A DNA stretch of 64,000 bases. Source: Vulcanimicrobiota bacterium. GTDB taxonomy: Bacteria; Vulcanimicrobiota; Vulcanimicrobiia; Vulcanimicrobiales; Vulcanimicrobiaceae. Numbering within the stretch: the first letter of the stretch is position 1; each line of letters opens with the position of its first letter. Shown piece after piece: positions 1 to 64,000 of this stretch. Below the pieces are notes generated by a model. That model ran no database searches. It was given only the letters and a program-made list of their open reading frames with translations, and was not told where the DNA came from. Where the stretch lies: NCBI GenBank assembly GCA_027459645.1, contig DAIDHQ010000040.1, forward strand, positions 62,001 through 126,000, given 5' to 3'. Made by a program: the position numbers and the translations under genes.

Positions 1-828
1 CCCGGACCGCCGGTCGCCGCGCACGTCGATGCGATCGTCGAAAACGCGCGCAGCCGCGGACTGCGCATCGCCGCCATCGCGTTGACGCACGGTCACCCCG
101 ACCACGTTCCCGCCGCACCGCTGCTGGCTTCGCGTACCGGAGCGCCGGTCTACGCGCATCCGCATTCGGAGGCGCCGCACGACCGCGACCTTCCGTTGGA
201 AGGCGAACTCGCCGTCGGCACTACGGCTTTTCGCGTGATCGACGCCCCCGGGCACACCTTCGAGCACGTCGTTCTCTACGATCCACGCGAAGCGGCGCTC
301 TTCACGGGCGACGTGATCTTGGGCGAAGGCACGGTGGTGATCGCGCCTCCCGGCGGTGCGATGCGTCCGTACATGCAGACGCTGGCGCGATTGCGCGACG
401 AATTTCCGCAGGCGCAAACGATCTACGGCGGACACGGGCCGCGCGTCGACGATGCGCAGGCGAAGATCGCCGAATACATTGCCCATCGGGAGATGCGCCA
501 AAACGAGTTACTTGAAGCGCTGCGGGAAGGCCCGCAGACGATTCCGGAACTGGTCGCGCGCATCTACGGCGACACGCGGCGCGCGCTGTGGCCCGCGGCG
601 GCGCGTCAGATGCTGGCGTACCTCGTTCCGCTCATCGAAGAAAACGTCGTGCACGCGCAATTGCTGGAGCGCCCGCTCACCCCCGAAGAAACAGCGATCT
701 TGAATCCCTCGTGGGAATCGATCGTCGGCGCCGAACATGCGCCGCTCATCGAGGCGGAACTCGGATCGATGCTCAAGCTCGATCGCGTCTACCGCTATTC
801 GATTCGCAGCACCACTTTACCGAACTGA
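1..828 (+). CDS. MBL-fold metallo-hydrolase, LACTB2-like (5' end outside window)
   Basis: The reading frame is open from base 1, so the N-terminus lies outside the window; 275 residues are visible. The metal-binding motif THGHPDH is at visible residues 29-35. PGHTFEH near residue 84 supplies a further His ligand, TGD near 102-104 the bridging Asp, and GGHG the last His. After the MBL domain comes a helical tail of about 110 residues (from AHREMRQNELLEAL) matching the winged-helix C-terminal domain of LACTB2-type hydrolases. Family knowledge: binuclear zinc hydrolases of thioesters, phosphodiesters or RNA; the substrate cannot be read here. The end overlaps the convergent gene on the other strand by 34 bases. 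A TTG at 82 is inside the motif and is not a credible start. Confidence 0.88.
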   Translation, partial: PGPPVAAHVDAIVENARSRGLRIAAIALTHGHPDHVPAAPLLASRTGAPVYAHPHSEAPHDRDLPLEGELAVGTTAFRVIDAPGHTFEHVVLYDPREAALFTGDVILGEGTVVIAPPGGAMRPYMQTLARLRDEFPQAQTIYGGHGPRVDDAQAKIAEYIAHREMRQNELLEALREGPQTIPELVARIYGDTRRALWPAAARQMLAYLVPLIEENVVHAQLLERPLTPEETAILNPSWESIVGAEHAPLIEAELGSMLKLDRVYRYSIRSTTLPN

Positions 829-1766
829 TCGTTCTGGGCTAGGCGCTCGGCGGCGCTTGCAGCGTCGCTCATGTCGAATACGCGATCGACGACCGGATGC
901 ACGCCATGCTCTGAAACGAAGTCGAGCATGGCGCGAAAATCTTGCGGACTGCCCATCGACGTGCCGCGAATATCGACGTGATTCCAAAAGAGCGGAAAGA
1001 GCGCGAAGGTCGCCTCGCGACGCGTTCCGCCGTAAATGACGATTCGGCCGCCGGGTCGCACGACGGAAAGGGATTTCGCAACCGTGTCGCCGCCCGAGGA
1101 ATCGATCACCAGATCGACTTCGCCGCGCCCAACTTTCTTGTGCCAATCCGGAAACTCGCGATAATTGATCGCGACGTCGGCTCCGAGGGACTTCGCGCGT
1201 TCGAGCTTTTCGTCGCTTCCCGACGTGACGATCGCCCGCGCGCCGGACGCCTTCGCAAAGAGCAGGGCGAAGCTCTGCACGCCGCCGCCCACCCCAGGGA
1301 TCAGCACCGTCTCGCCCGCTTTGAGCTCGCCGCGCGTAAACGTAGCGCGATACGCCGTCAAGCCGGCGAGCGGAAGCGCGGCGGCTTCTTCCCATGAAAG
1401 ATGCGACGGCTTCGCATGGATGTTCTCTCTGGGCACGGCGACGTATTGCGCGAAGGTTCCGTCACGCGGCATGCCGAGAATCGACGCGCCGGCGCCCCAG
1501 ACGTGCGGATCGTCGCCCCAGCCGAGCATCGGATCGATGACGACTTCGCCGTTGGTTCCGTCGACGACGCCCGCTCCGTCCGAGCCGATGATGCGCGGCA
1601 AATCGATGCCGGGATAGAGTCCTTGCGTGATAAAAACGTCGCGCCGGTTAAATGCGGCAAAGCGCAGGCGTACGAGGACTTCGCCGCTCTCCGCGCGAGG
1701 AACGGGTACTTCATCGAGCCGCAGATTCTGCGGACCGCCGATTTCGTGGAGGCGAACGGCTTGCAT
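795..1766 (-). CDS. zinc-free MDR-family oxidoreductase (quinone oxidoreductase/enoyl reductase-like)
   Basis: About 323 residues, normal for a medium-chain dehydrogenase/reductase. The N-terminal GroES-like half begins MQAVRLHEIGGPQNL and contains the conserved AFNRRDVFITQG stretch. The Rossmann half carries GVGGGVQSFALLFAKASGA, then VDLVIDSSGG and GGRIVIYGG. The typical catalytic zinc Cys/His set is not evident, so an NAD(P)H-dependent quinone or enone reductase is more likely than an alcohol dehydrogenase. Three start codons lie in a row (GTG 1772, ATG 1769, ATG 1766); the last was chosen because family members usually begin M-x-AVRL. The 3' end overlaps the convergent MBL gene. Cytoplasmic, probably monocistronic. 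Confidence 0.85.
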   Translation of the reverse strand: MQAVRLHEIGGPQNLRLDEVPVPRAESGEVLVRLRFAAFNRRDVFITQGLYPGIDLPRIIGSDGAGVVDGTNGEVVIDPMLGWGDDPHVWGAGASILGMPRDGTFAQYVAVPRENIHAKPSHLSWEEAAALPLAGLTAYRATFTRGELKAGETVLIPGVGGGVQSFALLFAKASGARAIVTSGSDEKLERAKSLGADVAINYREFPDWHKKVGRGEVDLVIDSSGGDTVAKSLSVVRPGGRIVIYGGTRREATFALFPLFWNHVDIRGTSMGSPQDFRAMLDFVSEHGVHPVVDRVFDMSDAASAAERLAQNDQFGKVVLRIE

Positions 1767-1806
1767 CATCACGCCGCGAGCCTACGATGGAAGGGAGGCG
1801 AAGTCC

Positions 1807-4110
1807 TTACTGCTGCACCGTGACTTGAAATTTGAACCCGAAGGGTTCGACGCCGAGCAGGTCGGTCGGAATCGGCCCGGTCAATCCCGGATAGGGAATC
1901 CCCCCTCCGAAGACCGTGTAGCGCGCGGCCGCATCGTTGCTGAGATTCGTTCCGATGAACGTGACGTCGGTCTGCTTGTTCAGGTGGAATCCGACCGCCG
2001 CATTGAAAATGGTGAACGGATCGCGCCCGAGCCCATTGTTCTTCCCGCGGAAGATGGCGCTCGCCGATGCATGCCAGGCCTTCTCGGCCCAATCGAGCTG
2101 GAGCGATCCCTGTTGTTGCGGGATGCCCGCAAACTGCTGGTAATTCACCAGGTTCGAACCCGACGTCGGATTGCTGAAATCGGCGGTGAAATCTTTCGGA
2201 TACGCGACGTTCAAGCCGTACATCGCGGTGAGGAAGAGATGCTCCGGAACGAAACGCTGTACGAAGCGCACCTCGGCGCCGGTATACACCGCGTTACCGT
2301 TGTTGCTGTTGATCGAGATGCATCCGGGAATCGGCGCCGACGGCGTTTGGCCCGCGCACCGGTTGACCGGCGTCGTCAGTTGATACGGATAATAAATCTC
2401 GATCGGGTCGCGCAGATTCGAACGATAGAGCGACACGTCGAGCGTCGCGTCGGTCGGGAATATGTGGGAGAATCCCAGTTCGTATTCCGTCGCGTGCTCG
2501 GGCCGTTCGTTCGGATTTCCCTGACCGAGGAACACGCCGTTTTGGTCCTGCGCGAGCTGGTCGAGCGGGAAGATATAACGTTCGATCAGCAACGGCGGCC
2601 GAAATCCGGTGCCGAACGAAAGACGCAATGAGGTCTTGGGATTCACGTTATAGATCGCGCCCAAGCGACCATCCAAATTCGATCCGAACGTGGTATAGCG
2701 GCTCGCAAAGACGCCGCCTTCGAACTTCAACTCTTTGGTCGCCTGGATGCCGCCCCGTATGAATCCCACGTTGATCGTTTGCCCGACGGTTTGCAGCGCG
2801 TCGAGCGGATCCAGGAACGCGAGCGACTCGTAGCGCGTGTAGCCCCCGATCGCGTATTCGCTCGTATCGAAGCTACGCTGCCACGTGAGCGCGCCGTTGT
2901 AGCGCCGATCGACGTGCGTCACGTCGTACGCGGGATTGCTGACGTTGCCGGAGATTGAAACCGCGTCGTCGTCGGTCGAGAGTTCGCCGGTGAGTTCGCC
3001 GGAGCCGAAGGGCAACTGACCGCGAACCTGATAGGCGCGAAGATTTTGCGCGAGCGATTGATTTCCGGGGCCGATGAACTGCCCGAACGTCGGACTGGCC
3101 GCGTTGCCGTCGATACCGTCGATCGACGCGCTCTGATCGCGAATGTTGCCGAGTGCAAAAACGCGCGCCGAAAGGTTCGCACGCTGCGAAAAATCCCACG
3201 TGAAGTTTGCGAGTGCCGCGTGAGATGCAAGCGACGAACCAAGCGCGGTCGTGCACGGCCGGCACGCCGGATCGGTCGAGGAATAGAGCGGCACGTACTG
3301 GTTCGCGTAGCCGCGCATGTTGTGATCGTCAACGGCCACAGCGTAGCCCAGCTTCTTCTGCGTCCCCGTCGCGTTCAGCCACAGCTCACTCTCGCCCCAC
3401 GAGCCGCCCGTCTCCTGAAACGAGACGTGATTCGTTTGCGTGGGCTGCAGCGATATGAGGTTGATCGCGCCGCCGAAGGTGTTGCTGCCGTTGGAATCTT
3501 CGGGACCGAGGCCCTCGGTCACGTTGACGGCCGAGAACGCCGCCATCGGAAGCTGTGAGAGATCGACGTCGCCGGTGTTGCCGTCGTTGAGTGTCTGACC
3601 GTCGAGCGTCACGAGCGACTCGGATGGATCCGGTCCGCGAAGCGCCGCGACCGCGATCGAGCTCTGCGACCCGCCATCGGGGCGCGCGAAGGTGACGCTC
3701 GGGAGCGTTTGCAACGCATCGACCACGCGTTCTTGGCCCGCTTGCTCGCTCTGGGCACGCGTGATGGTTATCGAGGGAATCGTGCCTTGAATGCGCGCGA
3801 GCCGCCCGTCGACGGCAACGGCGGCAATCGTGCGCAGGGTCGGCGCGTCGAGCGGTTGCAGCGTGACGTCGACGTTCGTGTTGTTCTTCACGTCGACGTC
3901 GACCGTCGCCGCGACATACCCTTGCGCCGCGATGCTGACCTGATAATCGCCCGGCGACGCCTGAACCGCGAACGTACCGGTCGCATCCGTCGTCGTGCGC
4001 GTCTTCGCTCGCGTGCGGATCGTGATCGCCGCCCCGGCGATCGGAGCGCCGGACGATGTGTGAACGCGGCCGCTGACCAAACAGCAGACCGCAAGAAGCG
4101 CGGGGTACAT
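1807..4110 (-). CDS. TonB-dependent receptor 1 with carboxypeptidase-regulatory N-domain
   Basis: About 767 residues. A very short hydrophobic leader (MYPALLAVCCL) runs straight into a carboxypeptidase-regulatory-like beta domain (VSGRVHTSSGAPIAGA). The motif LRTIAAV (about residue 95), a plug domain with LPSVTFARPDGG, LRGPDPSESLVTLDG and NTFGGAINLISL, and a long outer-membrane barrel with many aromatic strands follow. Role: energised uptake across the outer membrane; substrate unknown. ATG 4110 was preferred to the adjacent TTG 4113; there is no good Shine-Dalgarno and an in-frame stop lies not far upstream, so the leader cannot be much longer. It shares LRTIA[AS]V with the two receptors at 10836-16854 but is otherwise a different subtype. 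Confidence 0.87.
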   Translation of the reverse strand: MYPALLAVCCLVSGRVHTSSGAPIAGAAITIRTRAKTRTTTDATGTFAVQASPGDYQVSIAAQGYVAATVDVDVKNNTNVDVTLQPLDAPTLRTIAAVAVDGRLARIQGTIPSITITRAQSEQAGQERVVDALQTLPSVTFARPDGGSQSSIAVAALRGPDPSESLVTLDGQTLNDGNTGDVDLSQLPMAAFSAVNVTEGLGPEDSNGSNTFGGAINLISLQPTQTNHVSFQETGGSWGESELWLNATGTQKKLGYAVAVDDHNMRGYANQYVPLYSSTDPACRPCTTALGSSLASHAALANFTWDFSQRANLSARVFALGNIRDQSASIDGIDGNAASPTFGQFIGPGNQSLAQNLRAYQVRGQLPFGSGELTGELSTDDDAVSISGNVSNPAYDVTHVDRRYNGALTWQRSFDTSEYAIGGYTRYESLAFLDPLDALQTVGQTINVGFIRGGIQATKELKFEGGVFASRYTTFGSNLDGRLGAIYNVNPKTSLRLSFGTGFRPPLLIERYIFPLDQLAQDQNGVFLGQGNPNERPEHATEYELGFSHIFPTDATLDVSLYRSNLRDPIEIYYPYQLTTPVNRCAGQTPSAPIPGCISINSNNGNAVYTGAEVRFVQRFVPEHLFLTAMYGLNVAYPKDFTADFSNPTSGSNLVNYQQFAGIPQQQGSLQLDWAEKAWHASASAIFRGKNNGLGRDPFTIFNAAVGFHLNKQTDVTFIGTNLSNDAAARYTVFGGGIPYPGLTGPIPTDLLGVEPFGFKFQVTVQQ

Positions 4111-4189
4111 CAAGAAAGTTTCGCAAACCCCGGCTGTGGATTTCCTGAGAAAGCAGGCCGGTTCGGGGCCGGCTTACAAAACGAACGGC

Positions 4190-4447
4190 ATGGCAAAAAA
4201 GCGCGCCGGCGTCGTTAAGGCGGTCTTCCGCGGCCTTTCGCGGATGCAATCGAACTACGTCATCGAGGTGGGGCCCATCCGGGCAAAGGGCCTTCCTGCG
4301 ATTTTAGTGGCGGTGGGCGGTATCGTCATCGGAAGCGGCATTGCCGCCGTCCTCGCCAAAAACGCCGAGCGGCTGCCGGAAACCCTGCGCGAGGCACGCG
4401 GGTTGGCGGAGACGTTACGCGGTGACCGCCGGCGGCTCAACCCGTAA
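4190..4447 (+). CDS. small single-pass membrane protein, unknown function
   Basis: 85 residues from ATG 4190: a basic N-terminus (MAKKRAGVVKAVFRGL), one predicted transmembrane segment (LPAILVAVGGIVIGSGIAAV, about residues 36-55) and a short charged tail. A GTG at 4136 would add 18 residues of unconvincing sequence, so 4190 is preferred; neither start has a strong Shine-Dalgarno. It lies 10 bases before the BolA gene and probably heads that transcription unit, with its promoter in the 79-base gap shared with TonB receptor 1. I do not recognise a family. Confidence 0.6.
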   Translation: MAKKRAGVVKAVFRGLSRMQSNYVIEVGPIRAKGLPAILVAVGGIVIGSGIAAVLAKNAERLPETLREARGLAETLRGDRRRLNP

Positions 4448-4457
4448 AATACGAAGC

Positions 4458-4694
4458 ATGATCGACAACGCATCCTTGACGGCATTGATCCGCCACGATA
4501 TTCCCGACGCCGAGGTGGAGATCTTCGACCGCACCGGCACGATGGATCACTTCAACATCACCGTGCGTTCCAGCGCTTTCGGCGATAAAACGTTGATCGA
4601 ACAACACCAGCTCGTCTACGGCGCGCTCAAGGGCGCGCTCAAAGACGGACGCGTTCACGCGGTCGAACTGACGACCGTCGTTTCAAAGAGTTAG
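4458..4694 (+). CDS. BolA family protein
   Basis: 78 residues, the standard length for a stand-alone BolA. The class II KH-like fold is recognisable from LTALIRHDIPDAEVEI, DHFNITVRSSAFGDKTLIEQHQ and VYGALKGAL...VHAVEL. The conserved His in DHFNITV and the C-terminal His region are present. BolA proteins pair with monothiol glutaredoxins to handle [2Fe-2S] clusters, and the next gene, four bases downstream, is such a glutaredoxin, so a BolA-Grx unit is well supported by context. The start is ATG 4458; a longer in-frame ORF from 4341 overlaps the previous gene and adds non-homologous sequence. Confidence 0.9.
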   Translation: MIDNASLTALIRHDIPDAEVEIFDRTGTMDHFNITVRSSAFGDKTLIEQHQLVYGALKGALKDGRVHAVELTTVVSKS

Positions 4695-4698
4695 GGCC

Positions 4699-5055
4699 AT
4701 GTCTGAACAACTGCAACAAGAAATTCAAGCGGAGATCGCCGCCAACAAGATTCTCGTCTACGGCAAAGGGACGAAGGACATGCCGCGTTGCGGCTTCACG
4801 CTCGAGACGATCGAGTTCTTCAACCACTTCGGCTATCCGTTCGAGGTAGTCGACGTCCTCGAAAACATGCCGAAGCGCGAAGCGCTCGCCGAGATGACGA
4901 ACTGGCCGACGCTGCCCAAGGTCTTCATCAACGGCAAGTTCTACGGCGATACCGATATTCTCGGGCCGATGGCGCAGAACGGCGAACTGCAAACCGTTCT
5001 GAAAGAAGCTTTCGGTTTCGAGCCGCAGCAAAAGACGACCATCAATCTTCGATAG
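4699..5055 (+). CDS. grxD: monothiol glutaredoxin (Grx4/GrxD family) with CGFT active site
   Basis: 118 residues. The Grx4 hallmarks are present: KILVYGKGTKDMPRCGF, TNWPTLPKVFINGKFYGD (the cis-Pro TLPKVF and GG-equivalent glutathione site) and an active-site cysteine at about residue 32. The active site reads CGFT instead of the near-universal CGFS. Family role: carriage and insertion of [2Fe-2S] clusters with glutathione and BolA. The stop codon TAG overlaps the GTG of the following sulfurtransferase by one base, so the two are likely translationally coupled. Confidence 0.92.
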   Translation: MSEQLQQEIQAEIAANKILVYGKGTKDMPRCGFTLETIEFFNHFGYPFEVVDVLENMPKREALAEMTNWPTLPKVFINGKFYGDTDILGPMAQNGELQTVLKEAFGFEPQQKTTINLR

Positions 5056-5906
5056 TGTTTACCACGCTCGTCGACGCGGCTACGCTTCACGCGTGGCACG
5101 ATCGTCCCGGCTGGGTGACGATCGATTGCCGCTATTCGCTCGCCGACTTCGGCGCCGGGAGGCGGCTCTACGAGCAAGCGCATATCCCCGGCGCGTATTT
5201 TGCCGACCTCGAAAGCGAGCTATCGGGACCGAAGACCGGAACGAACGGACGCCATCCGTTGCCCGACCCCGAAGCGTTCGCCGCATACTTGCGAGCGATC
5301 GGGGTCGACGACGACACGCAAATCATCGCATATGACGCGGGCGGAGACATGTTTGCGGCACGCTTATGGCTCTTGTGCCGCTGGATCGGTCACGAGGCCG
5401 TTGCCGTACTCGACGGCGGCATCGAAGCGTGGAATGCCGGCGGGTATCCGCTGACCTCTGGGCTCAGCGCAGCTCGCTCGCTCGGCAATCTGCAGGTCCG
5501 CCTGCAGCCCGAACTCGTCGTCGACGCATCGTTCGTGCTAGCGCATCTCGACGATCCTAGCGTTCGCATCGTCGACGCGCGCGGAGCGGACCGCTTTGCC
5601 GGGGAAAACGAAACGATCGATCCGGTCGCCGGTCACATTCCCGGCGCGCACAACCATTGGTTCAAAGAGAACTTTGACGGGATGCAGTTCAAGTCGCCGC
5701 AAGCGTTACGGGAAGCGTTCGCGGTCTACGGACATCCCGACCGGCTCGTCCATCAATGTGGTTCCGGCGTCTCCGCGGCGGTGAACATGCTCGCTATGGA
5801 GATTGCGGAACTTCGCGGCTCGCGCATTTACGCCGGGTCGTGGAGCGAATGGATCAGCGACCCCGCGCGGCCTATCGCTGCCGGGAACACGCCGCCGCGG
5901 CCTTAA
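5055..5906 (+). CDS. sseA: sulfurtransferase, 3-mercaptopyruvate type (two rhodanese domains)
   Basis: 283 residues from GTG 5055, which shares its G with the TAG stop of the glutaredoxin gene. Two rhodanese domains: the first, inactive one has TIDCRYSLADFGAGRRLYEQAHIPGA, quoted here in parts (IDCRYSLAD, YEQAHIPGA); the second holds VDARGADRF and the active-site loop HQCGSGVSAA. The CGSGV loop is the mercaptopyruvate sulfurtransferase type (thiosulfate rhodaneses have CRKGV). Cytoplasmic; transfers sulfane sulfur to thiophilic acceptors. With BolA and Grx this suggests an Fe-S/sulfur-trafficking operon. The 3' end overlaps the convergent gene by 35 bases. Confidence 0.9.
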   Translation: MFTTLVDAATLHAWHDRPGWVTIDCRYSLADFGAGRRLYEQAHIPGAYFADLESELSGPKTGTNGRHPLPDPEAFAAYLRAIGVDDDTQIIAYDAGGDMFAARLWLLCRWIGHEAVAVLDGGIEAWNAGGYPLTSGLSAARSLGNLQVRLQPELVVDASFVLAHLDDPSVRIVDARGADRFAGENETIDPVAGHIPGAHNHWFKENFDGMQFKSPQALREAFAVYGHPDRLVHQCGSGVSAAVNMLAMEIAELRGSRIYAGSWSEWISDPARPIAAGNTPPRP

Positions 5907-6660
5907 TAACGGCGATCGAAAGCGGCCGTTCTTCGGCCTTCGCCGCGGCTTGATTCAGCGTCACCGCGTCATAGAGATCGAGGAACGGGCTGTCGGCGAG
6001 AAACCGATCGGATTTCGCCGTGGCATCTTCTTGCGCGGCGATCGATTCGAGCAGGCGCCGTTGGTTGAGGGAAGCAACGCTTCGGGTTCCGCCACTATGC
6101 TGCGCCGCGCTAAAGCTCTGCGCGGCGCCGAGGGCGGCGGCGTGCTGTGCGCTCAAGTCATCGAGAACGCTCTCGCTGCTAAGTGGATTGCCTGCTATCG
6201 TCATCCCGTTTTCGGTATCGCCGACCATGCCGCCGAGCGGATCGCGTGCCGAGGCCAAACTCTCCATCTCGTACGTTTGGCTCGTCCCGCCGAAGATGTT
6301 GAGATTTTTGGCCTGCGCGTCGCGTACCGCTTGGAGTTTTGCGCGAAGCCCTTTGCTCTGGACGCCCTGCAGCAACCGGTCGATCGTAGCGAGATTACTC
6401 ACGATTTGCGAAACGTCCATATCCAAGTTTTGCGTGTCGAGCTCCGCTTTCGCCGGCACGCCGCCAGGGCCCAGATCGTGGGCCATCCTGCGAACCACCG
6501 CTTTCCCGCGCGAGATCAACTTGTCGTTGGCGATCAGTCCGGCAATAGCCACGCCGGTCTTTCGGCGAAGTTCCGTGCATGCAGGCGACGAGCCGGTACG
6601 AACGATCGTCGGGGGCGTTGCAGCGGCCAGCAGGTATACGGCGAGAACGGGAACGAGCAT
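5872..6660 (-). CDS. two-cysteine TIV family secreted protein, member A
   Basis: 262 residues. Signal peptide MLVPVLAVYLLAAAT, then the family signature PPTIVRTGSSPACTELR (residues about 16-32), a long probably helical region (LIANDKLISRGKAVVRRMAHDL; DAQAKNLNIFGG) and the C-terminal block FLDLYDAVTLNQAAAKAEE. The mature chain has just two cysteines, one in SPAC near the N-terminus and one in AAACSRQR at the very end. Start ATG 6660 has a strong AGGAGG; that Shine-Dalgarno is half of a small palindrome (6666-6680) that could pair with itself. Last gene of the phosphodiesterase operon. Close paralogue of member B. Function unknown; exported. Confidence 0.82.
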   Translation of the reverse strand: MLVPVLAVYLLAAATPPTIVRTGSSPACTELRRKTGVAIAGLIANDKLISRGKAVVRRMAHDLGPGGVPAKAELDTQNLDMDVSQIVSNLATIDRLLQGVQSKGLRAKLQAVRDAQAKNLNIFGGTSQTYEMESLASARDPLGGMVGDTENGMTIAGNPLSSESVLDDLSAQHAAALGAAQSFSAAQHSGGTRSVASLNQRRLLESIAAQEDATAKSDRFLADSPFLDLYDAVTLNQAAAKAEERPLSIAVIKAAAACSRQR

Positions 6661-6724
6661 AGGCACCTCCTTCGAGGAGGCATAACGCCAAGCGCCGCCC
6701 TGCTGTGACGCGCCTTTTTTTACC

Positions 6725-7573
6725 CTATCGCGGCTGCGCGCACTGCGCCGCGGCATTCATGACGACGATCGCGAGCGGTTGTTCGTCGGCCTTAGTCGCG
6801 GCTTGGTTCAGCGTCACCGCGTCATAGAGGTCGAGGAACGGGCTCTCGGCGAGAAATTGATCGGACTTCGCCGTCGCATCTTCTTGGGCGGCGATCGATT
6901 CGAGCAGCCTGCGTTGCGCGAGCGATGCGGCGCTTGCGCTCGCCGCACCCTTTGCGCCGGTTTGTTGCGCCGTTTTAAAATTCTGCGCGGCGCCGAGCGC
7001 GTCGGCGTGCTGCGCGCTCAAGTCGTCGAGCAGATCGCCGCTCGAAAGCGCGCTGTTCGTGGAAGACATGCCGTTCTCGGTGTCGCCCACCATGCCGTTG
7101 AGCGGATCGCCGGTCGAGGCGAGGTTCTCCATGTCGTACGTCTGCGACATCGCACCAAAGATGTTGAGATTCTTCGCCTGCGCGTCGCGCACGGATTGCA
7201 GTTCGCTGCGTATGTATCCCGCCTTGACGCCCTTGAGCAATGAGTCGATGGTCGAGAGATTGCTCTGGATCTGAGACGCGTCCATGGTGAGTGCTTGATT
7301 GTCGAGCTGCATCCGCGGATTATAGGAACTCACCCGGGCCGCATGCGTCGAGTTGTACGACGACGACATGGTGCCGCCGCGCAGATCGTGTGCCATTTTA
7401 TCTACGGTGCTCTTCGCGTGGGCGATCAGCCTGTCGTTCGCGATCAATCCCGCGATTACGACGCCCGTCTTCTCGCGCAATTCCGTACAGAAAGGCGACG
7501 TGTTCGTGTGAACGATCGTCGGCGGCGCTTTGGCGGCAACGACGGTACTAAGGACCAGCGCGAGGAATGGCAT
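6725..7573 (-). CDS. two-cysteine TIV family secreted protein, member B
   Basis: 282 residues. Signal peptide MPFLALVLSTVVAAKA, signature PPTIVHTNTSPFCTELRE, central helices (LIANDRLIAHAKSTVDKM; LRDAQ-like block DAQAKNLNIFGAMSQ) and C-terminal FLDLYDAVTLNQAATKADE. The only two cysteines of the mature chain are in SPFC and in AAAQCAQPR at the end. Aligns with member A over most of its length, the main difference being an extra SSYNSTHAARVSSYN segment near residue 90 (member F has a similar SSYNSYGRAQV). ATG 7573 has AGGAGG upstream and lies inside the end of the preceding phosphodiesterase gene (26-base overlap), which implies co-translation. Function unknown. Confidence 0.82.
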   Translation of the reverse strand: MPFLALVLSTVVAAKAPPTIVHTNTSPFCTELREKTGVVIAGLIANDRLIAHAKSTVDKMAHDLRGGTMSSSYNSTHAARVSSYNPRMQLDNQALTMDASQIQSNLSTIDSLLKGVKAGYIRSELQSVRDAQAKNLNIFGAMSQTYDMENLASTGDPLNGMVGDTENGMSSTNSALSSGDLLDDLSAQHADALGAAQNFKTAQQTGAKGAASASAASLAQRRLLESIAAQEDATAKSDQFLAESPFLDLYDAVTLNQAATKADEQPLAIVVMNAAAQCAQPR

Positions 7574-8849
7574 TGCGCAACCTCCTGCGCCTCGATTGTA
7601 CCACGGCCAAGCCGATTGCCGCGCAAACGAGCAGCACGAGAACGGCAGCCGCAATAAGCGCCGCTATCGAGCGATTGCGCGTTCCGGCGCAGACCGAATA
7701 TGCCTTGCCGAACGCCACCTGCGCGCAGCGATACGTCTGCCAGCGGTGATCGGTTACGTCACCGAGGCGCCACGACCACACGTCGTAGGCCTGAATCCAG
7801 CGTGCGCGCAGCGCCGGGTCGGCGGCGATGCGCGTGCTCAAAGCAAGCAGCGATGCCGCATTCAACCGTTTGACGTCGAAGATTTCGTCGAACGTGGGAC
7901 TTTGTACCCATTCACCCGTGAAGCGCTGATGCACGAACGGTACCGAATCGACCAGCATGCCGCCTTCGACGACGAGTTCGTAAAACGCGGGATTGTTGCG
8001 GTAAACCGGAGAGAGCGACGAGGAGATCAGCATCGGCACCCCAGCGGGAACGCGAAAGTCGTACCGGTGCGTGTGCGCGCCGAGAACGAAGGCGACATTG
8101 GCGCGATCGCGTGCGAGGGTTGCCCGAAAGGCGCGATCGTTCGCAGCGGAAAGAAATGGTACTGCCAGCACCCGGTGCGCGATCGTCGTGCTCTCTGCGT
8201 CATACCCCGGCGGAATGTGCATCAGCAGAACGCTCGTTCCGATCTGTAATTCGCGCGCGAGCCACCGCTGCTCGGCGCCGCCGGGATCGGCCGCGCGCAC
8301 CTGGCACGAGCCGCGGTAGACGAACGACCACAGCACGCTATTAAGGACGACGGCTCGCATGCCGCCGGGCAAGCGTGCCGTATAATATCCGCCGTTTGCA
8401 AACGCGCGCTCGAACCCGGGCGCGGCGCCGTTGCGATCGACCAGCGGCGCGAAGATGCGCGCGATGTCCCGGGCGTACGGTCCGCCGACTTCGCTGTGAT
8501 AATCTCCGCACGGGTCGTCGTTGTTTCCGAGCGCGATCAGGAATTGTGCGTGCGGAAACGCGTCGTCGAGCTGACGGGCGATCCGCGCGATCGTCTCGAC
8601 CGCCGCTCGGTACGGCTCGCGTCGGTGCGCGCGCGCGAGTGAGGGAAAGTGATGCGCGAGAAAATCGCCCCCCAGCACGACCACGCGCGCGTCGGGCACG
8701 TCGCGGCGCATTTCGCGAAGCGCTTGCGAGAAGAGTGCCGGGTTAGTGTCGGCTCCGTACACGACCCGCGGACGGGAATCGAACGGGTTCATGTGGATGT
8801 CGTCGAGCACGAGCCAGTGCATCGCGACGGCTGCGACGAACGCGATCAT
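7548..8849 (-). CDS. acid-sphingomyelinase-like metallophosphoesterase, membrane-anchored
   Basis: 433 residues. An N-terminal signal-like segment leads directly into the metal motif LDDIHMNPF (D-x-H), then GGDFLAHHF, the GNND loop with DPCGDYH, MHIPPGYD and GAHTHRYDF, in the order and spacing of calcineurin-type phosphoesterases of the acid sphingomyelinase subgroup. A C-terminal transmembrane helix (ALIAAAVLVLLVCAAIGLAV) followed by basic residues suggests anchoring with the catalytic domain outside the cytoplasm. ATG 8849 overlaps the upstream stop as ATGA. Paralogue of the next upstream gene. Substrate not readable; phosphodiesters such as lipids or nucleotides are likely. Confidence 0.86.
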   Translation of the reverse strand: MIAFVAAVAMHWLVLDDIHMNPFDSRPRVVYGADTNPALFSQALREMRRDVPDARVVVLGGDFLAHHFPSLARAHRREPYRAAVETIARIARQLDDAFPHAQFLIALGNNDDPCGDYHSEVGGPYARDIARIFAPLVDRNGAAPGFERAFANGGYYTARLPGGMRAVVLNSVLWSFVYRGSCQVRAADPGGAEQRWLARELQIGTSVLLMHIPPGYDAESTTIAHRVLAVPFLSAANDRAFRATLARDRANVAFVLGAHTHRYDFRVPAGVPMLISSSLSPVYRNNPAFYELVVEGGMLVDSVPFVHQRFTGEWVQSPTFDEIFDVKRLNAASLLALSTRIAADPALRARWIQAYDVWSWRLGDVTDHRWQTYRCAQVAFGKAYSVCAGTRNRSIAALIAAAVLVLLVCAAIGLAVVQSRRRRLRNAIPRAGP

Positions 8850-10318
8850 GGCGTGGGCAACGGCGTCGGCTGCGGCACCCCGCCTTGCGGAGCGGGCGAC
8901 AAGACCGGAATCGGTGGCGGAGACGGATGCGGCGGAAGATCGTGCTGGATCTGCGGAGCGGCACATGCATCGTACTCCGTTACTGAAAGCGCCACGTCGG
9001 CGCACCAATAAGAGCGCCAGGTTGCGGGTTGCATCGACGCGTGCGCGCTGCTGCCGTCGTAATACTGCTCGTAGCGCATTCGCACGCGCCGATTATCGAA
9101 AATCGTTTGCTGCAACTGACTCAAGTGCGCCGCATCGATCGTTCCGTGTCCGTAGACGCTATCGAATGCGTACTCACGCCGCCACCGCGCCGGCCTCGCT
9201 CCATTTTTGGCAACCACGGGAAGATTCCCCAACACGAAATACTGCGCATCCGCAACGCTTGCATCGTCGCCGTTCACGTGCAACACCGTAAAGGTCGGAT
9301 TGTTTCCAAAGACGGGACTGAGCGAGGGTACGACGAGCATCGGCACCGCCGGGCGGCTCGGATCGAGTCCGAGCGTGCGAAATCCGTTCATGTGCGTGTG
9401 TCCGGAGATCGCCATCTGCACGCCGGGAGCCATCGCGTCGATCGCCGCTATCATTCCGTCGTTGAACGCAGGTTGCAGAAACAACACGCCCCCCGGCGGT
9501 TTTGCATGCATCGACGAATAGACGTCGATACCCGGCGGAATGTGCGCGAGTACCCACGTACGGCGCCCTTGCAACTCGCGCGCCGTCGTCTGCAGCCACG
9601 CCATCTCCGCAGCACCGGGATCGGCTTTGGGATCGCCGCATCTATTGTGGTACTCGCTCGACCACAGCACGTCGTTGAGGACGACCGCTTGGGCGCTGCC
9701 CGCCGGAAGCGGTGCCGTATAATATCCGCCCGTCGAAAAGGCCGCAACGAACGCCTTTGGATCCGGCATGCCCATCATCGCGCCCCACGACGCGGCGACG
9801 TTGGCGAGAAATGCGCTGCCGGGCTCCAATGCATAATCGCCGCAATAGCTGTCGTTGTTGCCGAGCGCGATAACGAACTGCGAACGCGGGAACGCCTGTC
9901 GAAATTCGATGGCGAGAAATCGGATCGTATCGTCGACGAAGATGCGGTAGTGCGCGTCGTCGTGCACGCGAACGTCAGCATCGAAATGTTTTCGAAAATC
10001 GTGCGCCAGAAAATCGCCGGCGATCATGACGACGCGCGGGGAGGCGACTTCGTTGCGCATCGCTTCCAGGGCGGATTCGAGCAGCGCAAAATTCGTATCG
10101 CTCCCATAGCCCGAAAACGGCTGGGGTTTGACCGAGGCATAGATCGTGCGCCACCGCTGCGCGGGAGCGGCCTCAAGCTTCTCCGCCAAGTGCGGGTCGG
10201 CCAACGGGTTGAAATGAATGTCGCTGACGACCAGCCACGCTTGAGTTTCGGCAGCCGCCACCGGCCGCGTCCAGCCGACGAGGAGCAAGCAGGCGATGAG
10301 GCAGAAGGCTGTGCGCAT
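8846..10318 (-). CDS. acid-sphingomyelinase-like metallophosphoesterase, secreted
   Basis: 490 residues with a clear signal peptide (MRTAFCLIACLLLVGWTRPVAAAE). Motifs in order: VSDIHFNPL, AGDFLAHDF, LGNNDSYCGDY, LAHIPPGID and SGHTHMNGF, giving the full metal-ligand set of the calcineurin-like superfamily; the long insertions match the acid sphingomyelinase type. In place of a membrane anchor it ends in a proline-rich tail (PPHPSPPPIPVLSP). First gene of an operon of two phosphodiesterases and two TIV proteins. Its ATG is the reverse complement of the CATG that also starts the divergent EVE gene, so no intergenic promoter exists. Confidence 0.87.
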   Translation of the reverse strand: MRTAFCLIACLLLVGWTRPVAAAETQAWLVVSDIHFNPLADPHLAEKLEAAPAQRWRTIYASVKPQPFSGYGSDTNFALLESALEAMRNEVASPRVVMIAGDFLAHDFRKHFDADVRVHDDAHYRIFVDDTIRFLAIEFRQAFPRSQFVIALGNNDSYCGDYALEPGSAFLANVAASWGAMMGMPDPKAFVAAFSTGGYYTAPLPAGSAQAVVLNDVLWSSEYHNRCGDPKADPGAAEMAWLQTTARELQGRRTWVLAHIPPGIDVYSSMHAKPPGGVLFLQPAFNDGMIAAIDAMAPGVQMAISGHTHMNGFRTLGLDPSRPAVPMLVVPSLSPVFGNNPTFTVLHVNGDDASVADAQYFVLGNLPVVAKNGARPARWRREYAFDSVYGHGTIDAAHLSQLQQTIFDNRRVRMRYEQYYDGSSAHASMQPATWRSYWCADVALSVTEYDACAAPQIQHDLPPHPSPPPIPVLSPAPQGGVPQPTPLPTP

Positions 10319-10781
10319 GTCACGCTACTGGTTGTTCAAAAGCGAACCCGACGCCTACAGCTTCGAACGGCTGCACGACGAGCGGGTGACGCCGTGGAGC
10401 GGCGTCCGAAACGTGGTCGCGAAGAATAACATGCTTGAGATGAAGCTGGGCGATCTGGGTTTCTTCTATCATTCCAGCATCGCGCAGCCCGCCGCGGTCG
10501 GTATCGTCCGCGTGGTGCGTACCGCGTATCCCGATTTCACCGCCTTCGAACGAGGCGGCGAGTACTACGATCCCCGCAGCACCCCTGATAAGCCGAAGTG
10601 GATGATGGTCGACGTAGAATACGTCGAGCCGCTCGCGCATCCGGTAACGCTCGCGCGCATGCGCGCCGAACCGCGGCTGCTCGGCATGTCGTTGCTCAAG
10701 CGCGGCCAGCGGCTCTCGGTTCAACCGGTAACGCCGCACGAGTGGAAGATCGTGCTCGAACTTTCAAAGCAGTCAGAATAA
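10317..10781 (+). CDS. EVE domain-containing protein
   Basis: 154 residues, the whole length being one EVE domain (PUA-like fold): YWLFKSEPDAYSFERL, TPWSGVRNVVAKNNM, DLGFFYHSS, VGIVRVVRTAYPD, KWMMVDVEYVEPL and LLGMSLLKRGQRLSVQPV. Family knowledge: EVE proteins bind modified bases in DNA or RNA; the bacterial role is open. ATG 10317 is chosen because homologues begin directly with the YWLxKSEP motif and GAAGG stands eight bases upstream; 10296 is an alternative. The start shares CATG with the divergent phosphodiesterase. Confidence 0.92.
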   Translation: MSRYWLFKSEPDAYSFERLHDERVTPWSGVRNVVAKNNMLEMKLGDLGFFYHSSIAQPAAVGIVRVVRTAYPDFTAFERGGEYYDPRSTPDKPKWMMVDVEYVEPLAHPVTLARMRAEPRLLGMSLLKRGQRLSVQPVTPHEWKIVLELSKQSE

Positions 10782-10782
10782 A

Positions 10783-10810
10783 GATGGGACCGGCGATTGC
10801 CGGTCCCATC
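10783..10810. terminator. bidirectional intrinsic terminator
   Basis: A perfect 12-base-pair stem (GATGGGACCGGC and its complement) around the loop GATT, two bases after the EVE stop codon. On the minus strand the stem is followed by TTTATT, so it best serves the convergent TonB receptor 2. Confidence 0.85.
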
Positions 10811-10835
10811 GTTTGCTCACGCGACGGTTTCGCGT

Positions 10836-13800
10836 TTACGGATTGCTCTTGGCGGGGTTCGGACCGATGTTCTTGGTCAGAATGATGCGCCAGTTCGCCG
10901 GCCCGAGCACGCCTGCGGTCGTTGCCGCTTGCAGGGGTGCTACACCGGGATTGAGATAGCTCGGCAGTCCGGCGATCGGCACCGGAACGCCGTTTGCCAC
11001 GATCGGGAAGAGTCCCGAGTAGGCGTTGAAGATGTTGTCGCCTGCGATTTGCAGTGCGAGCGAACGGTTGAGCGGATACTTCAAGCTTGCATACGCAAGG
11101 CCGAACGGCGGTTCGTTCAACGAGTTGTTCTTCCCGTAGAGCGTATCACCGAAGAGCACCTGCGCGTTGTTCTTGAACGTGTAGCTCACTTCGAGGTTTC
11201 CTTGCAGATACGGAATGTTCTGGTTTGAAACGCCGCCGAAATAGCCGGTGTTCAGGAAACCTTGCCCAGGCTGACCGCCCGTGAAGTTGTTGCCCGGAAC
11301 GACGCCGAGCAACGTGTTGTTCGCGCATCCCGTCCCCGTCGGGTTATAGCCGTAGAAGCACGTCGGCAGATTGTATGCAAACGCGTGCTGCACGGAACCC
11401 GAGAGCGAGTAGCTGAAGCCAACCGGAACCTGATGCTTGATCGAGGCTTCGATGCCTTCGTAGCGCGAATTGTTGAGGTTCGTGTTCTCGAGGTAATAAA
11501 TCGGCGTGGCGGCCGTGGACGTGCCCGTACACGGGATCGGCGACGTGCCGCACGTCAGATTCGTCGGAACCGTGAAGCCGGTGATGAACTGGTTGAACAA
11601 GTTCGTCCGGTACACGTCGGCGGAGACCACGGTGATGCCGTCGTGCAGACGGTAATCGGCGCCGAGATCGAAGCCGAACGCGGTTTCAGGCACGATCGAC
11701 GAGTTGCTGAAGCGCTGCGTGGCGTACGTGCTGCCGTTGGCCACGTTGGGCGCCTGGGTGTAGTTTCCGAAGAGATTCACGTATGGCGGCGCGATCGCCG
11801 AACCGGCCGAGAGACGCACCGCGAGATCGGGTTTCGGCCGGTATTCGAGCGCGAAGCGTTGATCGAAGTGCGACGTGACGGCAGTGTTCCAGATCGGGGC
11901 GTTGGTCGGCGTGCCCGTGTAGTCGAAGGTACACGATTTACCCGCCGTACCGCACGCTTGCAGATACGTCGTTTGGTAGCGGTTTTCGTAGAGCGATACG
12001 ACGCCGCTTAGTTTCGGATTGATCTGGAAGCGCCCGCGCTCGAGCAGGGTCGAGAAGACCTGCGACGAGCCGTTGGGAACGCCGCCGCTGACGTAGGTCC
12101 CGCCGAAGCCGGTCTTGGAAGCGTTCAGGAAAACGCCCTGCGAATAGCTGACGGTCGACGAATGCGTTTGATCGTACGCGACGGAGATGTCGTTATCGCC
12201 GATCGGATGATCGTACTCGAACGAAACGCCGTTCAAGCTATCCATCTCCGGATTGTTGTACCAATCGTAGATGTTCACCGGCGTCGTCACGTTGTTAAAC
12301 GCGCCGAGCTTGGGATCGTAGCCGTTGAGCGTGAGATTATAGACGGTCGGATTGCTCGCGATGTCGCCGCCTTCACGCTTGAGGCGTTGGATGCCGGCGT
12401 GGTAGAAGCGCGCGAGGACCGTGTCGTTACCGATCGTCGAACGAACTTCGGCCTGCAGGATCGGTTCGTTGTTGATTTCACGGTTGTACACGGGGAAGAT
12501 GTTCGCCACCTGAACCTGCTGCCCGACGGCTAGCGCGCCGTTATACCCTGGGGCCGTGCTACAGGTACCGTTGGTGTTCGTCTTCGCGTTATAGCCGGTA
12601 TTCTTCGGGCAGAAGAGACCGGGCGAGAGCGAACCCGTGTTGGCGTTTTGATCGGAGAGCGTCTGGCTGCCCAGGTAGCTCACCGTCGCTACCGTCGCGC
12701 TCGAGAAGTTGTAGCGGAGTTTCACCAGCTCGTTGAGCCCGTTGAACGTTCCGCTCAAACCGAAGCAGCATGCGACGACGCCGAATTGATTGTAGTACTG
12801 CGACGCCGTGCCGGGCACGAGCCCGCTCGAGCTATTGTTGTAGCCGATGGTTCCGGTGACGCCGTTGTTGCTGAGCACCCAGTTCGATCCGGCTCCGGGA
12901 TTATACGAAGCTTGATAGTTGCTGATCGCGTTCGTCAAGTTCGAACCCGCAACGTCGACGACGAAGCCGAGCTTGCCGATCGTATCGGAGACGCCGAAGT
13001 TAAAGAACGAACCGCCGTGGTTGTCGAAGCCCATCGTATAGTCGGGCGTCAGCGTCGCGGTCGGATCTTTCGTACGGAAGTTCACCGTACCCCCGATCGC
13101 ATAGTTGACTTCCGGCGACATCGCGCCAGGTCCCTTGATGACGTCGACCCCCTGCAGCATGTACGGGCTGAGAAACGAGGTGACGTAGTCGCCGTACTGG
13201 CCGACCGAAACGGGGTGGCCGTCGATCAGCGACGCCGTTTCGAACGAAAGCGCGCCGCGGACGTTCGGGAACGTGATCGCGCCCGGAGAGGCGGCGTTCG
13301 CGCTCGATTGCGGCAAGCTGATCTGCACGCCGGGAATCTGATTGAGGACGCGCACGACCTGCGGTTGTCCCTGATCGGCAAAGACTTGTGCCGAAACATT
13401 GGTCGCGGCTGCGGTCGAGGTGTTGATCGCTCCGCGTCCGACCGTGCTGACCGAAGCGATCGTGCGCAGCGACGTGAGCGTCGCCGTGTGCATGTTGATC
13501 GCAAGGGTCGTCGCCGAACCCGCAACGATTGCGGTATCCGGCTGCTGCGCGGTGTCGTAACCCGCCTTACGGACGGTGACGAGATAGACGCCCGGGGCCA
13601 CGTCGTTCAGCGTAAAGTGCCCTTTTGCATCCGTCGAAGCGCTATAGGATTTGGGCCCGGTCATGGTGACCGTAGCCCCGACGACCGGCGCGCCGGTTTC
13701 GTCGGTTGCGGTACCACTAACGGTACCGCTCGTGGAAGCTTGGGCGAGGAGCGTGGCGGTGTTCGAGGCCGTTGCCGCACTGACGGGTCCAACGGAGAAC

Positions 13801-13853
13801 GCCGCGATCGCAATCGCGCCCAGCATTCGCGTGAGTAGACTCTTCAAAGTCAT
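10836..13853 (-). CDS. TonB-dependent receptor 2
   Basis: About 1005 residues. Signal peptide (MLGAIAIAAFSVGPVSAA within residues 10-27), carboxypeptidase-regulatory-like domain (VSGTATDETGAPVVGATV), the motif LRTIASV, plug domain (VVRVLNQIPGVQISLP, IDGHPVSVGQYGDY, GVDVIKGPG, IGGTVNFRTKDPT) and a large barrel. Paralogue of receptor 3, with near-identical plug segments. ATG 13853 touches GGAGG directly (zero spacing), so initiation two codons later at TTG 13847 is possible; the GGAGG is also part of a 5-base-pair palindrome. Probably its own transcript, insulated by the terminator upstream. Substrate unknown. Confidence 0.9.
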   Translation of the reverse strand: MTLKSLLTRMLGAIAIAAFSVGPVSAATASNTATLLAQASTSGTVSGTATDETGAPVVGATVTMTGPKSYSASTDAKGHFTLNDVAPGVYLVTVRKAGYDTAQQPDTAIVAGSATTLAINMHTATLTSLRTIASVSTVGRGAINTSTAAATNVSAQVFADQGQPQVVRVLNQIPGVQISLPQSSANAASPGAITFPNVRGALSFETASLIDGHPVSVGQYGDYVTSFLSPYMLQGVDVIKGPGAMSPEVNYAIGGTVNFRTKDPTATLTPDYTMGFDNHGGSFFNFGVSDTIGKLGFVVDVAGSNLTNAISNYQASYNPGAGSNWVLSNNGVTGTIGYNNSSSGLVPGTASQYYNQFGVVACCFGLSGTFNGLNELVKLRYNFSSATVATVSYLGSQTLSDQNANTGSLSPGLFCPKNTGYNAKTNTNGTCSTAPGYNGALAVGQQVQVANIFPVYNREINNEPILQAEVRSTIGNDTVLARFYHAGIQRLKREGGDIASNPTVYNLTLNGYDPKLGAFNNVTTPVNIYDWYNNPEMDSLNGVSFEYDHPIGDNDISVAYDQTHSSTVSYSQGVFLNASKTGFGGTYVSGGVPNGSSQVFSTLLERGRFQINPKLSGVVSLYENRYQTTYLQACGTAGKSCTFDYTGTPTNAPIWNTAVTSHFDQRFALEYRPKPDLAVRLSAGSAIAPPYVNLFGNYTQAPNVANGSTYATQRFSNSSIVPETAFGFDLGADYRLHDGITVVSADVYRTNLFNQFITGFTVPTNLTCGTSPIPCTGTSTAATPIYYLENTNLNNSRYEGIEASIKHQVPVGFSYSLSGSVQHAFAYNLPTCFYGYNPTGTGCANNTLLGVVPGNNFTGGQPGQGFLNTGYFGGVSNQNIPYLQGNLEVSYTFKNNAQVLFGDTLYGKNNSLNEPPFGLAYASLKYPLNRSLALQIAGDNIFNAYSGLFPIVANGVPVPIAGLPSYLNPGVAPLQAATTAGVLGPANWRIILTKNIGPNPAKSNP

Positions 13854-13973
13854 CCTCCAAGCTGGAGAAGCACAAATAAGTACGCTGTGGCCAAGAGCCG
13901 CAGCGACATTGACTAGTGTACGCTTTCGCAGATTAAGAGGCAATTAATCGGGCTTCGCGCCAGGAGTCGAGGC

Positions 13974-14011
13974 AAAAAAAGGCATCTCCTTTTTCCGGAG
14001 ATGCCTTTTTT
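13974..14011. terminator. bidirectional intrinsic terminator after TonB receptor 3
   Basis: Stem GGCATCTCC / GGAGATGCC (13981-13989 with 13997-14005), flanked by seven A on the left and six T on the right. On the minus strand it follows the stop codon of TonB receptor 3 by 18 bases and ends in a T-run: a textbook Rho-independent terminator separating two paralogous receptor genes. Confidence 0.92.
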
Positions 14012-14028
14012 CGCGCCGTGTTTTGCCT

Positions 14029-16854
14029 CTACGGCAGATTGTAGATGAGGGAGAACCGGTAGGTGGAGGGCCCCAGGACGTTCCCGGTCGTCGCCGCCTG
14101 TTGCCCGTTAGCGAGCGGAATCGGAACGCCGCCGCCATAGACCGGCAAGATTCCGGGCCACGCATTAAAGATGTTGTCGCCCGAGACCTGAAGTGCGAGA
14201 CCCTTGCGAAGCGGGTAGCGTAACGTCGCATAACCGATTCCGAAGGGCGGTTCGTTCAACGAATTGTTCGTCCCGTAATACGTCTCGCCGAAGAGAGCAT
14301 ACGCGCCGTTCTTGAACGCATACGACAGCTGCAGGTCACCTTGCGAGTACGGGATGCGCATGTTGCCGTTGTAGTTCAGACCGCCGATGCCGACGCCGAC
14401 GCCGTTGGTATTCTGACCCGAGATGATGTTGAGATTCTGATCGTACGTACATCCCGGCCCCGGCACGGAACAATAGAAGTACGGCGGCAGATCGTAATAG
14501 TAGCCCTTCTCGAGACCGAGCGACGCGCGGTAGCCGAAACCGAAGCGCGGTTGCCGCGAGACGACGAGCTCGATCCCTTCGAATCGCGCGTTACTGATGT
14601 TGGTATTGATCTGCTTGAGAACCGGATAGGGGCCCGTGATCGGGTTGAAGTTTTGATCCACGCAAGCGACTTGCAAGCAGGTCAAACCCGTCGGGTACGA
14701 TTGCGTGAAGAACCGGTTGAAGAGATTCGTCAAATAGACGTCGCCGGAGATAATGGTTCCGTCCTTCAGCCGATCGTCGGCACCCAAGTCATAGCCGAAC
14801 GCCGTTTCCGGCCGTATGGAACCGTTGCTCACCGACGTCAACGCCACGTTCGGATTGCTCGACGATATTTGCGGCGTGGTCGCCACCTGGTTGAGCAGTC
14901 CCATGAACGGCGGCGCGATCGCGCTTCCCATCGCGAAACGAATCGAACTGCTCGCCGAAGGGCGGTACGTCAGACCGAGGCGCGGATCGTTGTGCGCGTA
15001 GGTGCTCGTACCGAACGTCACGCCTTGGCCGAGAACGGCGGCCGAATACGTGTTGCAATTCCCGCCCGTGCATGCGGTCGGGAACGTGCTCGCGTAGGTG
15101 TTGAGGTAGTCGGTAAGCGTCGCTTCCAGTCGCGGCCCGCTGAAAAAGTGCCCGCGAAGCATGTACGTCGTCAGGGTTTGATTCGTGCCGGGAGGTAGAT
15201 TGAACGAATAGAACGGCCCGGCATAGGTCGAGTAGTCGATCGATTGAGCGTAGGTACGGTCGACGGAAAGCGAGACCGAATTCTCGCCCATTGGGTGCAC
15301 GTACTCGAAGGTAAGACCCGACAGCTTGTCCGTTTCCGGTTCGTTGTAATAGTCGGGATAGCTCAGGGTCGCCGGCGTCCCGTTAAAGACGACCAGGTTG
15401 TTGTTCGGATCGTAGTTCGAACCGTAGACCGTACCGGCCAGCGTATCGTTGGCAAGCGGATTGGTCCCCTGATATTGATAGCGCTGAATCGCTGCGTGGT
15501 AAAAACGTCCGAGAATCGAATCGTTCCCGAGCGTCGTGCTCACTTCGGCCTGGACGATCGGTTCGTTGTTGAACTCGAAGTTGTCGGCTCCGGGATAGAT
15601 GTTGGATACGAGCATCGGTCCCGGCTTGAGCGAGCCGGTGTACGAGGGATCGGGCGTAAAGGCGCTTCCGGCGATGAAGGCGCTCGTGTTGCCGTTCTGA
15701 TCGCTCCACGATTGACCGCCCAGGTAGCTCACGGTCGCGGTCGTAGCGCCGGAAAAGTGGTAACGCATCTTCACCAATTCCGCGACTTGGTTCAAAAAGC
15801 CGTGCAGCGTGTAGCAGCACACGACCAACGGAAACTGGTTATAGACGGAACTCGACGTCGGTCCCAACGTGGTCGGGCTCGAATTATCGGTGTAGCTCAC
15901 GCCGTTGATGGTATACGGCGTCGGATACGGAAGCTGATAGCCCGGGTCGTAATACACCTGGCGTCCGTCGAGGGAAGACGAAACGGATTGAGATGCAACG
16001 TCGACCACGAAACCGAGCTTTCCGAGCGTATCGGAAACGCCGAAGTTGCTGAAGGTTCCACCGTGGTTGTCGAAGCCGGCTAGAACTTGCGTGGAAATCT
16101 TCGCCGTCGGATCTTTCGTACGAAAATTCGTCGTGCCGCCGATCGCGTTGTTGACGACGGGCGAATCCGCGCCGGGGCCTTTTACGACTTCGACGCTGCC
16201 GAACATGAAGCTGTTCAAGAACGTCGTGACGTTGTCGCCGTACTGGCCGACCGAAATCGGATGCCCATCGATCAGCGAGGCGGTTTCGTATGACGTAGCA
16301 CCGCGAATGTTCGGGATCGTGATTGCGCCCGGAGCCGCAGCGTTGGCGGAATTCGACGGAAAGGAAATTTGGACGCCGGGGATCTGGCTCAGCACGCGCG
16401 TGACCTGCGGCGCCGTCTGGTTCAAGAACTCCTGAGAGTTCACGACATTGACCGATGCCTGCGAGGTGTTGATCGACGTCGCACCGCCGACGCGTACCGA
16501 GGCGATCGTTCGCAAGGACGTAAACGTTTGGACCTGCATCCTGACGGCGACGGTTTGCGTTTCGCCGGCGAAGACCGGAACGTTGTCCTGCGTTGCCGTT
16601 TGATAGCCCGGTTTGGTTACCGAAATCGCATACAGTGAAGGCGCAACGTTCTTGATCGAAAACGTGCCCTTCGCATCGGAGGACGTCGTGTATACGCTCG
16701 GCCCTCGAAGGGTGATCACCGCCCCCGAGACGGGCGCGCCGCTGGTGTCCGAAACGGTGCCGGAGATGCTTCCGGCCGTGGTCTGCGCCTGCGCGGAAAC
16801 GGGAACGAGGCACAAAACACATAGCAGAGCTGCGAGAGAGCTATAGATCTTCAC
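14029..16854 (-). CDS. TonB-dependent receptor 3
   Basis: About 941 residues from GTG 16854, which has GGAGG eight bases upstream; ATG 16875 lies before that site and is unlikely. Signal peptide VKIYSSLAALLCVLCLVPVSA, carboxypeptidase-regulatory domain (ISGTVSDTSGAPVSGAV), LRTIASV, plug (VLSQIPGVQISFP, IDGHPISVGQYGDNV, VEVVKGPGADSP, IGGTTNFRTKDPT) and barrel ending SLIYNLP with a terminal hydrophobic pattern usual for outer-membrane barrels. Tandem paralogue of receptor 2. It follows ppk1 on the same strand after 83 bases that contain an inverted repeat. Confidence 0.9.
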   Translation of the reverse strand: MKIYSSLAALLCVLCLVPVSAQAQTTAGSISGTVSDTSGAPVSGAVITLRGPSVYTTSSDAKGTFSIKNVAPSLYAISVTKPGYQTATQDNVPVFAGETQTVAVRMQVQTFTSLRTIASVRVGGATSINTSQASVNVVNSQEFLNQTAPQVTRVLSQIPGVQISFPSNSANAAAPGAITIPNIRGATSYETASLIDGHPISVGQYGDNVTTFLNSFMFGSVEVVKGPGADSPVVNNAIGGTTNFRTKDPTAKISTQVLAGFDNHGGTFSNFGVSDTLGKLGFVVDVASQSVSSSLDGRQVYYDPGYQLPYPTPYTINGVSYTDNSSPTTLGPTSSSVYNQFPLVVCCYTLHGFLNQVAELVKMRYHFSGATTATVSYLGGQSWSDQNGNTSAFIAGSAFTPDPSYTGSLKPGPMLVSNIYPGADNFEFNNEPIVQAEVSTTLGNDSILGRFYHAAIQRYQYQGTNPLANDTLAGTVYGSNYDPNNNLVVFNGTPATLSYPDYYNEPETDKLSGLTFEYVHPMGENSVSLSVDRTYAQSIDYSTYAGPFYSFNLPPGTNQTLTTYMLRGHFFSGPRLEATLTDYLNTYASTFPTACTGGNCNTYSAAVLGQGVTFGTSTYAHNDPRLGLTYRPSASSSIRFAMGSAIAPPFMGLLNQVATTPQISSSNPNVALTSVSNGSIRPETAFGYDLGADDRLKDGTIISGDVYLTNLFNRFFTQSYPTGLTCLQVACVDQNFNPITGPYPVLKQINTNISNARFEGIELVVSRQPRFGFGYRASLGLEKGYYYDLPPYFYCSVPGPGCTYDQNLNIISGQNTNGVGVGIGGLNYNGNMRIPYSQGDLQLSYAFKNGAYALFGETYYGTNNSLNEPPFGIGYATLRYPLRKGLALQVSGDNIFNAWPGILPVYGGGVPIPLANGQQAATTGNVLGPSTYRFSLIYNLP

Positions 16855-16876
16855 TCCTGGTACCTCCGTCACCATT

Positions 16877-16905
16877 CTAGCGCGGAATGATTAAGGGCGC
16901 GCTAG
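16877..16905. promoter_or_regulatory. 8-bp inverted repeat upstream of TonB receptor 3
   Basis: CTAGCGCG and CGCGCTAG, perfect complements 13 bases apart, centred about 37 bases upstream of the receptor 3 start and 47 bases after the ppk1 stop. It could be a repressor site for the receptor or a weak terminator for ppk1; there is no T-run, so the operator reading is slightly preferred. Confidence 0.4.
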
Positions 16906-16937
16906 GGGACGCCGAAAATTTCGGGGCGGTCCGGTGG

Positions 16938-19169
16938 CTACGACGCCGCTTGCGTCAAGAAGATCCTTTGCGCGGCAATGCGCATCTCGCCGGGTGCCGG
17001 CGCAATGCGCTCGTAGTGGCCGTCGGAGGTCAAGCGGCGAGCCTTGACGTTGTCGGACAAGAGGACCGACAAGATCTGACTGGTCAAAACCTCCGCGAGA
17101 ACCGGATCCAACACCGGTACGGCGAGCTCGACGCGCCGGTCGAGATTGCGCCCCATCAGGTCCGCGCTCGCGATATAGACTTCACGCTCCCCGCCGTTTT
17201 CGAATACGTAGGCACGCGAATGTTCGAGGAACCGTCCGACGATACTCGTGACGCGAATCGTCTCGCTAACGCCCGGTAGACCGGGGCGCAGAACGCACAT
17301 GCCGCGGACCAAAAGATCGATCGGCACGCCGGCCTGCGACGCGCGGTAGAACGCTCGCACGATCTCGGGGTCGGTGATCGCGTTGAGCTTCGCGCGTATC
17401 CCCGACCGGCGGCCCGCCCGAGCGTGTTCCGTTTCGCGCTCGATCAGCGCCAGGATCTCGCGGCGCAGCGTTACCGGCGCCACCAGCAGTTCTTCGTAAT
17501 CGGTGACGCGAGAAAATCCCGTCAGCGCGTTGAAAAGTTGGGTGACGTCTTCGCCGAGCGTCGCGCGGCACGTAAAGAGGCTCAAATCGGTATAGAGCCG
17601 GGCCGATTTTTCGTTGTAGTTTCCGGTTCCGAAATGCATGTAGCGGCGGATGCCATCGTCTTCCTGACGGACGACCAGCAACGTCTTCGCATGCACCTTC
17701 AGCCCCGGGAATCCGTACACCACGTGAACGCCCGCGCGCTCCAAGCGGCGCGCCCATTCGATGTTGTTCTCTTCGTCGAAGCGCGCTTTGAGTTCGATAA
17801 CGACCGCAACTTGTTTTTCCGCCTCCGCAGCCTGCAAGAGCGCTCGAACGATCGGCGAGTTCTTCCCAGACGTTCGATACAACGTCGCCTTGATGGCGAG
17901 CACCGCGGGATCGTCGGCGGCTTGCTGCACGAATTGAACGACCGGATCGAACGATTGGTACGGATGGTGCAACAGGATATCGCCTTCGCGAATCTGCGCG
18001 AAGAGATCGGTCTTACCGAGGAGCTGCCGCGGGATCGACGGCATGAACGGCGCGTCGCGAAGCGATTCGTAATCGGGAAGTCCGACGATCTGCCAGAGAT
18101 CCGAGAGCGCGATCAGACCGTCTACGTCGTAGCAGTCTACTTCCGACAGATCGAGCGCTTGCAGCAAGAAGTCGCGCATGTACTCCGGCATCCCGCGTTC
18201 GACTTCAAGCCGGACGGGCTCGCCGAATCGCCGGCGCTGTAATTCGCTCTCGATCGCGCGCAGCAAATCGTCGGCCTCGTCTTCTTGCAAGTCTAGATCC
18301 GCGTCGCGCGTCACGCGAAACAGATAGGCCTCACGCACCGACATGCCGGGGAAGAGCGCGTCCAAGTGATGCGAGATCAAATCCTCGAGCAAGACGAACC
18401 AGCGTTCGCCGCTCGGTGCGTTTTCGACGGGCACGAAGCGCGGCAGCGTCGGTGGAATCTTCACGCGTGCAAAGTGGAGCTCGACGCCCTCGGCCGTGGG
18501 TTCCTCCAATTCGACCGCGAGCGAAAGCGAGAGGTTCGAGATGTACGGAAACGGATGGCCGCTGTCGACGGCTAGCGGCGTCAGCACGGGAAAGAGGCGA
18601 TCGTCGAAGACGCGTTCGAGTTGCAACTGCGTCTCTTCGTCGAGTTCGGCGACGCGCATGATGCGGATGCCGTTGGCCTCGAGCGCGGGCAGCAGTTCGC
18701 CGTTGAGCAGTTGCATCTGCCGGTCGAGCGACACGCGCAAGCGCCCGGAGATGGCCTCCAGGTGCTCGGCCGGCATCCGGCCGTCGTCCGAACGCCGGAC
18801 GACCTGCGCTTCGATCTGCTGCTTGATCGCGGCGACCCGGATCATGAAGAACTCGTCCAGATTCGTGCCGTAGATCGCCACGAACTTCAGCCGTTCGAAG
18901 AGCGGAACGCCGGGATCGAGCGCTTCTTCGAGCACCCGGTCGTTGAATTCGAGCCACGAAAGCTCGCGGCTGAAGTACAAACTGGGATCGTCGAGTGCCT
19001 TCGCCGGGGCGGCGGGTTCACCGGGTAACGCATGCTGCGTGAGCATCCGGGTTGGATTCTCCGCCGGCACGACAAACACTAGTGCCCTGCCCCGACCGTC
19101 CCTGCCCTCGCGGCCTTCTTCCGGCTCCGGGCACGGCCGCTTGGGCCGAGCGGGCGCTTCGGACGCCAT
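16938..19169 (-). CDS. ppk1: polyphosphate kinase 1
   Basis: 743 residues from ATG 19169. Polymerises the gamma-phosphate of ATP into polyphosphate. The N-domain starts with SRELSWLEFNDRVLEEA (about residue 67) and TNLDEFFMIRVA. The two phospholipase-D-like catalytic domains contain AIKATLYRTSGKNSPIV, VIELKARFDEENNI, GVHVVYGFPGLKVHAKTLLV (His in VHAK is the expected autophosphorylated residue) and HFGTGNYNEKSARLYTDLS. The first 41 residues (EAPARPKRPCPEPEEGRE) are Pro/Arg/Glu-rich and unlike the family, so ATG 19046 is a serious alternative start. It lies 18 bases downstream of egtD and is likely cotranscribed with it. Confidence 0.94.
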   Translation of the reverse strand: MASEAPARPKRPCPEPEEGREGRDGRGRALVFVVPAENPTRMLTQHALPGEPAAPAKALDDPSLYFSRELSWLEFNDRVLEEALDPGVPLFERLKFVAIYGTNLDEFFMIRVAAIKQQIEAQVVRRSDDGRMPAEHLEAISGRLRVSLDRQMQLLNGELLPALEANGIRIMRVAELDEETQLQLERVFDDRLFPVLTPLAVDSGHPFPYISNLSLSLAVELEEPTAEGVELHFARVKIPPTLPRFVPVENAPSGERWFVLLEDLISHHLDALFPGMSVREAYLFRVTRDADLDLQEDEADDLLRAIESELQRRRFGEPVRLEVERGMPEYMRDFLLQALDLSEVDCYDVDGLIALSDLWQIVGLPDYESLRDAPFMPSIPRQLLGKTDLFAQIREGDILLHHPYQSFDPVVQFVQQAADDPAVLAIKATLYRTSGKNSPIVRALLQAAEAEKQVAVVIELKARFDEENNIEWARRLERAGVHVVYGFPGLKVHAKTLLVVRQEDDGIRRYMHFGTGNYNEKSARLYTDLSLFTCRATLGEDVTQLFNALTGFSRVTDYEELLVAPVTLRREILALIERETEHARAGRRSGIRAKLNAITDPEIVRAFYRASQAGVPIDLLVRGMCVLRPGLPGVSETIRVTSIVGRFLEHSRAYVFENGGEREVYIASADLMGRNLDRRVELAVPVLDPVLAEVLTSQILSVLLSDNVKARRLTSDGHYERIAPAPGEMRIAAQRIFLTQAAS

Positions 19170-19187
19170 GACTACCCAGCTCGCGGA

Positions 19188-20186
19188 CTATTTCGTCAAC
19201 AGGTGTACGTTGAAGCGTTTGCCTTTATCGTACCAGGCCTGACGAACCTCGAGCTTCGCCCCCTGAGCGAGCGCGGCGATGTCCGCGTCGTCGAATTTAT
19301 ACGAAGACTCCGTGTGAATCGCTTCGCCTTTGCGAAATTCGATCGAGGTGTCCAGCGCGTCGATGCGTACGCTCTGCGCGACCGCCGACACGAGAAACGA
19401 CTCGACGCAGCCGCGTGCGTCGTCGTACCGGGCAACGTGATCGAATGCGCGCAGGTTGAAGTGTCCGCCGAGTTCGCGGTTGATCCGGCCGAGCAGATTC
19501 TTATCGAACGCCGCCGTAACGCCGGCGGAATCGTCGTAGGCGGCCTCGAGCACCGCACGGTCCTTCTTGCGATCGGTTCCGAGCAAGATGCCGTCGCCCG
19601 GACGCAACGCGCCGCTCATGAGTGAGACCAGCGCTTGCGCTTCGCGCGGCGCGTAGTTCCCAAGATTCGATCCCATCAGCATCGCGAGCACGGGGCGGTC
19701 GAACGTCAGGGCGCCAGATTGCAACAGCGTGAAATAGTCGCCGGCATACGCCCGTACCGAAAGCCCTTCGTAACGTTCCACGAGCGCCGCGGAGGACGAG
19801 CGGAGCGCCTCCGCCGAGATGTCTATCGCGCTATAGCGCAGGGTTTCTTGCGCGCGCAGCGCCTCGTCGATCAAAATGCGCGTCTTTGCGGCGCTTCCAC
19901 TGCCGAGTTCGAGGAAGTCGACGGGACCGCCGAGCACGCGCACCATCTCCCAGCCTTGCTCGTTCAGAATCTCCGTCTCGGCCCGCGTGAGATAATATTC
20001 GGGCAAGCGCGTGATCGCATCGAAGAGCGCCGATCCCAGCTCGTCGTAGAAGTACTTCGAAGGCAGCGTTTTCTTCGGCGCCGTCAAGCCGACGAGCACG
20101 TCGTCCGCGAAGCTGTATCCGGCGGCAGCCCGCGGCAGTTCGACGAGTTCGAAACGTTCCGGGTCCGAGGTAAGATATCGCGTCAT
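19188..20186 (-). CDS. egtD: L-histidine N(alpha)-methyltransferase (ergothioneine pathway)
   Basis: 332 residues, standard for EgtD. Recognisable blocks: KTLPSKYFYDELGSALFDAI, LPEYYLTRAETEIL, the SAM motif FLELGSGSAAKTRILI, MLMGSNLGNYAPREA, ILLGTDRKKDRAVLEAAY and the C-terminal EFRKGEAIHTESSYKF. EgtD trimethylates histidine to hercynine, the first step to ergothioneine. No EgtB sulfoxide synthase or EgtC is in the window, so the rest of the pathway must be elsewhere or absent. First gene of a probable egtD-ppk1 unit. Confidence 0.93.
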   Translation of the reverse strand: MTRYLTSDPERFELVELPRAAAGYSFADDVLVGLTAPKKTLPSKYFYDELGSALFDAITRLPEYYLTRAETEILNEQGWEMVRVLGGPVDFLELGSGSAAKTRILIDEALRAQETLRYSAIDISAEALRSSSAALVERYEGLSVRAYAGDYFTLLQSGALTFDRPVLAMLMGSNLGNYAPREAQALVSLMSGALRPGDGILLGTDRKKDRAVLEAAYDDSAGVTAAFDKNLLGRINRELGGHFNLRAFDHVARYDDARGCVESFLVSAVAQSVRIDALDTSIEFRKGEAIHTESSYKFDDADIAALAQGAKLEVRQAWYDKGKRFNVHLLTK

Positions 20187-20252
20187 GGGCCTCCGCTCGA
20201 CATCGGCGATTCTACCCCCAAACGCCGGAACGGAGGCTACGGTTTCATTCCG

Positions 20253-20723
20253 CTACGCTTTGGGGCAGAGATTGCGAATGGCGGCGCTCGCTGCCGGATC
20301 CACCGGCGTCTTTAGCGGCCGGACGTACATCGCCATGTACGTCTTACCGCCGGCGTCGGTCGCGATGAATTGGATCTCCGACGGCTCCGTGGCGTTCGCT
20401 CCGGCGTTGCTCGTCTTTCCTTGCATCTCGGCGTAGATCGCGCGCTGCCCGCTGCAGATCGTCAGATCCTGACGCTTTTCGATATGCGCGTCCTTTACCG
20501 TGGACTGCGACATCGTCTTGTTCAAATCCATGGCCACAGGCAGCGACATGACCATGATCAGGTTACCTTTTGCCGGCCCCTCCCATATCTTCATGAACGG
20601 GCCGATCGAGGCTTTCGATTGATAATTCGCCGGAGCCTTAAACGTGATGTTGGCGGTGGCGCTTCCGCACGCCGTCAAAACGGCGCCCGCGACGCCAAGC
20701 GCAAGCAGATGACGCATCTTCAT
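20253..20723 (-). CDS. small lipoprotein, unknown function
   Basis: 156 residues. Lipoprotein signal peptide with lipobox LTAC (about residues 16-19), then a beta-rich small domain: ITFKAPANYQSKASIGPFMKI quoted in part (FKAPANYQ), LIMVMSLPVAMDL, ICSGQRAIYAEMQG and IQFIATDAGGKTYMAMY, ending in LCPKA. Predicted anchored in the outer or inner membrane on the periplasmic side. No family recognised. It follows the transglycosylase gene on the same strand after 36 bases. Confidence 0.72.
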   Translation of the reverse strand: MKMRHLLALGVAGAVLTACGSATANITFKAPANYQSKASIGPFMKIWEGPAKGNLIMVMSLPVAMDLNKTMSQSTVKDAHIEKRQDLTICSGQRAIYAEMQGKTSNAGANATEPSEIQFIATDAGGKTYMAMYVRPLKTPVDPAASAAIRNLCPKA

Positions 20724-20759
20724 GCAAGCGAGCTTCCACGCGGACGGCGTAATCCTCTG

Positions 20760-21449
20760 CTATGGCCGTTCGAACGAGCTGATGTGCGCCCACCGTTGGT
20801 AGATCAGCGAAACGTACTCTTGCGTTTCGGGATACGGCGGCACGCCGCCGTATGCGGCGACGGCTCCGGGACCGGCATTATACGCCGCCAGCGCAACGCC
20901 GTACGGATCGCGATACCGCGGCTCGTAGTCGCGGTAATACGTGGCAATCAATCGTGCCGCACCCGCAATCGCGTCGAACGGATTGAAGGGATCGACGTCG
21001 TTGTCGTCCGCGGTTCCGATGGTGAATTGCGCGATGCCGACGGCACCTGCCGAAGAAACGGCGCCGGGATCGAACGCCGATTCTTGCAAGAGCGTTGCCG
21101 CAAGAAATTCGGGCGGCAAACCGTTCGCGCGCGCAGCACGAATCGTCGCGCGGGAGAGGATCAGCGCACCGGCGGCGGTCATGCGCGGATTTGTTCGTAA
21201 TACCGCACGCGCGATCGCGATTTCCGGGTAAGAAACGGGAGAGCCGTCCTCGACCAGGCGGGCACCGACGAGCGCGTCGACAGCAGTCGGCGAGGGCCAG
21301 CTTAACGCCGTATTAAGGGCACGGGAAAAATGCGGAAGCGACACGGCGCGCACGCTTTGCGAGTAGCCGGAGGTAGTCGAGGCGCAGCCGCACAACATGG
21401 CGGCAAAGACCAATACGGCGGCGGGTTTAGGTAGGGGAAATAGTCTCAT
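20760..21449 (-). CDS. lytic transglycosylase (SLT-type) lipoprotein
   Basis: 229 residues. Lipobox LCGC at about residues 19-22. The C-terminal SLT domain has the catalytic glutamate in LLQESAFDPGAVSSAGAVGI (shown in part: LLQESAFDP, AVGIAQF) and the ALAAYNAGPGAV motif, plus YVSLIYQRW at the end. Cleaves the MurNAc-GlcNAc bond of peptidoglycan giving 1,6-anhydro ends. Its start ATG shares the bases CATG with the divergent hydroxylase-like gene, and there is no visible Shine-Dalgarno, so a leaderless mRNA is possible. Confidence 0.88.
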   Translation of the reverse strand: MRLFPLPKPAAVLVFAAMLCGCASTTSGYSQSVRAVSLPHFSRALNTALSWPSPTAVDALVGARLVEDGSPVSYPEIAIARAVLRTNPRMTAAGALILSRATIRAARANGLPPEFLAATLLQESAFDPGAVSSAGAVGIAQFTIGTADDNDVDPFNPFDAIAGAARLIATYYRDYEPRYRDPYGVALAAYNAGPGAVAAYGGVPPYPETQEYVSLIYQRWAHISSFERP

Positions 21450-21975
21450 GCATTTTGCGGCAGCATTACTGATCGTGCTCGTGGTCGGCGATTTCGCCTC
21501 GACCTTCTTCTATCATGTGCCGCAACATCTCTGGTTTACGCTCCATTTGCGCACCCATCACGACCGCCGGCGCTCGTACTGGGATCACGCCGTCATCTCG
21601 CGCAATCCGGAAGTGCTTCTCGACGGCTTCTTGGGAGCCGTCCCCTATCTCATCATCGCCGCGCTGGTCTGGCAGGTGTCGTGGCCGGGCGCCCTTCTGG
21701 GCCTCGCTCTCGGCCAGCTCCACGTCTGGTGGCGCCACACGACGGAGCTGGGGTGGAAGACGCCGCCCGCCGTCCGGGCGCTCGCCCGCCCGCTCCAGAT
21801 CGTCCTCCCCGAGGACCACGACGGTCATCACCGAAACCCCGACATCGAGTTTGGCGATATCTTCCGCTTTTACGATGCACCGGCCCGGGCGCTCATAGCC
21901 AAGCTCGCCCCGACCAGCCGGCGTTATCGGAACGCAGCTCTGCGACGGTCGAAGCGCGCCCCCGCGCGTGCCTAG
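21448..21975 (+). CDS. membrane protein of the fatty-acid hydroxylase/sterol-desaturase type
   Basis: 175 residues with an N-terminal membrane helix (AAALLIVLVVGDFASTFFYH) and a second hydrophobic region (VPYLIIAALVWQVSWPGALL). Histidine clusters HLRTHH, HVWWRHTTELGW and EDHDGHHRNPD resemble the di-iron ligand boxes of the superfamily; a role in lipid or carotenoid hydroxylation is inferred. Short for the family. ATG 21448 (AGGGG ten bases upstream) begins the hydrophobic segment; an upstream ATG at 21397 adds unlikely sequence. The next gene begins only a few bases after the stop and is probably cotranscribed. Confidence 0.72.
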   Translation: MHFAAALLIVLVVGDFASTFFYHVPQHLWFTLHLRTHHDRRRSYWDHAVISRNPEVLLDGFLGAVPYLIIAALVWQVSWPGALLGLALGQLHVWWRHTTELGWKTPPAVRALARPLQIVLPEDHDGHHRNPDIEFGDIFRFYDAPARALIAKLAPTSRRYRNAALRRSKRAPARA

Positions 21976-22002
21976 CTCGTGCGCAGCGCACGGGAGCAAG
22001 TA

Positions 22003-23214
22003 TTGCAGAAGCGCGCCCTCTTTTTGATCTCGGATACCGGCGGCGGTCACCGGAGCGCCTCGAACGCGATTACCGCCGCTCTGGACGAGATCAAGGAGCC
22101 GTTCGCATTCGAGCATCGCATTGAAGACGTTGCGGCTCATTGCTCGTTTCCGTTGACGCAGCTCGGCCTGGGCTACAGCATGGCCCTGCGCTATGCGCCG
22201 CCGGTCTACGGCGCGCTCTACTATGCCACCAACGGTCGACGCCGCTATCGCGCGCTAGTCCGCTTCTGCGAGCCGCTCTATCGCGAACGCCTGCGCGATT
22301 TATTCATCAGCTATAAGCCCGACGTCATCGTCAGCGTCCATCCGCTGCTCAATCACGCCGCGCTGCGCGCTCGCGCCGACGCGGAGATGGAGCACGTTCC
22401 CATCGTGACGGTCATCACCGACCTCGGGAAAGTGCACGAATCGTGGCTGATGCCGGATGCCGATGCCGTGGTCGTGCCGGCGCGAGAAGTCTACGAGCGG
22501 GCGCTCACGCGCGGCATTTCTCCCTCGCGCCTGCGCCTTCTCGGTCAACCGATCCATCCGCGCTTCGACGACGTCGTGGGAACCAAGGAACAACTGCGCG
22601 CGCAACTTGGCTTGCCCAAAGAGACGCCCGTCGTAATGCTCATGGCCGGCGGTGAGGGCGGCGGCAAGCTGCTGCCGACGACGCTCGCGCTCGCGCGTGC
22701 GCGTCTGCCGATTCATCTGCTCGTCGTGTGCGGCCGCAACGAACCATTGCGTCAAAAACTGGAAGAGATGCGCTCGCAGTTGCCGACCCCGATGACGGTG
22801 CTCGGCTTTACCGACAACATTCCCGAATATTTCCGAGCCGTCGATCTGCTGGTCACCAAAGCCGGACCGGGATCGCTCGCCGAAGCCAACGCCGCGCAGC
22901 TTCCCGTCGTCGTCTACGACTACGTGCCCGGACAAGAACGCGGCAACGTCGATTTCGTGCGCGCAAACGGTTTGGGCGCCGTCGCGCTGCACGGCGCGGC
23001 GCAGGTCGTGCAATCGGTGCGCTCGCTGATTCGCACGCCGCAGCGTCTCGCCGAGATTCGTCTCAACCAAGAACGCGTCGCCCCGATCCGCAGTTCGCGC
23101 CGCATCGCCGGACTGATCGCGCAGATCGCCAACGAAGGCACGATTCCCGCACAAGACGAGACCAGCGCGCGTCAGCTCTACGCGCCGCGCAGAGCGACCG
23201 CCGCATCCGCATAG
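22003..23214 (+). CDS. MGDG-synthase-like glycosyltransferase (processive diacylglycerol glycosyltransferase type)
   Basis: About 403 residues, GT28/GT-B fold. The N-terminal KRALFLISDTGGGHRSASNA and the MGDG-synthase domain (FEHRIEDVAAH, KPDVIVSVHPLLNHAAL, VPIVTVITDLGKVHESWL) are followed by the nucleotide-sugar domain with MLMAGGEGGGKL, VLGFTDNIPEYF and TKAGPGSLAEANA. It should transfer a sugar from UDP- or another NDP-sugar to diacylglycerol at the membrane face. TTG 22003 with GGGAG six bases upstream puts the start just before the conserved motif; GTG 21979 is the longer alternative. The upstream hydroxylase-like gene suggests a lipid-modification pair. Confidence 0.86.
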   Translation: MQKRALFLISDTGGGHRSASNAITAALDEIKEPFAFEHRIEDVAAHCSFPLTQLGLGYSMALRYAPPVYGALYYATNGRRRYRALVRFCEPLYRERLRDLFISYKPDVIVSVHPLLNHAALRARADAEMEHVPIVTVITDLGKVHESWLMPDADAVVVPAREVYERALTRGISPSRLRLLGQPIHPRFDDVVGTKEQLRAQLGLPKETPVVMLMAGGEGGGKLLPTTLALARARLPIHLLVVCGRNEPLRQKLEEMRSQLPTPMTVLGFTDNIPEYFRAVDLLVTKAGPGSLAEANAAQLPVVVYDYVPGQERGNVDFVRANGLGAVALHGAAQVVQSVRSLIRTPQRLAEIRLNQERVAPIRSSRRIAGLIAQIANEGTIPAQDETSARQLYAPRRATAASA

Positions 23215-23218
23215 CCGC

Positions 23219-23971
23219 TTATTCGACGGCTTTGCGCGAGGTCCACAACAGCAATCGTCGCGGCGTGAGCTTTGCCGACCACTGTACGAATTTGTTCGTA
23301 ATTCCCGGAACGCAGAGATCGCGTCCTTTGAGCATCGCGCGATAACCCGCGCGCGCGACACCTGCGGCGCCGGCTTTGGGAAGTTTGAAGAGCAGCGTAT
23401 CGTGCATGGCGGCGCGATCGGCGAATCCGGTTTCGGTCGCTCCCGGACAGAGGCACGTCACCGTCACGCCGCTGCCGCGCGTCTCTTCGGAGAGCGCTTG
23501 CGAAAACGACACGACGTAGGCTTTTGATGCGTAATAGACGGCCATGAACGGTCCCGGTAAAAATCCGGCTGTCGACGCGACGTTGAGAATGCGGCCGTTG
23601 CCGCGTTCGCGCATTCCGGGAAGATAGGCCCGAGTGAGTTCGGTGAGCGTCACGACGTCGAGCATCACCTCTTCGCGAACGTGCGAAGGATCGAGCATGT
23701 CGAAGCGTCCGTTGTTCGCAAAGCCGGCGTTGTTGACGAGGATGTCGCACTGCGGAATCTGCGCGACCAGCGCTCCGGCAGCGTCCGCGCCGCTCAGGTC
23801 GAGCGCCACCGGTGTTGCCGACACGTTGTGCGCGGCGCGCAGTTCTTGCGCGATCGCCTCGAGTTTCTCGCCGGAACGCGCGACGAGCACGACGTCGTGT
23901 CCGTCGGCCGCGAGCAAACGTGCGAACTCCAAGCCGAGTCCACCCGAGGCTCCGGTAACGATCGCCCGCAC
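23219..23971 (-). CDS. short-chain dehydrogenase/reductase
   Basis: 250 residues, classical SDR. Cofactor motif TGASGGLGLEFARLLA at residues 6-21, NNAG in ILVNNAGFANNG, the catalytic Ser in NVASTAGFLPG and the YYASK catalytic Tyr/Lys pair. Substrate unknown; the closest pattern is the DltE/YqjQ-like group of SDRs. GTG 23971 begins one base after the ROK kinase stop, so the two form an operon. The 3' end is convergent with the glycosyltransferase. Confidence 0.88.
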   Translation of the reverse strand: MRAIVTGASGGLGLEFARLLAADGHDVVLVARSGEKLEAIAQELRAAHNVSATPVALDLSGADAAGALVAQIPQCDILVNNAGFANNGRFDMLDPSHVREEVMLDVVTLTELTRAYLPGMRERGNGRILNVASTAGFLPGPFMAVYYASKAYVVSFSQALSEETRGSGVTVTCLCPGATETGFADRAAMHDTLLFKLPKAGAAGVARAGYRAMLKGRDLCVPGITNKFVQWSAKLTPRRLLLWTSRKAVE

Positions 23972-23972
23972 G

Positions 23973-24932
23973 CTATGCGCCCTGTGTCGTCAATCCGCCG
24001 CGAAATGCCATGGTCGCCGCACCCACTTGGCCTGCGTCGTTGCCCAATTTCGCGACGACGATCCGCGTGGTGCCGCGCGGAACCATCGTTGTTAATTCGT
24101 CGACGCGCCCGCGTACCGCATCCAGCATAAAGTCGGCAGCCGTCGAAACGCCGCCGCCAAGCGCGATGACTTCGGGATTCACGAAGGCGATGATATTCGC
24201 GAGACCTATCGAGAGATCCGCGGTGAAGTTTCTCCACGCCGCGAGCGCGTGACCGTCGCCCGCTTGCGCGGCTTTGCGAATCTTCTTCGAACCTAATTTA
24301 TCGCGGTCGACGTCGAGCAGACGGCTGCGCGGGAAGGACGGCGCGACCGCAAAGGCGTGGCGGATCAAACCCGTCCCCGATGCCTGCGCTTCGAAACATC
24401 CCGTCTTGCCGCAGCCGCAGACGAAACCGCCGCTCGGCCGAATCTGATGATGGCCGATCTCGCCCGCGCCGAAGCGATTTCCCAAAATCAGCTCGCCGTC
24501 ACCGACGATGCCTCCGCCGATCCCCGTGCCGAGGGTGAGCAGCACGAAGTTCTTCGTGCCGCGTCCTACGCCGTAGGTGTACTCGCCGAGCGTGGCGCAG
24601 CGCGCGTCGTTTCCGACGTACACCGGAAGATCGAAGTGCGACCGCAGCATCTCGCCCAGGGGCGCGTCGATCCACTTGAAATTCGGACTGTAAAGCACGG
24701 CGCCCGAGCGGGGCTCGATGTTTCCGGGCGAGCCGAGACCGATGCCCGCCAGGTCCTTGGCGTCCGGATCCTTGACCGCTTTGCCGATCGTATCGACCAG
24801 CACGCGGCTTACCGCATCAAAACTCAAGTCTTCCAGATCGACTTCGTATTGCTTGTGGATCGTCCCGTCTTCACCGATGACGGCGGCGGTCACATGCGAG
24901 CCGCCGAGGTCGACGCCAATTGCCGTGCGCAT
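23973..24932 (-). CDS. ROK family sugar kinase (glucokinase-like)
   Basis: 319 residues. ATP site GVDLGGSHVTAAV, LAGIGLGSPGNIEP, YVGNDARCATLGEYTYG, LTLGTGIGGGIVGDG, and the ROK zinc signature GEIGHHQIRPSGGFVCGCG... with CGCGKTGCFEAQASG. Phosphorylates glucose or an N-acetylhexosamine; the sequence does not discriminate. ATG 24932 is used rather than the upstream start at 24971, which would add a basic non-homologous stretch (MRVRPRGLHKESI). Operon with the SDR. Confidence 0.9.
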   Translation of the reverse strand: MRTAIGVDLGGSHVTAAVIGEDGTIHKQYEVDLEDLSFDAVSRVLVDTIGKAVKDPDAKDLAGIGLGSPGNIEPRSGAVLYSPNFKWIDAPLGEMLRSHFDLPVYVGNDARCATLGEYTYGVGRGTKNFVLLTLGTGIGGGIVGDGELILGNRFGAGEIGHHQIRPSGGFVCGCGKTGCFEAQASGTGLIRHAFAVAPSFPRSRLLDVDRDKLGSKKIRKAAQAGDGHALAAWRNFTADLSIGLANIIAFVNPEVIALGGGVSTAADFMLDAVRGRVDELTTMVPRGTTRIVVAKLGNDAGQVGAATMAFRGGLTTQGA

Positions 24933-24997
24933 GATCGATTCTTTATGCAAACCGCGAGGCCTTACCCGCAAGCACGCGCAAACTATGGGGCACCATC

Positions 24998-25666
24998 ATG
25001 GAAACGATCGACCTTATCGCCCTGCGGGACTTCACCCGCGAAACGGGCCAGCCGACCCATCCCGAACTGCTCGACGCGCGTCCCATGGAGCACGTCAACG
25101 AGATCGAGATTACCGAAGAGCACATCACGATCACGTATAACGAAAGCACGACGCGCTATTACAACGCGAACGAAATCGTGAAGCGCGAGTGGAGCTACAA
25201 ATATAACGACGATCCGGAATTCGTGCGTGCGATCGGTAAGGTCATCGACCTCGCCCGCAAACATCTCAAAGATCTTCCGGAAAACGTCGCCTGTCCGCCC
25301 GGATGCGCGGAATGCTGCAGCGGTTACGAGCCCTTCGTCAGCAAAGCCGACGTGCAGCGCATCGCCAAGCACTTGGGCATGACCTATCAAGACGTGATGA
25401 ACGAATACATCGTGAAGCGTCCTTCGGCCGACGGCTATCACGTCGGATGGGTGCGCAAAGTCACCGACGACCTAGCCGACAATTGCGTCTTTTTGATGGG
25501 CGGAAAGAGCGGCAAATATTACTGCGGCATCTACGAAGCGCGGCCGCACGATTGCGGTGATTTCACGCCCATCGGATGCCAAGACGTCGATGAATCCTTG
25601 CCGCGCGGCGGCTCGTATAAGGTCGGCGCGCCCTTCCGGCCGAACCCCAGAAGGCGCCGTCGCTAG
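24998..25666 (+). CDS. YkgJ-family cysteine-cluster protein
   Basis: 222 residues. The cysteine cluster CPPGCAECCSGYEPFVSKAD (about residues 100-119) and the later CGIYEARPHDCGDFTPIGC match the zinc- or iron-chelating YkgJ/UPF0153 group (usual pattern C-x3-C-x2-CC ... C-x3-RP-x2-C). The first 90 residues (ETGQPTHPELLDARPMEHVN and an EEHITITYNESTTRYY strand pair) are not part of that domain. C-terminus is Arg-rich. Soluble, biochemical role unknown. Divergent from the ROK gene with a 65-base shared upstream region. Confidence 0.78.
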   Translation: METIDLIALRDFTRETGQPTHPELLDARPMEHVNEIEITEEHITITYNESTTRYYNANEIVKREWSYKYNDDPEFVRAIGKVIDLARKHLKDLPENVACPPGCAECCSGYEPFVSKADVQRIAKHLGMTYQDVMNEYIVKRPSADGYHVGWVRKVTDDLADNCVFLMGGKSGKYYCGIYEARPHDCGDFTPIGCQDVDESLPRGGSYKVGAPFRPNPRRRRR

Positions 25667-25709
25667 CCGTTCCGAGGTAACCACGCGCTAAGCTAAAAAT
25701 GAAGGCGGC

Positions 25710-28674
<2,965 letters not shown>

Positions 28675-28679
<5 letters not shown>

Positions 28680-28719
28680 CGGACCGGCCGTCCGCTCGCA
28701 TCTAAATCTGTCCGTCACG
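28675..28719. repeat. 10-bp inverted repeat after the propeller gene
   Basis: CGTGACGGAC (28675-28684, covering the stop codon) and its perfect complement GTCCGTCACG (28710-28719), separated by 25 bases. Possible terminator or mRNA-end structure; lacks a T-run. Confidence 0.45.
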
Positions 28720-28761
28720 CGTTATTTCGAAAGTAGACTCGATCAAGAAAGGAACCCTGGC

Positions 28762-29172
28762 ATGATCTCTCTTCGTACCGGCGCTCTCGCGCTCTGCGCG
28801 GCACTCGCCGTTTCGGTTTCCGCCCTGGCGGCCGCACCGAGCACCCTCACCATCCCCATGAAAGCCCTCAACGGCAGCGGCGAAAACGGCACCGCCACGT
28901 TGACCCAGGAACCCGACGGTGTCAAAGTCGTCGTCGCTTTGAAGAACGGCTCCAAAGCTGCCCAACCCACGCACATCCACGTGGGAACCTGCGGCAACAT
29001 CAACAAGGCGCCCGAATATCCGCTGAACAACACGATGGGCGGCAAGGGTATGTCGATCGTGAAGGGCGTGAAGCTCGCCGACCTGCTGAAGGGCAAGTAC
29101 GCGATCAACGTGCACAAGAGCACGAGCGATCTGGGCACGTACGTTTCCTGCGGCAATATCACCGCCAAGTAG
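28762..29172 (+). CDS. small secreted beta-rich protein (CHRD/SOD-like pattern)
   Basis: 136 residues. Signal peptide (LALCAALAVSVSALAAAP), then LTIPMKALNGSGENGTATLTQ quoted in part (KALNGSGENGTA), THIHVGTCGNINKAPEYPLN, LADLLKGKYAINVHKSTSD and TYVSCGNITAK. The order 'G-x-A-T-L ... H-x-H-x-G-x-C ... Y-A-I-N-V-H ... C-G-N-I' recalls CHRD and Cu/Zn-SOD-like folds: two His in HIH, another in VHK, and two cysteines that may pair. Assignment is tentative. ATG 28762 has AAGGAA upstream. Periplasmic or extracellular. Confidence 0.7.
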   Translation: MISLRTGALALCAALAVSVSALAAAPSTLTIPMKALNGSGENGTATLTQEPDGVKVVVALKNGSKAAQPTHIHVGTCGNINKAPEYPLNNTMGGKGMSIVKGVKLADLLKGKYAINVHKSTSDLGTYVSCGNITAK

Positions 29173-29200
29173 CTTCCCTATCGGCGGCGAAGGACGGCGC

Positions 29201-29791
29201 ATGAACGACCGTCCTTCGCCCGCCTCGCGCTTCGGCGAACCGCCCGAAGACGCGCTCCCCGACGACATCCGCGAAATATATCAGACGAACCGAACGAAGC
29301 TCGGCTTCGTGCCGAACGTCTTTCGCGCGTACGCCCGGCGTCCCGAACACTTTCGTGCCTTCATGCAGTATCACGACGTGTTGATGAAGGGCCCGAGCGG
29401 CCTCTCGCGTGCCGAACGTGAAGCGATCGTCGTCGCGGTTAGTTCCGAGAATCGCTGCCAGTATTGCATGGTCGCCCATGGGGCGGCCTTACGCATTCTC
29501 GGCAAAGATGCAATGTTAGCCGAACGGATCGCCAACAATTGGCGCACGTCGGGCGCGCCGCCGCGATTAATGACCATACTCGGCTTTGCGTCGCGCGTAA
29601 ACGAACCGGGGTTCGCACCGACCGATGAAGATCTCGCGGCGTTGCGCGCATCGGGGTTCTCCGACGACGACATTTGGGATATCGCTGCAATCGCCGCGTT
29701 CTTCGGATTTTCGAACCGGATGGCTGGGCTGATGGACATGCGGCCGAACGACGAGTTCTACGACATGGGGCGCGGGAAAAAATCCGTGTAG
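29201..29791 (+). CDS. AhpD/CMD-family peroxidase-related protein
   Basis: 196 residues. N-half: IREIYQTNRTKLGFVPNVFRAYA (in parts: YQTNRTKLGFVPNVF), then the redox motif SSENRCQYCMVAHGAALR, where CxxC and the following His (C-x-x-C-x3-H) are the AhpD catalytic triad, and a helical C-half with DDDIWDIAAIAAFFGFSNR. Matches the uncharacterised peroxidase-related group of carboxymuconolactone-decarboxylase-like proteins. Cytoplasmic alkylhydroperoxidase activity is inferred. Start 28 bases after the preceding stop; likely the same transcript. Confidence 0.88.
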   Translation: MNDRPSPASRFGEPPEDALPDDIREIYQTNRTKLGFVPNVFRAYARRPEHFRAFMQYHDVLMKGPSGLSRAEREAIVVAVSSENRCQYCMVAHGAALRILGKDAMLAERIANNWRTSGAPPRLMTILGFASRVNEPGFAPTDEDLAALRASGFSDDDIWDIAAIAAFFGFSNRMAGLMDMRPNDEFYDMGRGKKSV

Positions 29792-29845
29792 TGCTGGAGT
29801 CCTTCGGGTAAATCTCAAGATACGCGAAGGAGGAATATTTTTACC

Positions 29846-30217
29846 GTGAGCAACGTTCACAACCGCGTACCTTGGATCAATCTCGCCATCGGCATTATGA
29901 CGATCATCGCGCCATACGCGCTCGGATCGTCGGACGCCGCGACGAAATGGAGCCTGGTGATCACCGGTATCGTGATCGGTATCGTCGCGATCATCGAACT
30001 GGCGATGGACGCGCAGAACCACCGCGTTGCCTATTGGCCCGTCATCAACATCCTTGCCGGCATTTGGCTACTGGTATCGACGTCGATGGCCGCCGGCAGC
30101 GTAGCAGTAATCTGGAACGACGTGGTTCTCGGCGTCGCCGCCATTATTACCGCGATCGTGGCGCTGTCGTACGATCGCATCGGCGTCGAATCCGGCACCC
30201 ATCAAATGACCCGCTAG
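29846..30217 (+). CDS. SPW-repeat membrane protein
   Basis: 123 residues, four membrane segments in two repeats: PWINLAIGIMTIIAPYALG and YWPVINILAGIWLLVSTSM each carry the SPW motif (W-x-N-x3-G-x-W/I), each followed by a second helix (VITGIVIGIVAIIELAM; VVLGVAAIITAIVAL). GTG 29846 is the only candidate start; GGAGG lies 12 bases upstream, rather far. Function of SPW proteins is unknown; inner membrane. Confidence 0.8.
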   Translation: MSNVHNRVPWINLAIGIMTIIAPYALGSSDAATKWSLVITGIVIGIVAIIELAMDAQNHRVAYWPVINILAGIWLLVSTSMAAGSVAVIWNDVVLGVAAIITAIVALSYDRIGVESGTHQMTR

Positions 30218-30237
30218 CTCCCCCGAGCTTGGTCACG

Positions 30238-30276
30238 AACTCGTTCATGCACGCGCTAAGCGTGCATGGACGAGTT
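30238..30276. terminator. 17-bp hairpin between convergent genes
   Basis: AACTCGTTCATGCACGC and GCGTGCATGGACGAGTT form a 17-base stem with one G-T pair and the loop GCTAA. It sits between the SPW gene and the threonine-dehydratase-like gene that end toward each other. No T-run, so it may be a terminator, an RNA-end protector or one copy of a dispersed repeat. Confidence 0.55.
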
Positions 30277-30324
30277 TGCAGAGATCAACGTCACGCCGTT
30301 CACCGACGTCTCGTTCGTGTCATC

Positions 30325-31284
30325 CTAAGCGAGAAGCTGCGCGTAGCGGGCCCGATCGACGTTGCCGCCGCTGATTATCGCTCCGGCGCGCTTTCCCGCG
30401 ACGTTCGGAATCTTGCCGTTCATCAACGCCGCTACGGCCGCCGCACCGCTGGGCTCGATCACCAGCTTCATGCGCTCAAAAACGAAGCGCATCGCTTCGA
30501 TCAGCTCGCGATCGCTCACGGTGGCGATGCCTGCGGCGTGTTCGCGCAGCACCGCGAAGGTCACGTCGCCCGGCGACTGCGTTTGCAAGCCGTCCGCGAT
30601 CGTTTGCGGCACGTCGATGACGACGCGTTCGCCGCGCTGCAGCGATTGCCGAACGTCGTCGCCGGCTTCCGGCTCGACGCCCCAGACCTCGATCTTCGGA
30701 TCGTGGTCGTGCGCTGCGAGTGCCGTTCCCGAGAGCAGCCCGCCGCCCCCCACCGGTGCGACGATCGCGTCGAGGCTCGGTACCTCTTCTAACAGTTCCA
30801 ACGCTGCGGTTCCGGCCCCGGCCACGATGCGTTCGTCATCGTACGGCGGCACGATCGTGGCGCCTCGTTTTTGCGCGATGCCCTGCGCGATAACCGCACG
30901 ATTTTCTTCCGACCGTTCGTAGAGGACGACTTCTGCACCGTAGCCGCGCGTTGCGTCGAGCTTCGCCTGCGGAGCGTCCTTCGGCATGACGATCGTTGCG
31001 GGAATGCCGAGCAGCTGCGCGGCGAGCGCCACCCCTTGGGCGTGATTGCCGCTCGAATAGGCAACGACGCCGCGCCGGCGCTCCTCGTCGTTCAACTGCA
31101 CCAGGCGATTGTAGGCGCCGCGAAACTTGAACGCGCCCATGCGCTGCAGGTTCTCGCACTTCACGAAGACGCTCGCACCGCAGATGCGGTCGAGCGTCGT
31201 CGAGGTTACGACCGGCGTGCGATGCGCGACGCCCGCAATACGCTGGGCCGCAGCGCGGACGTCGGCGCCGTTAGGTCCCGGCAC
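30325..31284 (-). CDS. threonine dehydratase/serine racemase-like PLP enzyme
   Basis: 319 residues, fold-type II PLP enzyme. PLP lysine in GAFKFRGAYN (about residue 53), SSGNHAQGVALAA, the phosphate loop VGGGGLLSGTALA and IEPSGAAAVAAL. No C-terminal ACT regulatory domain, as in catabolic TdcB-like threonine dehydratases or serine racemases. Converts L-threonine (or serine) to 2-oxobutyrate (or pyruvate) plus ammonia. GTG 31284 overlaps the end of the upstream lipoprotein gene by 14 bases; last gene of the GH130-RF3 operon. Confidence 0.88.
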   Translation of the reverse strand: MPGPNGADVRAAAQRIAGVAHRTPVVTSTTLDRICGASVFVKCENLQRMGAFKFRGAYNRLVQLNDEERRRGVVAYSSGNHAQGVALAAQLLGIPATIVMPKDAPQAKLDATRGYGAEVVLYERSEENRAVIAQGIAQKRGATIVPPYDDERIVAGAGTAALELLEEVPSLDAIVAPVGGGGLLSGTALAAHDHDPKIEVWGVEPEAGDDVRQSLQRGERVVIDVPQTIADGLQTQSPGDVTFAVLREHAAGIATVSDRELIEAMRFVFERMKLVIEPSGAAAVAALMNGKIPNVAGKRAGAIISGGNVDRARYAQLLA

Positions 31285-31648
31285 CGGCGCCGTTCTTGAT
31301 GTGGAAGTGCCACGATGCGACCTTGTCCTGATCGTTGAGGATCAGCCACTCGGTGTACATGTGCTTCTGAAATTTCACGTTGAAGCAGTGATAGCCGGGA
31401 TGCTCGCACGGCGTGTATTCTTTGACCGATTCCAGCTTGCCCTGGGCGCTCAGTTCGTCGGAATACTGCGCGAGTTGCGACCGGGTGATGTTGATGTTCG
31501 ACGCGACCTGGTTCTTCACCGAATCGAAATTATCGGCGACGACCGCTTGCGTGATTTGATCGGCGGCCTTTTCGTATTTGTTTTCGAACGAGCAGCCGGA
31601 GATCACGACGGCGGCTGCGGCGAGGGCGAGCAGCGAACGATACTTCAC
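31271..31648 (-). CDS. small lipoprotein, unknown function
   Basis: 125 residues from GTG 31648 with GGAGG ten bases upstream. Signal VKYRSLLALAAAAVVISGC with lipobox ISGC, then a helical region (FENKYEKAADQITQAVVADN) and a beta-like C-half with a Cys pair (EYTPCEHPGYHCFNVKFQKH) and WLILNDQDKVASWHFH. The general layout (YEKAAD..V...D...V...N) resembles small periplasmic stress lipoproteins, but no family is claimed. GTG and the RF3 stop overlap as GTGA. Confidence 0.75.
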   Translation of the reverse strand: MKYRSLLALAAAAVVISGCSFENKYEKAADQITQAVVADNFDSVKNQVASNINITRSQLAQYSDELSAQGKLESVKEYTPCEHPGYHCFNVKFQKHMYTEWLILNDQDKVASWHFHIKNGAGAGT

Positions 31649-33261
31649 GATGAGACGGCCTCCTGAGAGACTTCGGCTACGAAGGGTGCGAAGACGAGGC
31701 TGGGGTTCCATTCTTGTGCGAGGCGCACGCTCCACTCGCTCTCGAAGAGCGCGACCGGCCGCCCTTCCCAATCCTCGACGAGCTTCGCATTCGACGGCAT
31801 CTGAGCGCGCGCGGCATCCACTGGAGCCTGTCCCGAGCCGCTCGAAGGACCTTCGACGCGGCGTGCGAGGGTATAGGGCATCGGCATAAATGCGGTCTTC
31901 ACGCCGTATTCGGATTCGAGCCGGTATTTCGCGACTTCGAACTGTAACTCGCCCACGACCGCCATGATCGGTTCGGTTCGCGTCGAGCCCCACGGATAAA
32001 AGACTTGCACCGCTCCCTCTTCGCGCAACTGCGCGATGCCTTTGCCGAACGATTTGTAGCTCGAGGTATCGATACTGCGGACCGAGGCAAAATGTTCCGG
32101 CGCGAAGACCGGGATCGGCGGAAAGACGACGGGCTTGCCTTGGTAGAGCGTATCGCCGATCGCGAAGACGCCCGGGTTCGCGAGGCCGAGTACGTCCCCC
32201 GCGTACGCGTCGTCGAGCGATTCGCGCTCGTCGGCGAAGAGCTTCATCGCGCGCGAAAGGCGGACGTCTTTACCGGTTCGTTCGTTGCGTACCGTCATAT
32301 CGCGTTCGAATTTTCCGGAGCAGACGCGAATGAAGGCGATACGGTCGCGATGGCGCGGATCCATATTCGCCTGAATTTTAAAGACGAAGCCGGTGAAGCG
32401 TTCCTCGTCAGGGGAAACGTCTCCCCGCGCCGCCGGCGGCGGGCTCATCGCGATAAACTCGTCCAAAAAGAGCTGCACGCCGAAGTTCGTCACCGCGGAC
32501 CCGAAAAACACCGGCGTACTCTCTCCGCGCAACATCGCGTCGCGATCGAACGATTCGCCGGCACCCTCGAGTAATTCCAGACGGTCGACGAACTGCGCGT
32601 AGGTTACGTCGTCGACCATCTCGCGAATCTTGGCGTCGCGCGGATCGCTCGTTTGCACGGCAGCCTTCTTCGAACCGTGCGCGCTGCGTTCGAAGAGATG
32701 CAGTTGGTGCGTCTGCCGGTCGTACACGCCTTTGAACGTGTCGCCGCTTCCGAGCGGCCAGTTCATCGGGAACGCCCCGATACCGAGCACGCGCTCGAGT
32801 TCGTCGAGCAACTCGAGTGGATCGCGGCTCGGGCGGTCCATCTTGTTCATGAACGTAAAGAGCGGAATCTTCCGTTCGCGGCAGATCGCGAAGAGCTTTT
32901 TGGTCTGCGGTTCGACGCCTTTGGCGGCATCGATCAACATCACGGCCGCGTCCGCGGCTAAAAGCGTACGATACGTGTCTTCGCCGAAGTCTTGGTGTCC
33001 CGGCGTATCCAGCAGGTTGATCGTGAAGCCTTGATAGGGGAATTGCAGCACCGTCGACGTGATCGAGATCCCGCGTTCGCGCTCGAGTTCCATCCAGTCG
33101 CTCGTGACCGCGCGCTGACGCTTGCGCGCGGAAACCTGCCCCGCAACGTGAATCGCTCCGCCGTACAGCAAGAGTTTTTCCGTCAACGTGGTCTTCCCGG
33201 CGTCGGGATGCGAGATAATGGCAAACGTGCGCCGTTTGCGCACTTCTTCGACGATGCTCAT
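31645..33261 (-). CDS. prfC: peptide chain release factor 3
   Basis: 538 residues. GTPase domain with SHPDAGKTTLTEKLLLYGGA (G1), the switch-like ELERERGISITS, DTPGHQDFGEDTYRTLLAAD (G3), NKMDRPSRDPLELLD (G4), and the RF3-type C-domains (VFYPWGSTRTEPIMAVVGEL in part). RF3 removes RF1/RF2 from the ribosome after peptide release. Length and motifs are typical. Unusual is its setting: cotranscribed, with overlaps, between a GH130 enzyme/TM protein and a lipoprotein. Confidence 0.95.
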   Translation of the reverse strand: MSIVEEVRKRRTFAIISHPDAGKTTLTEKLLLYGGAIHVAGQVSARKRQRAVTSDWMELERERGISITSTVLQFPYQGFTINLLDTPGHQDFGEDTYRTLLAADAAVMLIDAAKGVEPQTKKLFAICRERKIPLFTFMNKMDRPSRDPLELLDELERVLGIGAFPMNWPLGSGDTFKGVYDRQTHQLHLFERSAHGSKKAAVQTSDPRDAKIREMVDDVTYAQFVDRLELLEGAGESFDRDAMLRGESTPVFFGSAVTNFGVQLFLDEFIAMSPPPAARGDVSPDEERFTGFVFKIQANMDPRHRDRIAFIRVCSGKFERDMTVRNERTGKDVRLSRAMKLFADERESLDDAYAGDVLGLANPGVFAIGDTLYQGKPVVFPPIPVFAPEHFASVRSIDTSSYKSFGKGIAQLREEGAVQVFYPWGSTRTEPIMAVVGELQFEVAKYRLESEYGVKTAFMPMPYTLARRVEGPSSGSGQAPVDAARAQMPSNAKLVEDWEGRPVALFESEWSVRLAQEWNPSLVFAPFVAEVSQEAVSS

Positions 33262-33270
33262 GCTACCGGT

Positions 33271-33744
33271 CTATGGCGAGGTGTAGGTCCGCAGATCCGC
33301 CGATTCACCGCTCGTGCGAAGCAGCACGAGTAACCCGTCCGCGCGATAGAGCGTCGCGTGGGGCGGTACGGCAAGGCGGTCTTGACCGCGGACGACGACC
33401 ACTTCGCCGTCGGCCACAAAAATCGTGCAGGGACCGTAGTGCAGGAGCTCCCCCGGCTCGACTTCCTTCGCTCCGGCCGGCATCCGCGAGCGCACGTACG
33501 CAATGGAGCCATGCGATTCCGATTCTTGCAGCAAGCAGTTCGGCACGGCCGAAAGCGCCCAGGGACCCGACCCCCGGAAGGGCGGGCGAGGCCCCCTCGT
33601 ATCGCCGGCGACGCCGCCGTGCAGATCGGTCGGTCCGGTGGTCGGCCGGACGTGCATCGTAATCCGATCGCGAAAGCTCCAGGCCGTCATTGCAACGACC
33701 ACCGCAACGACGATGACCGTGGCAATCGCAAAATAGCGAATCAA
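33271..33744 (-). CDS. membrane-anchored hypothetical protein
   Basis: 157 residues. One N-terminal transmembrane helix (FAIATVIVVAVVVAMTAWSF), a Pro/Gly-rich linker (GVAGDTRGPRPPFRGSG), then a beta-rich C-half with VEPGELLHYGPCTIFVADGE and VVVVRGQDRLAVPPHA, resembling a small cupin-like or SH3-like sheet but not identifiable. TTG 33744 overlaps the upstream GH130 stop as TTGA. Ends nine bases before prfC. Confidence 0.68.
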   Translation of the reverse strand: MIRYFAIATVIVVAVVVAMTAWSFRDRITMHVRPTTGPTDLHGGVAGDTRGPRPPFRGSGPWALSAVPNCLLQESESHGSIAYVRSRMPAGAKEVEPGELLHYGPCTIFVADGEVVVVRGQDRLAVPPHATLYRADGLLVLLRTSGESADLRTYTSP

Positions 33745-34802
33745 TGAAGCGTGAGCCGGGCCGCGCCGATCGTGTAATCCGCCATGCCGTAATACACGTC
33801 GAAGACGCGATCACCGAGGTCCGGCCGAGGATCGATACCGGTCGGAAAGACGACGTTATCGACGATGCCGACGCGCTCTAATTCCGACATCGGCGTAAGC
33901 ACCGGCGCAGGCGATCGATAGATCACGTGATCGGGTCTTTCGTAATCGTGGATCACGATGCCGGCGCTGTAGCGAAACTTCGGTTTCGCACCGTTGTTGT
34001 CGAGGAGATCGACGGCATGATAGAGCGACATCCACCCTTCCTCGATGCGCACGGGCGGCGTTCCTCCGCCGATCTTGATCGATCCCCACTCCTCGTTGGG
34101 AGCAAGAACGAGCACGCTTTCGTACACGTCGAGCAAACGGTCGATGTCGTGCAGCACCGGTTCGAGCGGAATGTAGCCGATGCGAATCGATTCGCGATCG
34201 TTGTACGGCATGCGTTCGATCATCGGAATTGCGGCGCGCCCGTCGACGGCGGAGAGATGCAGCATCGGACGATGGTAGAACGCGAGCGACGGAACGCCGC
34301 TGGGCGAAATGACCGGCTCGGGAAAAAACACGCCGTCTTTGTCGTCGCCTTGCGACATGCCCGGCTGCGTGAATCGCATCAAGCCAAGGCGTTTCCACGT
34401 CACCGCGTCGTCGCTGAGCGCGATGGCGATGCGCGGGCCGGCCGGACCGAACGCCGTGTAGACCATCACGTATTGATCGATGCACGGCACGAACGTCGTG
34501 CGCGGATCTTCGCATCCGTACCCGGGTTGAGGGCGAAGCTCGTAAGGCGCCTCGGGTTCGAGCGCAAAGCTTTGGCGGTTGACGCGATATCCGCCGCTTC
34601 CGTCCTCGGACACGAAGACGCGGCCGATGCGTGAGATATTTCCCTTTGCAACGTCGCGTGGATAGAGGAGCAAGCGGCCGTCGCGCGTGCGCGCGACCGC
34701 CGGATTCAGTACACCTTCGACTTCGGCTGCGTCGCCGTTGGGCGACAGCACCAGACCAAGGCGTTCAACAGTGGCTTCGAACTGCCGTACGGGTTCAATC
34801 AC
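33741..34802 (-). CDS. glycoside hydrolase family 130-like protein
   Basis: 353 residues, five-bladed propeller of the GH130 type: VLNPAVARTRDGRLLLYPR, GCEDPRTTFV (the typical ED-P-R segment), YVMVYTAFGP, IKIGGGTPPVRIEEGWMSLY (in part), FRYSAGIVIHDYERPDHVIYRS (in part) and NVVFPTGID followed by YYGMADYTIG. GH130 enzymes are phosphorylases or hydrolases acting on beta-1,2- or beta-1,4-mannosides. Cytoplasmic (no signal). GTG 34802 start. First gene of the minus-strand operon ending at 30325. Confidence 0.86.
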   Translation of the reverse strand: MIEPVRQFEATVERLGLVLSPNGDAAEVEGVLNPAVARTRDGRLLLYPRDVAKGNISRIGRVFVSEDGSGGYRVNRQSFALEPEAPYELRPQPGYGCEDPRTTFVPCIDQYVMVYTAFGPAGPRIAIALSDDAVTWKRLGLMRFTQPGMSQGDDKDGVFFPEPVISPSGVPSLAFYHRPMLHLSAVDGRAAIPMIERMPYNDRESIRIGYIPLEPVLHDIDRLLDVYESVLVLAPNEEWGSIKIGGGTPPVRIEEGWMSLYHAVDLLDNNGAKPKFRYSAGIVIHDYERPDHVIYRSPAPVLTPMSELERVGIVDNVVFPTGIDPRPDLGDRVFDVYYGMADYTIGAARLTLH

Positions 34803-34860
34803 GCTGTAGTGTATCGTCCTCGACCAGACAAATCTGATCCGTTCCTACCGCATTTCTCAA

Positions 34861-35292
34861 TCATGGTAACTCGGTCTGGGCGACGGGATCATTGCTCGGG
34901 GTGACGACCTCCACCCGCTCACCGCGCCGATAGACGCTGTTGGGGATGATCCAGAGGGTGTAGGTATCGTAATTCGCCGAGGGCTCGCCTCCATCACCGG
35001 GAGCTGCCTCGAAGGCCACGACCCTCACGCGCTCGTCGTTCGCGCGGATGGATTCAACCACCTGACGGAAGCCGCTGCGATTGTGAGGCCCCATCAGGAG
35101 CACCACCCCGAACTCGCCCCGGAAGCGGATGGGAGCGCGGATACCGAGCCTAGCCAGGGACGCATCGTCTCGAACGACGACGACCTGATTTCCGGCGGCG
35201 AAAGCCGTATCGCCCGTGCGGTAGGTCTTCACGCGAACCTCACGGCAACCGGCCAAGACCAGGAGCGCCGCGAGCGCCCAGAATCGCTTCAC
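34861..35292 (-). CDS. small lipoprotein, unknown function
   Basis: 143 residues from GTG 35292: signal KRFWALAALLVLAGC with lipobox LAGC, then a basic beta-rich domain (VRVKTYRTGDTAFAAGNQVVVV in part, FGVVLLMGPHNRSGFRQVV, YTLWIIPNSVYRRGERVEVV). No clear Shine-Dalgarno and no family recognised. Divergent from TIV member C with a 59-base shared upstream region. Confidence 0.7.
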   Translation of the reverse strand: MKRFWALAALLVLAGCREVRVKTYRTGDTAFAAGNQVVVVRDDASLARLGIRAPIRFRGEFGVVLLMGPHNRSGFRQVVESIRANDERVRVVAFEAAPGDGGEPSANYDTYTLWIIPNSVYRRGERVEVVTPSNDPVAQTELP

Positions 35293-35351
35293 CGCTTCGT
35301 TTTTCGCCCCGCCGTCACCATTTGCCCCGTGCTGCGTTGTAGAATAGCAAG

Positions 35352-36101
35352 ATGCTCGCAGCGCTCCTCGCTCTCGCCACTGCGGCGCCCTCCCCGTCCC
35401 CATCGGCGCAGCCGCTCCAGACCATCGTGACGGTTCGCACGTCGCCGTTTTGCGGCGCGTTCGCGACGCACGTAAATTCGGCGATTTCATCCGCGGTCAA
35501 CAACGACAAGAGCCTGGGCACCGTCATTTTCATGCTGCGCGCACGCGGCCTCTCGTCGTCCAGCATCGAGCGCAACAACGAAATTCTCCGGCTCGAAAAT
35601 GCGGCCGATTCCATGTATCGCGCGTATCGCGCGGGCGAACGTGAAGTCGATCACTTGCGCGATCTTGCAAAGACCGCGAAAGACAAGAGCGAGCAAGAAG
35701 ATATCAAATCGTCGGCGGATGCTCTCGGAGGCGTGCTCTATCGTCAGCATTTGATCCAGCGCGATCTGGACGGATTCGTCGCGTATCTGCAAGCCGGCGA
35801 CCTGCGGCGCGACAGCGACGCCGAAGCGACGCAAAACGAGGCCCTTTTCGGTGCGCCGGATGCGCATTATGCGGCCTCGCATCCCTCGCTGGTCGACGGT
35901 CACGACTACTGGCTGCCGACCGACGTCGGTGCAGGCATGCAGGCGAATAGCTCGCTGCCGCTTGCGGGCGAAGAGAGCCTGGGACAGGACCAATCCTACG
36001 CGCGCGCCGCCTCCCGGGATTTCGAGCGGCGCGTCCCCGGCATTCTCAAAGACGAGCTTAGGGCCGGCGCGCGAATCGCGCGGGCCAACGAACGCTGCTG
36101 A
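35352..36101 (+). CDS. two-cysteine TIV family secreted protein, member C (divergent)
   Basis: 249 residues. Signal MLAALLALATAAP, then the shortened signature QTIVTVRTSPFCGAF, a long helical region rich in charged residues (DKSEQEDIKSSADALGG) and a last-residue cysteine (RIARANERC). The mature chain has only these two cysteines, as in the other members, but the body is strongly diverged. It lies 72 bases upstream of ctaA. Exported; function unknown. Confidence 0.7.
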   Translation: MLAALLALATAAPSPSPSAQPLQTIVTVRTSPFCGAFATHVNSAISSAVNNDKSLGTVIFMLRARGLSSSSIERNNEILRLENAADSMYRAYRAGEREVDHLRDLAKTAKDKSEQEDIKSSADALGGVLYRQHLIQRDLDGFVAYLQAGDLRRDSDAEATQNEALFGAPDAHYAASHPSLVDGHDYWLPTDVGAGMQANSSLPLAGEESLGQDQSYARAASRDFERRVPGILKDELRAGARIARANERC

Positions 36102-36173
36102 CCGCTTCGCCCCGGCGCCGGTAAGACAAGGGTCCTTGCCGGGTTCGAGGCCCCGTCGTACGCTAGAGCCTCC

Positions 36174-37076
36174 GTGAATACTTTGCGACGCTTGTCGGCG
36201 GCTACGGTCGCCGTTTCGTTGGCGACCGTCATGCTGGGCAGTTGGACGCGAATCAACGGGGCTGGGATGACCTGCCCCGATTGGCCGCTATGCCATGGCA
36301 TGCTGGTGCCGTCATTTGCCGACGGCACGATCTGGGAGTGGACGCACCGGCTCTTTGCCTTTTGCGTGGCTCCGCTCGTCGTCGCCGTCATGATCGCCGC
36401 CTGGAGGGTACGCGAGCGTTCACCCTTCGTTTCCCCCATGCTGGGCGTCATAGGCGCCCTTTTCATCATCCAGGTGCTCTTGGGCGCCGCGACGGTCCAT
36501 CTGTCGAACAGCCCGATGTCCGTCGTACTCCACTGGGGAACGGCCATGGCCTTCGTCGCGTCGCTCGTGGCGATGACGCTGGTTGCCGGCGAACCGAGCC
36601 CTTCGGACGGGCATTCCTCGGAAGTGCTGCTGACGGGGATTCTTTCGGGAACCGCACTCATCGCTTTTGTCACGATGTGCGTCGGCGCATACGTCAGCTC
36701 GAGCGGCGCCGGCCTCGCCTGCCTTTCGATTCCCGAATGCGCGGGTAATGTCGTAGTCTACAGTCAAGGACAGTTCGTGCAGATGCTCCATCGCACGATC
36801 GCCGCCGGAACGCTGCTTCTTGCCGTCGCCTCGTGCGCGCTCGTGTGGCTGCGAGCCGCAAGCGTTCGGGTGCGCGTTACGACGACTGCCGGATTGTTAC
36901 TCGTCTTCGTTCAGGTATTACTAGGATTGCTCAACGTCGCACTGCGTTTGCCGATGGATCTGCGTGAAGCCCACGCGTTTAATGCGGCGCTCGTCTTTCT
37001 CGCCTTCGTGACCGCCGCGCTGTTTTCGGCGCTCGACGCGCGAACGGCATCGCCGCAGGCTGACGCGCTCCGGTGA
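36174..37076 (+). CDS. ctaA: heme A synthase
   Basis: 300 residues, eight membrane segments. Cysteine pair CPDWPLCHG in the first external loop and a second pair in SIPEC/LACL (GAGLACLSIPECAG), GSWTRINGAG, WEWTHRLFAF and MLHRTIAAG with the heme-ligand histidines. Oxidises heme O to heme A for the aa3-type oxidase encoded at 43924-47926. GTG 36174 start; its stop overlaps ctaB as GTGA. Confidence 0.92.
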   Translation: MNTLRRLSAATVAVSLATVMLGSWTRINGAGMTCPDWPLCHGMLVPSFADGTIWEWTHRLFAFCVAPLVVAVMIAAWRVRERSPFVSPMLGVIGALFIIQVLLGAATVHLSNSPMSVVLHWGTAMAFVASLVAMTLVAGEPSPSDGHSSEVLLTGILSGTALIAFVTMCVGAYVSSSGAGLACLSIPECAGNVVVYSQGQFVQMLHRTIAAGTLLLAVASCALVWLRAASVRVRVTTTAGLLLVFVQVLLGLLNVALRLPMDLREAHAFNAALVFLAFVTAALFSALDARTASPQADALR

Positions 37077-37936
37077 CCGCCGTCATCCGCGACTACTTCG
37101 AACTCGCGAAGCCGCGCATCATCGTGCTGCTGCTCATTACGACTGCGGCCGCGATGATCATGGCGGCGCGCGGCATTCCGCCGCTCGCGCTCACGTTTTG
37201 GACGCTGCTCGGCGGCGCGCTCGCAGCGGGTTCGGCCGGCGCGCTCAACTGCGTGTACGATTCCGATATCGACGCGCTGATGCGCCGCACCATGATGCGC
37301 CCGCTCCCGCAAGGCCGCATCGGCGTCCGCGCGGCGACCACGTACGCCGTTATTCTCGGCGTCGTGTCATTTGCGTTGCTGTTCTTTCTCGTCAACCCGC
37401 TCGCCGCATGGCTTTCACTCGCCGGTAACGTGTATTACGTCGTGATCTACACGATGTGGCTCAAGCGATTGACGCCGCTCAACATCGTGATCGGCGGCGC
37501 CGCCGGTTCGGTTCCACCGCTCGTCGGGTGGGCGGCGGTCACGCATCAGATCGGGGGCCCGGCGCTCGGACTCTTCGCGCTCATCTTCCTGTGGACGCCC
37601 CCGCATTTCTGGTCGCTTGCGTTGATGACCGAGACCGATTACGACAAAGCGAAGGTGCCGATGATGCCGAACGTCAGCGGCGTCGAACGGACGAAGCGCG
37701 AAATCATCTATTACACCGTCCTTCTCGTCGTTGCATCGGTACTGCTCTACCCGCTTCACATCATGGGGCCGATGTACACCGCCGCCGCCGTCGTTCTAGG
37801 CGGGATCTTTCTGTACGACACGCTTCGCACGTGGAAAGATCCCGGCAATACGTGGGCACGGCACACCTTCAAATTCTCTCTGCTGTACCTCGCACTGATG
37901 TGCGCGGTCATGGTTATAGACCGGATCATTGCCTGA
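37073..37936 (+). CDS. ctaB: protoheme IX farnesyltransferase (heme O synthase)
   Basis: 287 residues, multi-pass prenyltransferase of the UbiA superfamily. First Asp motif NCVYDSDIDALMRRT, the second PMMPNVSGVERTKREI region, and RPLPQGRIGV, WLKRLTPLNIVIGGAAG and FLWTPPHFWSLAL as in CtaB. Adds the farnesyl chain to heme B giving heme O, the substrate of CtaA. Starts by a GTGA overlap; the downstream MFS gene overlaps it by eight bases. Confidence 0.94.
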   Translation: MTAVIRDYFELAKPRIIVLLLITTAAAMIMAARGIPPLALTFWTLLGGALAAGSAGALNCVYDSDIDALMRRTMMRPLPQGRIGVRAATTYAVILGVVSFALLFFLVNPLAAWLSLAGNVYYVVIYTMWLKRLTPLNIVIGGAAGSVPPLVGWAAVTHQIGGPALGLFALIFLWTPPHFWSLALMTETDYDKAKVPMMPNVSGVERTKREIIYYTVLLVVASVLLYPLHIMGPMYTAAAVVLGGIFLYDTLRTWKDPGNTWARHTFKFSLLYLALMCAVMVIDRIIA

Positions 37937-39302
37937 AACACGCGCGGTCGCGGGACACGAGCTGGACCGCTCGGCCCTCCCGCTACTGCTGACCCTCGGA
38001 CTCGGCGTTTTTGCCGGCGCTCTCGATCTCGGCGTGCTTTCGCCCGCGCTACCCGCGCTCGGTCGCGACTTCGGTGTGGAAACGGGGGCGCTCGCGTGGG
38101 TATTCACGCTCTACCTTCTGGTCAACGTCGCGTCGATCGCGATCGCGAGCACGCTCGCGGATCGTTACGGACGGCGTACCGTGTATATGTCGTGCGTCGC
38201 GCTCTTTGCGCTGGGCAGCGTCGTCGCGGTCCTCGCACAAGATTACCCGATGTTTCTTTTCGCGCGTGCGCTTCAAGCGCTCGGCGCGGGCGGCATCTTC
38301 CCGGTCGCCACGGCCGCCATCGGCGACGCCGTTCCGAAAGAACGGCGCGGCGCGGCGCTCGGGCTCGTTGCGGCCACGTGGGGCCTTGCAGCGATTATCG
38401 GGCCGGTCTTCGGCGGCCTGGTCACGCACTTTATTTCGTGGCGCTGGATCTTCGCGTTTAATTTTCCGCTCGCCGCGGTCGTGTTGTGGCTTGCGGCCAA
38501 ATACGTGCCGCGCGTAGCGCCGCGCGTACGCGGTCCGCTCGACGTTGGCGGCCTGGTGCTGCTGTGCGCCGGTTTATTGTTCTTGATGGACGGCCTCACC
38601 GTCGGGCGTTGGATTACCGGCGTCGTCGGCGTCATCGTGCTCGCCGGCTTTGCCTGGTGGCAGACGCGCGCGCTCCATCCCGTCGTTCCGGCGAAGCTCT
38701 TCACGACGCCGCAACTCGCCAAGACGTATCTACTCGAAATTACCATCGGCATGCTCGAGGGTTCGCTCTTCTTCATTCCGACCGTGCTCGTCGGCGCCGA
38801 GGGACTTTCGTACTTTGCAGCCGGGCTCGTGGCGGCGCTCGGTGCGGTGATGTTCGTCGTCGTCATTCCGCTATCGGGACGCGCACTCGATCGCTACGGC
38901 AGCCGCAACGTGCTCCTTGCGGGAACGTTCTTCACCGAACTGGGCCTCGCGATCTTCGCCCTTGGATTCACGTCCCTGCCCATCGCGCTGCTCGCGATGG
39001 TCGTGGCGGGCTGCGGCTTCGGCGCGCTGCTGGGAGCTCCCACGCGCTACATCGTGACCAATGAAACGGGCGAGAGCACGCGCGCGACGGCAATCGGCCT
39101 GCTAAGCCAAGCACTCATCGTCGGACAGATCCTCGGAGGGTCGCTCGCCGGCGGAGTCATCAGCCTTGGGCACACCGACCTCGCGGGTTACCGCGACGCC
39201 TATTTCTGTTTCTGCGGCGTGGCATTGATTGCGCTCTTTCTTACGGCGATGCTCAAATCGCGCGCCGCAGAACGGCGCATGCCGCTGGAAGAGGCGGCGT
39301 AG
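37929..39302 (+). CDS. MFS exporter (DHA2/14-TM-like drug transporter)
   Basis: 457 residues from TTG 37929. MFS motifs: LDLGVLSPALPAL, ADRYGRRTVYMS (motif A), ARALQALGAGGIFPVATAAI, GPVFGGLVTHFISWRWIF (motif C-like with the antiporter pattern), and SGRALDRYGSRNVLL. Inner-membrane proton-driven efflux is inferred; the substrate is unknown. Its start overlaps ctaB by eight bases although the function looks unrelated to heme. Confidence 0.85.
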   Translation: MPETRAVAGHELDRSALPLLLTLGLGVFAGALDLGVLSPALPALGRDFGVETGALAWVFTLYLLVNVASIAIASTLADRYGRRTVYMSCVALFALGSVVAVLAQDYPMFLFARALQALGAGGIFPVATAAIGDAVPKERRGAALGLVAATWGLAAIIGPVFGGLVTHFISWRWIFAFNFPLAAVVLWLAAKYVPRVAPRVRGPLDVGGLVLLCAGLLFLMDGLTVGRWITGVVGVIVLAGFAWWQTRALHPVVPAKLFTTPQLAKTYLLEITIGMLEGSLFFIPTVLVGAEGLSYFAAGLVAALGAVMFVVVIPLSGRALDRYGSRNVLLAGTFFTELGLAIFALGFTSLPIALLAMVVAGCGFGALLGAPTRYIVTNETGESTRATAIGLLSQALIVGQILGGSLAGGVISLGHTDLAGYRDAYFCFCGVALIALFLTAMLKSRAAERRMPLEEAA

Positions 39303-39322
39303 GCCGCCACGAATCTTTCGGG

Positions 39323-40969
39323 ATGGCGAATACTGCCGGATCGAATCAGCCCCCGCCGCTGCAAGATTATAACGTCTATCTAAGCGACCAAGCGTTGCGC
39401 GAAGGCGTCGAACGCGAAGCGCGCGGCCTCGATAGCTCGGAACTACGCGAGCTTGGCTTGCTCGCGGGAAATCCCGACGTCATTCAATTGGGATTCGACG
39501 CGAACGAAAACCCGCCGGTGCTCCACACGCATGACCCATACGGAAACCGCATAGACGAAGTGCGCTTTCATCCGTCGTGGCACGTGCTCATGGCAACCGC
39601 CGCAGGTCGCGGCTTGCACGCAGCGCCGTGGATCGATCCCTCGCCGAACGCGCACGTGCATCGCGCCGCGAAATTCTTCGTGTGGTCGCAGGTCGAAGGC
39701 GGCCACGGATGTCCGATCTCCATGACGTACGCGGCGGTCCCGGCACTCAAGCACAACGAGGCGCTGGCGCAAACGTGGATACCGAAACTCGCCGCGCGCA
39801 GTTACGACCCGCGTCTGCTTCCCATCGAGCAAAAGAGCGGCGCGATCTGCGGCATGGGCATGACCGAAAAGCAAGGCGGAAGCGACGTCCGGGCAAACCA
39901 AACGCGCGCGACGCGCGTAGCCGGCGACGAGTACGTTCTGCACGGGCATAAATGGTTTTGTTCGGCGCCCATGAGCGACGCGTTTCTCGTGCTCGCGCAA
40001 GCCGACGCCGGGCTGTCGTGCTTTCTCGTGCCTCGCGTGCTGCCGGATGGTTCGCGCAATCCTTTCGCGATTCAACGCCTGAAAGACAAGCTCGGCAACC
40101 GGAGCAACGCCTCGAGCGAAGTCGAATTTCACGGAACCTTCGGTTGGCTGATCGGCGAAGAGGGTCGCGGCGTTCACACGATCGTCGAGATGGTCAACCA
40201 GACGCGGCTCGACTGCATTATCGGCTCGGCAGCGCTGCTGCGCGCGGCGGTCGCACAGGCTATCCATCACGCAACCTATCGCCACACCTTCGGCCGCGCG
40301 CTCGTCAAGCACGCGCTGATGCAGAACGTTCTCGCCGACGTTGCCGTCGAATCGGAAGCTGCAACCGCGCTCTTCCTGCGCCTCGCGCGCGCCGTAGACG
40401 ATGCGCCGAACAATCCGCATGCGGCGGCGATCAAACGCATCGGCACCGCAATCGGCAAATATTACGTCTGCAAACGCGCGCCGGCGGTGACGGCGGAAGC
40501 GCTGGAATGCCTGGGCGGCAACGGCTATGTAGAAGAGTCGATCATGCCGCGGCTGTATCGCGAAGCGCCGCTGAATTCGATTTGGGAGGGTTCCGGCAAC
40601 ATCAACGCGCTCGACGTGCTGCGCATCTTACAGAAGCAGCCGGAAGCCGTCGACGCACTCTTCGCCGAATTCGCACCCGCCATGTCGGATTCGCGCATCG
40701 CAACCGCCGTCAGGTCGCTCGAACGCGACCTGAGCGAGCGCGACGAGCTAGAGTGGCGCGCGCGGTCGATCGTCGAGCGCATGGCGGTGCTGTGGCAAGC
40801 CTCCTTGCTCGTGCAGTACGCGCCGAATTATGTCAGCGACGTTTTTGTCGCGACGCGCGTTAACGGGGAGTGGGGGCACACGATGGGTACACTACCGTTA
40901 CGAACGGGCCTTCGCGGCATCATCGACCGCGCGGCCCCTCAAATGGAGCATGAAACAGCGACTGTTTGA
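39323..40969 (+). CDS. acyl-CoA dehydrogenase, AidB-like
   Basis: 548 residues, matching AidB rather than standard ACADs (about 380). N-terminal LQDYNVYLSDQALREGV, FHPSWHVLMATAAGRGLH and HRAAKFFVWSQVEGGHGCPI, then MGMTEKQGGSDVRANQTRA, LSCFLVPRVLPDG, LIGEEGRGVHTIVEM, ALECLGGNGYVEESIMPRLY, REAPLNSIWEGSGN (catalytic-base region with E) and a C-terminal helical AidB domain. AidB is an FAD-flavoprotein linked to alkylation resistance in E. coli; here it follows the MFS gene by 20 bases. Confidence 0.92.
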   Translation: MANTAGSNQPPPLQDYNVYLSDQALREGVEREARGLDSSELRELGLLAGNPDVIQLGFDANENPPVLHTHDPYGNRIDEVRFHPSWHVLMATAAGRGLHAAPWIDPSPNAHVHRAAKFFVWSQVEGGHGCPISMTYAAVPALKHNEALAQTWIPKLAARSYDPRLLPIEQKSGAICGMGMTEKQGGSDVRANQTRATRVAGDEYVLHGHKWFCSAPMSDAFLVLAQADAGLSCFLVPRVLPDGSRNPFAIQRLKDKLGNRSNASSEVEFHGTFGWLIGEEGRGVHTIVEMVNQTRLDCIIGSAALLRAAVAQAIHHATYRHTFGRALVKHALMQNVLADVAVESEAATALFLRLARAVDDAPNNPHAAAIKRIGTAIGKYYVCKRAPAVTAEALECLGGNGYVEESIMPRLYREAPLNSIWEGSGNINALDVLRILQKQPEAVDALFAEFAPAMSDSRIATAVRSLERDLSERDELEWRARSIVERMAVLWQASLLVQYAPNYVSDVFVATRVNGEWGHTMGTLPLRTGLRGIIDRAAPQMEHETATV

Positions 40970-41540
40970 CCGGCGAACGCGCCAACTCGCGCACCGCGCG
41001 TGGACGGAAAAAGAGCGGCTCATCGTGTGGCGTGGGCTGACGGGACGCTTTGCGATCGCGATCGAACCGCTGCTCGGCCTTGCGTTCATGATCTTTCTGA
41101 CCGTCGGCATCATTTATCGCGCCAATCACGTGCCGTCGGATCACGACCTAATCAAGATCGCCTGGATTTTTGCACTCGGCGCCGTCTGTTTTTTAGGGTA
41201 TTTTATCGCGGTGCTCGTCGCGCCGTTCGTAGCCTACGTGCAGACGTTCAAGCCTATCTACATCGTCGACGGATACGTGCGCTACCGGGAACCGGATCCG
41301 ACCTCGGAGATCGATAGCACCGGGTATATTGCGACCCTGTTCGAAGACCGCTCCGTCGCGTGCGAATGGGAATGCTTCGGCAGAAAGCCGTTGCCGAACG
41401 TCACTATCCCGGCGCTCGTCGAATTTTCGGAATACGCCGGCATCCACAAAATCGACGGCAAGTCGACGGGATTGCTGCCCGAGGAATTGCCGCCGCTCGC
41501 AATCGGCATCGCGCCACGCAAAGGCACCCATCCCCAGTAG
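40950..41540 (+). CDS. two-TM membrane protein, unknown function
   Basis: 196 residues from ATG 40950 (an in-frame extension to 40830 is antisense-like and lies wholly in the AidB gene). Basic N-terminus (RRTRQLAHRAWTEKERLIVW), two membrane helices (EPLLGLAFMIFLTVGIIYR; IAWIFALGAVCFLGYFIAVLV) and a soluble C-domain (YVRYREPDPTSEIDSTGYIA, FEDRSVACEWECFGRKPLP). It overlaps the AidB gene by 20 bases. No family recognised. Confidence 0.75.
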   Translation: MKQRLFDRRTRQLAHRAWTEKERLIVWRGLTGRFAIAIEPLLGLAFMIFLTVGIIYRANHVPSDHDLIKIAWIFALGAVCFLGYFIAVLVAPFVAYVQTFKPIYIVDGYVRYREPDPTSEIDSTGYIATLFEDRSVACEWECFGRKPLPNVTIPALVEFSEYAGIHKIDGKSTGLLPEELPPLAIGIAPRKGTHPQ

Positions 41541-41610
41541 CGGAAACACCAGGACCTAATGCTCATCGCCCGTTCAGCGTTCTGTCAGAAAGCGGCGGGA
41601 AACTTGAATC

Positions 41611-42273
41611 ATGCTGCTTGCACTCTTGCTAGCCGTAGCGACGCCTCCAACGATCGTCACGACGAGCTCGTCTCCGCAATGCACGCTCCTGCGAGAAAAC
41701 ACGGCTCCGGTCATTTCGGCCATCGCGCAATCGCGCGAAATGTTTGCCCGCGACGACGCGACGCTTTTAAATGCCTCAATCGATCTCTTCAATCACGACG
41801 AAGGCCACGTCGCGCTCGACGTGATGAACTTGGAATCGTCTGCGACGAAGCTCGCGGCCAATATCGCGCTGATCGGCAACCTGCTCGGCGACAAGCGGTA
41901 CGCGACGCTCGACTACCGGTCGGGAACCCTTACGCGCCTCCGAGACGATCTGAAAGAGTCGCTCGTCATCCAAAAGCTGGCTCTTAACCGATTGACCGGA
42001 TTCACGGAGTCCTGGAGGGCGAGCCGCATCGATGACTGGGGACCGAAAGCCACCGGCATCGGGAATTTCACTCTTTCGGGAAGCGCGACGACGGCACCGA
42101 ACTTGATGGTCCCGGTGGGTTACCAATTTCCCAAAAATCGGATGCTGACGTACTTTGCATCCCAGACGCCCGCTTATGGGGCTGCAATCGATATCTCAAA
42201 CGTGCAGCTCGATGCGGTGCCCTTCGAACACCACGCCGCAAAGCTTTTCACGACCGCCTGGACCGGTTGCTAA
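41611..42273 (+). CDS. two-cysteine TIV family secreted protein, member D
   Basis: 220 residues. Signal MLLALLLAVA, signature TPPTIVTTSSSPQCTLLREN, helices (LFNHDEGHVALDVMNLE; LTRLRDDLKESLVIQK) and a C-terminal block (LMVPVGYQFPKNRMLTYFA, LFTTAWTGC). Only two cysteines in the mature chain: SPQC and the final residue. Closest relative is member E immediately downstream, sharing MVPxGYxxPxxxMLTYFA. Exported; function unknown. Confidence 0.8.
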   Translation: MLLALLLAVATPPTIVTTSSSPQCTLLRENTAPVISAIAQSREMFARDDATLLNASIDLFNHDEGHVALDVMNLESSATKLAANIALIGNLLGDKRYATLDYRSGTLTRLRDDLKESLVIQKLALNRLTGFTESWRASRIDDWGPKATGIGNFTLSGSATTAPNLMVPVGYQFPKNRMLTYFASQTPAYGAAIDISNVQLDAVPFEHHAAKLFTTAWTGC

Positions 42274-42275
42274 GG

Positions 42276-42985
42276 GTGCTGCTCGCGCTCTTGCTGGCCA
42301 TAGCAACGCCCCCGCCGACGATCGTTCATACGAATTCCTCGCCGCAGTGCGCGTTGCTCGAGCAGAATACGCACGCCGCAGTAACGGTCATCGGACAAAC
42401 CGCGAAATGCTGGCGGCGGACGATGCCAAACTCGTGAACGCGTCGATCGACGCGGTAAGCCACAACCCGGGCGCGATCGGCTTGGACCTTGCGAGCCTCG
42501 ACCGGTCGGCAATGCATATCGCACAAAACATTTCTTTGCTGGAATCATTGCTGGCCGACAGACGCTACAACACGCTCGACGACGGCACGCACAATTTGCC
42601 GCTCATCCGCGACAATCTACAGCAGTCGTTGGAAGCGCAGAAGATTGCGCTAAACGATATCACCGGCTTCGCCGAATCGCAGCATGCCACGCAGTTGATG
42701 AATGCCGGCCTCTCGCCGCAGCAGGTCGCCCAGTGGCAAACCGGCGATAAACCCACCACGACGACCCTTCATCCGCCCGATTTTGGCGACAGCTCGAGCG
42801 CGGGCAATGGCGAACTCATGGTTCCCAACGGGTACAAGCTGCCGACGGATAAGATGCTGACCTACTTCGCGCAGAAAACGCCGTGGTTCGACGTCGCGCT
42901 CAATATTTCGGGCGTGGAATTGCAGGCGTCTCTGCCCGAACGCGAGGCGGCGAATCTGATTCAAATCGCCTCGCAGGGCTGCTAG
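42276..42985 (+). pseudogene. two-cysteine TIV family member E, frameshifted
   Basis: Reading from GTG 42276 gives the family N-terminus VLLALLLAIATPPPTIVHTN and SSPQCALLEQNTHAAVTVIG, then the frame ends at TGA 42435. In the -1 frame, homology to member D resumes at once with REMLAADDAKLVNASIDAVS and continues to the terminal SQGC at 42985. Aligning with D shows that a single base is missing at about 42399-42400. So either this copy is broken or the assembly has a one-base error. Without correction the body would lack a signal peptide and first cysteine. It starts two bases after the stop of member D. Confidence 0.8.
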
Positions 42986-43076
42986 CGGCCACACTCGCGC
43001 CGAAGTTTCGCGATGGAGCATCGTCACACGCGATGCTGATAAATCGCTAAAACCGCCGAGGAGGCTCGTACGCACG

Positions 43077-43889
43077 ATGCTCCATCTAGCGCTGGTTTTT
43101 GCACTCACCTCGTCCGAGCCCTCGGGGGCGGCACCGAAGACGATCGTCCACACCCGCTCGTCGCAGTTCTGCAGCGTGATGCGCGAGAGCGTGGGCCGCG
43201 TGGTTCAAGGACTGATCGTCAACGAGCGGTTGATCGACAAGGGCGACTCGGCGCTCGTCAAAATGGCGCACGACTATCTGAGCGGAACGCTCGCTTCGTC
43301 CTATAATTCCTATGGGCGGGCGCAGGTCGTTCCCGGTGCCAAGATCTCGTTCGACGATCAGCGTTTGCGCGACATCGCGGCGAGCATGGCCCACAACCTC
43401 GACGTCATCGACACGCTGCTCTCCGACCCGCGCTTGAGCCAAGGCACGAAAAGCGCGGACGATGCTACGCTCGCCAAGATGAAGGCGAAGCTCGAACGAG
43501 CGCGCGAGGGACAGGCCATTGCCGTGAACCTGATGAGCGGATTGGCGGAGACGCAAGAACTCGAAATGTTTACCGATCGCGGAAATGTGTCGATGAATCA
43601 AGCCGGCGGGAAGCATCTGCAATCGATGCTCTCGGGAGGTCTGCTCGGCACGGGCCCGCTCGACGCGACATCGGTGGCTCAAGCGTCGGTGAATCATAAG
43701 AAGCCAGAAGGAGCGATAAGCAGCGATCCGTTCGTCAACGACCCCGCACTTCGATATGCCGACGTCTTCGCGATGCAGAGCCCGATTCCCGACTTCTACG
43801 AGCAGTTACTCGTCGACCGCCGCGTAACGAAAGACGCCGAGGACGACGCCGCATCGGTCATCGTCCCCAGCGTCCAAGCGTGTAAGTAA
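43077..43889 (+). CDS. two-cysteine TIV family secreted protein, member F
   Basis: 270 residues. Signal MLHLALVFALTSS, signature PKTIVHTRSSQFCSVMRES, helices (LIVNERLIDKGDSALVKMAHDYL), SSYNSYGRAQVVPG (as in member B) and the C-terminal PDFYEQLLVDRRVTKDAED ending VPSVQACK. Only two cysteines in the mature chain (SQFC, QACK). GGAGG lies 12 bases before ATG 43077, somewhat distant. A small 7-base-pair hairpin is upstream (43017-43037). Convergent with the oxidase operon across a terminator. Function unknown. Confidence 0.82.
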   Translation: MLHLALVFALTSSEPSGAAPKTIVHTRSSQFCSVMRESVGRVVQGLIVNERLIDKGDSALVKMAHDYLSGTLASSYNSYGRAQVVPGAKISFDDQRLRDIAASMAHNLDVIDTLLSDPRLSQGTKSADDATLAKMKAKLERAREGQAIAVNLMSGLAETQELEMFTDRGNVSMNQAGGKHLQSMLSGGLLGTGPLDATSVAQASVNHKKPEGAISSDPFVNDPALRYADVFAMQSPIPDFYEQLLVDRRVTKDAEDDAASVIVPSVQACK

Positions 43890-43898
43890 TTAAAGAAG

Positions 43899-43916
43899 CG
43901 GCGCCTTTCGGCGCCG
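43899..43916. terminator. bidirectional hairpin terminator
   Basis: Stem CGGCGCC / GGCGCCG around TTTC, between TIV member F and the oxidase operon that converge here. On the plus strand it is followed by CTCCCTTTATT; on the minus strand by CTTCTTTAATTA. Moderate but well placed for both. Confidence 0.75.
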
Positions 43917-43923
43917 TCTCCCT

Positions 43924-44148
43924 TTATTGGTTATTGCTCGAGCTGATCGTCGGCATCGAGCCGAGATCGATGCGTTGAGTCTTCTCCGACGGCCAGACGT
44001 GGCCGAAGCCCGCGAAGATCACCGACAAGAAGCCCATCGCAAAGATGCCGATGAGACCAATGGCGAGCACGAAGTAGATGTTCTTACCGACGCCCTTCGA
44101 CTCGGGAACGCGGCTGAAATCCAGATACTCGCTGTCTTGAACGATCAT
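43924..44148 (-). CDS. small single-pass protein of the oxidase operon
   Basis: 74 residues from ATG 44148, which overlaps the upstream stop as ATGA. Short N-terminal polar part (VQDSEYLDFSRVPESKGVGK), one membrane helix (IYFVLAIGLIGIFAMGFLSVIFA) and a polar tail (GHVWPSEKTQRIDLGSMP). Last gene of the cytochrome oxidase operon. Position and size suggest an accessory or subunit-IV-like role, but no sequence match is claimed. Confidence 0.72.
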   Translation of the reverse strand: MIVQDSEYLDFSRVPESKGVGKNIYFVLAIGLIGIFAMGFLSVIFAGFGHVWPSEKTQRIDLGSMPTISSSNNQ

Positions 44149-44357
44149 GCTGCACCTTGTCCGAAGTTGCCGAGGAAGCCGGCGCCCGCGCCAATGGCGA
44201 TGAGCGCTCCGAGGCACAAGAGCCCGAGCATCAGTTTGAAGACTTGATTGTCGATGCCGGTTGCGTTCCAGTCGTTCTTGAGCGCGATCGCGGAAACCAC
44301 GGCGACGATGATGCCGCCGACGATGGCGATCAGATGTTCTGTAGCTACGAGATTCAT
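44145..44357 (-). CDS. small two-TM protein of the oxidase operon
   Basis: 70 residues. Two membrane helices, LIAIVGGIIVAVVSAIAL and FKLMLGLLCLGALIAIGAGA, joined by KNDWNATGIDNQV. Sits nine bases after coxC and overlaps the next gene by four bases, so it belongs to the oxidase operon. Candidate small subunit of the oxidase; no recognisable motif. Confidence 0.75.
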   Translation of the reverse strand: MNLVATEHLIAIVGGIIVAVVSAIALKNDWNATGIDNQVFKLMLGLLCLGALIAIGAGAGFLGNFGQGAA

Positions 44358-44366
44358 GTTCGCGTC

Positions 44367-44984
44367 CTATACCAGGTAGAAGATGCTGAAGAGTGCTACC
44401 CAGATGACGTCGACGAAGTGCCAGTACAACGTGCCTGCGGTGAGGCCGAAATACTTCTCCTTCGTGTAGACGCCGTGCACGGATTGCAGCAGCAAGATGA
44501 ACAGGTAAATCACGCCGACCGAAACGTGGAAGCCGTGCATGCCGGTGAGCGTAAAGAACGACGCGCCGAAGATGCCGCTGCCGGCCCACGTCACGTGTTC
44601 TTTCACGATCAGGTTCGTGTACTCGTAGGCTTGTCCGCCGAGGAATCCCAGGCCCAGCACGATCGTTGCGATCATAAACATCGCATAGCGGTTGAAGTTG
44701 CCGTGTTTCCAGTTTTCGAGCGCGTAATGCATCGTTGCACCGGAACCGAACAGAATCACCGAGTTGACCGCCGCAAACGCGACGTCGAGACGATGGATGC
44801 CGGGCGGCGGCCAGCCCTGACCGCTGTTGCGCATGTAGAAATACGCAAAGATGAACGACGAGAACAACACGCAGTCCGAGATCAGGAAGAGCAAGAAGCC
44901 CTGGAGCCGCAGATCGCGCGTCTCCTTATAGAGCTGGTCTACTTCTTCGTGAGCCCCGGAGTGAGGCAGCGTAGCGACGGCCAT
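44367..44984 (-). CDS. coxC: cytochrome c oxidase subunit III
   Basis: 205 residues, the short five-helix form. Conserved blocks include LRLQGFLLFLISDCVLFSSFIFAYF in part, GWPPPGI, GLGFLGGQAYEYTN, HVTWAGSGIFGASFFTLTGM (in part), GMHGFHVSVGVIYL and TLYWHFVDVIWVALF. ATG 44984 shares its A with the TAA of a preceding 36-codon ORF. Inner membrane, part of the caa3 complex. Confidence 0.93.
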   Translation of the reverse strand: MAVATLPHSGAHEEVDQLYKETRDLRLQGFLLFLISDCVLFSSFIFAYFYMRNSGQGWPPPGIHRLDVAFAAVNSVILFGSGATMHYALENWKHGNFNRYAMFMIATIVLGLGFLGGQAYEYTNLIVKEHVTWAGSGIFGASFFTLTGMHGFHVSVGVIYLFILLLQSVHGVYTKEKYFGLTAGTLYWHFVDVIWVALFSIFYLV

Positions 44985-45094
44985 TATTCGATGTCACCCT
45001 TATCGGACGTGCTGATGTGGTTCAGGGTTAGGAGACGAGGGTCGGCGTTTACTACGGTAAACCAGACCCGAGACGACGACGCCATGGAACGCAT
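44984..45094 (-). CDS. 36-residue ORF between coxA and coxC
   Basis: From ATG 45094, whose A is shared with the TGA stop of coxA (TGATG), to a TAA that shares its A with the coxC ATG (TAATG). The peptide (MRSMASSSRVWFTVVNADPR then LLTLNHISTSDKGDIE) has no clear membrane helix. The exact fit at both ends suggests that it is translated, at least as a coupling peptide; conservation in related genomes is the needed test. Confidence 0.45.
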   Translation of the reverse strand: MRSMASSSRVWFTVVNADPRLLTLNHISTSDKGDIE

Positions 45095-46767
45095 CAGTGT
45101 GCTCCAACAGCGACGGGTGTGTCGGTGAGTTCTTCTTCCAATCCCTTGTACGGAAGCGGCTGGCTGAAGTCGTACGGCAGACCGTACACCGTCGGGATGT
45201 GCTTGAAGTTGTAGTAGTGTGGCGGCGACGGAATCTGCCATTCCAGCGTGCGCGCGCCCCAGGGATTCGGCCCGGCCTTCTTGCCGTTACGCAAGCTGAC
45301 CAAGATGTTGATGAAGAACAGCAGGATGGCGAACGTCATCACGTAGGACGAGATCGACGAGAATTGGTTCCAGAACGTGAACTGCGGATCGTACGTCGGC
45401 ACGCGCCGCGGCATACCGAGCATGCCGAGCCAATGCTGCGGCAAGAACGTGCCGTTGAAGCCGATGAAGAACAGCCAGAAGTGCCACTTGCCGATCTTCT
45501 CGCTCATCAGACGGCCGCTCATCTTCGGGAAGTAGAAGTACATTCCGGCGAAGATGCCCATCAGCGATCCGCCGACGAGCACGTAGTGGAAGTGCGCGAC
45601 GACGAAGTATGTGCCGTGCACGTGCAGATCGAACGGTACCGCCGCCAAGAAGATGCCGGTGATGCCGCCCAGCGTGAAGAGCGCCAGGAAGCCGACCGCA
45701 AACATCATCGAGGTCGTGAAGTGAATCTTACCGCCCCATAGCGTTGCGACCCACGAGAAGATTTTCACGCCTGTCGGAATCGCGATCGTGAAGGTCAGGA
45801 TCATGAACGGCAGTTGCAGATACGGCGCGAGGCCGGACGTGAACATGTGGTGCGCCCAGACCATGAAGCCGGCGAGCGCAATCGCCATCGACGAGAAGGC
45901 GATCATCTTGTAGCCGAAGATCGGCTTGCGCGCGAAGGTCGGAATGATCTCGGAGATCATGCCGAACGCGGGCAAAATCATGATGTACACGGCCGGATGC
46001 GAGTAGAACCAGAACATGTGCTGCCACATGATCGGGCTGCCGCCTTTGGTCGGATCGTAGAACGGCACGCCGAATTGGCGCTCCATGAAGAGCGCGGCGA
46101 GCGCGGCGGCGAGCGCCGTGGTCGCGATCATCAGCAGCGGCGCCGTTGCGAGCTGCGCCCAACAGAAGAGCGGCATGCGCGTGAACGTCATGCCCGGCGC
46201 GCGCATTTGGAACATCGTTACGACGAAGTTGATACCCGTAAGGGTCGAGGAGACGCCGACTAAGAATATCGCAGCCGCCCACATCGACGTTCCTGCGCCT
46301 GCTTGCAGCGACATCGGCGGATATTCCGTCCAACCCGCGACCGGCGCACCCATCAAGAACGACGAGAACAGCATCAGGCCCGCGACCGGGAAGATCCAGA
46401 AGCTCAACATGTTGAGCCACGGGAACGCGACGTCGCGCGCGCCGATCTGCAGCGGCATGATCACGTTACCGAATCCGCCGGTAATGAGCGGAATGATGAC
46501 GAGCCACACCATCGCGGAGCCGTGCACCGAGTAGACTTCGTTATACGTATCCGCACTCACGAAGCCGCCGTTTGCGTGCAGGAGCTGCGTGCGGATCACT
46601 TCCGCGAGCAACCCGGCCAGCACCAGGAACACGAAGCCGGTGATCAGGTATTGAATTCCGATGATCTTGTGATCGATCGAGAACACGTACCGGCGGATGA
46701 ATCCCTGCGGTTCGGGATGGATGTGGTCGGCGATGCCGCCGCCGTGACTTACCGCTGCTGTTGACAT
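45094..46767 (-). CDS. ctaD: cytochrome c oxidase subunit I, A2-type
   Basis: 557 residues, twelve-helix heme-copper oxidase core. Heme a ligand region VYSVHGSAMVWLVIIP, the CuB/His-Tyr site in helix VI WFYSHPAVYIMILPAFG, MAIALAGFMVWAHHMFTSG and the C-terminal histidines in HGTYFVVAHFHYVLVGGSL. Helix VI has YSHPAV in place of GHPEV, the signature of the A2 subclass (as in caa3 enzymes of Rhodothermus), where the K- and D-channel glutamate is replaced by Tyr-Ser. Catalyses O2 reduction to water with proton pumping. Confidence 0.96.
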   Translation of the reverse strand: MSTAAVSHGGGIADHIHPEPQGFIRRYVFSIDHKIIGIQYLITGFVFLVLAGLLAEVIRTQLLHANGGFVSADTYNEVYSVHGSAMVWLVIIPLITGGFGNVIMPLQIGARDVAFPWLNMLSFWIFPVAGLMLFSSFLMGAPVAGWTEYPPMSLQAGAGTSMWAAAIFLVGVSSTLTGINFVVTMFQMRAPGMTFTRMPLFCWAQLATAPLLMIATTALAAALAALFMERQFGVPFYDPTKGGSPIMWQHMFWFYSHPAVYIMILPAFGMISEIIPTFARKPIFGYKMIAFSSMAIALAGFMVWAHHMFTSGLAPYLQLPFMILTFTIAIPTGVKIFSWVATLWGGKIHFTTSMMFAVGFLALFTLGGITGIFLAAVPFDLHVHGTYFVVAHFHYVLVGGSLMGIFAGMYFYFPKMSGRLMSEKIGKWHFWLFFIGFNGTFLPQHWLGMLGMPRRVPTYDPQFTFWNQFSSISSYVMTFAILLFFINILVSLRNGKKAGPNPWGARTLEWQIPSPPHYYNFKHIPTVYGLPYDFSQPLPYKGLEEELTDTPVAVGAH

Positions 46768-46786
46768 GGTTTCGTGTACTCCCGGG

Positions 46787-47926
46787 TTATTTCAGCGTCT
46801 TCAGGTACGCGACCAGATTAGCAATGTCTTTATTTGAGAGGCCGTTTGCGGTCGCATTGGGCATCATGCCAATGTCCCCCTTATAGCCCTGCTGGAGAAT
46901 CTTCGCGACATCTGCCGGCGTTGCCGGATCGCCGTCGACGAGATTCGGATGGGACGGGTCGTGCAGTACGCCTTTGAGACCCGGTCCGACGATGCGCTGG
47001 CTGAACGGCCCGATGGCGTGACACGCGCTGCACTTCTGCGCGAAGAGCGCCTTGCCGGCGTTCGCGTCGCCGCCCGCGAGACTGACGGTTCCCGTCGAAG
47101 CCGTCGGCAGCGCGTTGCTTGCGTGCGCATTCTTGATTTGCCAGGCATGATACCACTTCTGGAAATTCGCCGGCGTGTCGATGACGACGAACTGTGCGCC
47201 CGGATTCGGTTGCCCGTTGGCGCCCGGAATCGTCGCGTTCATCCAGCCGTGCCGCGTTCCGCAGAACTCGGTGCAGATGATCGGATATTTGCCCAGGCGC
47301 GTCGGCGTGAAACGAATCGTGTTGACGAGACCCGGCACCATGTCGGCTTTCAACCGGATGTCGGGAACCCAGAACGAGTGGATGACGTCGGAAGAGGTTA
47401 CGTTCAGAACGACCGGCTGGCCGAGCGGCAGATGCATCTCGCCGGTGACTTCGCCGTTGATGCCCGGATAGCGGAACGTATAGTACCACTGGTGGCCTAG
47501 GCCTTCGACGACCAAGCCGTTTGCCGGTTGCGCGATCTGAATTCCATACCAAATCCGCACGCTGAGGATGGAGAGCAGCACGACGAAGAGCGTCGGGATC
47601 AGCGTCCACCAAAACTCGAGTTTGTGGTTGTCGTGCACCTGCACGCCGATCGAGTCGTACGGTTCGCCCTTGCGAGCGCGGAACGCGACGGCGAAATAGA
47701 TGATGTAGCCGACGACGAAAATATACAGCGCCGAGCCCGATGCCGCCATAAAGCGGAAGAGGTCGTCGATTTGAATGCCCGGCTGCGCCGCCACGACCGG
47801 CATGACGATGCCGATCGGCGTCCAGTACCAGAAAACGATCGCCAGTACGGACAAGACCGCAAAGAGCAGCGTAACAGACCAAAAGCCACGACCGAGCCGA
47901 ACGGCCGAGGCGCGATTCTCTACCAA
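46787..47926 (-). CDS. coxB: cytochrome c oxidase subunit II fused to cytochrome c
   Basis: 379 residues from TTG 47926 (GGGAG eight bases upstream). Two membrane helices, then the CuA domain: HQWYYTFRYPG, VTSSDVIHSFWVPDIRLKAD (His ligand) and CTEFCGTRHGWM with the Cys2, Glu, His and Met ligands. A C-terminal cytochrome c domain has the heme site KCSACHAIGP and a distal Met in IGMMPNATANG. This makes the enzyme a caa3 oxidase with its electron donor built in. First gene of the operon coxB-ctaD-ORF-coxC-two small membrane genes. Confidence 0.95.
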   Translation of the reverse strand: MVENRASAVRLGRGFWSVTLLFAVLSVLAIVFWYWTPIGIVMPVVAAQPGIQIDDLFRFMAASGSALYIFVVGYIIYFAVAFRARKGEPYDSIGVQVHDNHKLEFWWTLIPTLFVVLLSILSVRIWYGIQIAQPANGLVVEGLGHQWYYTFRYPGINGEVTGEMHLPLGQPVVLNVTSSDVIHSFWVPDIRLKADMVPGLVNTIRFTPTRLGKYPIICTEFCGTRHGWMNATIPGANGQPNPGAQFVVIDTPANFQKWYHAWQIKNAHASNALPTASTGTVSLAGGDANAGKALFAQKCSACHAIGPFSQRIVGPGLKGVLHDPSHPNLVDGDPATPADVAKILQQGYKGDIGMMPNATANGLSNKDIANLVAYLKTLK

Positions 47927-48017
47927 GGACTTCTCTCCCCTACATCTCCGAGCGCTTCTCTATTATTAGAAACTATAGTGACGGGCACCCTCCGCATGCA
48001 TCGACTTTAGCGTCCGT
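47927..48017 (-). promoter_or_regulatory. probable promoter region of the oxidase operon
   Basis: The 91 bases upstream of coxB hold an AT-rich patch that stands out from the surrounding GC-rich DNA; on the minus strand it reads CACTATAGTTTCTAATAATA, which includes the -10-like TATAGT. No convincing -35 was seen. Confidence 0.3.
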
Positions 48018-48710
48018 TTACTGTAACGAGGAGTCCTGCCGCCGTCGCGCTTGCGCCGCAAAACTGCGTACGAGCCAATCGATGTTGGTGATAGCGGTCC
48101 CCACCACCACGGCGTCTGCACCGGCGGAAAACGCCCGCTCGACCATCTCGGAACTGTGCACGCCGCCCTCGGCGATAACGAACGTTTCCAACTCGGCGAG
48201 TTCTTCGATCAGGCCGAAGGCCGGCAAGGGCATCCCTCTCGACTCTTCGGTGTAGCCGCAGAGCGTCGACGCCACGATATCTGCACCCGCAGCCCGGGCC
48301 GCGATCCCGTCGGCAGCGCTCGCACAATCGGCCATGGCAAGGCGTCCCCCAGCGTGAATCGCATCGATCAGCCGCTCGAGCGTCGCGCCGTTGGGGCGCG
48401 GGCGGGCGGTGGCATCGAGCGCCACGATCTCGGCGCCGGTCGAAAGCACTTCGTCGACCTCGGCGCGCGTGGGCGTGATATAGGGCGCAAATCCGGCGTA
48501 CTCACGCTTGATCAGCCCAATGAGCGGGCCGCGAACGCGTGCGCGTCCCGCGCGGAGATTCGCAACGCCCTGCATTCGGATGCCGGCGGCGCCGTTGGCC
48601 TCGGCGGCGGCGGCCATCGCAGCAAGCACCTGCGGGTCGTCGATGGCCGAGCCGCTCCACGCCTGCACCGAAACGATCAGGCCGCCCCGCAGGGCTTCGA
48701 GTACGCTCAC
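48018..48710 (-). CDS. nanE: N-acetylmannosamine-6-phosphate 2-epimerase
   Basis: 230 residues, TIM barrel of the NanE family. Conserved LRGGLIVSVQAWSGSAIDDP, IRMQGVANLRAGRAR, GLIKREYAG, FAPYITPTRAEVDEVL (in part), IVALDATARPRP, MADCASAADGIAA, GADIVASTLCGYTEESRG and FVIAEGGVHSSEMV. Turns ManNAc-6-phosphate into GlcNAc-6-phosphate. GTG 48710 overlaps the kinase stop as GTGA; a longer in-frame ORF to 48935 runs antisense-like through the kinase gene. Last gene of the operon. Confidence 0.93.
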   Translation of the reverse strand: MSVLEALRGGLIVSVQAWSGSAIDDPQVLAAMAAAAEANGAAGIRMQGVANLRAGRARVRGPLIGLIKREYAGFAPYITPTRAEVDEVLSTGAEIVALDATARPRPNGATLERLIDAIHAGGRLAMADCASAADGIAARAAGADIVASTLCGYTEESRGMPLPAFGLIEELAELETFVIAEGGVHSSEMVERAFSAGADAVVVGTAITNIDWLVRSFAAQARRRQDSSLQ

Positions 48711-49582
48711 GAACGCGCCAGGCGAAGCGCCCCCTCGGCGGGGTCGTCGATAGATTCCAAAACGGTGCATCCCGGCAAACGCTGCGCCGTCGCTCCCCGT
48801 ACGCGCTCGAAGAACCACGGATCGGCCACGAGACCGCCTACGAAGGCCACCTTCCCGGGGTCGCGATCGCGCGCAGCCCGCGCGGCGAGCTCGGCGAGTT
48901 CGTGCGCCGCGCGCTTGGGCGGTTCGCAGAGACACGGACAGCCGTCGTTGTCGCGCGCGGCCTGCAGGCAGACCGGTGCGAACGACGCAAAACTCGCGCG
49001 CGAAATCCGTCCGAGGTAGAATTCGCGCGACAACTCGCGCAGCGTATGCACGTCGAAAAAACTCAACAGCCTGGCGGCACCTTCACAATCGCCGTGTGCG
49101 ATCGCCATCTGCATCGCCGTGCGCGCGATCCAAAACGCGCTTCCTTCGTCACCGAAGAGATAGCCCCAGCCGCCCGCGACGTGCGTGCTGCCGTCGGCAA
49201 ACGTTGCATAGGCTGCAGATCCGGTACCAGCGATGACGACGACGCCGGGCGCGCCGCGCAACGCCGCAGCGTGCGCGATCACGCTGTCGTGCACGAGCCG
49301 CACGTCGCCGGAAGGAAGTCTCACCGGTTGCCCGTAGACGCGGCCTTCGTATCCGGAGATGCCGACGACGATTCCATCGAACCACGTATCCGCGCCAAGT
49401 TTCGCGTCGAGCGTCGCATGTGCGAGCGCATCTTCGAGCGCGTCACGCAATCGCGTCGAGGAAGGCAACGCGCCGATCTCGTCGGCGGGACCGCCGTAGC
49501 CGCGCCCCAGAATCGCGCCGGTTTCATCGCCGATCACCGCGGCGGTCGAAGATTGTCCAGCGTCGATTCCGGCGTACAGCAT
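48707..49582 (-). CDS. BadF/BcrA-type ATPase, probable N-acetylhexosamine kinase
   Basis: 291 residues, ASKHA fold: phosphate-1 GIDAGQSSTAAVIGD, VVGISGYEGRVYG, phosphate-2 VVIAGTGSAAYATF, GGWGYLFGDEGSAFWIARTA and adenosine site VAFVGGLVADPWFFE. Similar to N-acetylglucosamine kinases of the BadF family. Oddly it has a cysteine cluster CPCLC near residue 217, which I do not know from the family. Likely supplies the 6-phosphate sugar for NanE. Start overlaps the metallopeptidase stop as TAATG. Confidence 0.85.
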   Translation of the reverse strand: MLYAGIDAGQSSTAAVIGDETGAILGRGYGGPADEIGALPSSTRLRDALEDALAHATLDAKLGADTWFDGIVVGISGYEGRVYGQPVRLPSGDVRLVHDSVIAHAAALRGAPGVVVIAGTGSAAYATFADGSTHVAGGWGYLFGDEGSAFWIARTAMQMAIAHGDCEGAARLLSFFDVHTLRELSREFYLGRISRASFASFAPVCLQAARDNDGCPCLCEPPKRAAHELAELAARAARDRDPGKVAFVGGLVADPWFFERVRGATAQRLPGCTVLESIDDPAEGALRLARS

Positions 49583-49884
49583 TATTGGTGGTCGAGGAGT
49601 TTTCGCGCGAACTCGTTCGCGGCTATCTCGCGATCCTTGCGTTCGTTCAGGCGCGGGATTTCGCCGATCGTTTCCCGGTGATGATACAACTCGTGCCCGA
49701 CGGAGAACGCGACGAATTCGCCGAGTTCCGATGGAGAAAGTTGCTCGGCGACGCGCGTGTTGATGCGTATCGTCGGGCCTTGCGGATCGTATTCAGACCG
49801 CAATTCGTCGACGCCCCAATCGCCGAGGTCGGCGAACTGAACGTCGACTCCATATTCACGCGCAAGTTTGAGGGCAGTGTTCAC
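49582..49884 (-). CDS. mini ImmA/IrrE-like zinc metallopeptidase
   Basis: 100 residues from GTG 49884 (overlapping the upstream stop as GTGA). Zinc motif VGHELYHH (HExxH at about residues 65-69), followed by REIAANEFARKLL with the third-ligand glutamate region, exactly the ImmA/IrrE order, and preceded by TIRINTRVAEQLSPSE. There is no DNA-binding helix-turn-helix. ImmA-like proteins cleave repressors or act as regulatory proteases; the target here is unknown, but the gene is embedded in an amino-sugar operon. Confidence 0.8.
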   Translation of the reverse strand: MNTALKLAREYGVDVQFADLGDWGVDELRSEYDPQGPTIRINTRVAEQLSPSELGEFVAFSVGHELYHHRETIGEIPRLNERKDREIAANEFARKLLDHQ

Positions 49885-51236
49885 GAAGCTCTCCGTAGAT
49901 CGACACCGTCGTGTATTAACAAAGCGCGCAGCTCATCGCCCTCCACAGCGCTGACGCACGTGCCGCGTTCATTCGCGAGGACCGCCGCAGTTCCGGCTGC
50001 CTGCCCGAGCGTCATGACGGTCGGCGTGAGACGCGTCGACGCGAGCGCCTCGTGGGTGGTCGAAATGCAGCGCCCCGCGACCAGCAACTGCTCGCGATTG
50101 ACCGGGACCAGGCAGCGGTAGGGAATCTCGTAGCTGGCACCCGGCGCAAGGCGATGCGTCGTCGTCCCGCTGCCGGTGGGGTTGTGGATGTCGATCGGAT
50201 AGGCGCTGCGTGCCACGGCGTCGTCGAAATGGCGCCCCTGCAGCACGTCCTCCGCCGTGAGCGTGTAGCGTCCAACGATCCGGCGCGATTCGCGGATGCC
50301 GACTTGCGTGCCGGTCGCAGCAATGCGCGCATGTTCGAAACCCGGAACGCGTTCGCGGAAAAACCGCAGCAACTGCACGACCTGCAAGCGCGATTCGACC
50401 TCCGCGCGCGTGAGATCGTCGGGATCGAGCGGATCGATGTTCGTCACGCGCGTCATATTGACGGTCACTTCGTCGGGATAGGGCGAGACGAAGAACGACA
50501 CCAGCTCGCGCGGCACGTCGACGATGCCGTCGCGGCGCGCTTCGTCCCACAGGTCGTAGAGCCCGGCAACGGCGCTAAGCGCGGGAGCGGTGCGTTCGTG
50601 CGCCTTCAACGACGTGCGCATTTGGTCGGCGTGCATACGCACGTACGTAGCGGTCTTCGTCAAGTCGACGTGACTCAAACGAAACATCAGGCTCGCCGGC
50701 TGCACGCGCCCGCGCTCGTCGCCTTGCTGCGTCGGAACGCCAGCGGCCGCAGCGACATAGGCGTCGGCCGTCGCGTCAATAACGATGCGTGCGTTATAAG
50801 TTCTTCCGCCGCCGACGGTTGCGACCGTGACGCCGGCGATCGTTTCGCCGTCCATGATCGCGGCCAGGAACCATGCGTGCAGCAACAGGTCGACCTTCGC
50901 CTCGCGCATCATCTCGAAGAGGAGCGCCTTGTGAATCTCGGGGTCGAACGGCGTGATCGTCGGCACGTAGTCCGAGGAGTCGGCGATATGTCCCGGCGAC
51001 GCACCGCGTCGCACCAGGCGCTCGACGATCTCTTGCGCGATGCCGCCGACGATGCGTTCTTTGCCCGAATGGAACGTCATCCACGGCCCGACCATCGCGG
51101 CGGTTGCCGTACCGCCCAGGAAGCCGTAGCGCTCGATCAGCAGCACGCGGGCACCGCGCCGGGCCGCGGCTAGTGCGGCAGCGCAGCCGGCGTTGCCGCC
51201 ACCGATGACCAGGACATCGTAGAAGCTCGTCGTCAT
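49881..51236 (-). CDS. FAD-dependent oxidoreductase (FAD_oxidored type)
   Basis: 451 residues from ATG 51236. Rossmann motif VIGGGNAGCAAALAAARRGA at residues 10-29 then VLLIERYGFLGGTATAAMVG, RIVIDATADAYVAAAAGVPT, REQLLVAGRCISTTHEALAS and LGQAAGTAAVLA. Matches the PF12831-like group often seen in carbohydrate loci, and it heads the operon with the metallopeptidase, kinase and NanE. Substrate unknown. An in-frame extension to 51341 lies in the shared upstream region and is not used. Confidence 0.88.
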   Translation of the reverse strand: MTTSFYDVLVIGGGNAGCAAALAAARRGARVLLIERYGFLGGTATAAMVGPWMTFHSGKERIVGGIAQEIVERLVRRGASPGHIADSSDYVPTITPFDPEIHKALLFEMMREAKVDLLLHAWFLAAIMDGETIAGVTVATVGGGRTYNARIVIDATADAYVAAAAGVPTQQGDERGRVQPASLMFRLSHVDLTKTATYVRMHADQMRTSLKAHERTAPALSAVAGLYDLWDEARRDGIVDVPRELVSFFVSPYPDEVTVNMTRVTNIDPLDPDDLTRAEVESRLQVVQLLRFFRERVPGFEHARIAATGTQVGIRESRRIVGRYTLTAEDVLQGRHFDDAVARSAYPIDIHNPTGSGTTTHRLAPGASYEIPYRCLVPVNREQLLVAGRCISTTHEALASTRLTPTVMTLGQAAGTAAVLANERGTCVSAVEGDELRALLIHDGVDLRRAS

Positions 51237-51340
51237 GGCGATTGCGGCGCCTTCGTCACTATTGCGCGGAGGCCATTTCCGGGAGGGCGCCAAGCGAGAG
51301 GCATGCGGGTCACGGCGGCGGCAAATCGGGACGAGCACCA

Positions 51341-51460
51341 ATGGGGGACGTGAAACGGACCGTCCCTTCGCTTCGCAGCAGGTTCGTCACGCGCTCAATT
51401 TTGGGCGGGCTCTTCGCGACGCTCGCGTTCTTCATCGTCTATGCGTTCGTGCGCCCATGA
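51341..51460 (+). CDS. 39-residue small membrane protein
   Basis: ATG 51341 to TGA 51460 (MGDVKRTVPSLRSRFVTRSI then LGGLFATLAFFIVYAFVRP). One membrane helix after a basic stretch. Its last codon and stop overlap the next ATG as ATGA, which argues that it is real. GTG 51350 is an alternative start. Confidence 0.55.
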   Translation: MGDVKRTVPSLRSRFVTRSILGGLFATLAFFIVYAFVRP

Positions 51461-51882
51461 TTCCGAGCGTCGCTTCCGAGGACCGCAATTGGGCGATCTA
51501 CGCCAACGCCGCGGGATTGCTGGTCTTCACGAACATCCCGTTCGCGAACGTGATCGCCGTCCTGCTGATTTGGTTCAAGGTGCGCAACGATCCCGAAAAG
51601 CCCTTTGCACGCATGCATGCCGCGAGCGCCTTGAACTTCCAGTTGACGTGGGAAATCGTCATGCTGGTCTATGTCGCGATGGTGCTTTCGATCTTCTTCT
51701 ACGAAGGACGCCACCCGGTCTTCGGCGTTCGCTTCAACCTGCTCTACCACACGCCGATGTGGTTGCTAGCGGGAATCGTCGCGTGGTTCGTCTTCAACAT
51801 CATTTTTTGCATCGTCGGCTGCATGAAGGCGAGCGACACGAAACCGTACCGCTATCCTTTAGCGATTCCGTTCGCCCGCTAG
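51457..51882 (+). CDS. DUF4870/Tic20-like membrane protein
   Basis: 141 residues with three to four membrane segments: NWAIYANAAGLLVFTNIPF, ANVIAVLLIWF, LTWEIVMLVYVAMVLSIFFY and MWLLAGIVAWFVFNIIFCIV. The pattern W-x-x-x-A-H-x-x-G-L and FKVRNDPEKPFARMHAASALNF (in part) fit the DUF4870 group. Function unknown. The start overlaps the small membrane ORF by four bases. Confidence 0.78.
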   Translation: MIPSVASEDRNWAIYANAAGLLVFTNIPFANVIAVLLIWFKVRNDPEKPFARMHAASALNFQLTWEIVMLVYVAMVLSIFFYEGRHPVFGVRFNLLYHTPMWLLAGIVAWFVFNIIFCIVGCMKASDTKPYRYPLAIPFAR

Positions 51883-51923
51883 GCTGCTAGGGTTTTCCCG
51901 GCGGCGCGCGCACTCCAGGCGCG

Positions 51924-52634
51924 ATGTCGATCTACGCCCGCTCCGCCGCTTATTACGACGCGATCCAAAGCGCGCGGGGCAAGGATTACGAGCGTGAAGC
52001 CGCGCTGATTCACGATGCGATCGAAACGCGCAAGCGCTCCGGCGGAAACGCGCTGCTCGATGCCGGCTGCGGAACGGGACGGCATCTGGAATTCTTGCGT
52101 ACGTGGTACGACTGCGAAGGGCTCGACGTCGATCGAGCCATGCTCGCCATCGCCGCGCAACGCGTGCCCGCGGCGCCGCTGCACTGCCAAGACATGATCG
52201 GCTTCAATCTCGACCGGCGTTTCGACGCGCTCATCGCGCTCTTCGGGGCGGTCGCCTACGTACCGAACGTTCGTCTGCTCGAGCAAACGCTGGAGACGTT
52301 CTATCGCCACTTGAAGCCGGGCGGCGTCGCGATCGTCGAGCCGTGGGTTCAGCCCGAGGCCTGGCACGACGGAATGGTCGATGCGCGTTTCGCCGACGAG
52401 CCCGATCTGAAGGTTGCGCGCATGAGCGTCAGCCGCCGCGACGGCAACGTCGCAATCTTGAACTACAGCTTCATGGTCGCCGCTCGCGACGGGGTCCGCA
52501 CCTTCAACGAGCCCCATCGGAGGATGCTCTTCACCCGGGAACAGTATCGAAGCGCATTCGCCCACGCGCGTTTCGCGGTCGAATTCGTCGAGGGAGGGCC
52601 GTCCGGGCGAGGACTTTTCATCGGAACCAGGTGA
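51924..52634 (+). CDS. SAM-dependent methyltransferase
   Basis: 236 residues, class I methyltransferase. Motif I LLDAGCGTGRHLEFL (about residues 44-58), LDVDRAMLAIAAQRV, FDALIALFGAVAYV and LKPGGVAIVEPW. The C-half (LKVARMSVSRRDGNVAILNY) resembles the DesVI/TylM1-like N-methyltransferase group, though the substrate is undetermined. Cytoplasmic; 41 bases after the DUF4870 gene, likely the same unit. Confidence 0.85.
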   Translation: MSIYARSAAYYDAIQSARGKDYEREAALIHDAIETRKRSGGNALLDAGCGTGRHLEFLRTWYDCEGLDVDRAMLAIAAQRVPAAPLHCQDMIGFNLDRRFDALIALFGAVAYVPNVRLLEQTLETFYRHLKPGGVAIVEPWVQPEAWHDGMVDARFADEPDLKVARMSVSRRDGNVAILNYSFMVAARDGVRTFNEPHRRMLFTREQYRSAFAHARFAVEFVEGGPSGRGLFIGTR

Positions 52635-52666
52635 GCGGCCCGGCTTGACAGTAATGCGCTCCCTTA

Positions 52667-54142
52667 ATGCTGCTACAACGAGTTAAGCCCCTCGAGCGTA
52701 TTCTTGCCGAGGGCAGCGACGAATCCAAACCGCATAGCCTGAAGAAGACGCTCGGTCCCGTATCGCTCATGGCGATGGGCATCGGCGGGATCATCGGCAC
52801 CGGTATCTTCGTACTGACGGGCGTTGCCGCGGCGACGCGTTCGGGACCGTCTCTAACCATCTCGTTCATCATCGCGGGCATCGCGAGCGCATTTGCAGCG
52901 CTCTGTTATTCAGAGGTCGCGAGCCGCGTTCCGATTGCGGGCAGCGCGTACACGTTCGCGTACGCCTCGCTCGGCGAGTTCGTCGCATGGATCATCGGCT
53001 GGGACTTGGTGCTGGAATACGCACTGGGCGCCGCCACGGTGAGCATCGGCTGGTCGGGATACTTTTCGAACTTCATCAAAAACGCGTTCGGCTGGCAAAT
53101 TCCGCCCATGCTCAAGAGCAGCTATTTCGACGTCGGCGCGGGCGGCGTCGTCACGCACGGTGCCGGGTTCATGAACCTGCCTGCCTTCTGCATCATCTGT
53201 TTGATCGGCGTCTTACTCTACCGCGGCACCCGCGAGTCGGCGCTGGTAAACAACATCATCGTCGTTATTAAGCTCGCGATCGTCGCGTTCTTCATCGTCC
53301 TCGGATTCGGCCACGTCAACACCGCCAACTGGACGCCGTATTTTCCGTTCGGCGTCACGGGCATGCTCGGCGGTGCGGCCTTCATCTTCTTCGCCTATAT
53401 CGGTTTCGACGCCGTTTCGACCGCAGCGGAAGAGACCAAGAATCCCAAGCGAGACCTCCCGATCGGCATCATCGGCAGCTTGCTGGTCTGCACGGTGCTC
53501 TATATCATCGTCGTCGCGATCCTGACCGGCATGGTTCCCTACAAGCTCCTCAACGTCGCGTCGCCCGTCGCCTTCGCCATGGACCACGTCGGGCTCGGGT
53601 GGGCTGCCTCGATCATCTCGCTCGGTGCGCTCGCCGGGCTGACGACCGTGCTGCTGGTGATGATGTTCGGACAGACGCGCGTCTTTTTCGCGATGTCGCG
53701 CGACGGCCTGCTTCCGCCGGTCTTCTCGCGCGTGCATCCGAAGTTCCGCACGCCGGGACTCTCGACGATCATCTTCACGATCTTTATCGCGCTCATCGCG
53801 GCGTTCACGCCGATCGACATCGTCGGATCGCTCACGAACATGGGCACGCTCATCGCGTTCATCCTCGTCTCGATCGCGTTGCCGATGATCCGCAAACGCT
53901 ATCCCAACACCGACGGATTTTCGGTGCCGTTCGGCCCGTACGTCATCCCGGCGCTCTCCGCGATTTTTGCCGTCGGCTTGATCTTCTCGCTGCAATACGG
54001 AAGCCCGAAGTGGTTCGGCGTTCCCGCGCCGTGGCTCGGGTTTATCGTCTGGCTAATCCTCGGCATGGTGATCTACTGGGCGTATAGCCGCAACAACAGC
54101 ACCGTCGGTAAGGAAGAAGCCGCAGCCACGCGCTCGATGTAA
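52667..54142 (+). CDS. APC-family amino-acid permease (cationic amino-acid transporter-like)
   Basis: 491 residues, twelve membrane helices. APC signature GIGGIIGTGIFVLTGVAA (helix I), SYSEVASRVPIAGSAYTFAY-like region (CYSEVASRVPIAGSAYTFAY), GWDLVLEYALGAATVSIGWS, FIFFAYIGFDAVSTAAEETK and KRDLPIGIIGSL, as in YfnA/CAT-type permeases. Inner membrane. Followed directly by a strong bidirectional terminator. Confidence 0.92.
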   Translation: MLLQRVKPLERILAEGSDESKPHSLKKTLGPVSLMAMGIGGIIGTGIFVLTGVAAATRSGPSLTISFIIAGIASAFAALCYSEVASRVPIAGSAYTFAYASLGEFVAWIIGWDLVLEYALGAATVSIGWSGYFSNFIKNAFGWQIPPMLKSSYFDVGAGGVVTHGAGFMNLPAFCIICLIGVLLYRGTRESALVNNIIVVIKLAIVAFFIVLGFGHVNTANWTPYFPFGVTGMLGGAAFIFFAYIGFDAVSTAAEETKNPKRDLPIGIIGSLLVCTVLYIIVVAILTGMVPYKLLNVASPVAFAMDHVGLGWAASIISLGALAGLTTVLLVMMFGQTRVFFAMSRDGLLPPVFSRVHPKFRTPGLSTIIFTIFIALIAAFTPIDIVGSLTNMGTLIAFILVSIALPMIRKRYPNTDGFSVPFGPYVIPALSAIFAVGLIFSLQYGSPKWFGVPAPWLGFIVWLILGMVIYWAYSRNNSTVGKEEAAATRSM

Positions 54143-54164
54143 TCGGCGCAGCCGCCCCAGCAAT

Positions 54165-54198
54165 AAAAAGAGCCGCGAGCAGTCTCGCGGCTCTTTTT
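54165..54198. terminator. bidirectional intrinsic terminator
   Basis: Perfect 10-bp stem (GAGCCGCGAG / CTCGCGGCTC, loop CAGT) with five A before and five T after. Serves the APC permease (plus) and the CopD-like gene (minus), which converge here. Confidence 0.95.
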
Positions 54199-54205
54199 GC
54201 GTGCG

Positions 54206-54622
54206 TTACGCGCGGCGTGCAATCACCATGAGCGCGAGCGCGCACGCGAGAAACGCCGCCGAAATGCGGGCGAACACCACTCCACGCTCGACCGAAACGC
54301 GCGGGAACATCATTCCCGCGCCGACCGCCGCAAAACCGCAGAGCGCTCCGAGTAAAAAGAGTTGGCCCGCGGCAGACCGCATGAAGCCGGCGTTGAACCC
54401 GCCGGAGTCCAACCCAAAGAGCAGCAGACCCGAAAGGATCGTCGTGATGCCGGCACCCGCCATTGCCGGCGGGATGCGTCGGGCCAGTTGGGCGCCGACG
54501 GCGGCCGCAGCCTCGCCTCCAGCGCGCTGTATCGACGGCTCGACGACGAACGCAAGCAAGAGAACGGCACCGAACCAAAACGCCGCCCCAAACACGTGCA
54601 GAATCACCAGAAGCACCAGCAT
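54206..54622 (-). CDS. CopD/DUF2269-like four-TM membrane protein
   Basis: 138 residues, four membrane segments: LVLLVILHVFGAAFWFGAVLL (in part), PPAMAGAGITTILSGLLLF, LFLLGALCGFAAVGAGMMF and FARISAAFLACALALMVIA. HVFGAAFWFG and the layout resemble copper-resistance CopD/DUF2269 proteins. Metal transport not proven. Last gene of the GH20 operon, 38 bases after the TetR gene. Confidence 0.72.
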   Translation of the reverse strand: MLVLLVILHVFGAAFWFGAVLLLAFVVEPSIQRAGGEAAAAVGAQLARRIPPAMAGAGITTILSGLLLFGLDSGGFNAGFMRSAAGQLFLLGALCGFAAVGAGMMFPRVSVERGVVFARISAAFLACALALMVIARRA

Positions 54623-54660
54623 ATTTTCACTATACGAAGTGTACAGCTAATTAGTCAACC

Positions 54661-55272
54661 CTACATCGATTCGCCGAGGCACGCGGCTACCAACTCTCGG
54701 ATGCGGCCTGCAACCTGCCGTTCGCCGCGGCCTGCGCGCGCTAGCGCTTCCGTCGTCGGAAAATCGGTCAGCATATAGACCGCATCGACGTCGCGCAGCC
54801 GCCGCCCTACGCTCCTGATACGACACTGCTTGTGGTAGCGCGCGAGCATATTTTCGATCGCTTCCCGGCGCCATGCGTCGCGCTCGGCGGCGCGGGATTC
54901 CGGATCGAGTTGAGAGAGCGCGTGCAGCTTTCGCAGTACCTCCGGCTCCGCCAGCCAGAAATGCACGAACGCATCGATGAGTTTATCGATACCGGCACGG
55001 GCGTCCGGTTCCGCAAATGCAGCGGCAATATTGTTGCGAATTCCACCACGCGCCGCGAGGTCGTCGGCGAGCGCTTCGTACACCGCGGTCTTCGAATCGA
55101 ACTGATTATACACGGTCATTCGGGTAACGCCCGCTTCTCTAGCAATCGCCTCCATCGTAAACCGCCGAAAGCCGTCCTGGGACATCAGCAACGCACGCGC
55201 ACCCGCCACAATCCGGGCGCGAGTTTCGTCCACGCTTTGCTTTCGGCGTCCCAGGCGATACGCACGCGGCAT
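54661..55272 (-). CDS. TetR-family transcriptional regulator
   Basis: 203 residues. N-terminal helix-turn-helix: DETRARIVAGARALL, TMEAIAREAGVTRMTVYNQF and SKTAVYEALADDL (residues about 15-70), then an all-helical ligand domain. It is in the operon with the HyuA-like gene (start overlaps its stop as TGATG) and is the obvious candidate regulator of it. No operator palindrome was identified. Confidence 0.88.
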   Translation of the reverse strand: MPRAYRLGRRKQSVDETRARIVAGARALLMSQDGFRRFTMEAIAREAGVTRMTVYNQFDSKTAVYEALADDLAARGGIRNNIAAAFAEPDARAGIDKLIDAFVHFWLAEPEVLRKLHALSQLDPESRAAERDAWRREAIENMLARYHKQCRIRSVGRRLRDVDAVYMLTDFPTTEALARAGRGERQVAGRIRELVAACLGESM

Positions 55273-57365
55273 CAGCTCGATCTCCGCACGGTGCAGATAA
55301 CGACGGGTTCATCGGCGTTGCACCCGGCAATCTCTTCTTTGGCAAGCGACAGTGCCTGATCGGCCTGCGCGAGACCGCTGAAATCCGCGATGCGGCCGCC
55401 GTGCATCAGGTAGAGCTCGGGCATGGCGCGTCCAACGTCGCCGAACGCGGTCGCCGCTTCGATTGCAGCGGGAAGATCGTCCGCGAGCGCGCTCGCGGTG
55501 GTTGCACTCAGATGCGCGTCGCGTAGCGCCAGGCGGCTCACGCCGCGCTCGTCGACGATGCGCAGATCCCGTCCGCGCACATATGCATCGAGCAGCGGCG
55601 TACATGCGATGCGGCGAATATTTTCCGGCGACGTGCCCATGGTACGTGCCGCCGCCTGCAAGCGTTCCTCTTCACTCACTCGCCCGTGACCGGCCGCTTC
55701 CGCCATGGCCGTCGCTCCCGCCGCCGTAGCACGCACGCGATTGGTCTGCGTGTCGATCTCGACGCTCACTTCGATGCGGTCCGGCGACGCGCCCGACGCG
55801 ATGACGCGATCCGTTGCTTCACGGCGTATGCGCAGGATGTCTTCGGGAGTGGGATCGACGATCGTGCGCTCGACCACGTCGCGAACCAGCGCCAGCGCAA
55901 CGCCGATCGGGGAAATGACCTCTGCATCGCGGGCGATGCGATGCTCGAAGCCAAATCGTTGCGCGACGAACGGCACGAGCGCCGCGGCGCCGCCTCCGCC
56001 GCCGACCAGCACCACCCGTTCGCGTTCCAAGCCATACTCCTCAACGAGTTCCTCCAGCGTTGGAAGCACCTTCGCCGCCGCGATCTCGAGCATCTGACGC
56101 GCGAGGGTCTGAGCGTCGCCTTGCAACTCCGCCGCGAGCAGTTCGAATGCGCGAGCGGCCGCGGCCGCATCGCCGCATGCAAACGCTTCGCGCGGCACGT
56201 AGCCCAGCAGATTGCTCGCGCACGTCGGCGTCACCGTTGCAAAGCTTCCGTCGCGCAACGCAAACCGCAGGTAATCCGGCGGATCGTGCGAGGTAGGCGC
56301 AAAGCGCTCGACGCTCGCGCCTTCGAATGCATCGACCGTAAGGAAGCTCGCGTACGCGCAGCCCGCGATGTGCGCCGAGCGCGGCCCGACGTCGACGAGA
56401 GCCGACGCCTTCGCACGCGGCATGCTTCCGCCGGCGATGCCGAGCGTGCGAGAATCGATCGTACGCAGCATGGTGCGATGACCGCCCACCCGCGCCGGGC
56501 GCATCTGCGGGCGCCCTGCGCGAATAGCGGAGACGTCGACGCTCGTTCCGCCGACCTCCAAGAACAGGGCGTCGGTCACGTTTTCGTAGAGCAGCGCGCC
56601 CGCAACGCCCGCCGCCGGTCCCGAAAGCATCGTCAGGATCGGACGGCGTTCGATTTCATGCACGTCCATGACGCCGCCGTCGGAGCGCATGATCATCAGC
56701 GGCGCGGCGATCGCAGCGCGCGAAACTGCTTGCGCGGTCAACTCCGCGGTGCGAAGCATCTTCGGCAAAATCGCGCCGTTGAGCGCCGCGGTTCGCGTTC
56801 GGGCGCGCAGTCCGTACATCGACGAAACGTCGTGTCCGCCCGTGGCATACATGCCGCGCGCGCGTGCCGCCGCCATCACCTGCATTTCCGCTTCTTCATC
56901 GTCGACGGCAAAAGGAGCCGTCGCCGCAATAACTTCGACGCCGGCGCCCTGCAGGCGCGCGAGAACGTCGTCGAGCCTCCCGTTTTCGGCACTTCGGAGG
57001 AACGCGAACTCCGGTGCGAACGTGACGTCGGGTGCGAGCGTCACGGGCGCGAAGCGCATCTGCCGCCGCGCAAACCATCCGGCGCGCGTGACACCGATAA
57101 CGCCGACGCGCGCGACGTCGCCTTCCAAGAGCGCGTTGGTTGCCTGCGTCGTCGAATGCGCGATGAACGCAACGTCGGCGGGCGCGATGCCGTAACGCTC
57201 GAGCAGCGCCGTTATTCCCGCGATAATCCCCGCTGCGACGCCTTCAACGGAACCGTGCGTCGTCGGAACCTTCACCGAGCCGACGAGTTCGCGCGTTGCT
57301 GCGTCAATCGCGACGACGTCGGTAAAGGTGCCGCCGACGTCGACGCCCAGACGCAGCTTACGCAT
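55272..57365 (-). CDS. hydantoinase A/oxoprolinase-like protein
   Basis: 697 residues, the length of HyuA. N-terminal LRLGVDVGGTFTDVVAIDAA, FIAHSTTQATNALLEGDVAR, RSDGGVMDVHEIERRPILTM (in part), GGTSVDVSAIRAGRPQMRP and VVLVGGGGGAAALVPFVAQ. HyuA-type subunits hydrolyse ATP to open hydantoin or 5-oxoproline rings together with HyuB; no HyuB gene lies in this window. Sits three bases after a beta-lactamase-like gene and overlaps tetR. Confidence 0.88.
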   Translation of the reverse strand: MRKLRLGVDVGGTFTDVVAIDAATRELVGSVKVPTTHGSVEGVAAGIIAGITALLERYGIAPADVAFIAHSTTQATNALLEGDVARVGVIGVTRAGWFARRQMRFAPVTLAPDVTFAPEFAFLRSAENGRLDDVLARLQGAGVEVIAATAPFAVDDEEAEMQVMAAARARGMYATGGHDVSSMYGLRARTRTAALNGAILPKMLRTAELTAQAVSRAAIAAPLMIMRSDGGVMDVHEIERRPILTMLSGPAAGVAGALLYENVTDALFLEVGGTSVDVSAIRAGRPQMRPARVGGHRTMLRTIDSRTLGIAGGSMPRAKASALVDVGPRSAHIAGCAYASFLTVDAFEGASVERFAPTSHDPPDYLRFALRDGSFATVTPTCASNLLGYVPREAFACGDAAAAARAFELLAAELQGDAQTLARQMLEIAAAKVLPTLEELVEEYGLERERVVLVGGGGGAAALVPFVAQRFGFEHRIARDAEVISPIGVALALVRDVVERTIVDPTPEDILRIRREATDRVIASGASPDRIEVSVEIDTQTNRVRATAAGATAMAEAAGHGRVSEEERLQAAARTMGTSPENIRRIACTPLLDAYVRGRDLRIVDERGVSRLALRDAHLSATTASALADDLPAAIEAATAFGDVGRAMPELYLMHGGRIADFSGLAQADQALSLAKEEIAGCNADEPVVICTVRRSS

Positions 57366-57368
57366 GCA

Positions 57369-58070
57369 TTAGAGCGGAAAGCGCCGGGCGGCGTCGTCGC
57401 ATGCGGCGGCAATCGCCGCATACGCGCGACGACGTTCTTTGGCCGACGCGTAGGGGTCGTTGACGAGGACGACGACTTCGAAGACGCGTCCGCGCACGCT
57501 CACGAACCCGGCACCGGCGTCGGCAGCGCTGTCGCCTGTGCTCATCGCGGCAAGAAGCGCCGTCCGCGACGCCTTTGAGAGCAGCGGTCCCGCATGAATC
57601 GCATCGAGCATCGCTCCGACCGCACCGGCCGTTGCCATGCCGGCGCCGTCGGTCAAATCGATACCGTTGAACCCGAGCCCGGCGAGATCGGCGTTGACCG
57701 CTGCCGTTCCACCCAAATGCTTAATGGCGGCGAGTTTCGCATCGGGCCCACCGGCGAAGAGACGCTGCACCGTTGCATGTACGGCATCCTTCGGAAGCGC
57801 CCCCGAATCCGCCGCGCGATATTCCAACAGTGCGAGCGGAATCGCTTGCGCGTCTCCGAGCGCAAGGGACTGCGAAGCATTGCGCTCCACGCGCGCGCCG
57901 GTCGCGAGATCGACGACGACCACGCCCAAGGCGAGGTGCGCCGCACGCGCTCGTGCGATGGCCGCGTCGACGTCGCTGCCGATTGCGCTGCTTTCCGTCT
58001 CTCGAACGGGCGACGGGGTTGCGATCGGTGCCGGCGTCTGCAGCGCTTGGGCGAGTACGAACGGGATCAT
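57369..58070 (-). CDS. beta-lactamase-like (class A fold) protein without visible catalytic motif
   Basis: 233 residues. The opening is a short hydrophobic run and Pro/Ala linker (ALQTPAPIATPSPVRE). LALGVVVVDLATGARVERNA, then QSLALGDAQAIPLALLEY and LGFNGIDLTDGAGMATAG recall the class A beta-lactamase/DD-peptidase fold, and MSTGDSAADAGAGFVSVRGR the end of it. The SxxK motif expected around residue 65 reads QSLALGDAQ, so an active serine nucleophile is not evident. Possible non-catalytic binder or degenerate relic. ATG 58070 overlaps the M20 stop as ATGA. Confidence 0.6.
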   Translation of the reverse strand: MIPFVLAQALQTPAPIATPSPVRETESSAIGSDVDAAIARARAAHLALGVVVVDLATGARVERNASQSLALGDAQAIPLALLEYRAADSGALPKDAVHATVQRLFAGGPDAKLAAIKHLGGTAAVNADLAGLGFNGIDLTDGAGMATAGAVGAMLDAIHAGPLLSKASRTALLAAMSTGDSAADAGAGFVSVRGRVFEVVVLVNDPYASAKERRRAYAAIAAACDDAARRFPL

Positions 58071-59449
58071 GCCGGAACGGTCGCCGCGATTTCGTCGTAG
58101 AGCGCCGTCATGGTAAGGATGCCGCCGAAGAATTGCGAGAGCGTGAACTTCTCGTTCGGCGCGTGGATCTGATCGTCGGGAAGTCCGACGCCGATCAATA
58201 CTTGCGGTAGTTTCAAGACGCGATCGAAGCTCGCGACGGGTCCGATCGAACCCCCCGTGCCGATAAACACCGGCTGTTTGCGAAATCCCGCTTCCATCGC
58301 GCGCGCTGCCGCCGCAACGACGGGATGTTCGCGCGACACCACGACCGCGGGCGTTTCACCGCCATCGGTAACGTCGATTCGGACGCCCGGCGGTGCGACG
58401 TTCTTGACGTAGGCGCGGACGAGCTCGCGCACGCGAAGCGGATCTTGCGTTCCGACCAGCCGAGCCGAAATTTTCGCCTTCGCCCACGATGGGATGATCG
58501 TCTTGCTTCCCGGTCCCTGATAGCCGCCCCATATCCCGTTGCACTCGAGCGTAGGCCGAAACCACATGCGCTCCAGCGGCAAACGCCCACGTTCGCCTTC
58601 CAGCGACGTCACGCCGAGTTGCGCGGCCTCGCGCGCTTCGTCGAAGGGAAGATTGCGCAGTTCGGAAAGCGCCGCCGGCTCCAAATCGGCAACGCCGTCG
58701 TAAAAGCCCGGAACGTTGACGCGGCCGTCGGCGTCCTTCAATTCCGAAATGATATTCGCGAGCGCTTCGATGGGATTGCGAACGATGCCGCCGTAGTATC
58801 CGGAGTGCAGATCGCCCGAAGGCCCGTGCACGGTAATCTCCCAGTGCACCAATCCGCGCACGCTCGTCGTGAGCGACGGCACGTCTTCTGAAAAGACGGC
58901 CGTGTCGCTGATCACGGCGACGTCGGCTTTAAAGAGCTCCGCATAGCGCTCGAGCGCGCCTTCGAAGTTCGGCGACCCGATCTCTTCTTCGCCCTCGACG
59001 ACGACCTTCACGTTCACCGGAAGCCGCCCGCGCGTGCGCATGTGCGCTTCGATCGCAGCGAGATGCATCAAGACTTGGCCCTTGTCGTCCACGGCACCGC
59101 GGCCGTAGATCTTCCCGTCACGCACGGTTCCTTCGAAGGGCGGACTCGTCCAGAGTTCGAGCGGATCGGCGGGCTGAACGTCGTAGTGGCCGTAGATCAG
59201 CACCGTCGGTGCGCCGGCAGCGCCGCTCCACGATCCGTAGGCGATCGGATTGCCTTGCGTTTCGAGCACCTGCGCATCCAAGCCGATCTCGCGCATTCGC
59301 GCGACGAGCCGTTCGCAGCAACGCCGGACGTCCGGGCGATGCTCGGGGTCGGCGGAAACGCTCGGGATCGCGATCCAACCCTTTAATTCATCCAAGTACG
59401 CCTCGCGATGCGATTCGCAATACGCGGCGAGGTCCTTATCGATGCTCAT
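58067..59449 (-). CDS. M20-family dipeptidase
   Basis: 460 residues. Zinc ligands and catalytic acids in order: IYGHYDVQPADP, GRGAVDDKGQVLMH, VVEGEEEIGS, DTAVFSEDVPS and GVGLPDDQIHAPNEKF, with the dimerisation domain between (HGPSGDLHSGYYGGIV). A cytoplasmic dipeptidase for peptides. ATG 59449 overlaps the upstream permease stop as ATGA; an upstream ATG at 59560 gives non-homologous sequence. Fits a peptide-scavenging operon. Confidence 0.93.
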   Translation of the reverse strand: MSIDKDLAAYCESHREAYLDELKGWIAIPSVSADPEHRPDVRRCCERLVARMREIGLDAQVLETQGNPIAYGSWSGAAGAPTVLIYGHYDVQPADPLELWTSPPFEGTVRDGKIYGRGAVDDKGQVLMHLAAIEAHMRTRGRLPVNVKVVVEGEEEIGSPNFEGALERYAELFKADVAVISDTAVFSEDVPSLTTSVRGLVHWEITVHGPSGDLHSGYYGGIVRNPIEALANIISELKDADGRVNVPGFYDGVADLEPAALSELRNLPFDEAREAAQLGVTSLEGERGRLPLERMWFRPTLECNGIWGGYQGPGSKTIIPSWAKAKISARLVGTQDPLRVRELVRAYVKNVAPPGVRIDVTDGGETPAVVVSREHPVVAAAARAMEAGFRKQPVFIGTGGSIGPVASFDRVLKLPQVLIGVGLPDDQIHAPNEKFTLSQFFGGILTMTALYDEIAATVPA

Positions 59450-61422
59450 AGCGCTCCAAGTTGTATCGTCAAGGTTTGGTTTCCGCGATGCACCTCGAAC
59501 GAGTGTGGTTTTCCGTCGTAGGCACGCGCCTGCGTTTGAAATGTGCCATACTCCCACCAATATTTCCCGTCGAGTTTGTCGATCACGTCGTTCGTCCGCA
59601 GCCCCGCGTCATAGGCGGGGCCTCCGGCACGCACGTAGACCCGCATGTTTCCGTCGACGGTCTTGAACATGGCGTAATAGTAACTCGGCGGATCGCTCGG
59701 AAGTGCCGCCAGGCCGTGCGCGAAGAGCTGCCGCCCCCGTGGGCTCGCGGCCCAGGCAAGCAACCGCGACGCGCCCTGATCCGCCAGCGTGGTGACCTGC
59801 GCCGCCGTCGCCTGCGCGGCGAGCGAATGATCGTGCCATTCATCGACGATCCAACCGCCGCAATCTTCCAAACGCAACCCGACGTCGACGTCGTCACCTT
59901 CGATCAAGCGGAATTGCGACGTGCTGACATAGACGTACGCGGCGTACGGCTTGCCGGCACAGCCGGCGTCGTTTGGGTCGCCGTGAAAATCGAACGCATG
60001 ATAACCCGCTGCGTCGAGGCGGCTGACGACCTCGGCCTGTGCCGCTTTTGCAAACGGCGCGGTCGCGGCATCGACCGCCACGTGGCCGGCTGCCGCCGGA
60101 TCTGCGTAGAGTCCCGACAGCGTCGCCGCTTCCGCAGGCTGCGCGAGCGATGCAAACGCATGCACGCCGAAGAGCGGTCCGCCTGCAGCCACCACGGCAA
60201 TCGCGGCGACGGTCGCGACCGCGACCTGGTAGGGCAGCGTGCGCTTCGTGATCGTATCGATTCCGACGCCCGTAAAGTTTGCGACCCAGACGTTGGCCGT
60301 GTTCGTCGGATCGCACACGTTCTGCACTTGCACGACCGCCATAATTGCGGCAACCAGAATAACGGGAGGTAAGGCATGTGAGGCCAGAAGCACCGTAAAC
60401 ACGGCAATGCCGACGCCGAAGGGATTGAGCGGACCTCGATAGAGCGCGAGCGGACTCAGCAAACCGAAGATTGCGACGAACGCCAGCGGATTTGACGTCC
60501 ACCCTCCGACGAGCGGCGCGAACGCCGCGCGTAACGCGGGGACGCCCGTCGCCGCGAGCAACACGCCAATGCCGACGAAGAGCAGCACCGCCGGTGCAAC
60601 GTCTTCGATGCCGCGAATCGCCGCGGCGACCAGCGTCTGCACCGCCTGGCGCGGACGCGTTACGAGCGTGCCGTAGATCGCGGAGAAGACGAACGCCAGC
60701 ATCGGATCGACGTGCAACGCAAAATACAGCACGATTGGAAGAACCGGCGTCACGAGCGCGTACCATGCTACGGTCTTGCGACGATCGCGTTCGGCCGCGA
60801 CGGCCCACGTCGCATAGGCGCGCTCGCGGCGAAACGCGACGAACGCGTAGACGAGCAGCGCGAGCGCGTCTATGACGGCCAGAACGACGGCGTAGCGCAT
60901 CAACTCTTGCTGGCCGACGCCGAAAAACTTCGTGTAGAACGTCCAGTTGACGATGTTGAAGATAAAGCCCAGCGCAAAAGACATCAGGAACATCGTTGCG
61001 GCGATCGTACGCGGCACGCCGGTCGTCATCATAACGGGAAGCACGATCGATCCGACCATGATGATCGCGCCCAAGCCCGAGAGCGAGGTGAAGAGCACGG
61101 CGACGACCGCGCACAGCACGAGCGCGAGCGCGAGCGGACGTTCGCCGCCGTATTCGGCAGCAAGATTGACCAGCGCACGGGCGATGCCGGTATCGAGCGT
61201 GACGCGCGCGAGCAGCGCGCCGAAGATCACCGTTACATAGACCGGCGCGAGTTGCGACGCACCGTGCACGAAGGCATCGCCGATCTGAGCGAGCGGCGCT
61301 CCCGCGACCAGCAGCATCACGCACGCCATCGACGGCACGGCGAGAATTGCCGGCATCCAGCGACGGTACATCAGAAGCGCGAACGCAAGAAAAACGGCGA
61401 GGACGAGGACCGAGGAAATCAC
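59446..61422 (-). CDS. IT-superfamily permease fused to a PDZ-containing extracytoplasmic domain
   Basis: 658 residues. About 420 N-terminal residues form a permease with eleven to twelve membrane helices (VYVTVIFGALLARVTLDTGI, FTSLSGLGAIIMVGSIVLP, MTTGVPRTIAATMFLMSFAL, RGPLNPFGVGIAVFTVLLAS, VQVQNVCDPTNTANVWVANF), resembling the citrate/gluconate/DcuC-like ion-transporter superfamily. It then has a roughly 240-residue soluble tail ending in a PDZ-like domain (GGPAYDAGLRTNDVIDKLDG, GKPHSFEVHRGNQTLTIQL). Such a fusion is unusual. Start ATG 61422 overlaps the GH20 stop as ATGA. Confidence 0.78.
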   Translation of the reverse strand: MISSVLVLAVFLAFALLMYRRWMPAILAVPSMACVMLLVAGAPLAQIGDAFVHGASQLAPVYVTVIFGALLARVTLDTGIARALVNLAAEYGGERPLALALVLCAVVAVLFTSLSGLGAIIMVGSIVLPVMMTTGVPRTIAATMFLMSFALGFIFNIVNWTFYTKFFGVGQQELMRYAVVLAVIDALALLVYAFVAFRRERAYATWAVAAERDRRKTVAWYALVTPVLPIVLYFALHVDPMLAFVFSAIYGTLVTRPRQAVQTLVAAAIRGIEDVAPAVLLFVGIGVLLAATGVPALRAAFAPLVGGWTSNPLAFVAIFGLLSPLALYRGPLNPFGVGIAVFTVLLASHALPPVILVAAIMAVVQVQNVCDPTNTANVWVANFTGVGIDTITKRTLPYQVAVATVAAIAVVAAGGPLFGVHAFASLAQPAEAATLSGLYADPAAAGHVAVDAATAPFAKAAQAEVVSRLDAAGYHAFDFHGDPNDAGCAGKPYAAYVYVSTSQFRLIEGDDVDVGLRLEDCGGWIVDEWHDHSLAAQATAAQVTTLADQGASRLLAWAASPRGRQLFAHGLAALPSDPPSYYYAMFKTVDGNMRVYVRAGGPAYDAGLRTNDVIDKLDGKYWWEYGTFQTQARAYDGKPHSFEVHRGNQTLTIQLGAL

Positions 61423-63293
61423 CGGATCACGCTAGCGAGCGGCGGCAACGTCTTGGTGCGTTCGTAATCCTCGTACGTTACGCGATCTATGGCGTCGGCA
61501 CGTTCGATCGCGCGCTGAGCGTCCAGATGGTACCGCTCCAGATTGCTCGCCAGGTGCCCGTCGCGGCTTTCGTACCGCCACGCGTGCGCGTACAGAGGAG
61601 CGAGCATTTCATCGGTGTCACGCTGCTCCCAAAATAAGTACTTGCACCAAAACAGATCCCGTTCGGCATCTGCCGGATGGATTTTTGCGTCGTCGTAATA
61701 CGTTTTGACCTCGCGCGCGATCTGGTAGCGCCGCCCGAGCGCGTCGTAGCGGCGCGCCGCGAGCAGCATCACGCCGGCGGCGTTCTGATGAAGCAACGGA
61801 TGCGCGTGAAGCAGATGAGTTTCCACGCGCTCGGCCGCGAGACGCAGCGACGCGAGATGCACGCCCGCCATGCGCGACGCATCGTAGGCGTTAAACGGAT
61901 CCGCCCAAAAGCGCTTGTCGCTCGGGCCGGGCATGCGCGCGTCCATTGCGCCGAGCGTCGCGATATCGCTGCTGAAACCGGGATCGTCGACGCCGAAGAA
62001 TGCCCTGGGAAAGTCCGCGGACACCGCGTCGGCTGCCGCGCCGCCGCCCCACGCCGTAGCGGCGGCATAAATCACGGGATACCACGTCGCTTCATAGAGC
62101 GTCTCGCCGTCGTCGTGCCAAACGGTTTGAAAGAGCCCAAGCACGTGCGATGCGATGCCTTCGGTGATAAAGCGGCGCTCGTTCGGCAGCGCGGTCTTCA
62201 GATCGGGAAAGATCTCGTTCCAATTGTTCGCGCCAGGCGCGACCATTTGATCGAAGCCGCCCGAAGCGATAAGGTCGATGAACCGCCGGTAGGACGGGCG
62301 CGAGTCGTAATGCCAGTTCACGATCACCGCGTTCTTCGGGATCGATTTCATGATCGACGGATCGTTTTCGATGCCGTCGTCCCAAAGCATGACGCGCGAC
62401 GGCGCGACGAGCTTGGCCATCGCGCGAACGTGCGCCGCATACACCGCCGAACGGCCCCCGTGCTGCGCGACGTAGGCGGCAGTGGTCCCCTCACCGAGCG
62501 TCGCCGTTTCGTCGGATCCGATGTGAAAGAACGGCACGCTACCGACGGCCGCGCGTTCTTGCGAGATGATGCGCGCGAGATATGCCTGCCCGAGCGAGCT
62601 CGCCGGCGAGATGAGATACCCGTGCGGAAAATCCGCCGCCGAGGCGTATTGCTCGACGCGCAGGGTGTTGTGCATGTGCGCGAACGTCTGCTGTTCGGGA
62701 ATGAACGTGACGTGGAATCGCGCGGCATAGACCTTCAGTTCGTGAAGTTGTGCCGGCGTGATGCCGTCCAGCGGCGCGGGCAGCGGATCGGTCGGGCTCA
62801 AAAACACGTGTTCCATGTACGGTGAGTAGCCGTTCATCTTGAACGCGGCGATCGTACGAATGCGTTCCTTGAAGTAGCGCATCGTCGGCAACGGTCCGCG
62901 CGACACGTCGTCGGAGAGCACGCGCCAGCGCATGTGCGGCGCATCGGTAATGGTTGCGCATGGGAGTCGCCACGCGCCGTTCGCGCGTTGCGGAAGCTGC
63001 GCGAGCGTCATCGCCGCGTAAAAAACGCCATCGGCGTCGGAGGCCGCGATCGACGTTCCGGAGGCATCAACGCGCAGACGATAGCCCTGCGGCGCAATCG
63101 AGGCGTCTTTCACGATGCGGATCGGCTGCCGGGACGAAACGACGCCCAGGGCGTGCCAGCGCTCTTCGAGTTCCTCGCGGGCGCCGGCGTCGAGTGCGCT
63201 TACGGCGGGAACCGCGGCGGTGCAGAGACCGGGAACGATCGAAGCTGGACGAGGAACGACCGCGATGGCGGCAAGTGCGATGGCCCCGAGCAT
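61419..63293 (-). CDS. glycoside hydrolase family 20 (beta-N-acetylhexosaminidase)
   Basis: 624 residues. Signal MLGAIALAAIAVVPRPAS, an N-terminal GH20b-like domain, then the catalytic barrel: MRWRVLSDDVSRGPLPTM, the acid/base pair in FHIGSDETATLG (Asp-Glu), VMLWDDGIENDP and the substrate-binding VIVNWHYDSR. Releases terminal N-acetylglucosamine or N-acetylgalactosamine from chitin or glycans by substrate-assisted catalysis. Exported. First gene of the operon running to 54206. Confidence 0.9.
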   Translation of the reverse strand: MLGAIALAAIAVVPRPASIVPGLCTAAVPAVSALDAGAREELEERWHALGVVSSRQPIRIVKDASIAPQGYRLRVDASGTSIAASDADGVFYAAMTLAQLPQRANGAWRLPCATITDAPHMRWRVLSDDVSRGPLPTMRYFKERIRTIAAFKMNGYSPYMEHVFLSPTDPLPAPLDGITPAQLHELKVYAARFHVTFIPEQQTFAHMHNTLRVEQYASAADFPHGYLISPASSLGQAYLARIISQERAAVGSVPFFHIGSDETATLGEGTTAAYVAQHGGRSAVYAAHVRAMAKLVAPSRVMLWDDGIENDPSIMKSIPKNAVIVNWHYDSRPSYRRFIDLIASGGFDQMVAPGANNWNEIFPDLKTALPNERRFITEGIASHVLGLFQTVWHDDGETLYEATWYPVIYAAATAWGGGAAADAVSADFPRAFFGVDDPGFSSDIATLGAMDARMPGPSDKRFWADPFNAYDASRMAGVHLASLRLAAERVETHLLHAHPLLHQNAAGVMLLAARRYDALGRRYQIAREVKTYYDDAKIHPADAERDLFWCKYLFWEQRDTDEMLAPLYAHAWRYESRDGHLASNLERYHLDAQRAIERADAIDRVTYEDYERTKTLPPLASVIR

Positions 63294-63365
63294 ATGCCCG
63301 GCGTTAGTCGTGCTTCAAATCACTTCCCGCCAGGTAGCGGACCGGAGCGAACGGAACGAGCAACC

Positions 63366-64000
63366 ATGAAGACGCAGACGGCGATCGCCGCACTTGGCGC
63401 CCTAACGTTGCTGCTTTCCGCCGCGGCGAGCGGCGCGGTCGACAAACAGCTCGAGAACATGCACGGCAGCGTCCGCTATCAAACGGGGAAAGCGATACAC
63501 GCTCTCGCGCCCAACGCCACCACCTCGCTTGCGGACAAGGATTACGCCATCACCGGAAGCGCCTCGCTTGCGGCCGTCGGGCTTCCCGATAGCTCGCGCG
63601 TGCTCGTCGGTTCCGACAGCAAAGTGCAGCTGGCATTTTTCGATCAAGCGGAGGGAACGACCGCGAAGTTCCTGGTGTTCAACGGCAAGGTGCGTTTCAT
63701 CGTCCAGCACCCCGCCGGCGCCAAAGCCGACTATACGTTCAAGACGGCGACCGCGAGCATCGCCGTTCGCGGTACGGAAGGCGACATCGAAACGACCAAG
63801 GACCAAGTGCGCGTCAACGTTTACGAAGTCTGCGACGCAAGCGAGCCCGTCGTGGTGACCACAAAAGACGGGAAGAGCTTCCAATTGATGCCCGGACAGT
63901 CGCTGCTCGCGCAACTCGTTAACGGAGTCGTGCAAACCCAGGTGCAGCAGCTCACGCAGCAGATGATCGATCAATTCTCGCCCGATTTCGGCGTGCCGTC
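63366..64000 (+). CDS. FecR-domain secreted protein (3' end outside window)
   Basis: At least 211 residues, open to the end of the window. Signal TAIAALGALTLLLSAAASGA, then a beta-rich domain with ITGSASLAAVGLPDSSRVLV, SKVQLAFF, FLVFNGKVRFIV, TATASIAVRGTEGDIET and LMPGQSLLA, the FecR periplasmic domain pattern (the A-V-R-G-T motif is diagnostic). Usually such proteins sense outer-membrane transport or act as wall-associated sensors; here no sigma factor is visible next to it. ATG 63366 chosen at the signal peptide; divergent from GH20 with 72 shared bases. Confidence 0.85.
   Translation, partial: MKTQTAIAALGALTLLLSAAASGAVDKQLENMHGSVRYQTGKAIHALAPNATTSLADKDYAITGSASLAAVGLPDSSRVLVGSDSKVQLAFFDQAEGTTAKFLVFNGKVRFIVQHPAGAKADYTFKTATASIAVRGTEGDIETTKDQVRVNVYEVCDASEPVVVTTKDGKSFQLMPGQSLLAQLVNGVVQTQVQQLTQQMIDQFSPDFGVP

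Follow-up and report, generated by a model that had tools for sequence, protein, structure and literature searches.

An exported protein family with a predicted four-helix fold, unnamed until now and present in most genomes of a single soil-bacterial class (Eremiobacterota)

In predicted fold, the described proteins closest to the family reported here are the ligand-binding domains of the chemoreceptors Tsr, Tar and PcaY (TarH or 4HB_MCP type). Judged from models, both groups are four-helix bundles with an up-down course and cores of comparable length. They also share a place on the outer side of the membrane, and the core gene of the family adjoins cheA-cheW. In contrast to the chemoreceptor domains, the family members have neither flanking transmembrane helices nor a signalling part, they carry two invariant cysteines at their ends (Cys1 and Cys2), and they give no sequence-profile match. 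A TarH-type domain is placed between two transmembrane helices, whereas these proteins end 0-31 residues (median 4) after Cys2. The periplasmic sensor domains of the histidine kinases TorS and Adeh_2942 are also helical bundles and match more weakly (Z 11.1 and 10.2), but they are parts of membrane kinases rather than free-standing proteins and lack a terminal cysteine pair. Four-helix bundles designed de novo reach a similar score, but they are artificial and unrelated. An engineered ClyA (PDB 4phq, CC6/264) has a disulfide clamping its first and last helices, the arrangement proposed below for this family, although it is engineered, belongs to another family and gives a fold match that is not significant (E 0.93).

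Six members in one window and two elsewhere in the genome

The window is the whole stretch of 64,000 nucleotides that was analysed (G000:C40:62001-126000), taken from a genome of 3.14 Mb in 47 contigs. It contains six copies of the gene: A and B in tandem, D, E and C in tandem, and F alone.

5872-6660 (-): member A, 262 aa with its Met at 6660, an exported two-cysteine protein, assigned from its translation, ribosome site and identity to B
6725-7573 (-): member B, 282 aa with Cys29 and Cys278, the tandem paralogue of A, modelled with AlphaFold
35352-36101 (+): member F, of subfamily 2, with Cys34 and Cys249 (last residue)
41611-42273 (+): member D, 220 aa with Cys24 and Cys220 (last residue)
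42276-42985 (+): member E, a gene broken by a frameshift near 42393-42405
43077-43889 (+): member C, 270 aa with Cys32 and Cys269, the closest relative of A and B in the tree

A and B are adjacent paralogues with 62% identity, each preceded by an AGGAGG-type ribosome site. Their divergence (dN 0.256, dS 0.786, dN/dS about 0.33) indicates that both are real genes under purifying selection. The sequence-only reading had described a PPTIVxTxxSPxCTELR motif in A and B directly after the signal peptide, with one other cysteine close to the C-terminus. In both, the motif was found to follow a hydrophobic N-terminus, and the sole other cysteine lies four residues before the C-terminus. The 'TIV' signature, after which the family had been named, is kept in part of the family, while other members have IYH, IGR or IGH; the constant part of the motif is I-x8-C. 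The remaining four copies had been grouped with A and B by their layout. It was revealed that C, D and F are true homologues: a profile built from A and B only matches C (E 2.5e-27), D (E 1.2e-10) and F (E 7.6e-3), and all three reach E <= 1e-71 with a seven-sequence profile that includes them. The A and B profile also finds both halves of E, which is the same kind of gene split by its frameshift, with both cysteine-bearing ends intact in two different frames. The frameshift may reflect a pseudogene or an assembly error. Whole-genome searches found two more members outside the window, one on contig C21 and one on contig C30, and all eight copies belong to one family.

How widely is the family distributed? 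I found matches in 103 of the 149 genomes searched in the phylum, with 1-11 matches per genome. All listed matches fall in the window's own class, a single class of Candidatus Eremiobacterota. Most genomes of the window's own family match, each of them 1-11 times, as do the four genomes from another family of that order and part of the genomes from a third family of the class, and none of the other-class genomes listed or rechecked matched. An all-species scan, which covered the core subfamily by pattern, gave 48 loci among 84,980 species, all titled Candidatus Eremiobacterota or Eremiobacteria except several named just 'bacterium'. A tree of 143 rows splits into two subfamilies. Subfamily 1 holds A-E with the core gene and its relatives, and subfamily 2 unites F and the gene on C21 with the members found in the second and third of these bacterial families. 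The two are joined by profile-profile comparison (98.9% probability over 230 columns). In tblastn searches, B had no match in plasmids and a core member had none in phages, and on these grounds phage or plasmid cargo was rejected. Two profile hits in TonB receptors (L117 and L124) proved to be false positives caused by the Pro-rich N-terminus.

The sequence-only reading had recognised no known family, and database searches agree: 38 members searched against Pfam, NCBIfam and PDB sequences gave no match to a described family, with single sub-threshold hits only. The proteins thus form a family that had no name, exported and with four helices in its predicted fold, and most genomes of this soil-bacterial class have it. 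A strictly conserved and often multicopy family is added to a phylum with very few cultures.

Conserved residues, predicted fold and the cysteine pair

Among the aligned full-length members, the Cys1 column and the Cys2 column are each conserved in 142 of 142, and only two other cysteines occur downstream of Cys1 in 31,009 residues. Thus, the pattern is not due to chance. Exactly two cysteines follow residue 22 in 138 of 148 non-redundant open frames. The other ten frames reflect start assignment (L049, L050, L066), an extra cysteine in the signal peptide (L176), halves of split genes (L095 twice, L160 twice, and E) or an added pair (L203). The added pair of L203, from genome G115, has the form CDPYDC and is perhaps a second disulfide. 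No complete homologue lacking either cysteine was found among the 142 aligned members and the 148 open frames checked, with profiles that were built from cysteine-bearing members and would still detect close members missing one. In B numbering, Gln132 is conserved in 141 of 142 members, Glu264 in 93% (otherwise Gln) and Asp47 in 91% (otherwise mostly Asn), and Ile20 in 96% of the alignment. The family alignment has no conserved His or Met.

An N-terminal hydrophobic segment is present in 127 of 142 members, some starts being uncertain, and 140 of 142 have no second membrane-like segment. Lipidation at Cys1 was considered and rejected because the residues that precede it (SPFC, RPLC, SAYC) make no lipobox. 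In the subclade L064-L071, the signal peptide contains an additional LSAC, at which lipidation could occur.

AlphaFold models of two members were made with 54 aligned sequences. The mean pLDDT is 80.8 for the core member L048 and 75.2 for B of the window, and the helix cores reach 95-98. The L048 model has helices at 41-80 (kinked), 103-130, 142-192 and 239-273, with the conserved cysteines at 43 and 272. The B model has helices at 27-70, 86-113, 119-153 and 245-279, with low-confidence helices at 179-205 and 216-234. In both models, Cys1 opens helix 1 and Cys2 closes the last helix. Since the helix number is even and the bundle runs up and down, helix 1 is predicted to start at the same end of the bundle at which the last helix finishes. 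In L048, the angle from the hydrophobic moment is 36 degrees for Cys43, 36 for Asp61, 13 for Gln162, 20 for Glu258 and 20 for Cys272, and the Asp lies five whole turns from Cys1. In the modelled helices, therefore, both cysteines and the Asp, Gln and Glu residues face the hydrophobic core in helical phase. The disulfide proposed earlier between the two ends of the chain is in keeping with these models, in both of which topology puts the cysteines at the same end of the bundle, facing the core. From topology, helical phase and conservation, Cys1 and Cys2 are very probably bonded to each other.

It was also expected that a DsbA-like oxidase would make this bond. That expectation held only in part; DsbB is absent and the single DSBA-model hit is of FrnE type, but a VKOR-like gene is present. 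No DsbB was found in the class, and no periplasmic oxidase of the DsbA type was found either. Within the genome, the DSBA model has a single hit, a protein that begins with MSSPLRVDVWTDIVCPWCY and has no signal peptide and is thus FrnE-like and cytoplasmic. VKOR normally carries a second cysteine pair in a loop. The VKOR-like gene, located 2.4 kb upstream of the window (L243:7200-7595, +), keeps the CPHC motif and has no loop cysteines. VKOR-like genes occur in 80 of 147 genomes, almost always within the family-bearing class, but the correspondence is not one to one. How, then, does the class oxidise its exported proteins, with no DsbB and, in this genome, a VKOR-like protein lacking the loop cysteines? 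Vulcanimicrobium alpinus WC8-2, a relative in culture, has a wall of the Gram-negative type that includes an outer membrane (PMC9758169), which makes an oxidising periplasm plausible.

In structure searches, Foldseek against the PDB gave nothing significant for either model (best E 0.27). The top VIA-align rows for both models are the Tsr, Tar and PcaY ligand-binding domains, matched end to end. B aligns with Tsr at Z 14.5 and 3.0 A over 153 of 155 residues (model 21-282 on Tsr 31-185), and the core model aligns with its top chemoreceptor domain at Z 11.7 and 2.8 A over 138 residues. VIA-align itself warns that, among helical bundles, a Z as high as about 13 may be generic. Designed four-helix bundles reach Z 13.4, so that about 1 Z separates them from the chemoreceptor domains; together with the lack of a significant Foldseek match, this suggests that the similarity to the chemoreceptor fold may be generic. 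Homology to 4HB_MCP_1 was tried and rejected. None of the 38 members matched this Pfam family at E 0.1, and hhalign against 17 4HB_MCP_1 domains from the same phylum gave probabilities of 0.1-0.3%. Thus, the proteins resemble such a domain in their models, while there is no profile signal for membership.

Gene neighbourhoods and possible roles

In many genomes, including the window's own, the core gene lies just downstream of cheA-cheW in the same direction. On C30, flagellar flhB/flhA-type genes and a PilZ-type gene precede cheA-cheW, and imuA-imuB come after the core gene. At L245:12294-16016 the core gene lies between cheW-type and imuA-imuB-type (mutasome) genes, and this order recurs in other Eremiobacterota genomes; the names flhB, flhA, cheA, cheW, imuA, imuB and dnaE2 rest on inspection of the sequences rather than on a family search. 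In other genomes, the core gene follows BlaI, M56/BlaR1-type and prolyl-oligopeptidase-type genes, and in another subclade it follows a CarboxypepD_reg/Plug TonB-type receptor. Upstream of one core member, a BlaR1-type M56 peptidase is fused to pentapeptide repeats (L060:1-1620, +). Member F is located just upstream of ctaA (36174-37076) and ctaB (37073-37936), a position kept in several genera. Many family-bearing genomes have no chemoreceptor (MCP) at all. Since the family is kept in these genomes, chemotaxis is at best a local role, and a chemotaxis protein proper was rejected as the general one.

The reading I prefer, to which I would give about an even chance, is that the family consists of soluble, disulfide-clamped four-helix bundles with an Asp/Gln/Glu trio, serving as detached sensor or ligand-binding domains of the envelope. 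The signal peptide and a short Pro/Ser-rich stretch would lead into helix 1, whose first turn bears Cys1, and the last helix would end with Cys2. The up-down-up-down course would bring the two cysteines together at one end, and their disulfide would clamp helix 1 to the last helix, a task that falls to the two membrane-spanning helices in the similarly folded chemoreceptor domains. The core-facing polar residues on helices 1, 3 and 4 (Asp47, Gln132 and Glu264 of B) are the most likely functional site. The protein would be periplasmic or extracellular, an accessory domain of the envelope that stands by itself and binds a ligand or serves as a sensor, and the paralogues may have become specialised by locus. 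Ligand sensing is the leading candidate for its role. That a disulfide may replace the membrane in a bundle of the sensor type is a testable structural idea, for which the two Cys, the Asp, the Gln and the Glu are offered as residues to test. A bolder version, in which chemoreceptor-type sensors with a disulfide in place of the membrane are secreted throughout the class and inform CheA/CheW, BlaR1-type regulators and TonB receptors, would make them a new kind of soluble envelope receptor, but it seems doubtful.

The same stapled bundle might instead be a structural or chaperone-like envelope protein that shields or holds partners such as TonB receptors, oxidase assembly or secreted proteins, its trio being a buried polar network that fixes the helix register. 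No operon partner is common to the groups, whose neighbours are cheW, BlaR1-type genes, a TonB receptor, ctaA or rpoD, and F stays beside ctaA-ctaB across genera, as such a role would allow; yet a near-invariant Gln with the Asp and Glu, in a fast-evolving family, probably exceeds the usual needs of a fold, and I regard this role as possible but rather unlikely. The Cys1-Cys2 bond is itself a prediction, and F adjoins haem A synthase genes, so that the cysteines might instead join separate molecules through disulfides into covalent dimers or polymers, or might bind metal or haem. Against this stand the helix parity and core-facing phase that put both cysteines at one end, the lack of a conserved His or Met in the alignment, and a strict cysteine economy typical of one intramolecular pair, all of which make such an arrangement improbable.

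It may also be asked whether the bundle descends, in diverged and soluble form, from the ligand-binding domain of a chemoreceptor, as a true homologue rather than an analogue. The end-to-end fold match and the link of the core gene to cheA-cheW favour descent, but the fold is generic, profile-profile comparison gives no signal and the cheA-cheW linkage is not seen for subfamily 2; common ancestry thus appears unlikely. Least probable by far is a helical protein that forms pores or resembles a secreted effector, with a distant likeness to the ClyA/NheB group. One of the 38 scanned members matches NheB (E 0.024), and ClyA-like structures occur among the weak fold matches. The NheB match is, however, single, weak and below the cut-off, the ClyA fold matches are not significant, nearly all members have no second hydrophobic segment, and the core gene has long been kept in one conserved neighbourhood.

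Two further gene pairs were seen near A and B. Next to B, 7548-10318 (-) encodes two overlapping adjacent paralogues of the calcineurin-like metallophosphoesterase type. Beyond them, two large genes lie side by side at 10836-16875 (-) and cluster with each other; the first of the two (10836-13943) encodes a CarboxypepD_reg/Plug TonB-type protein.
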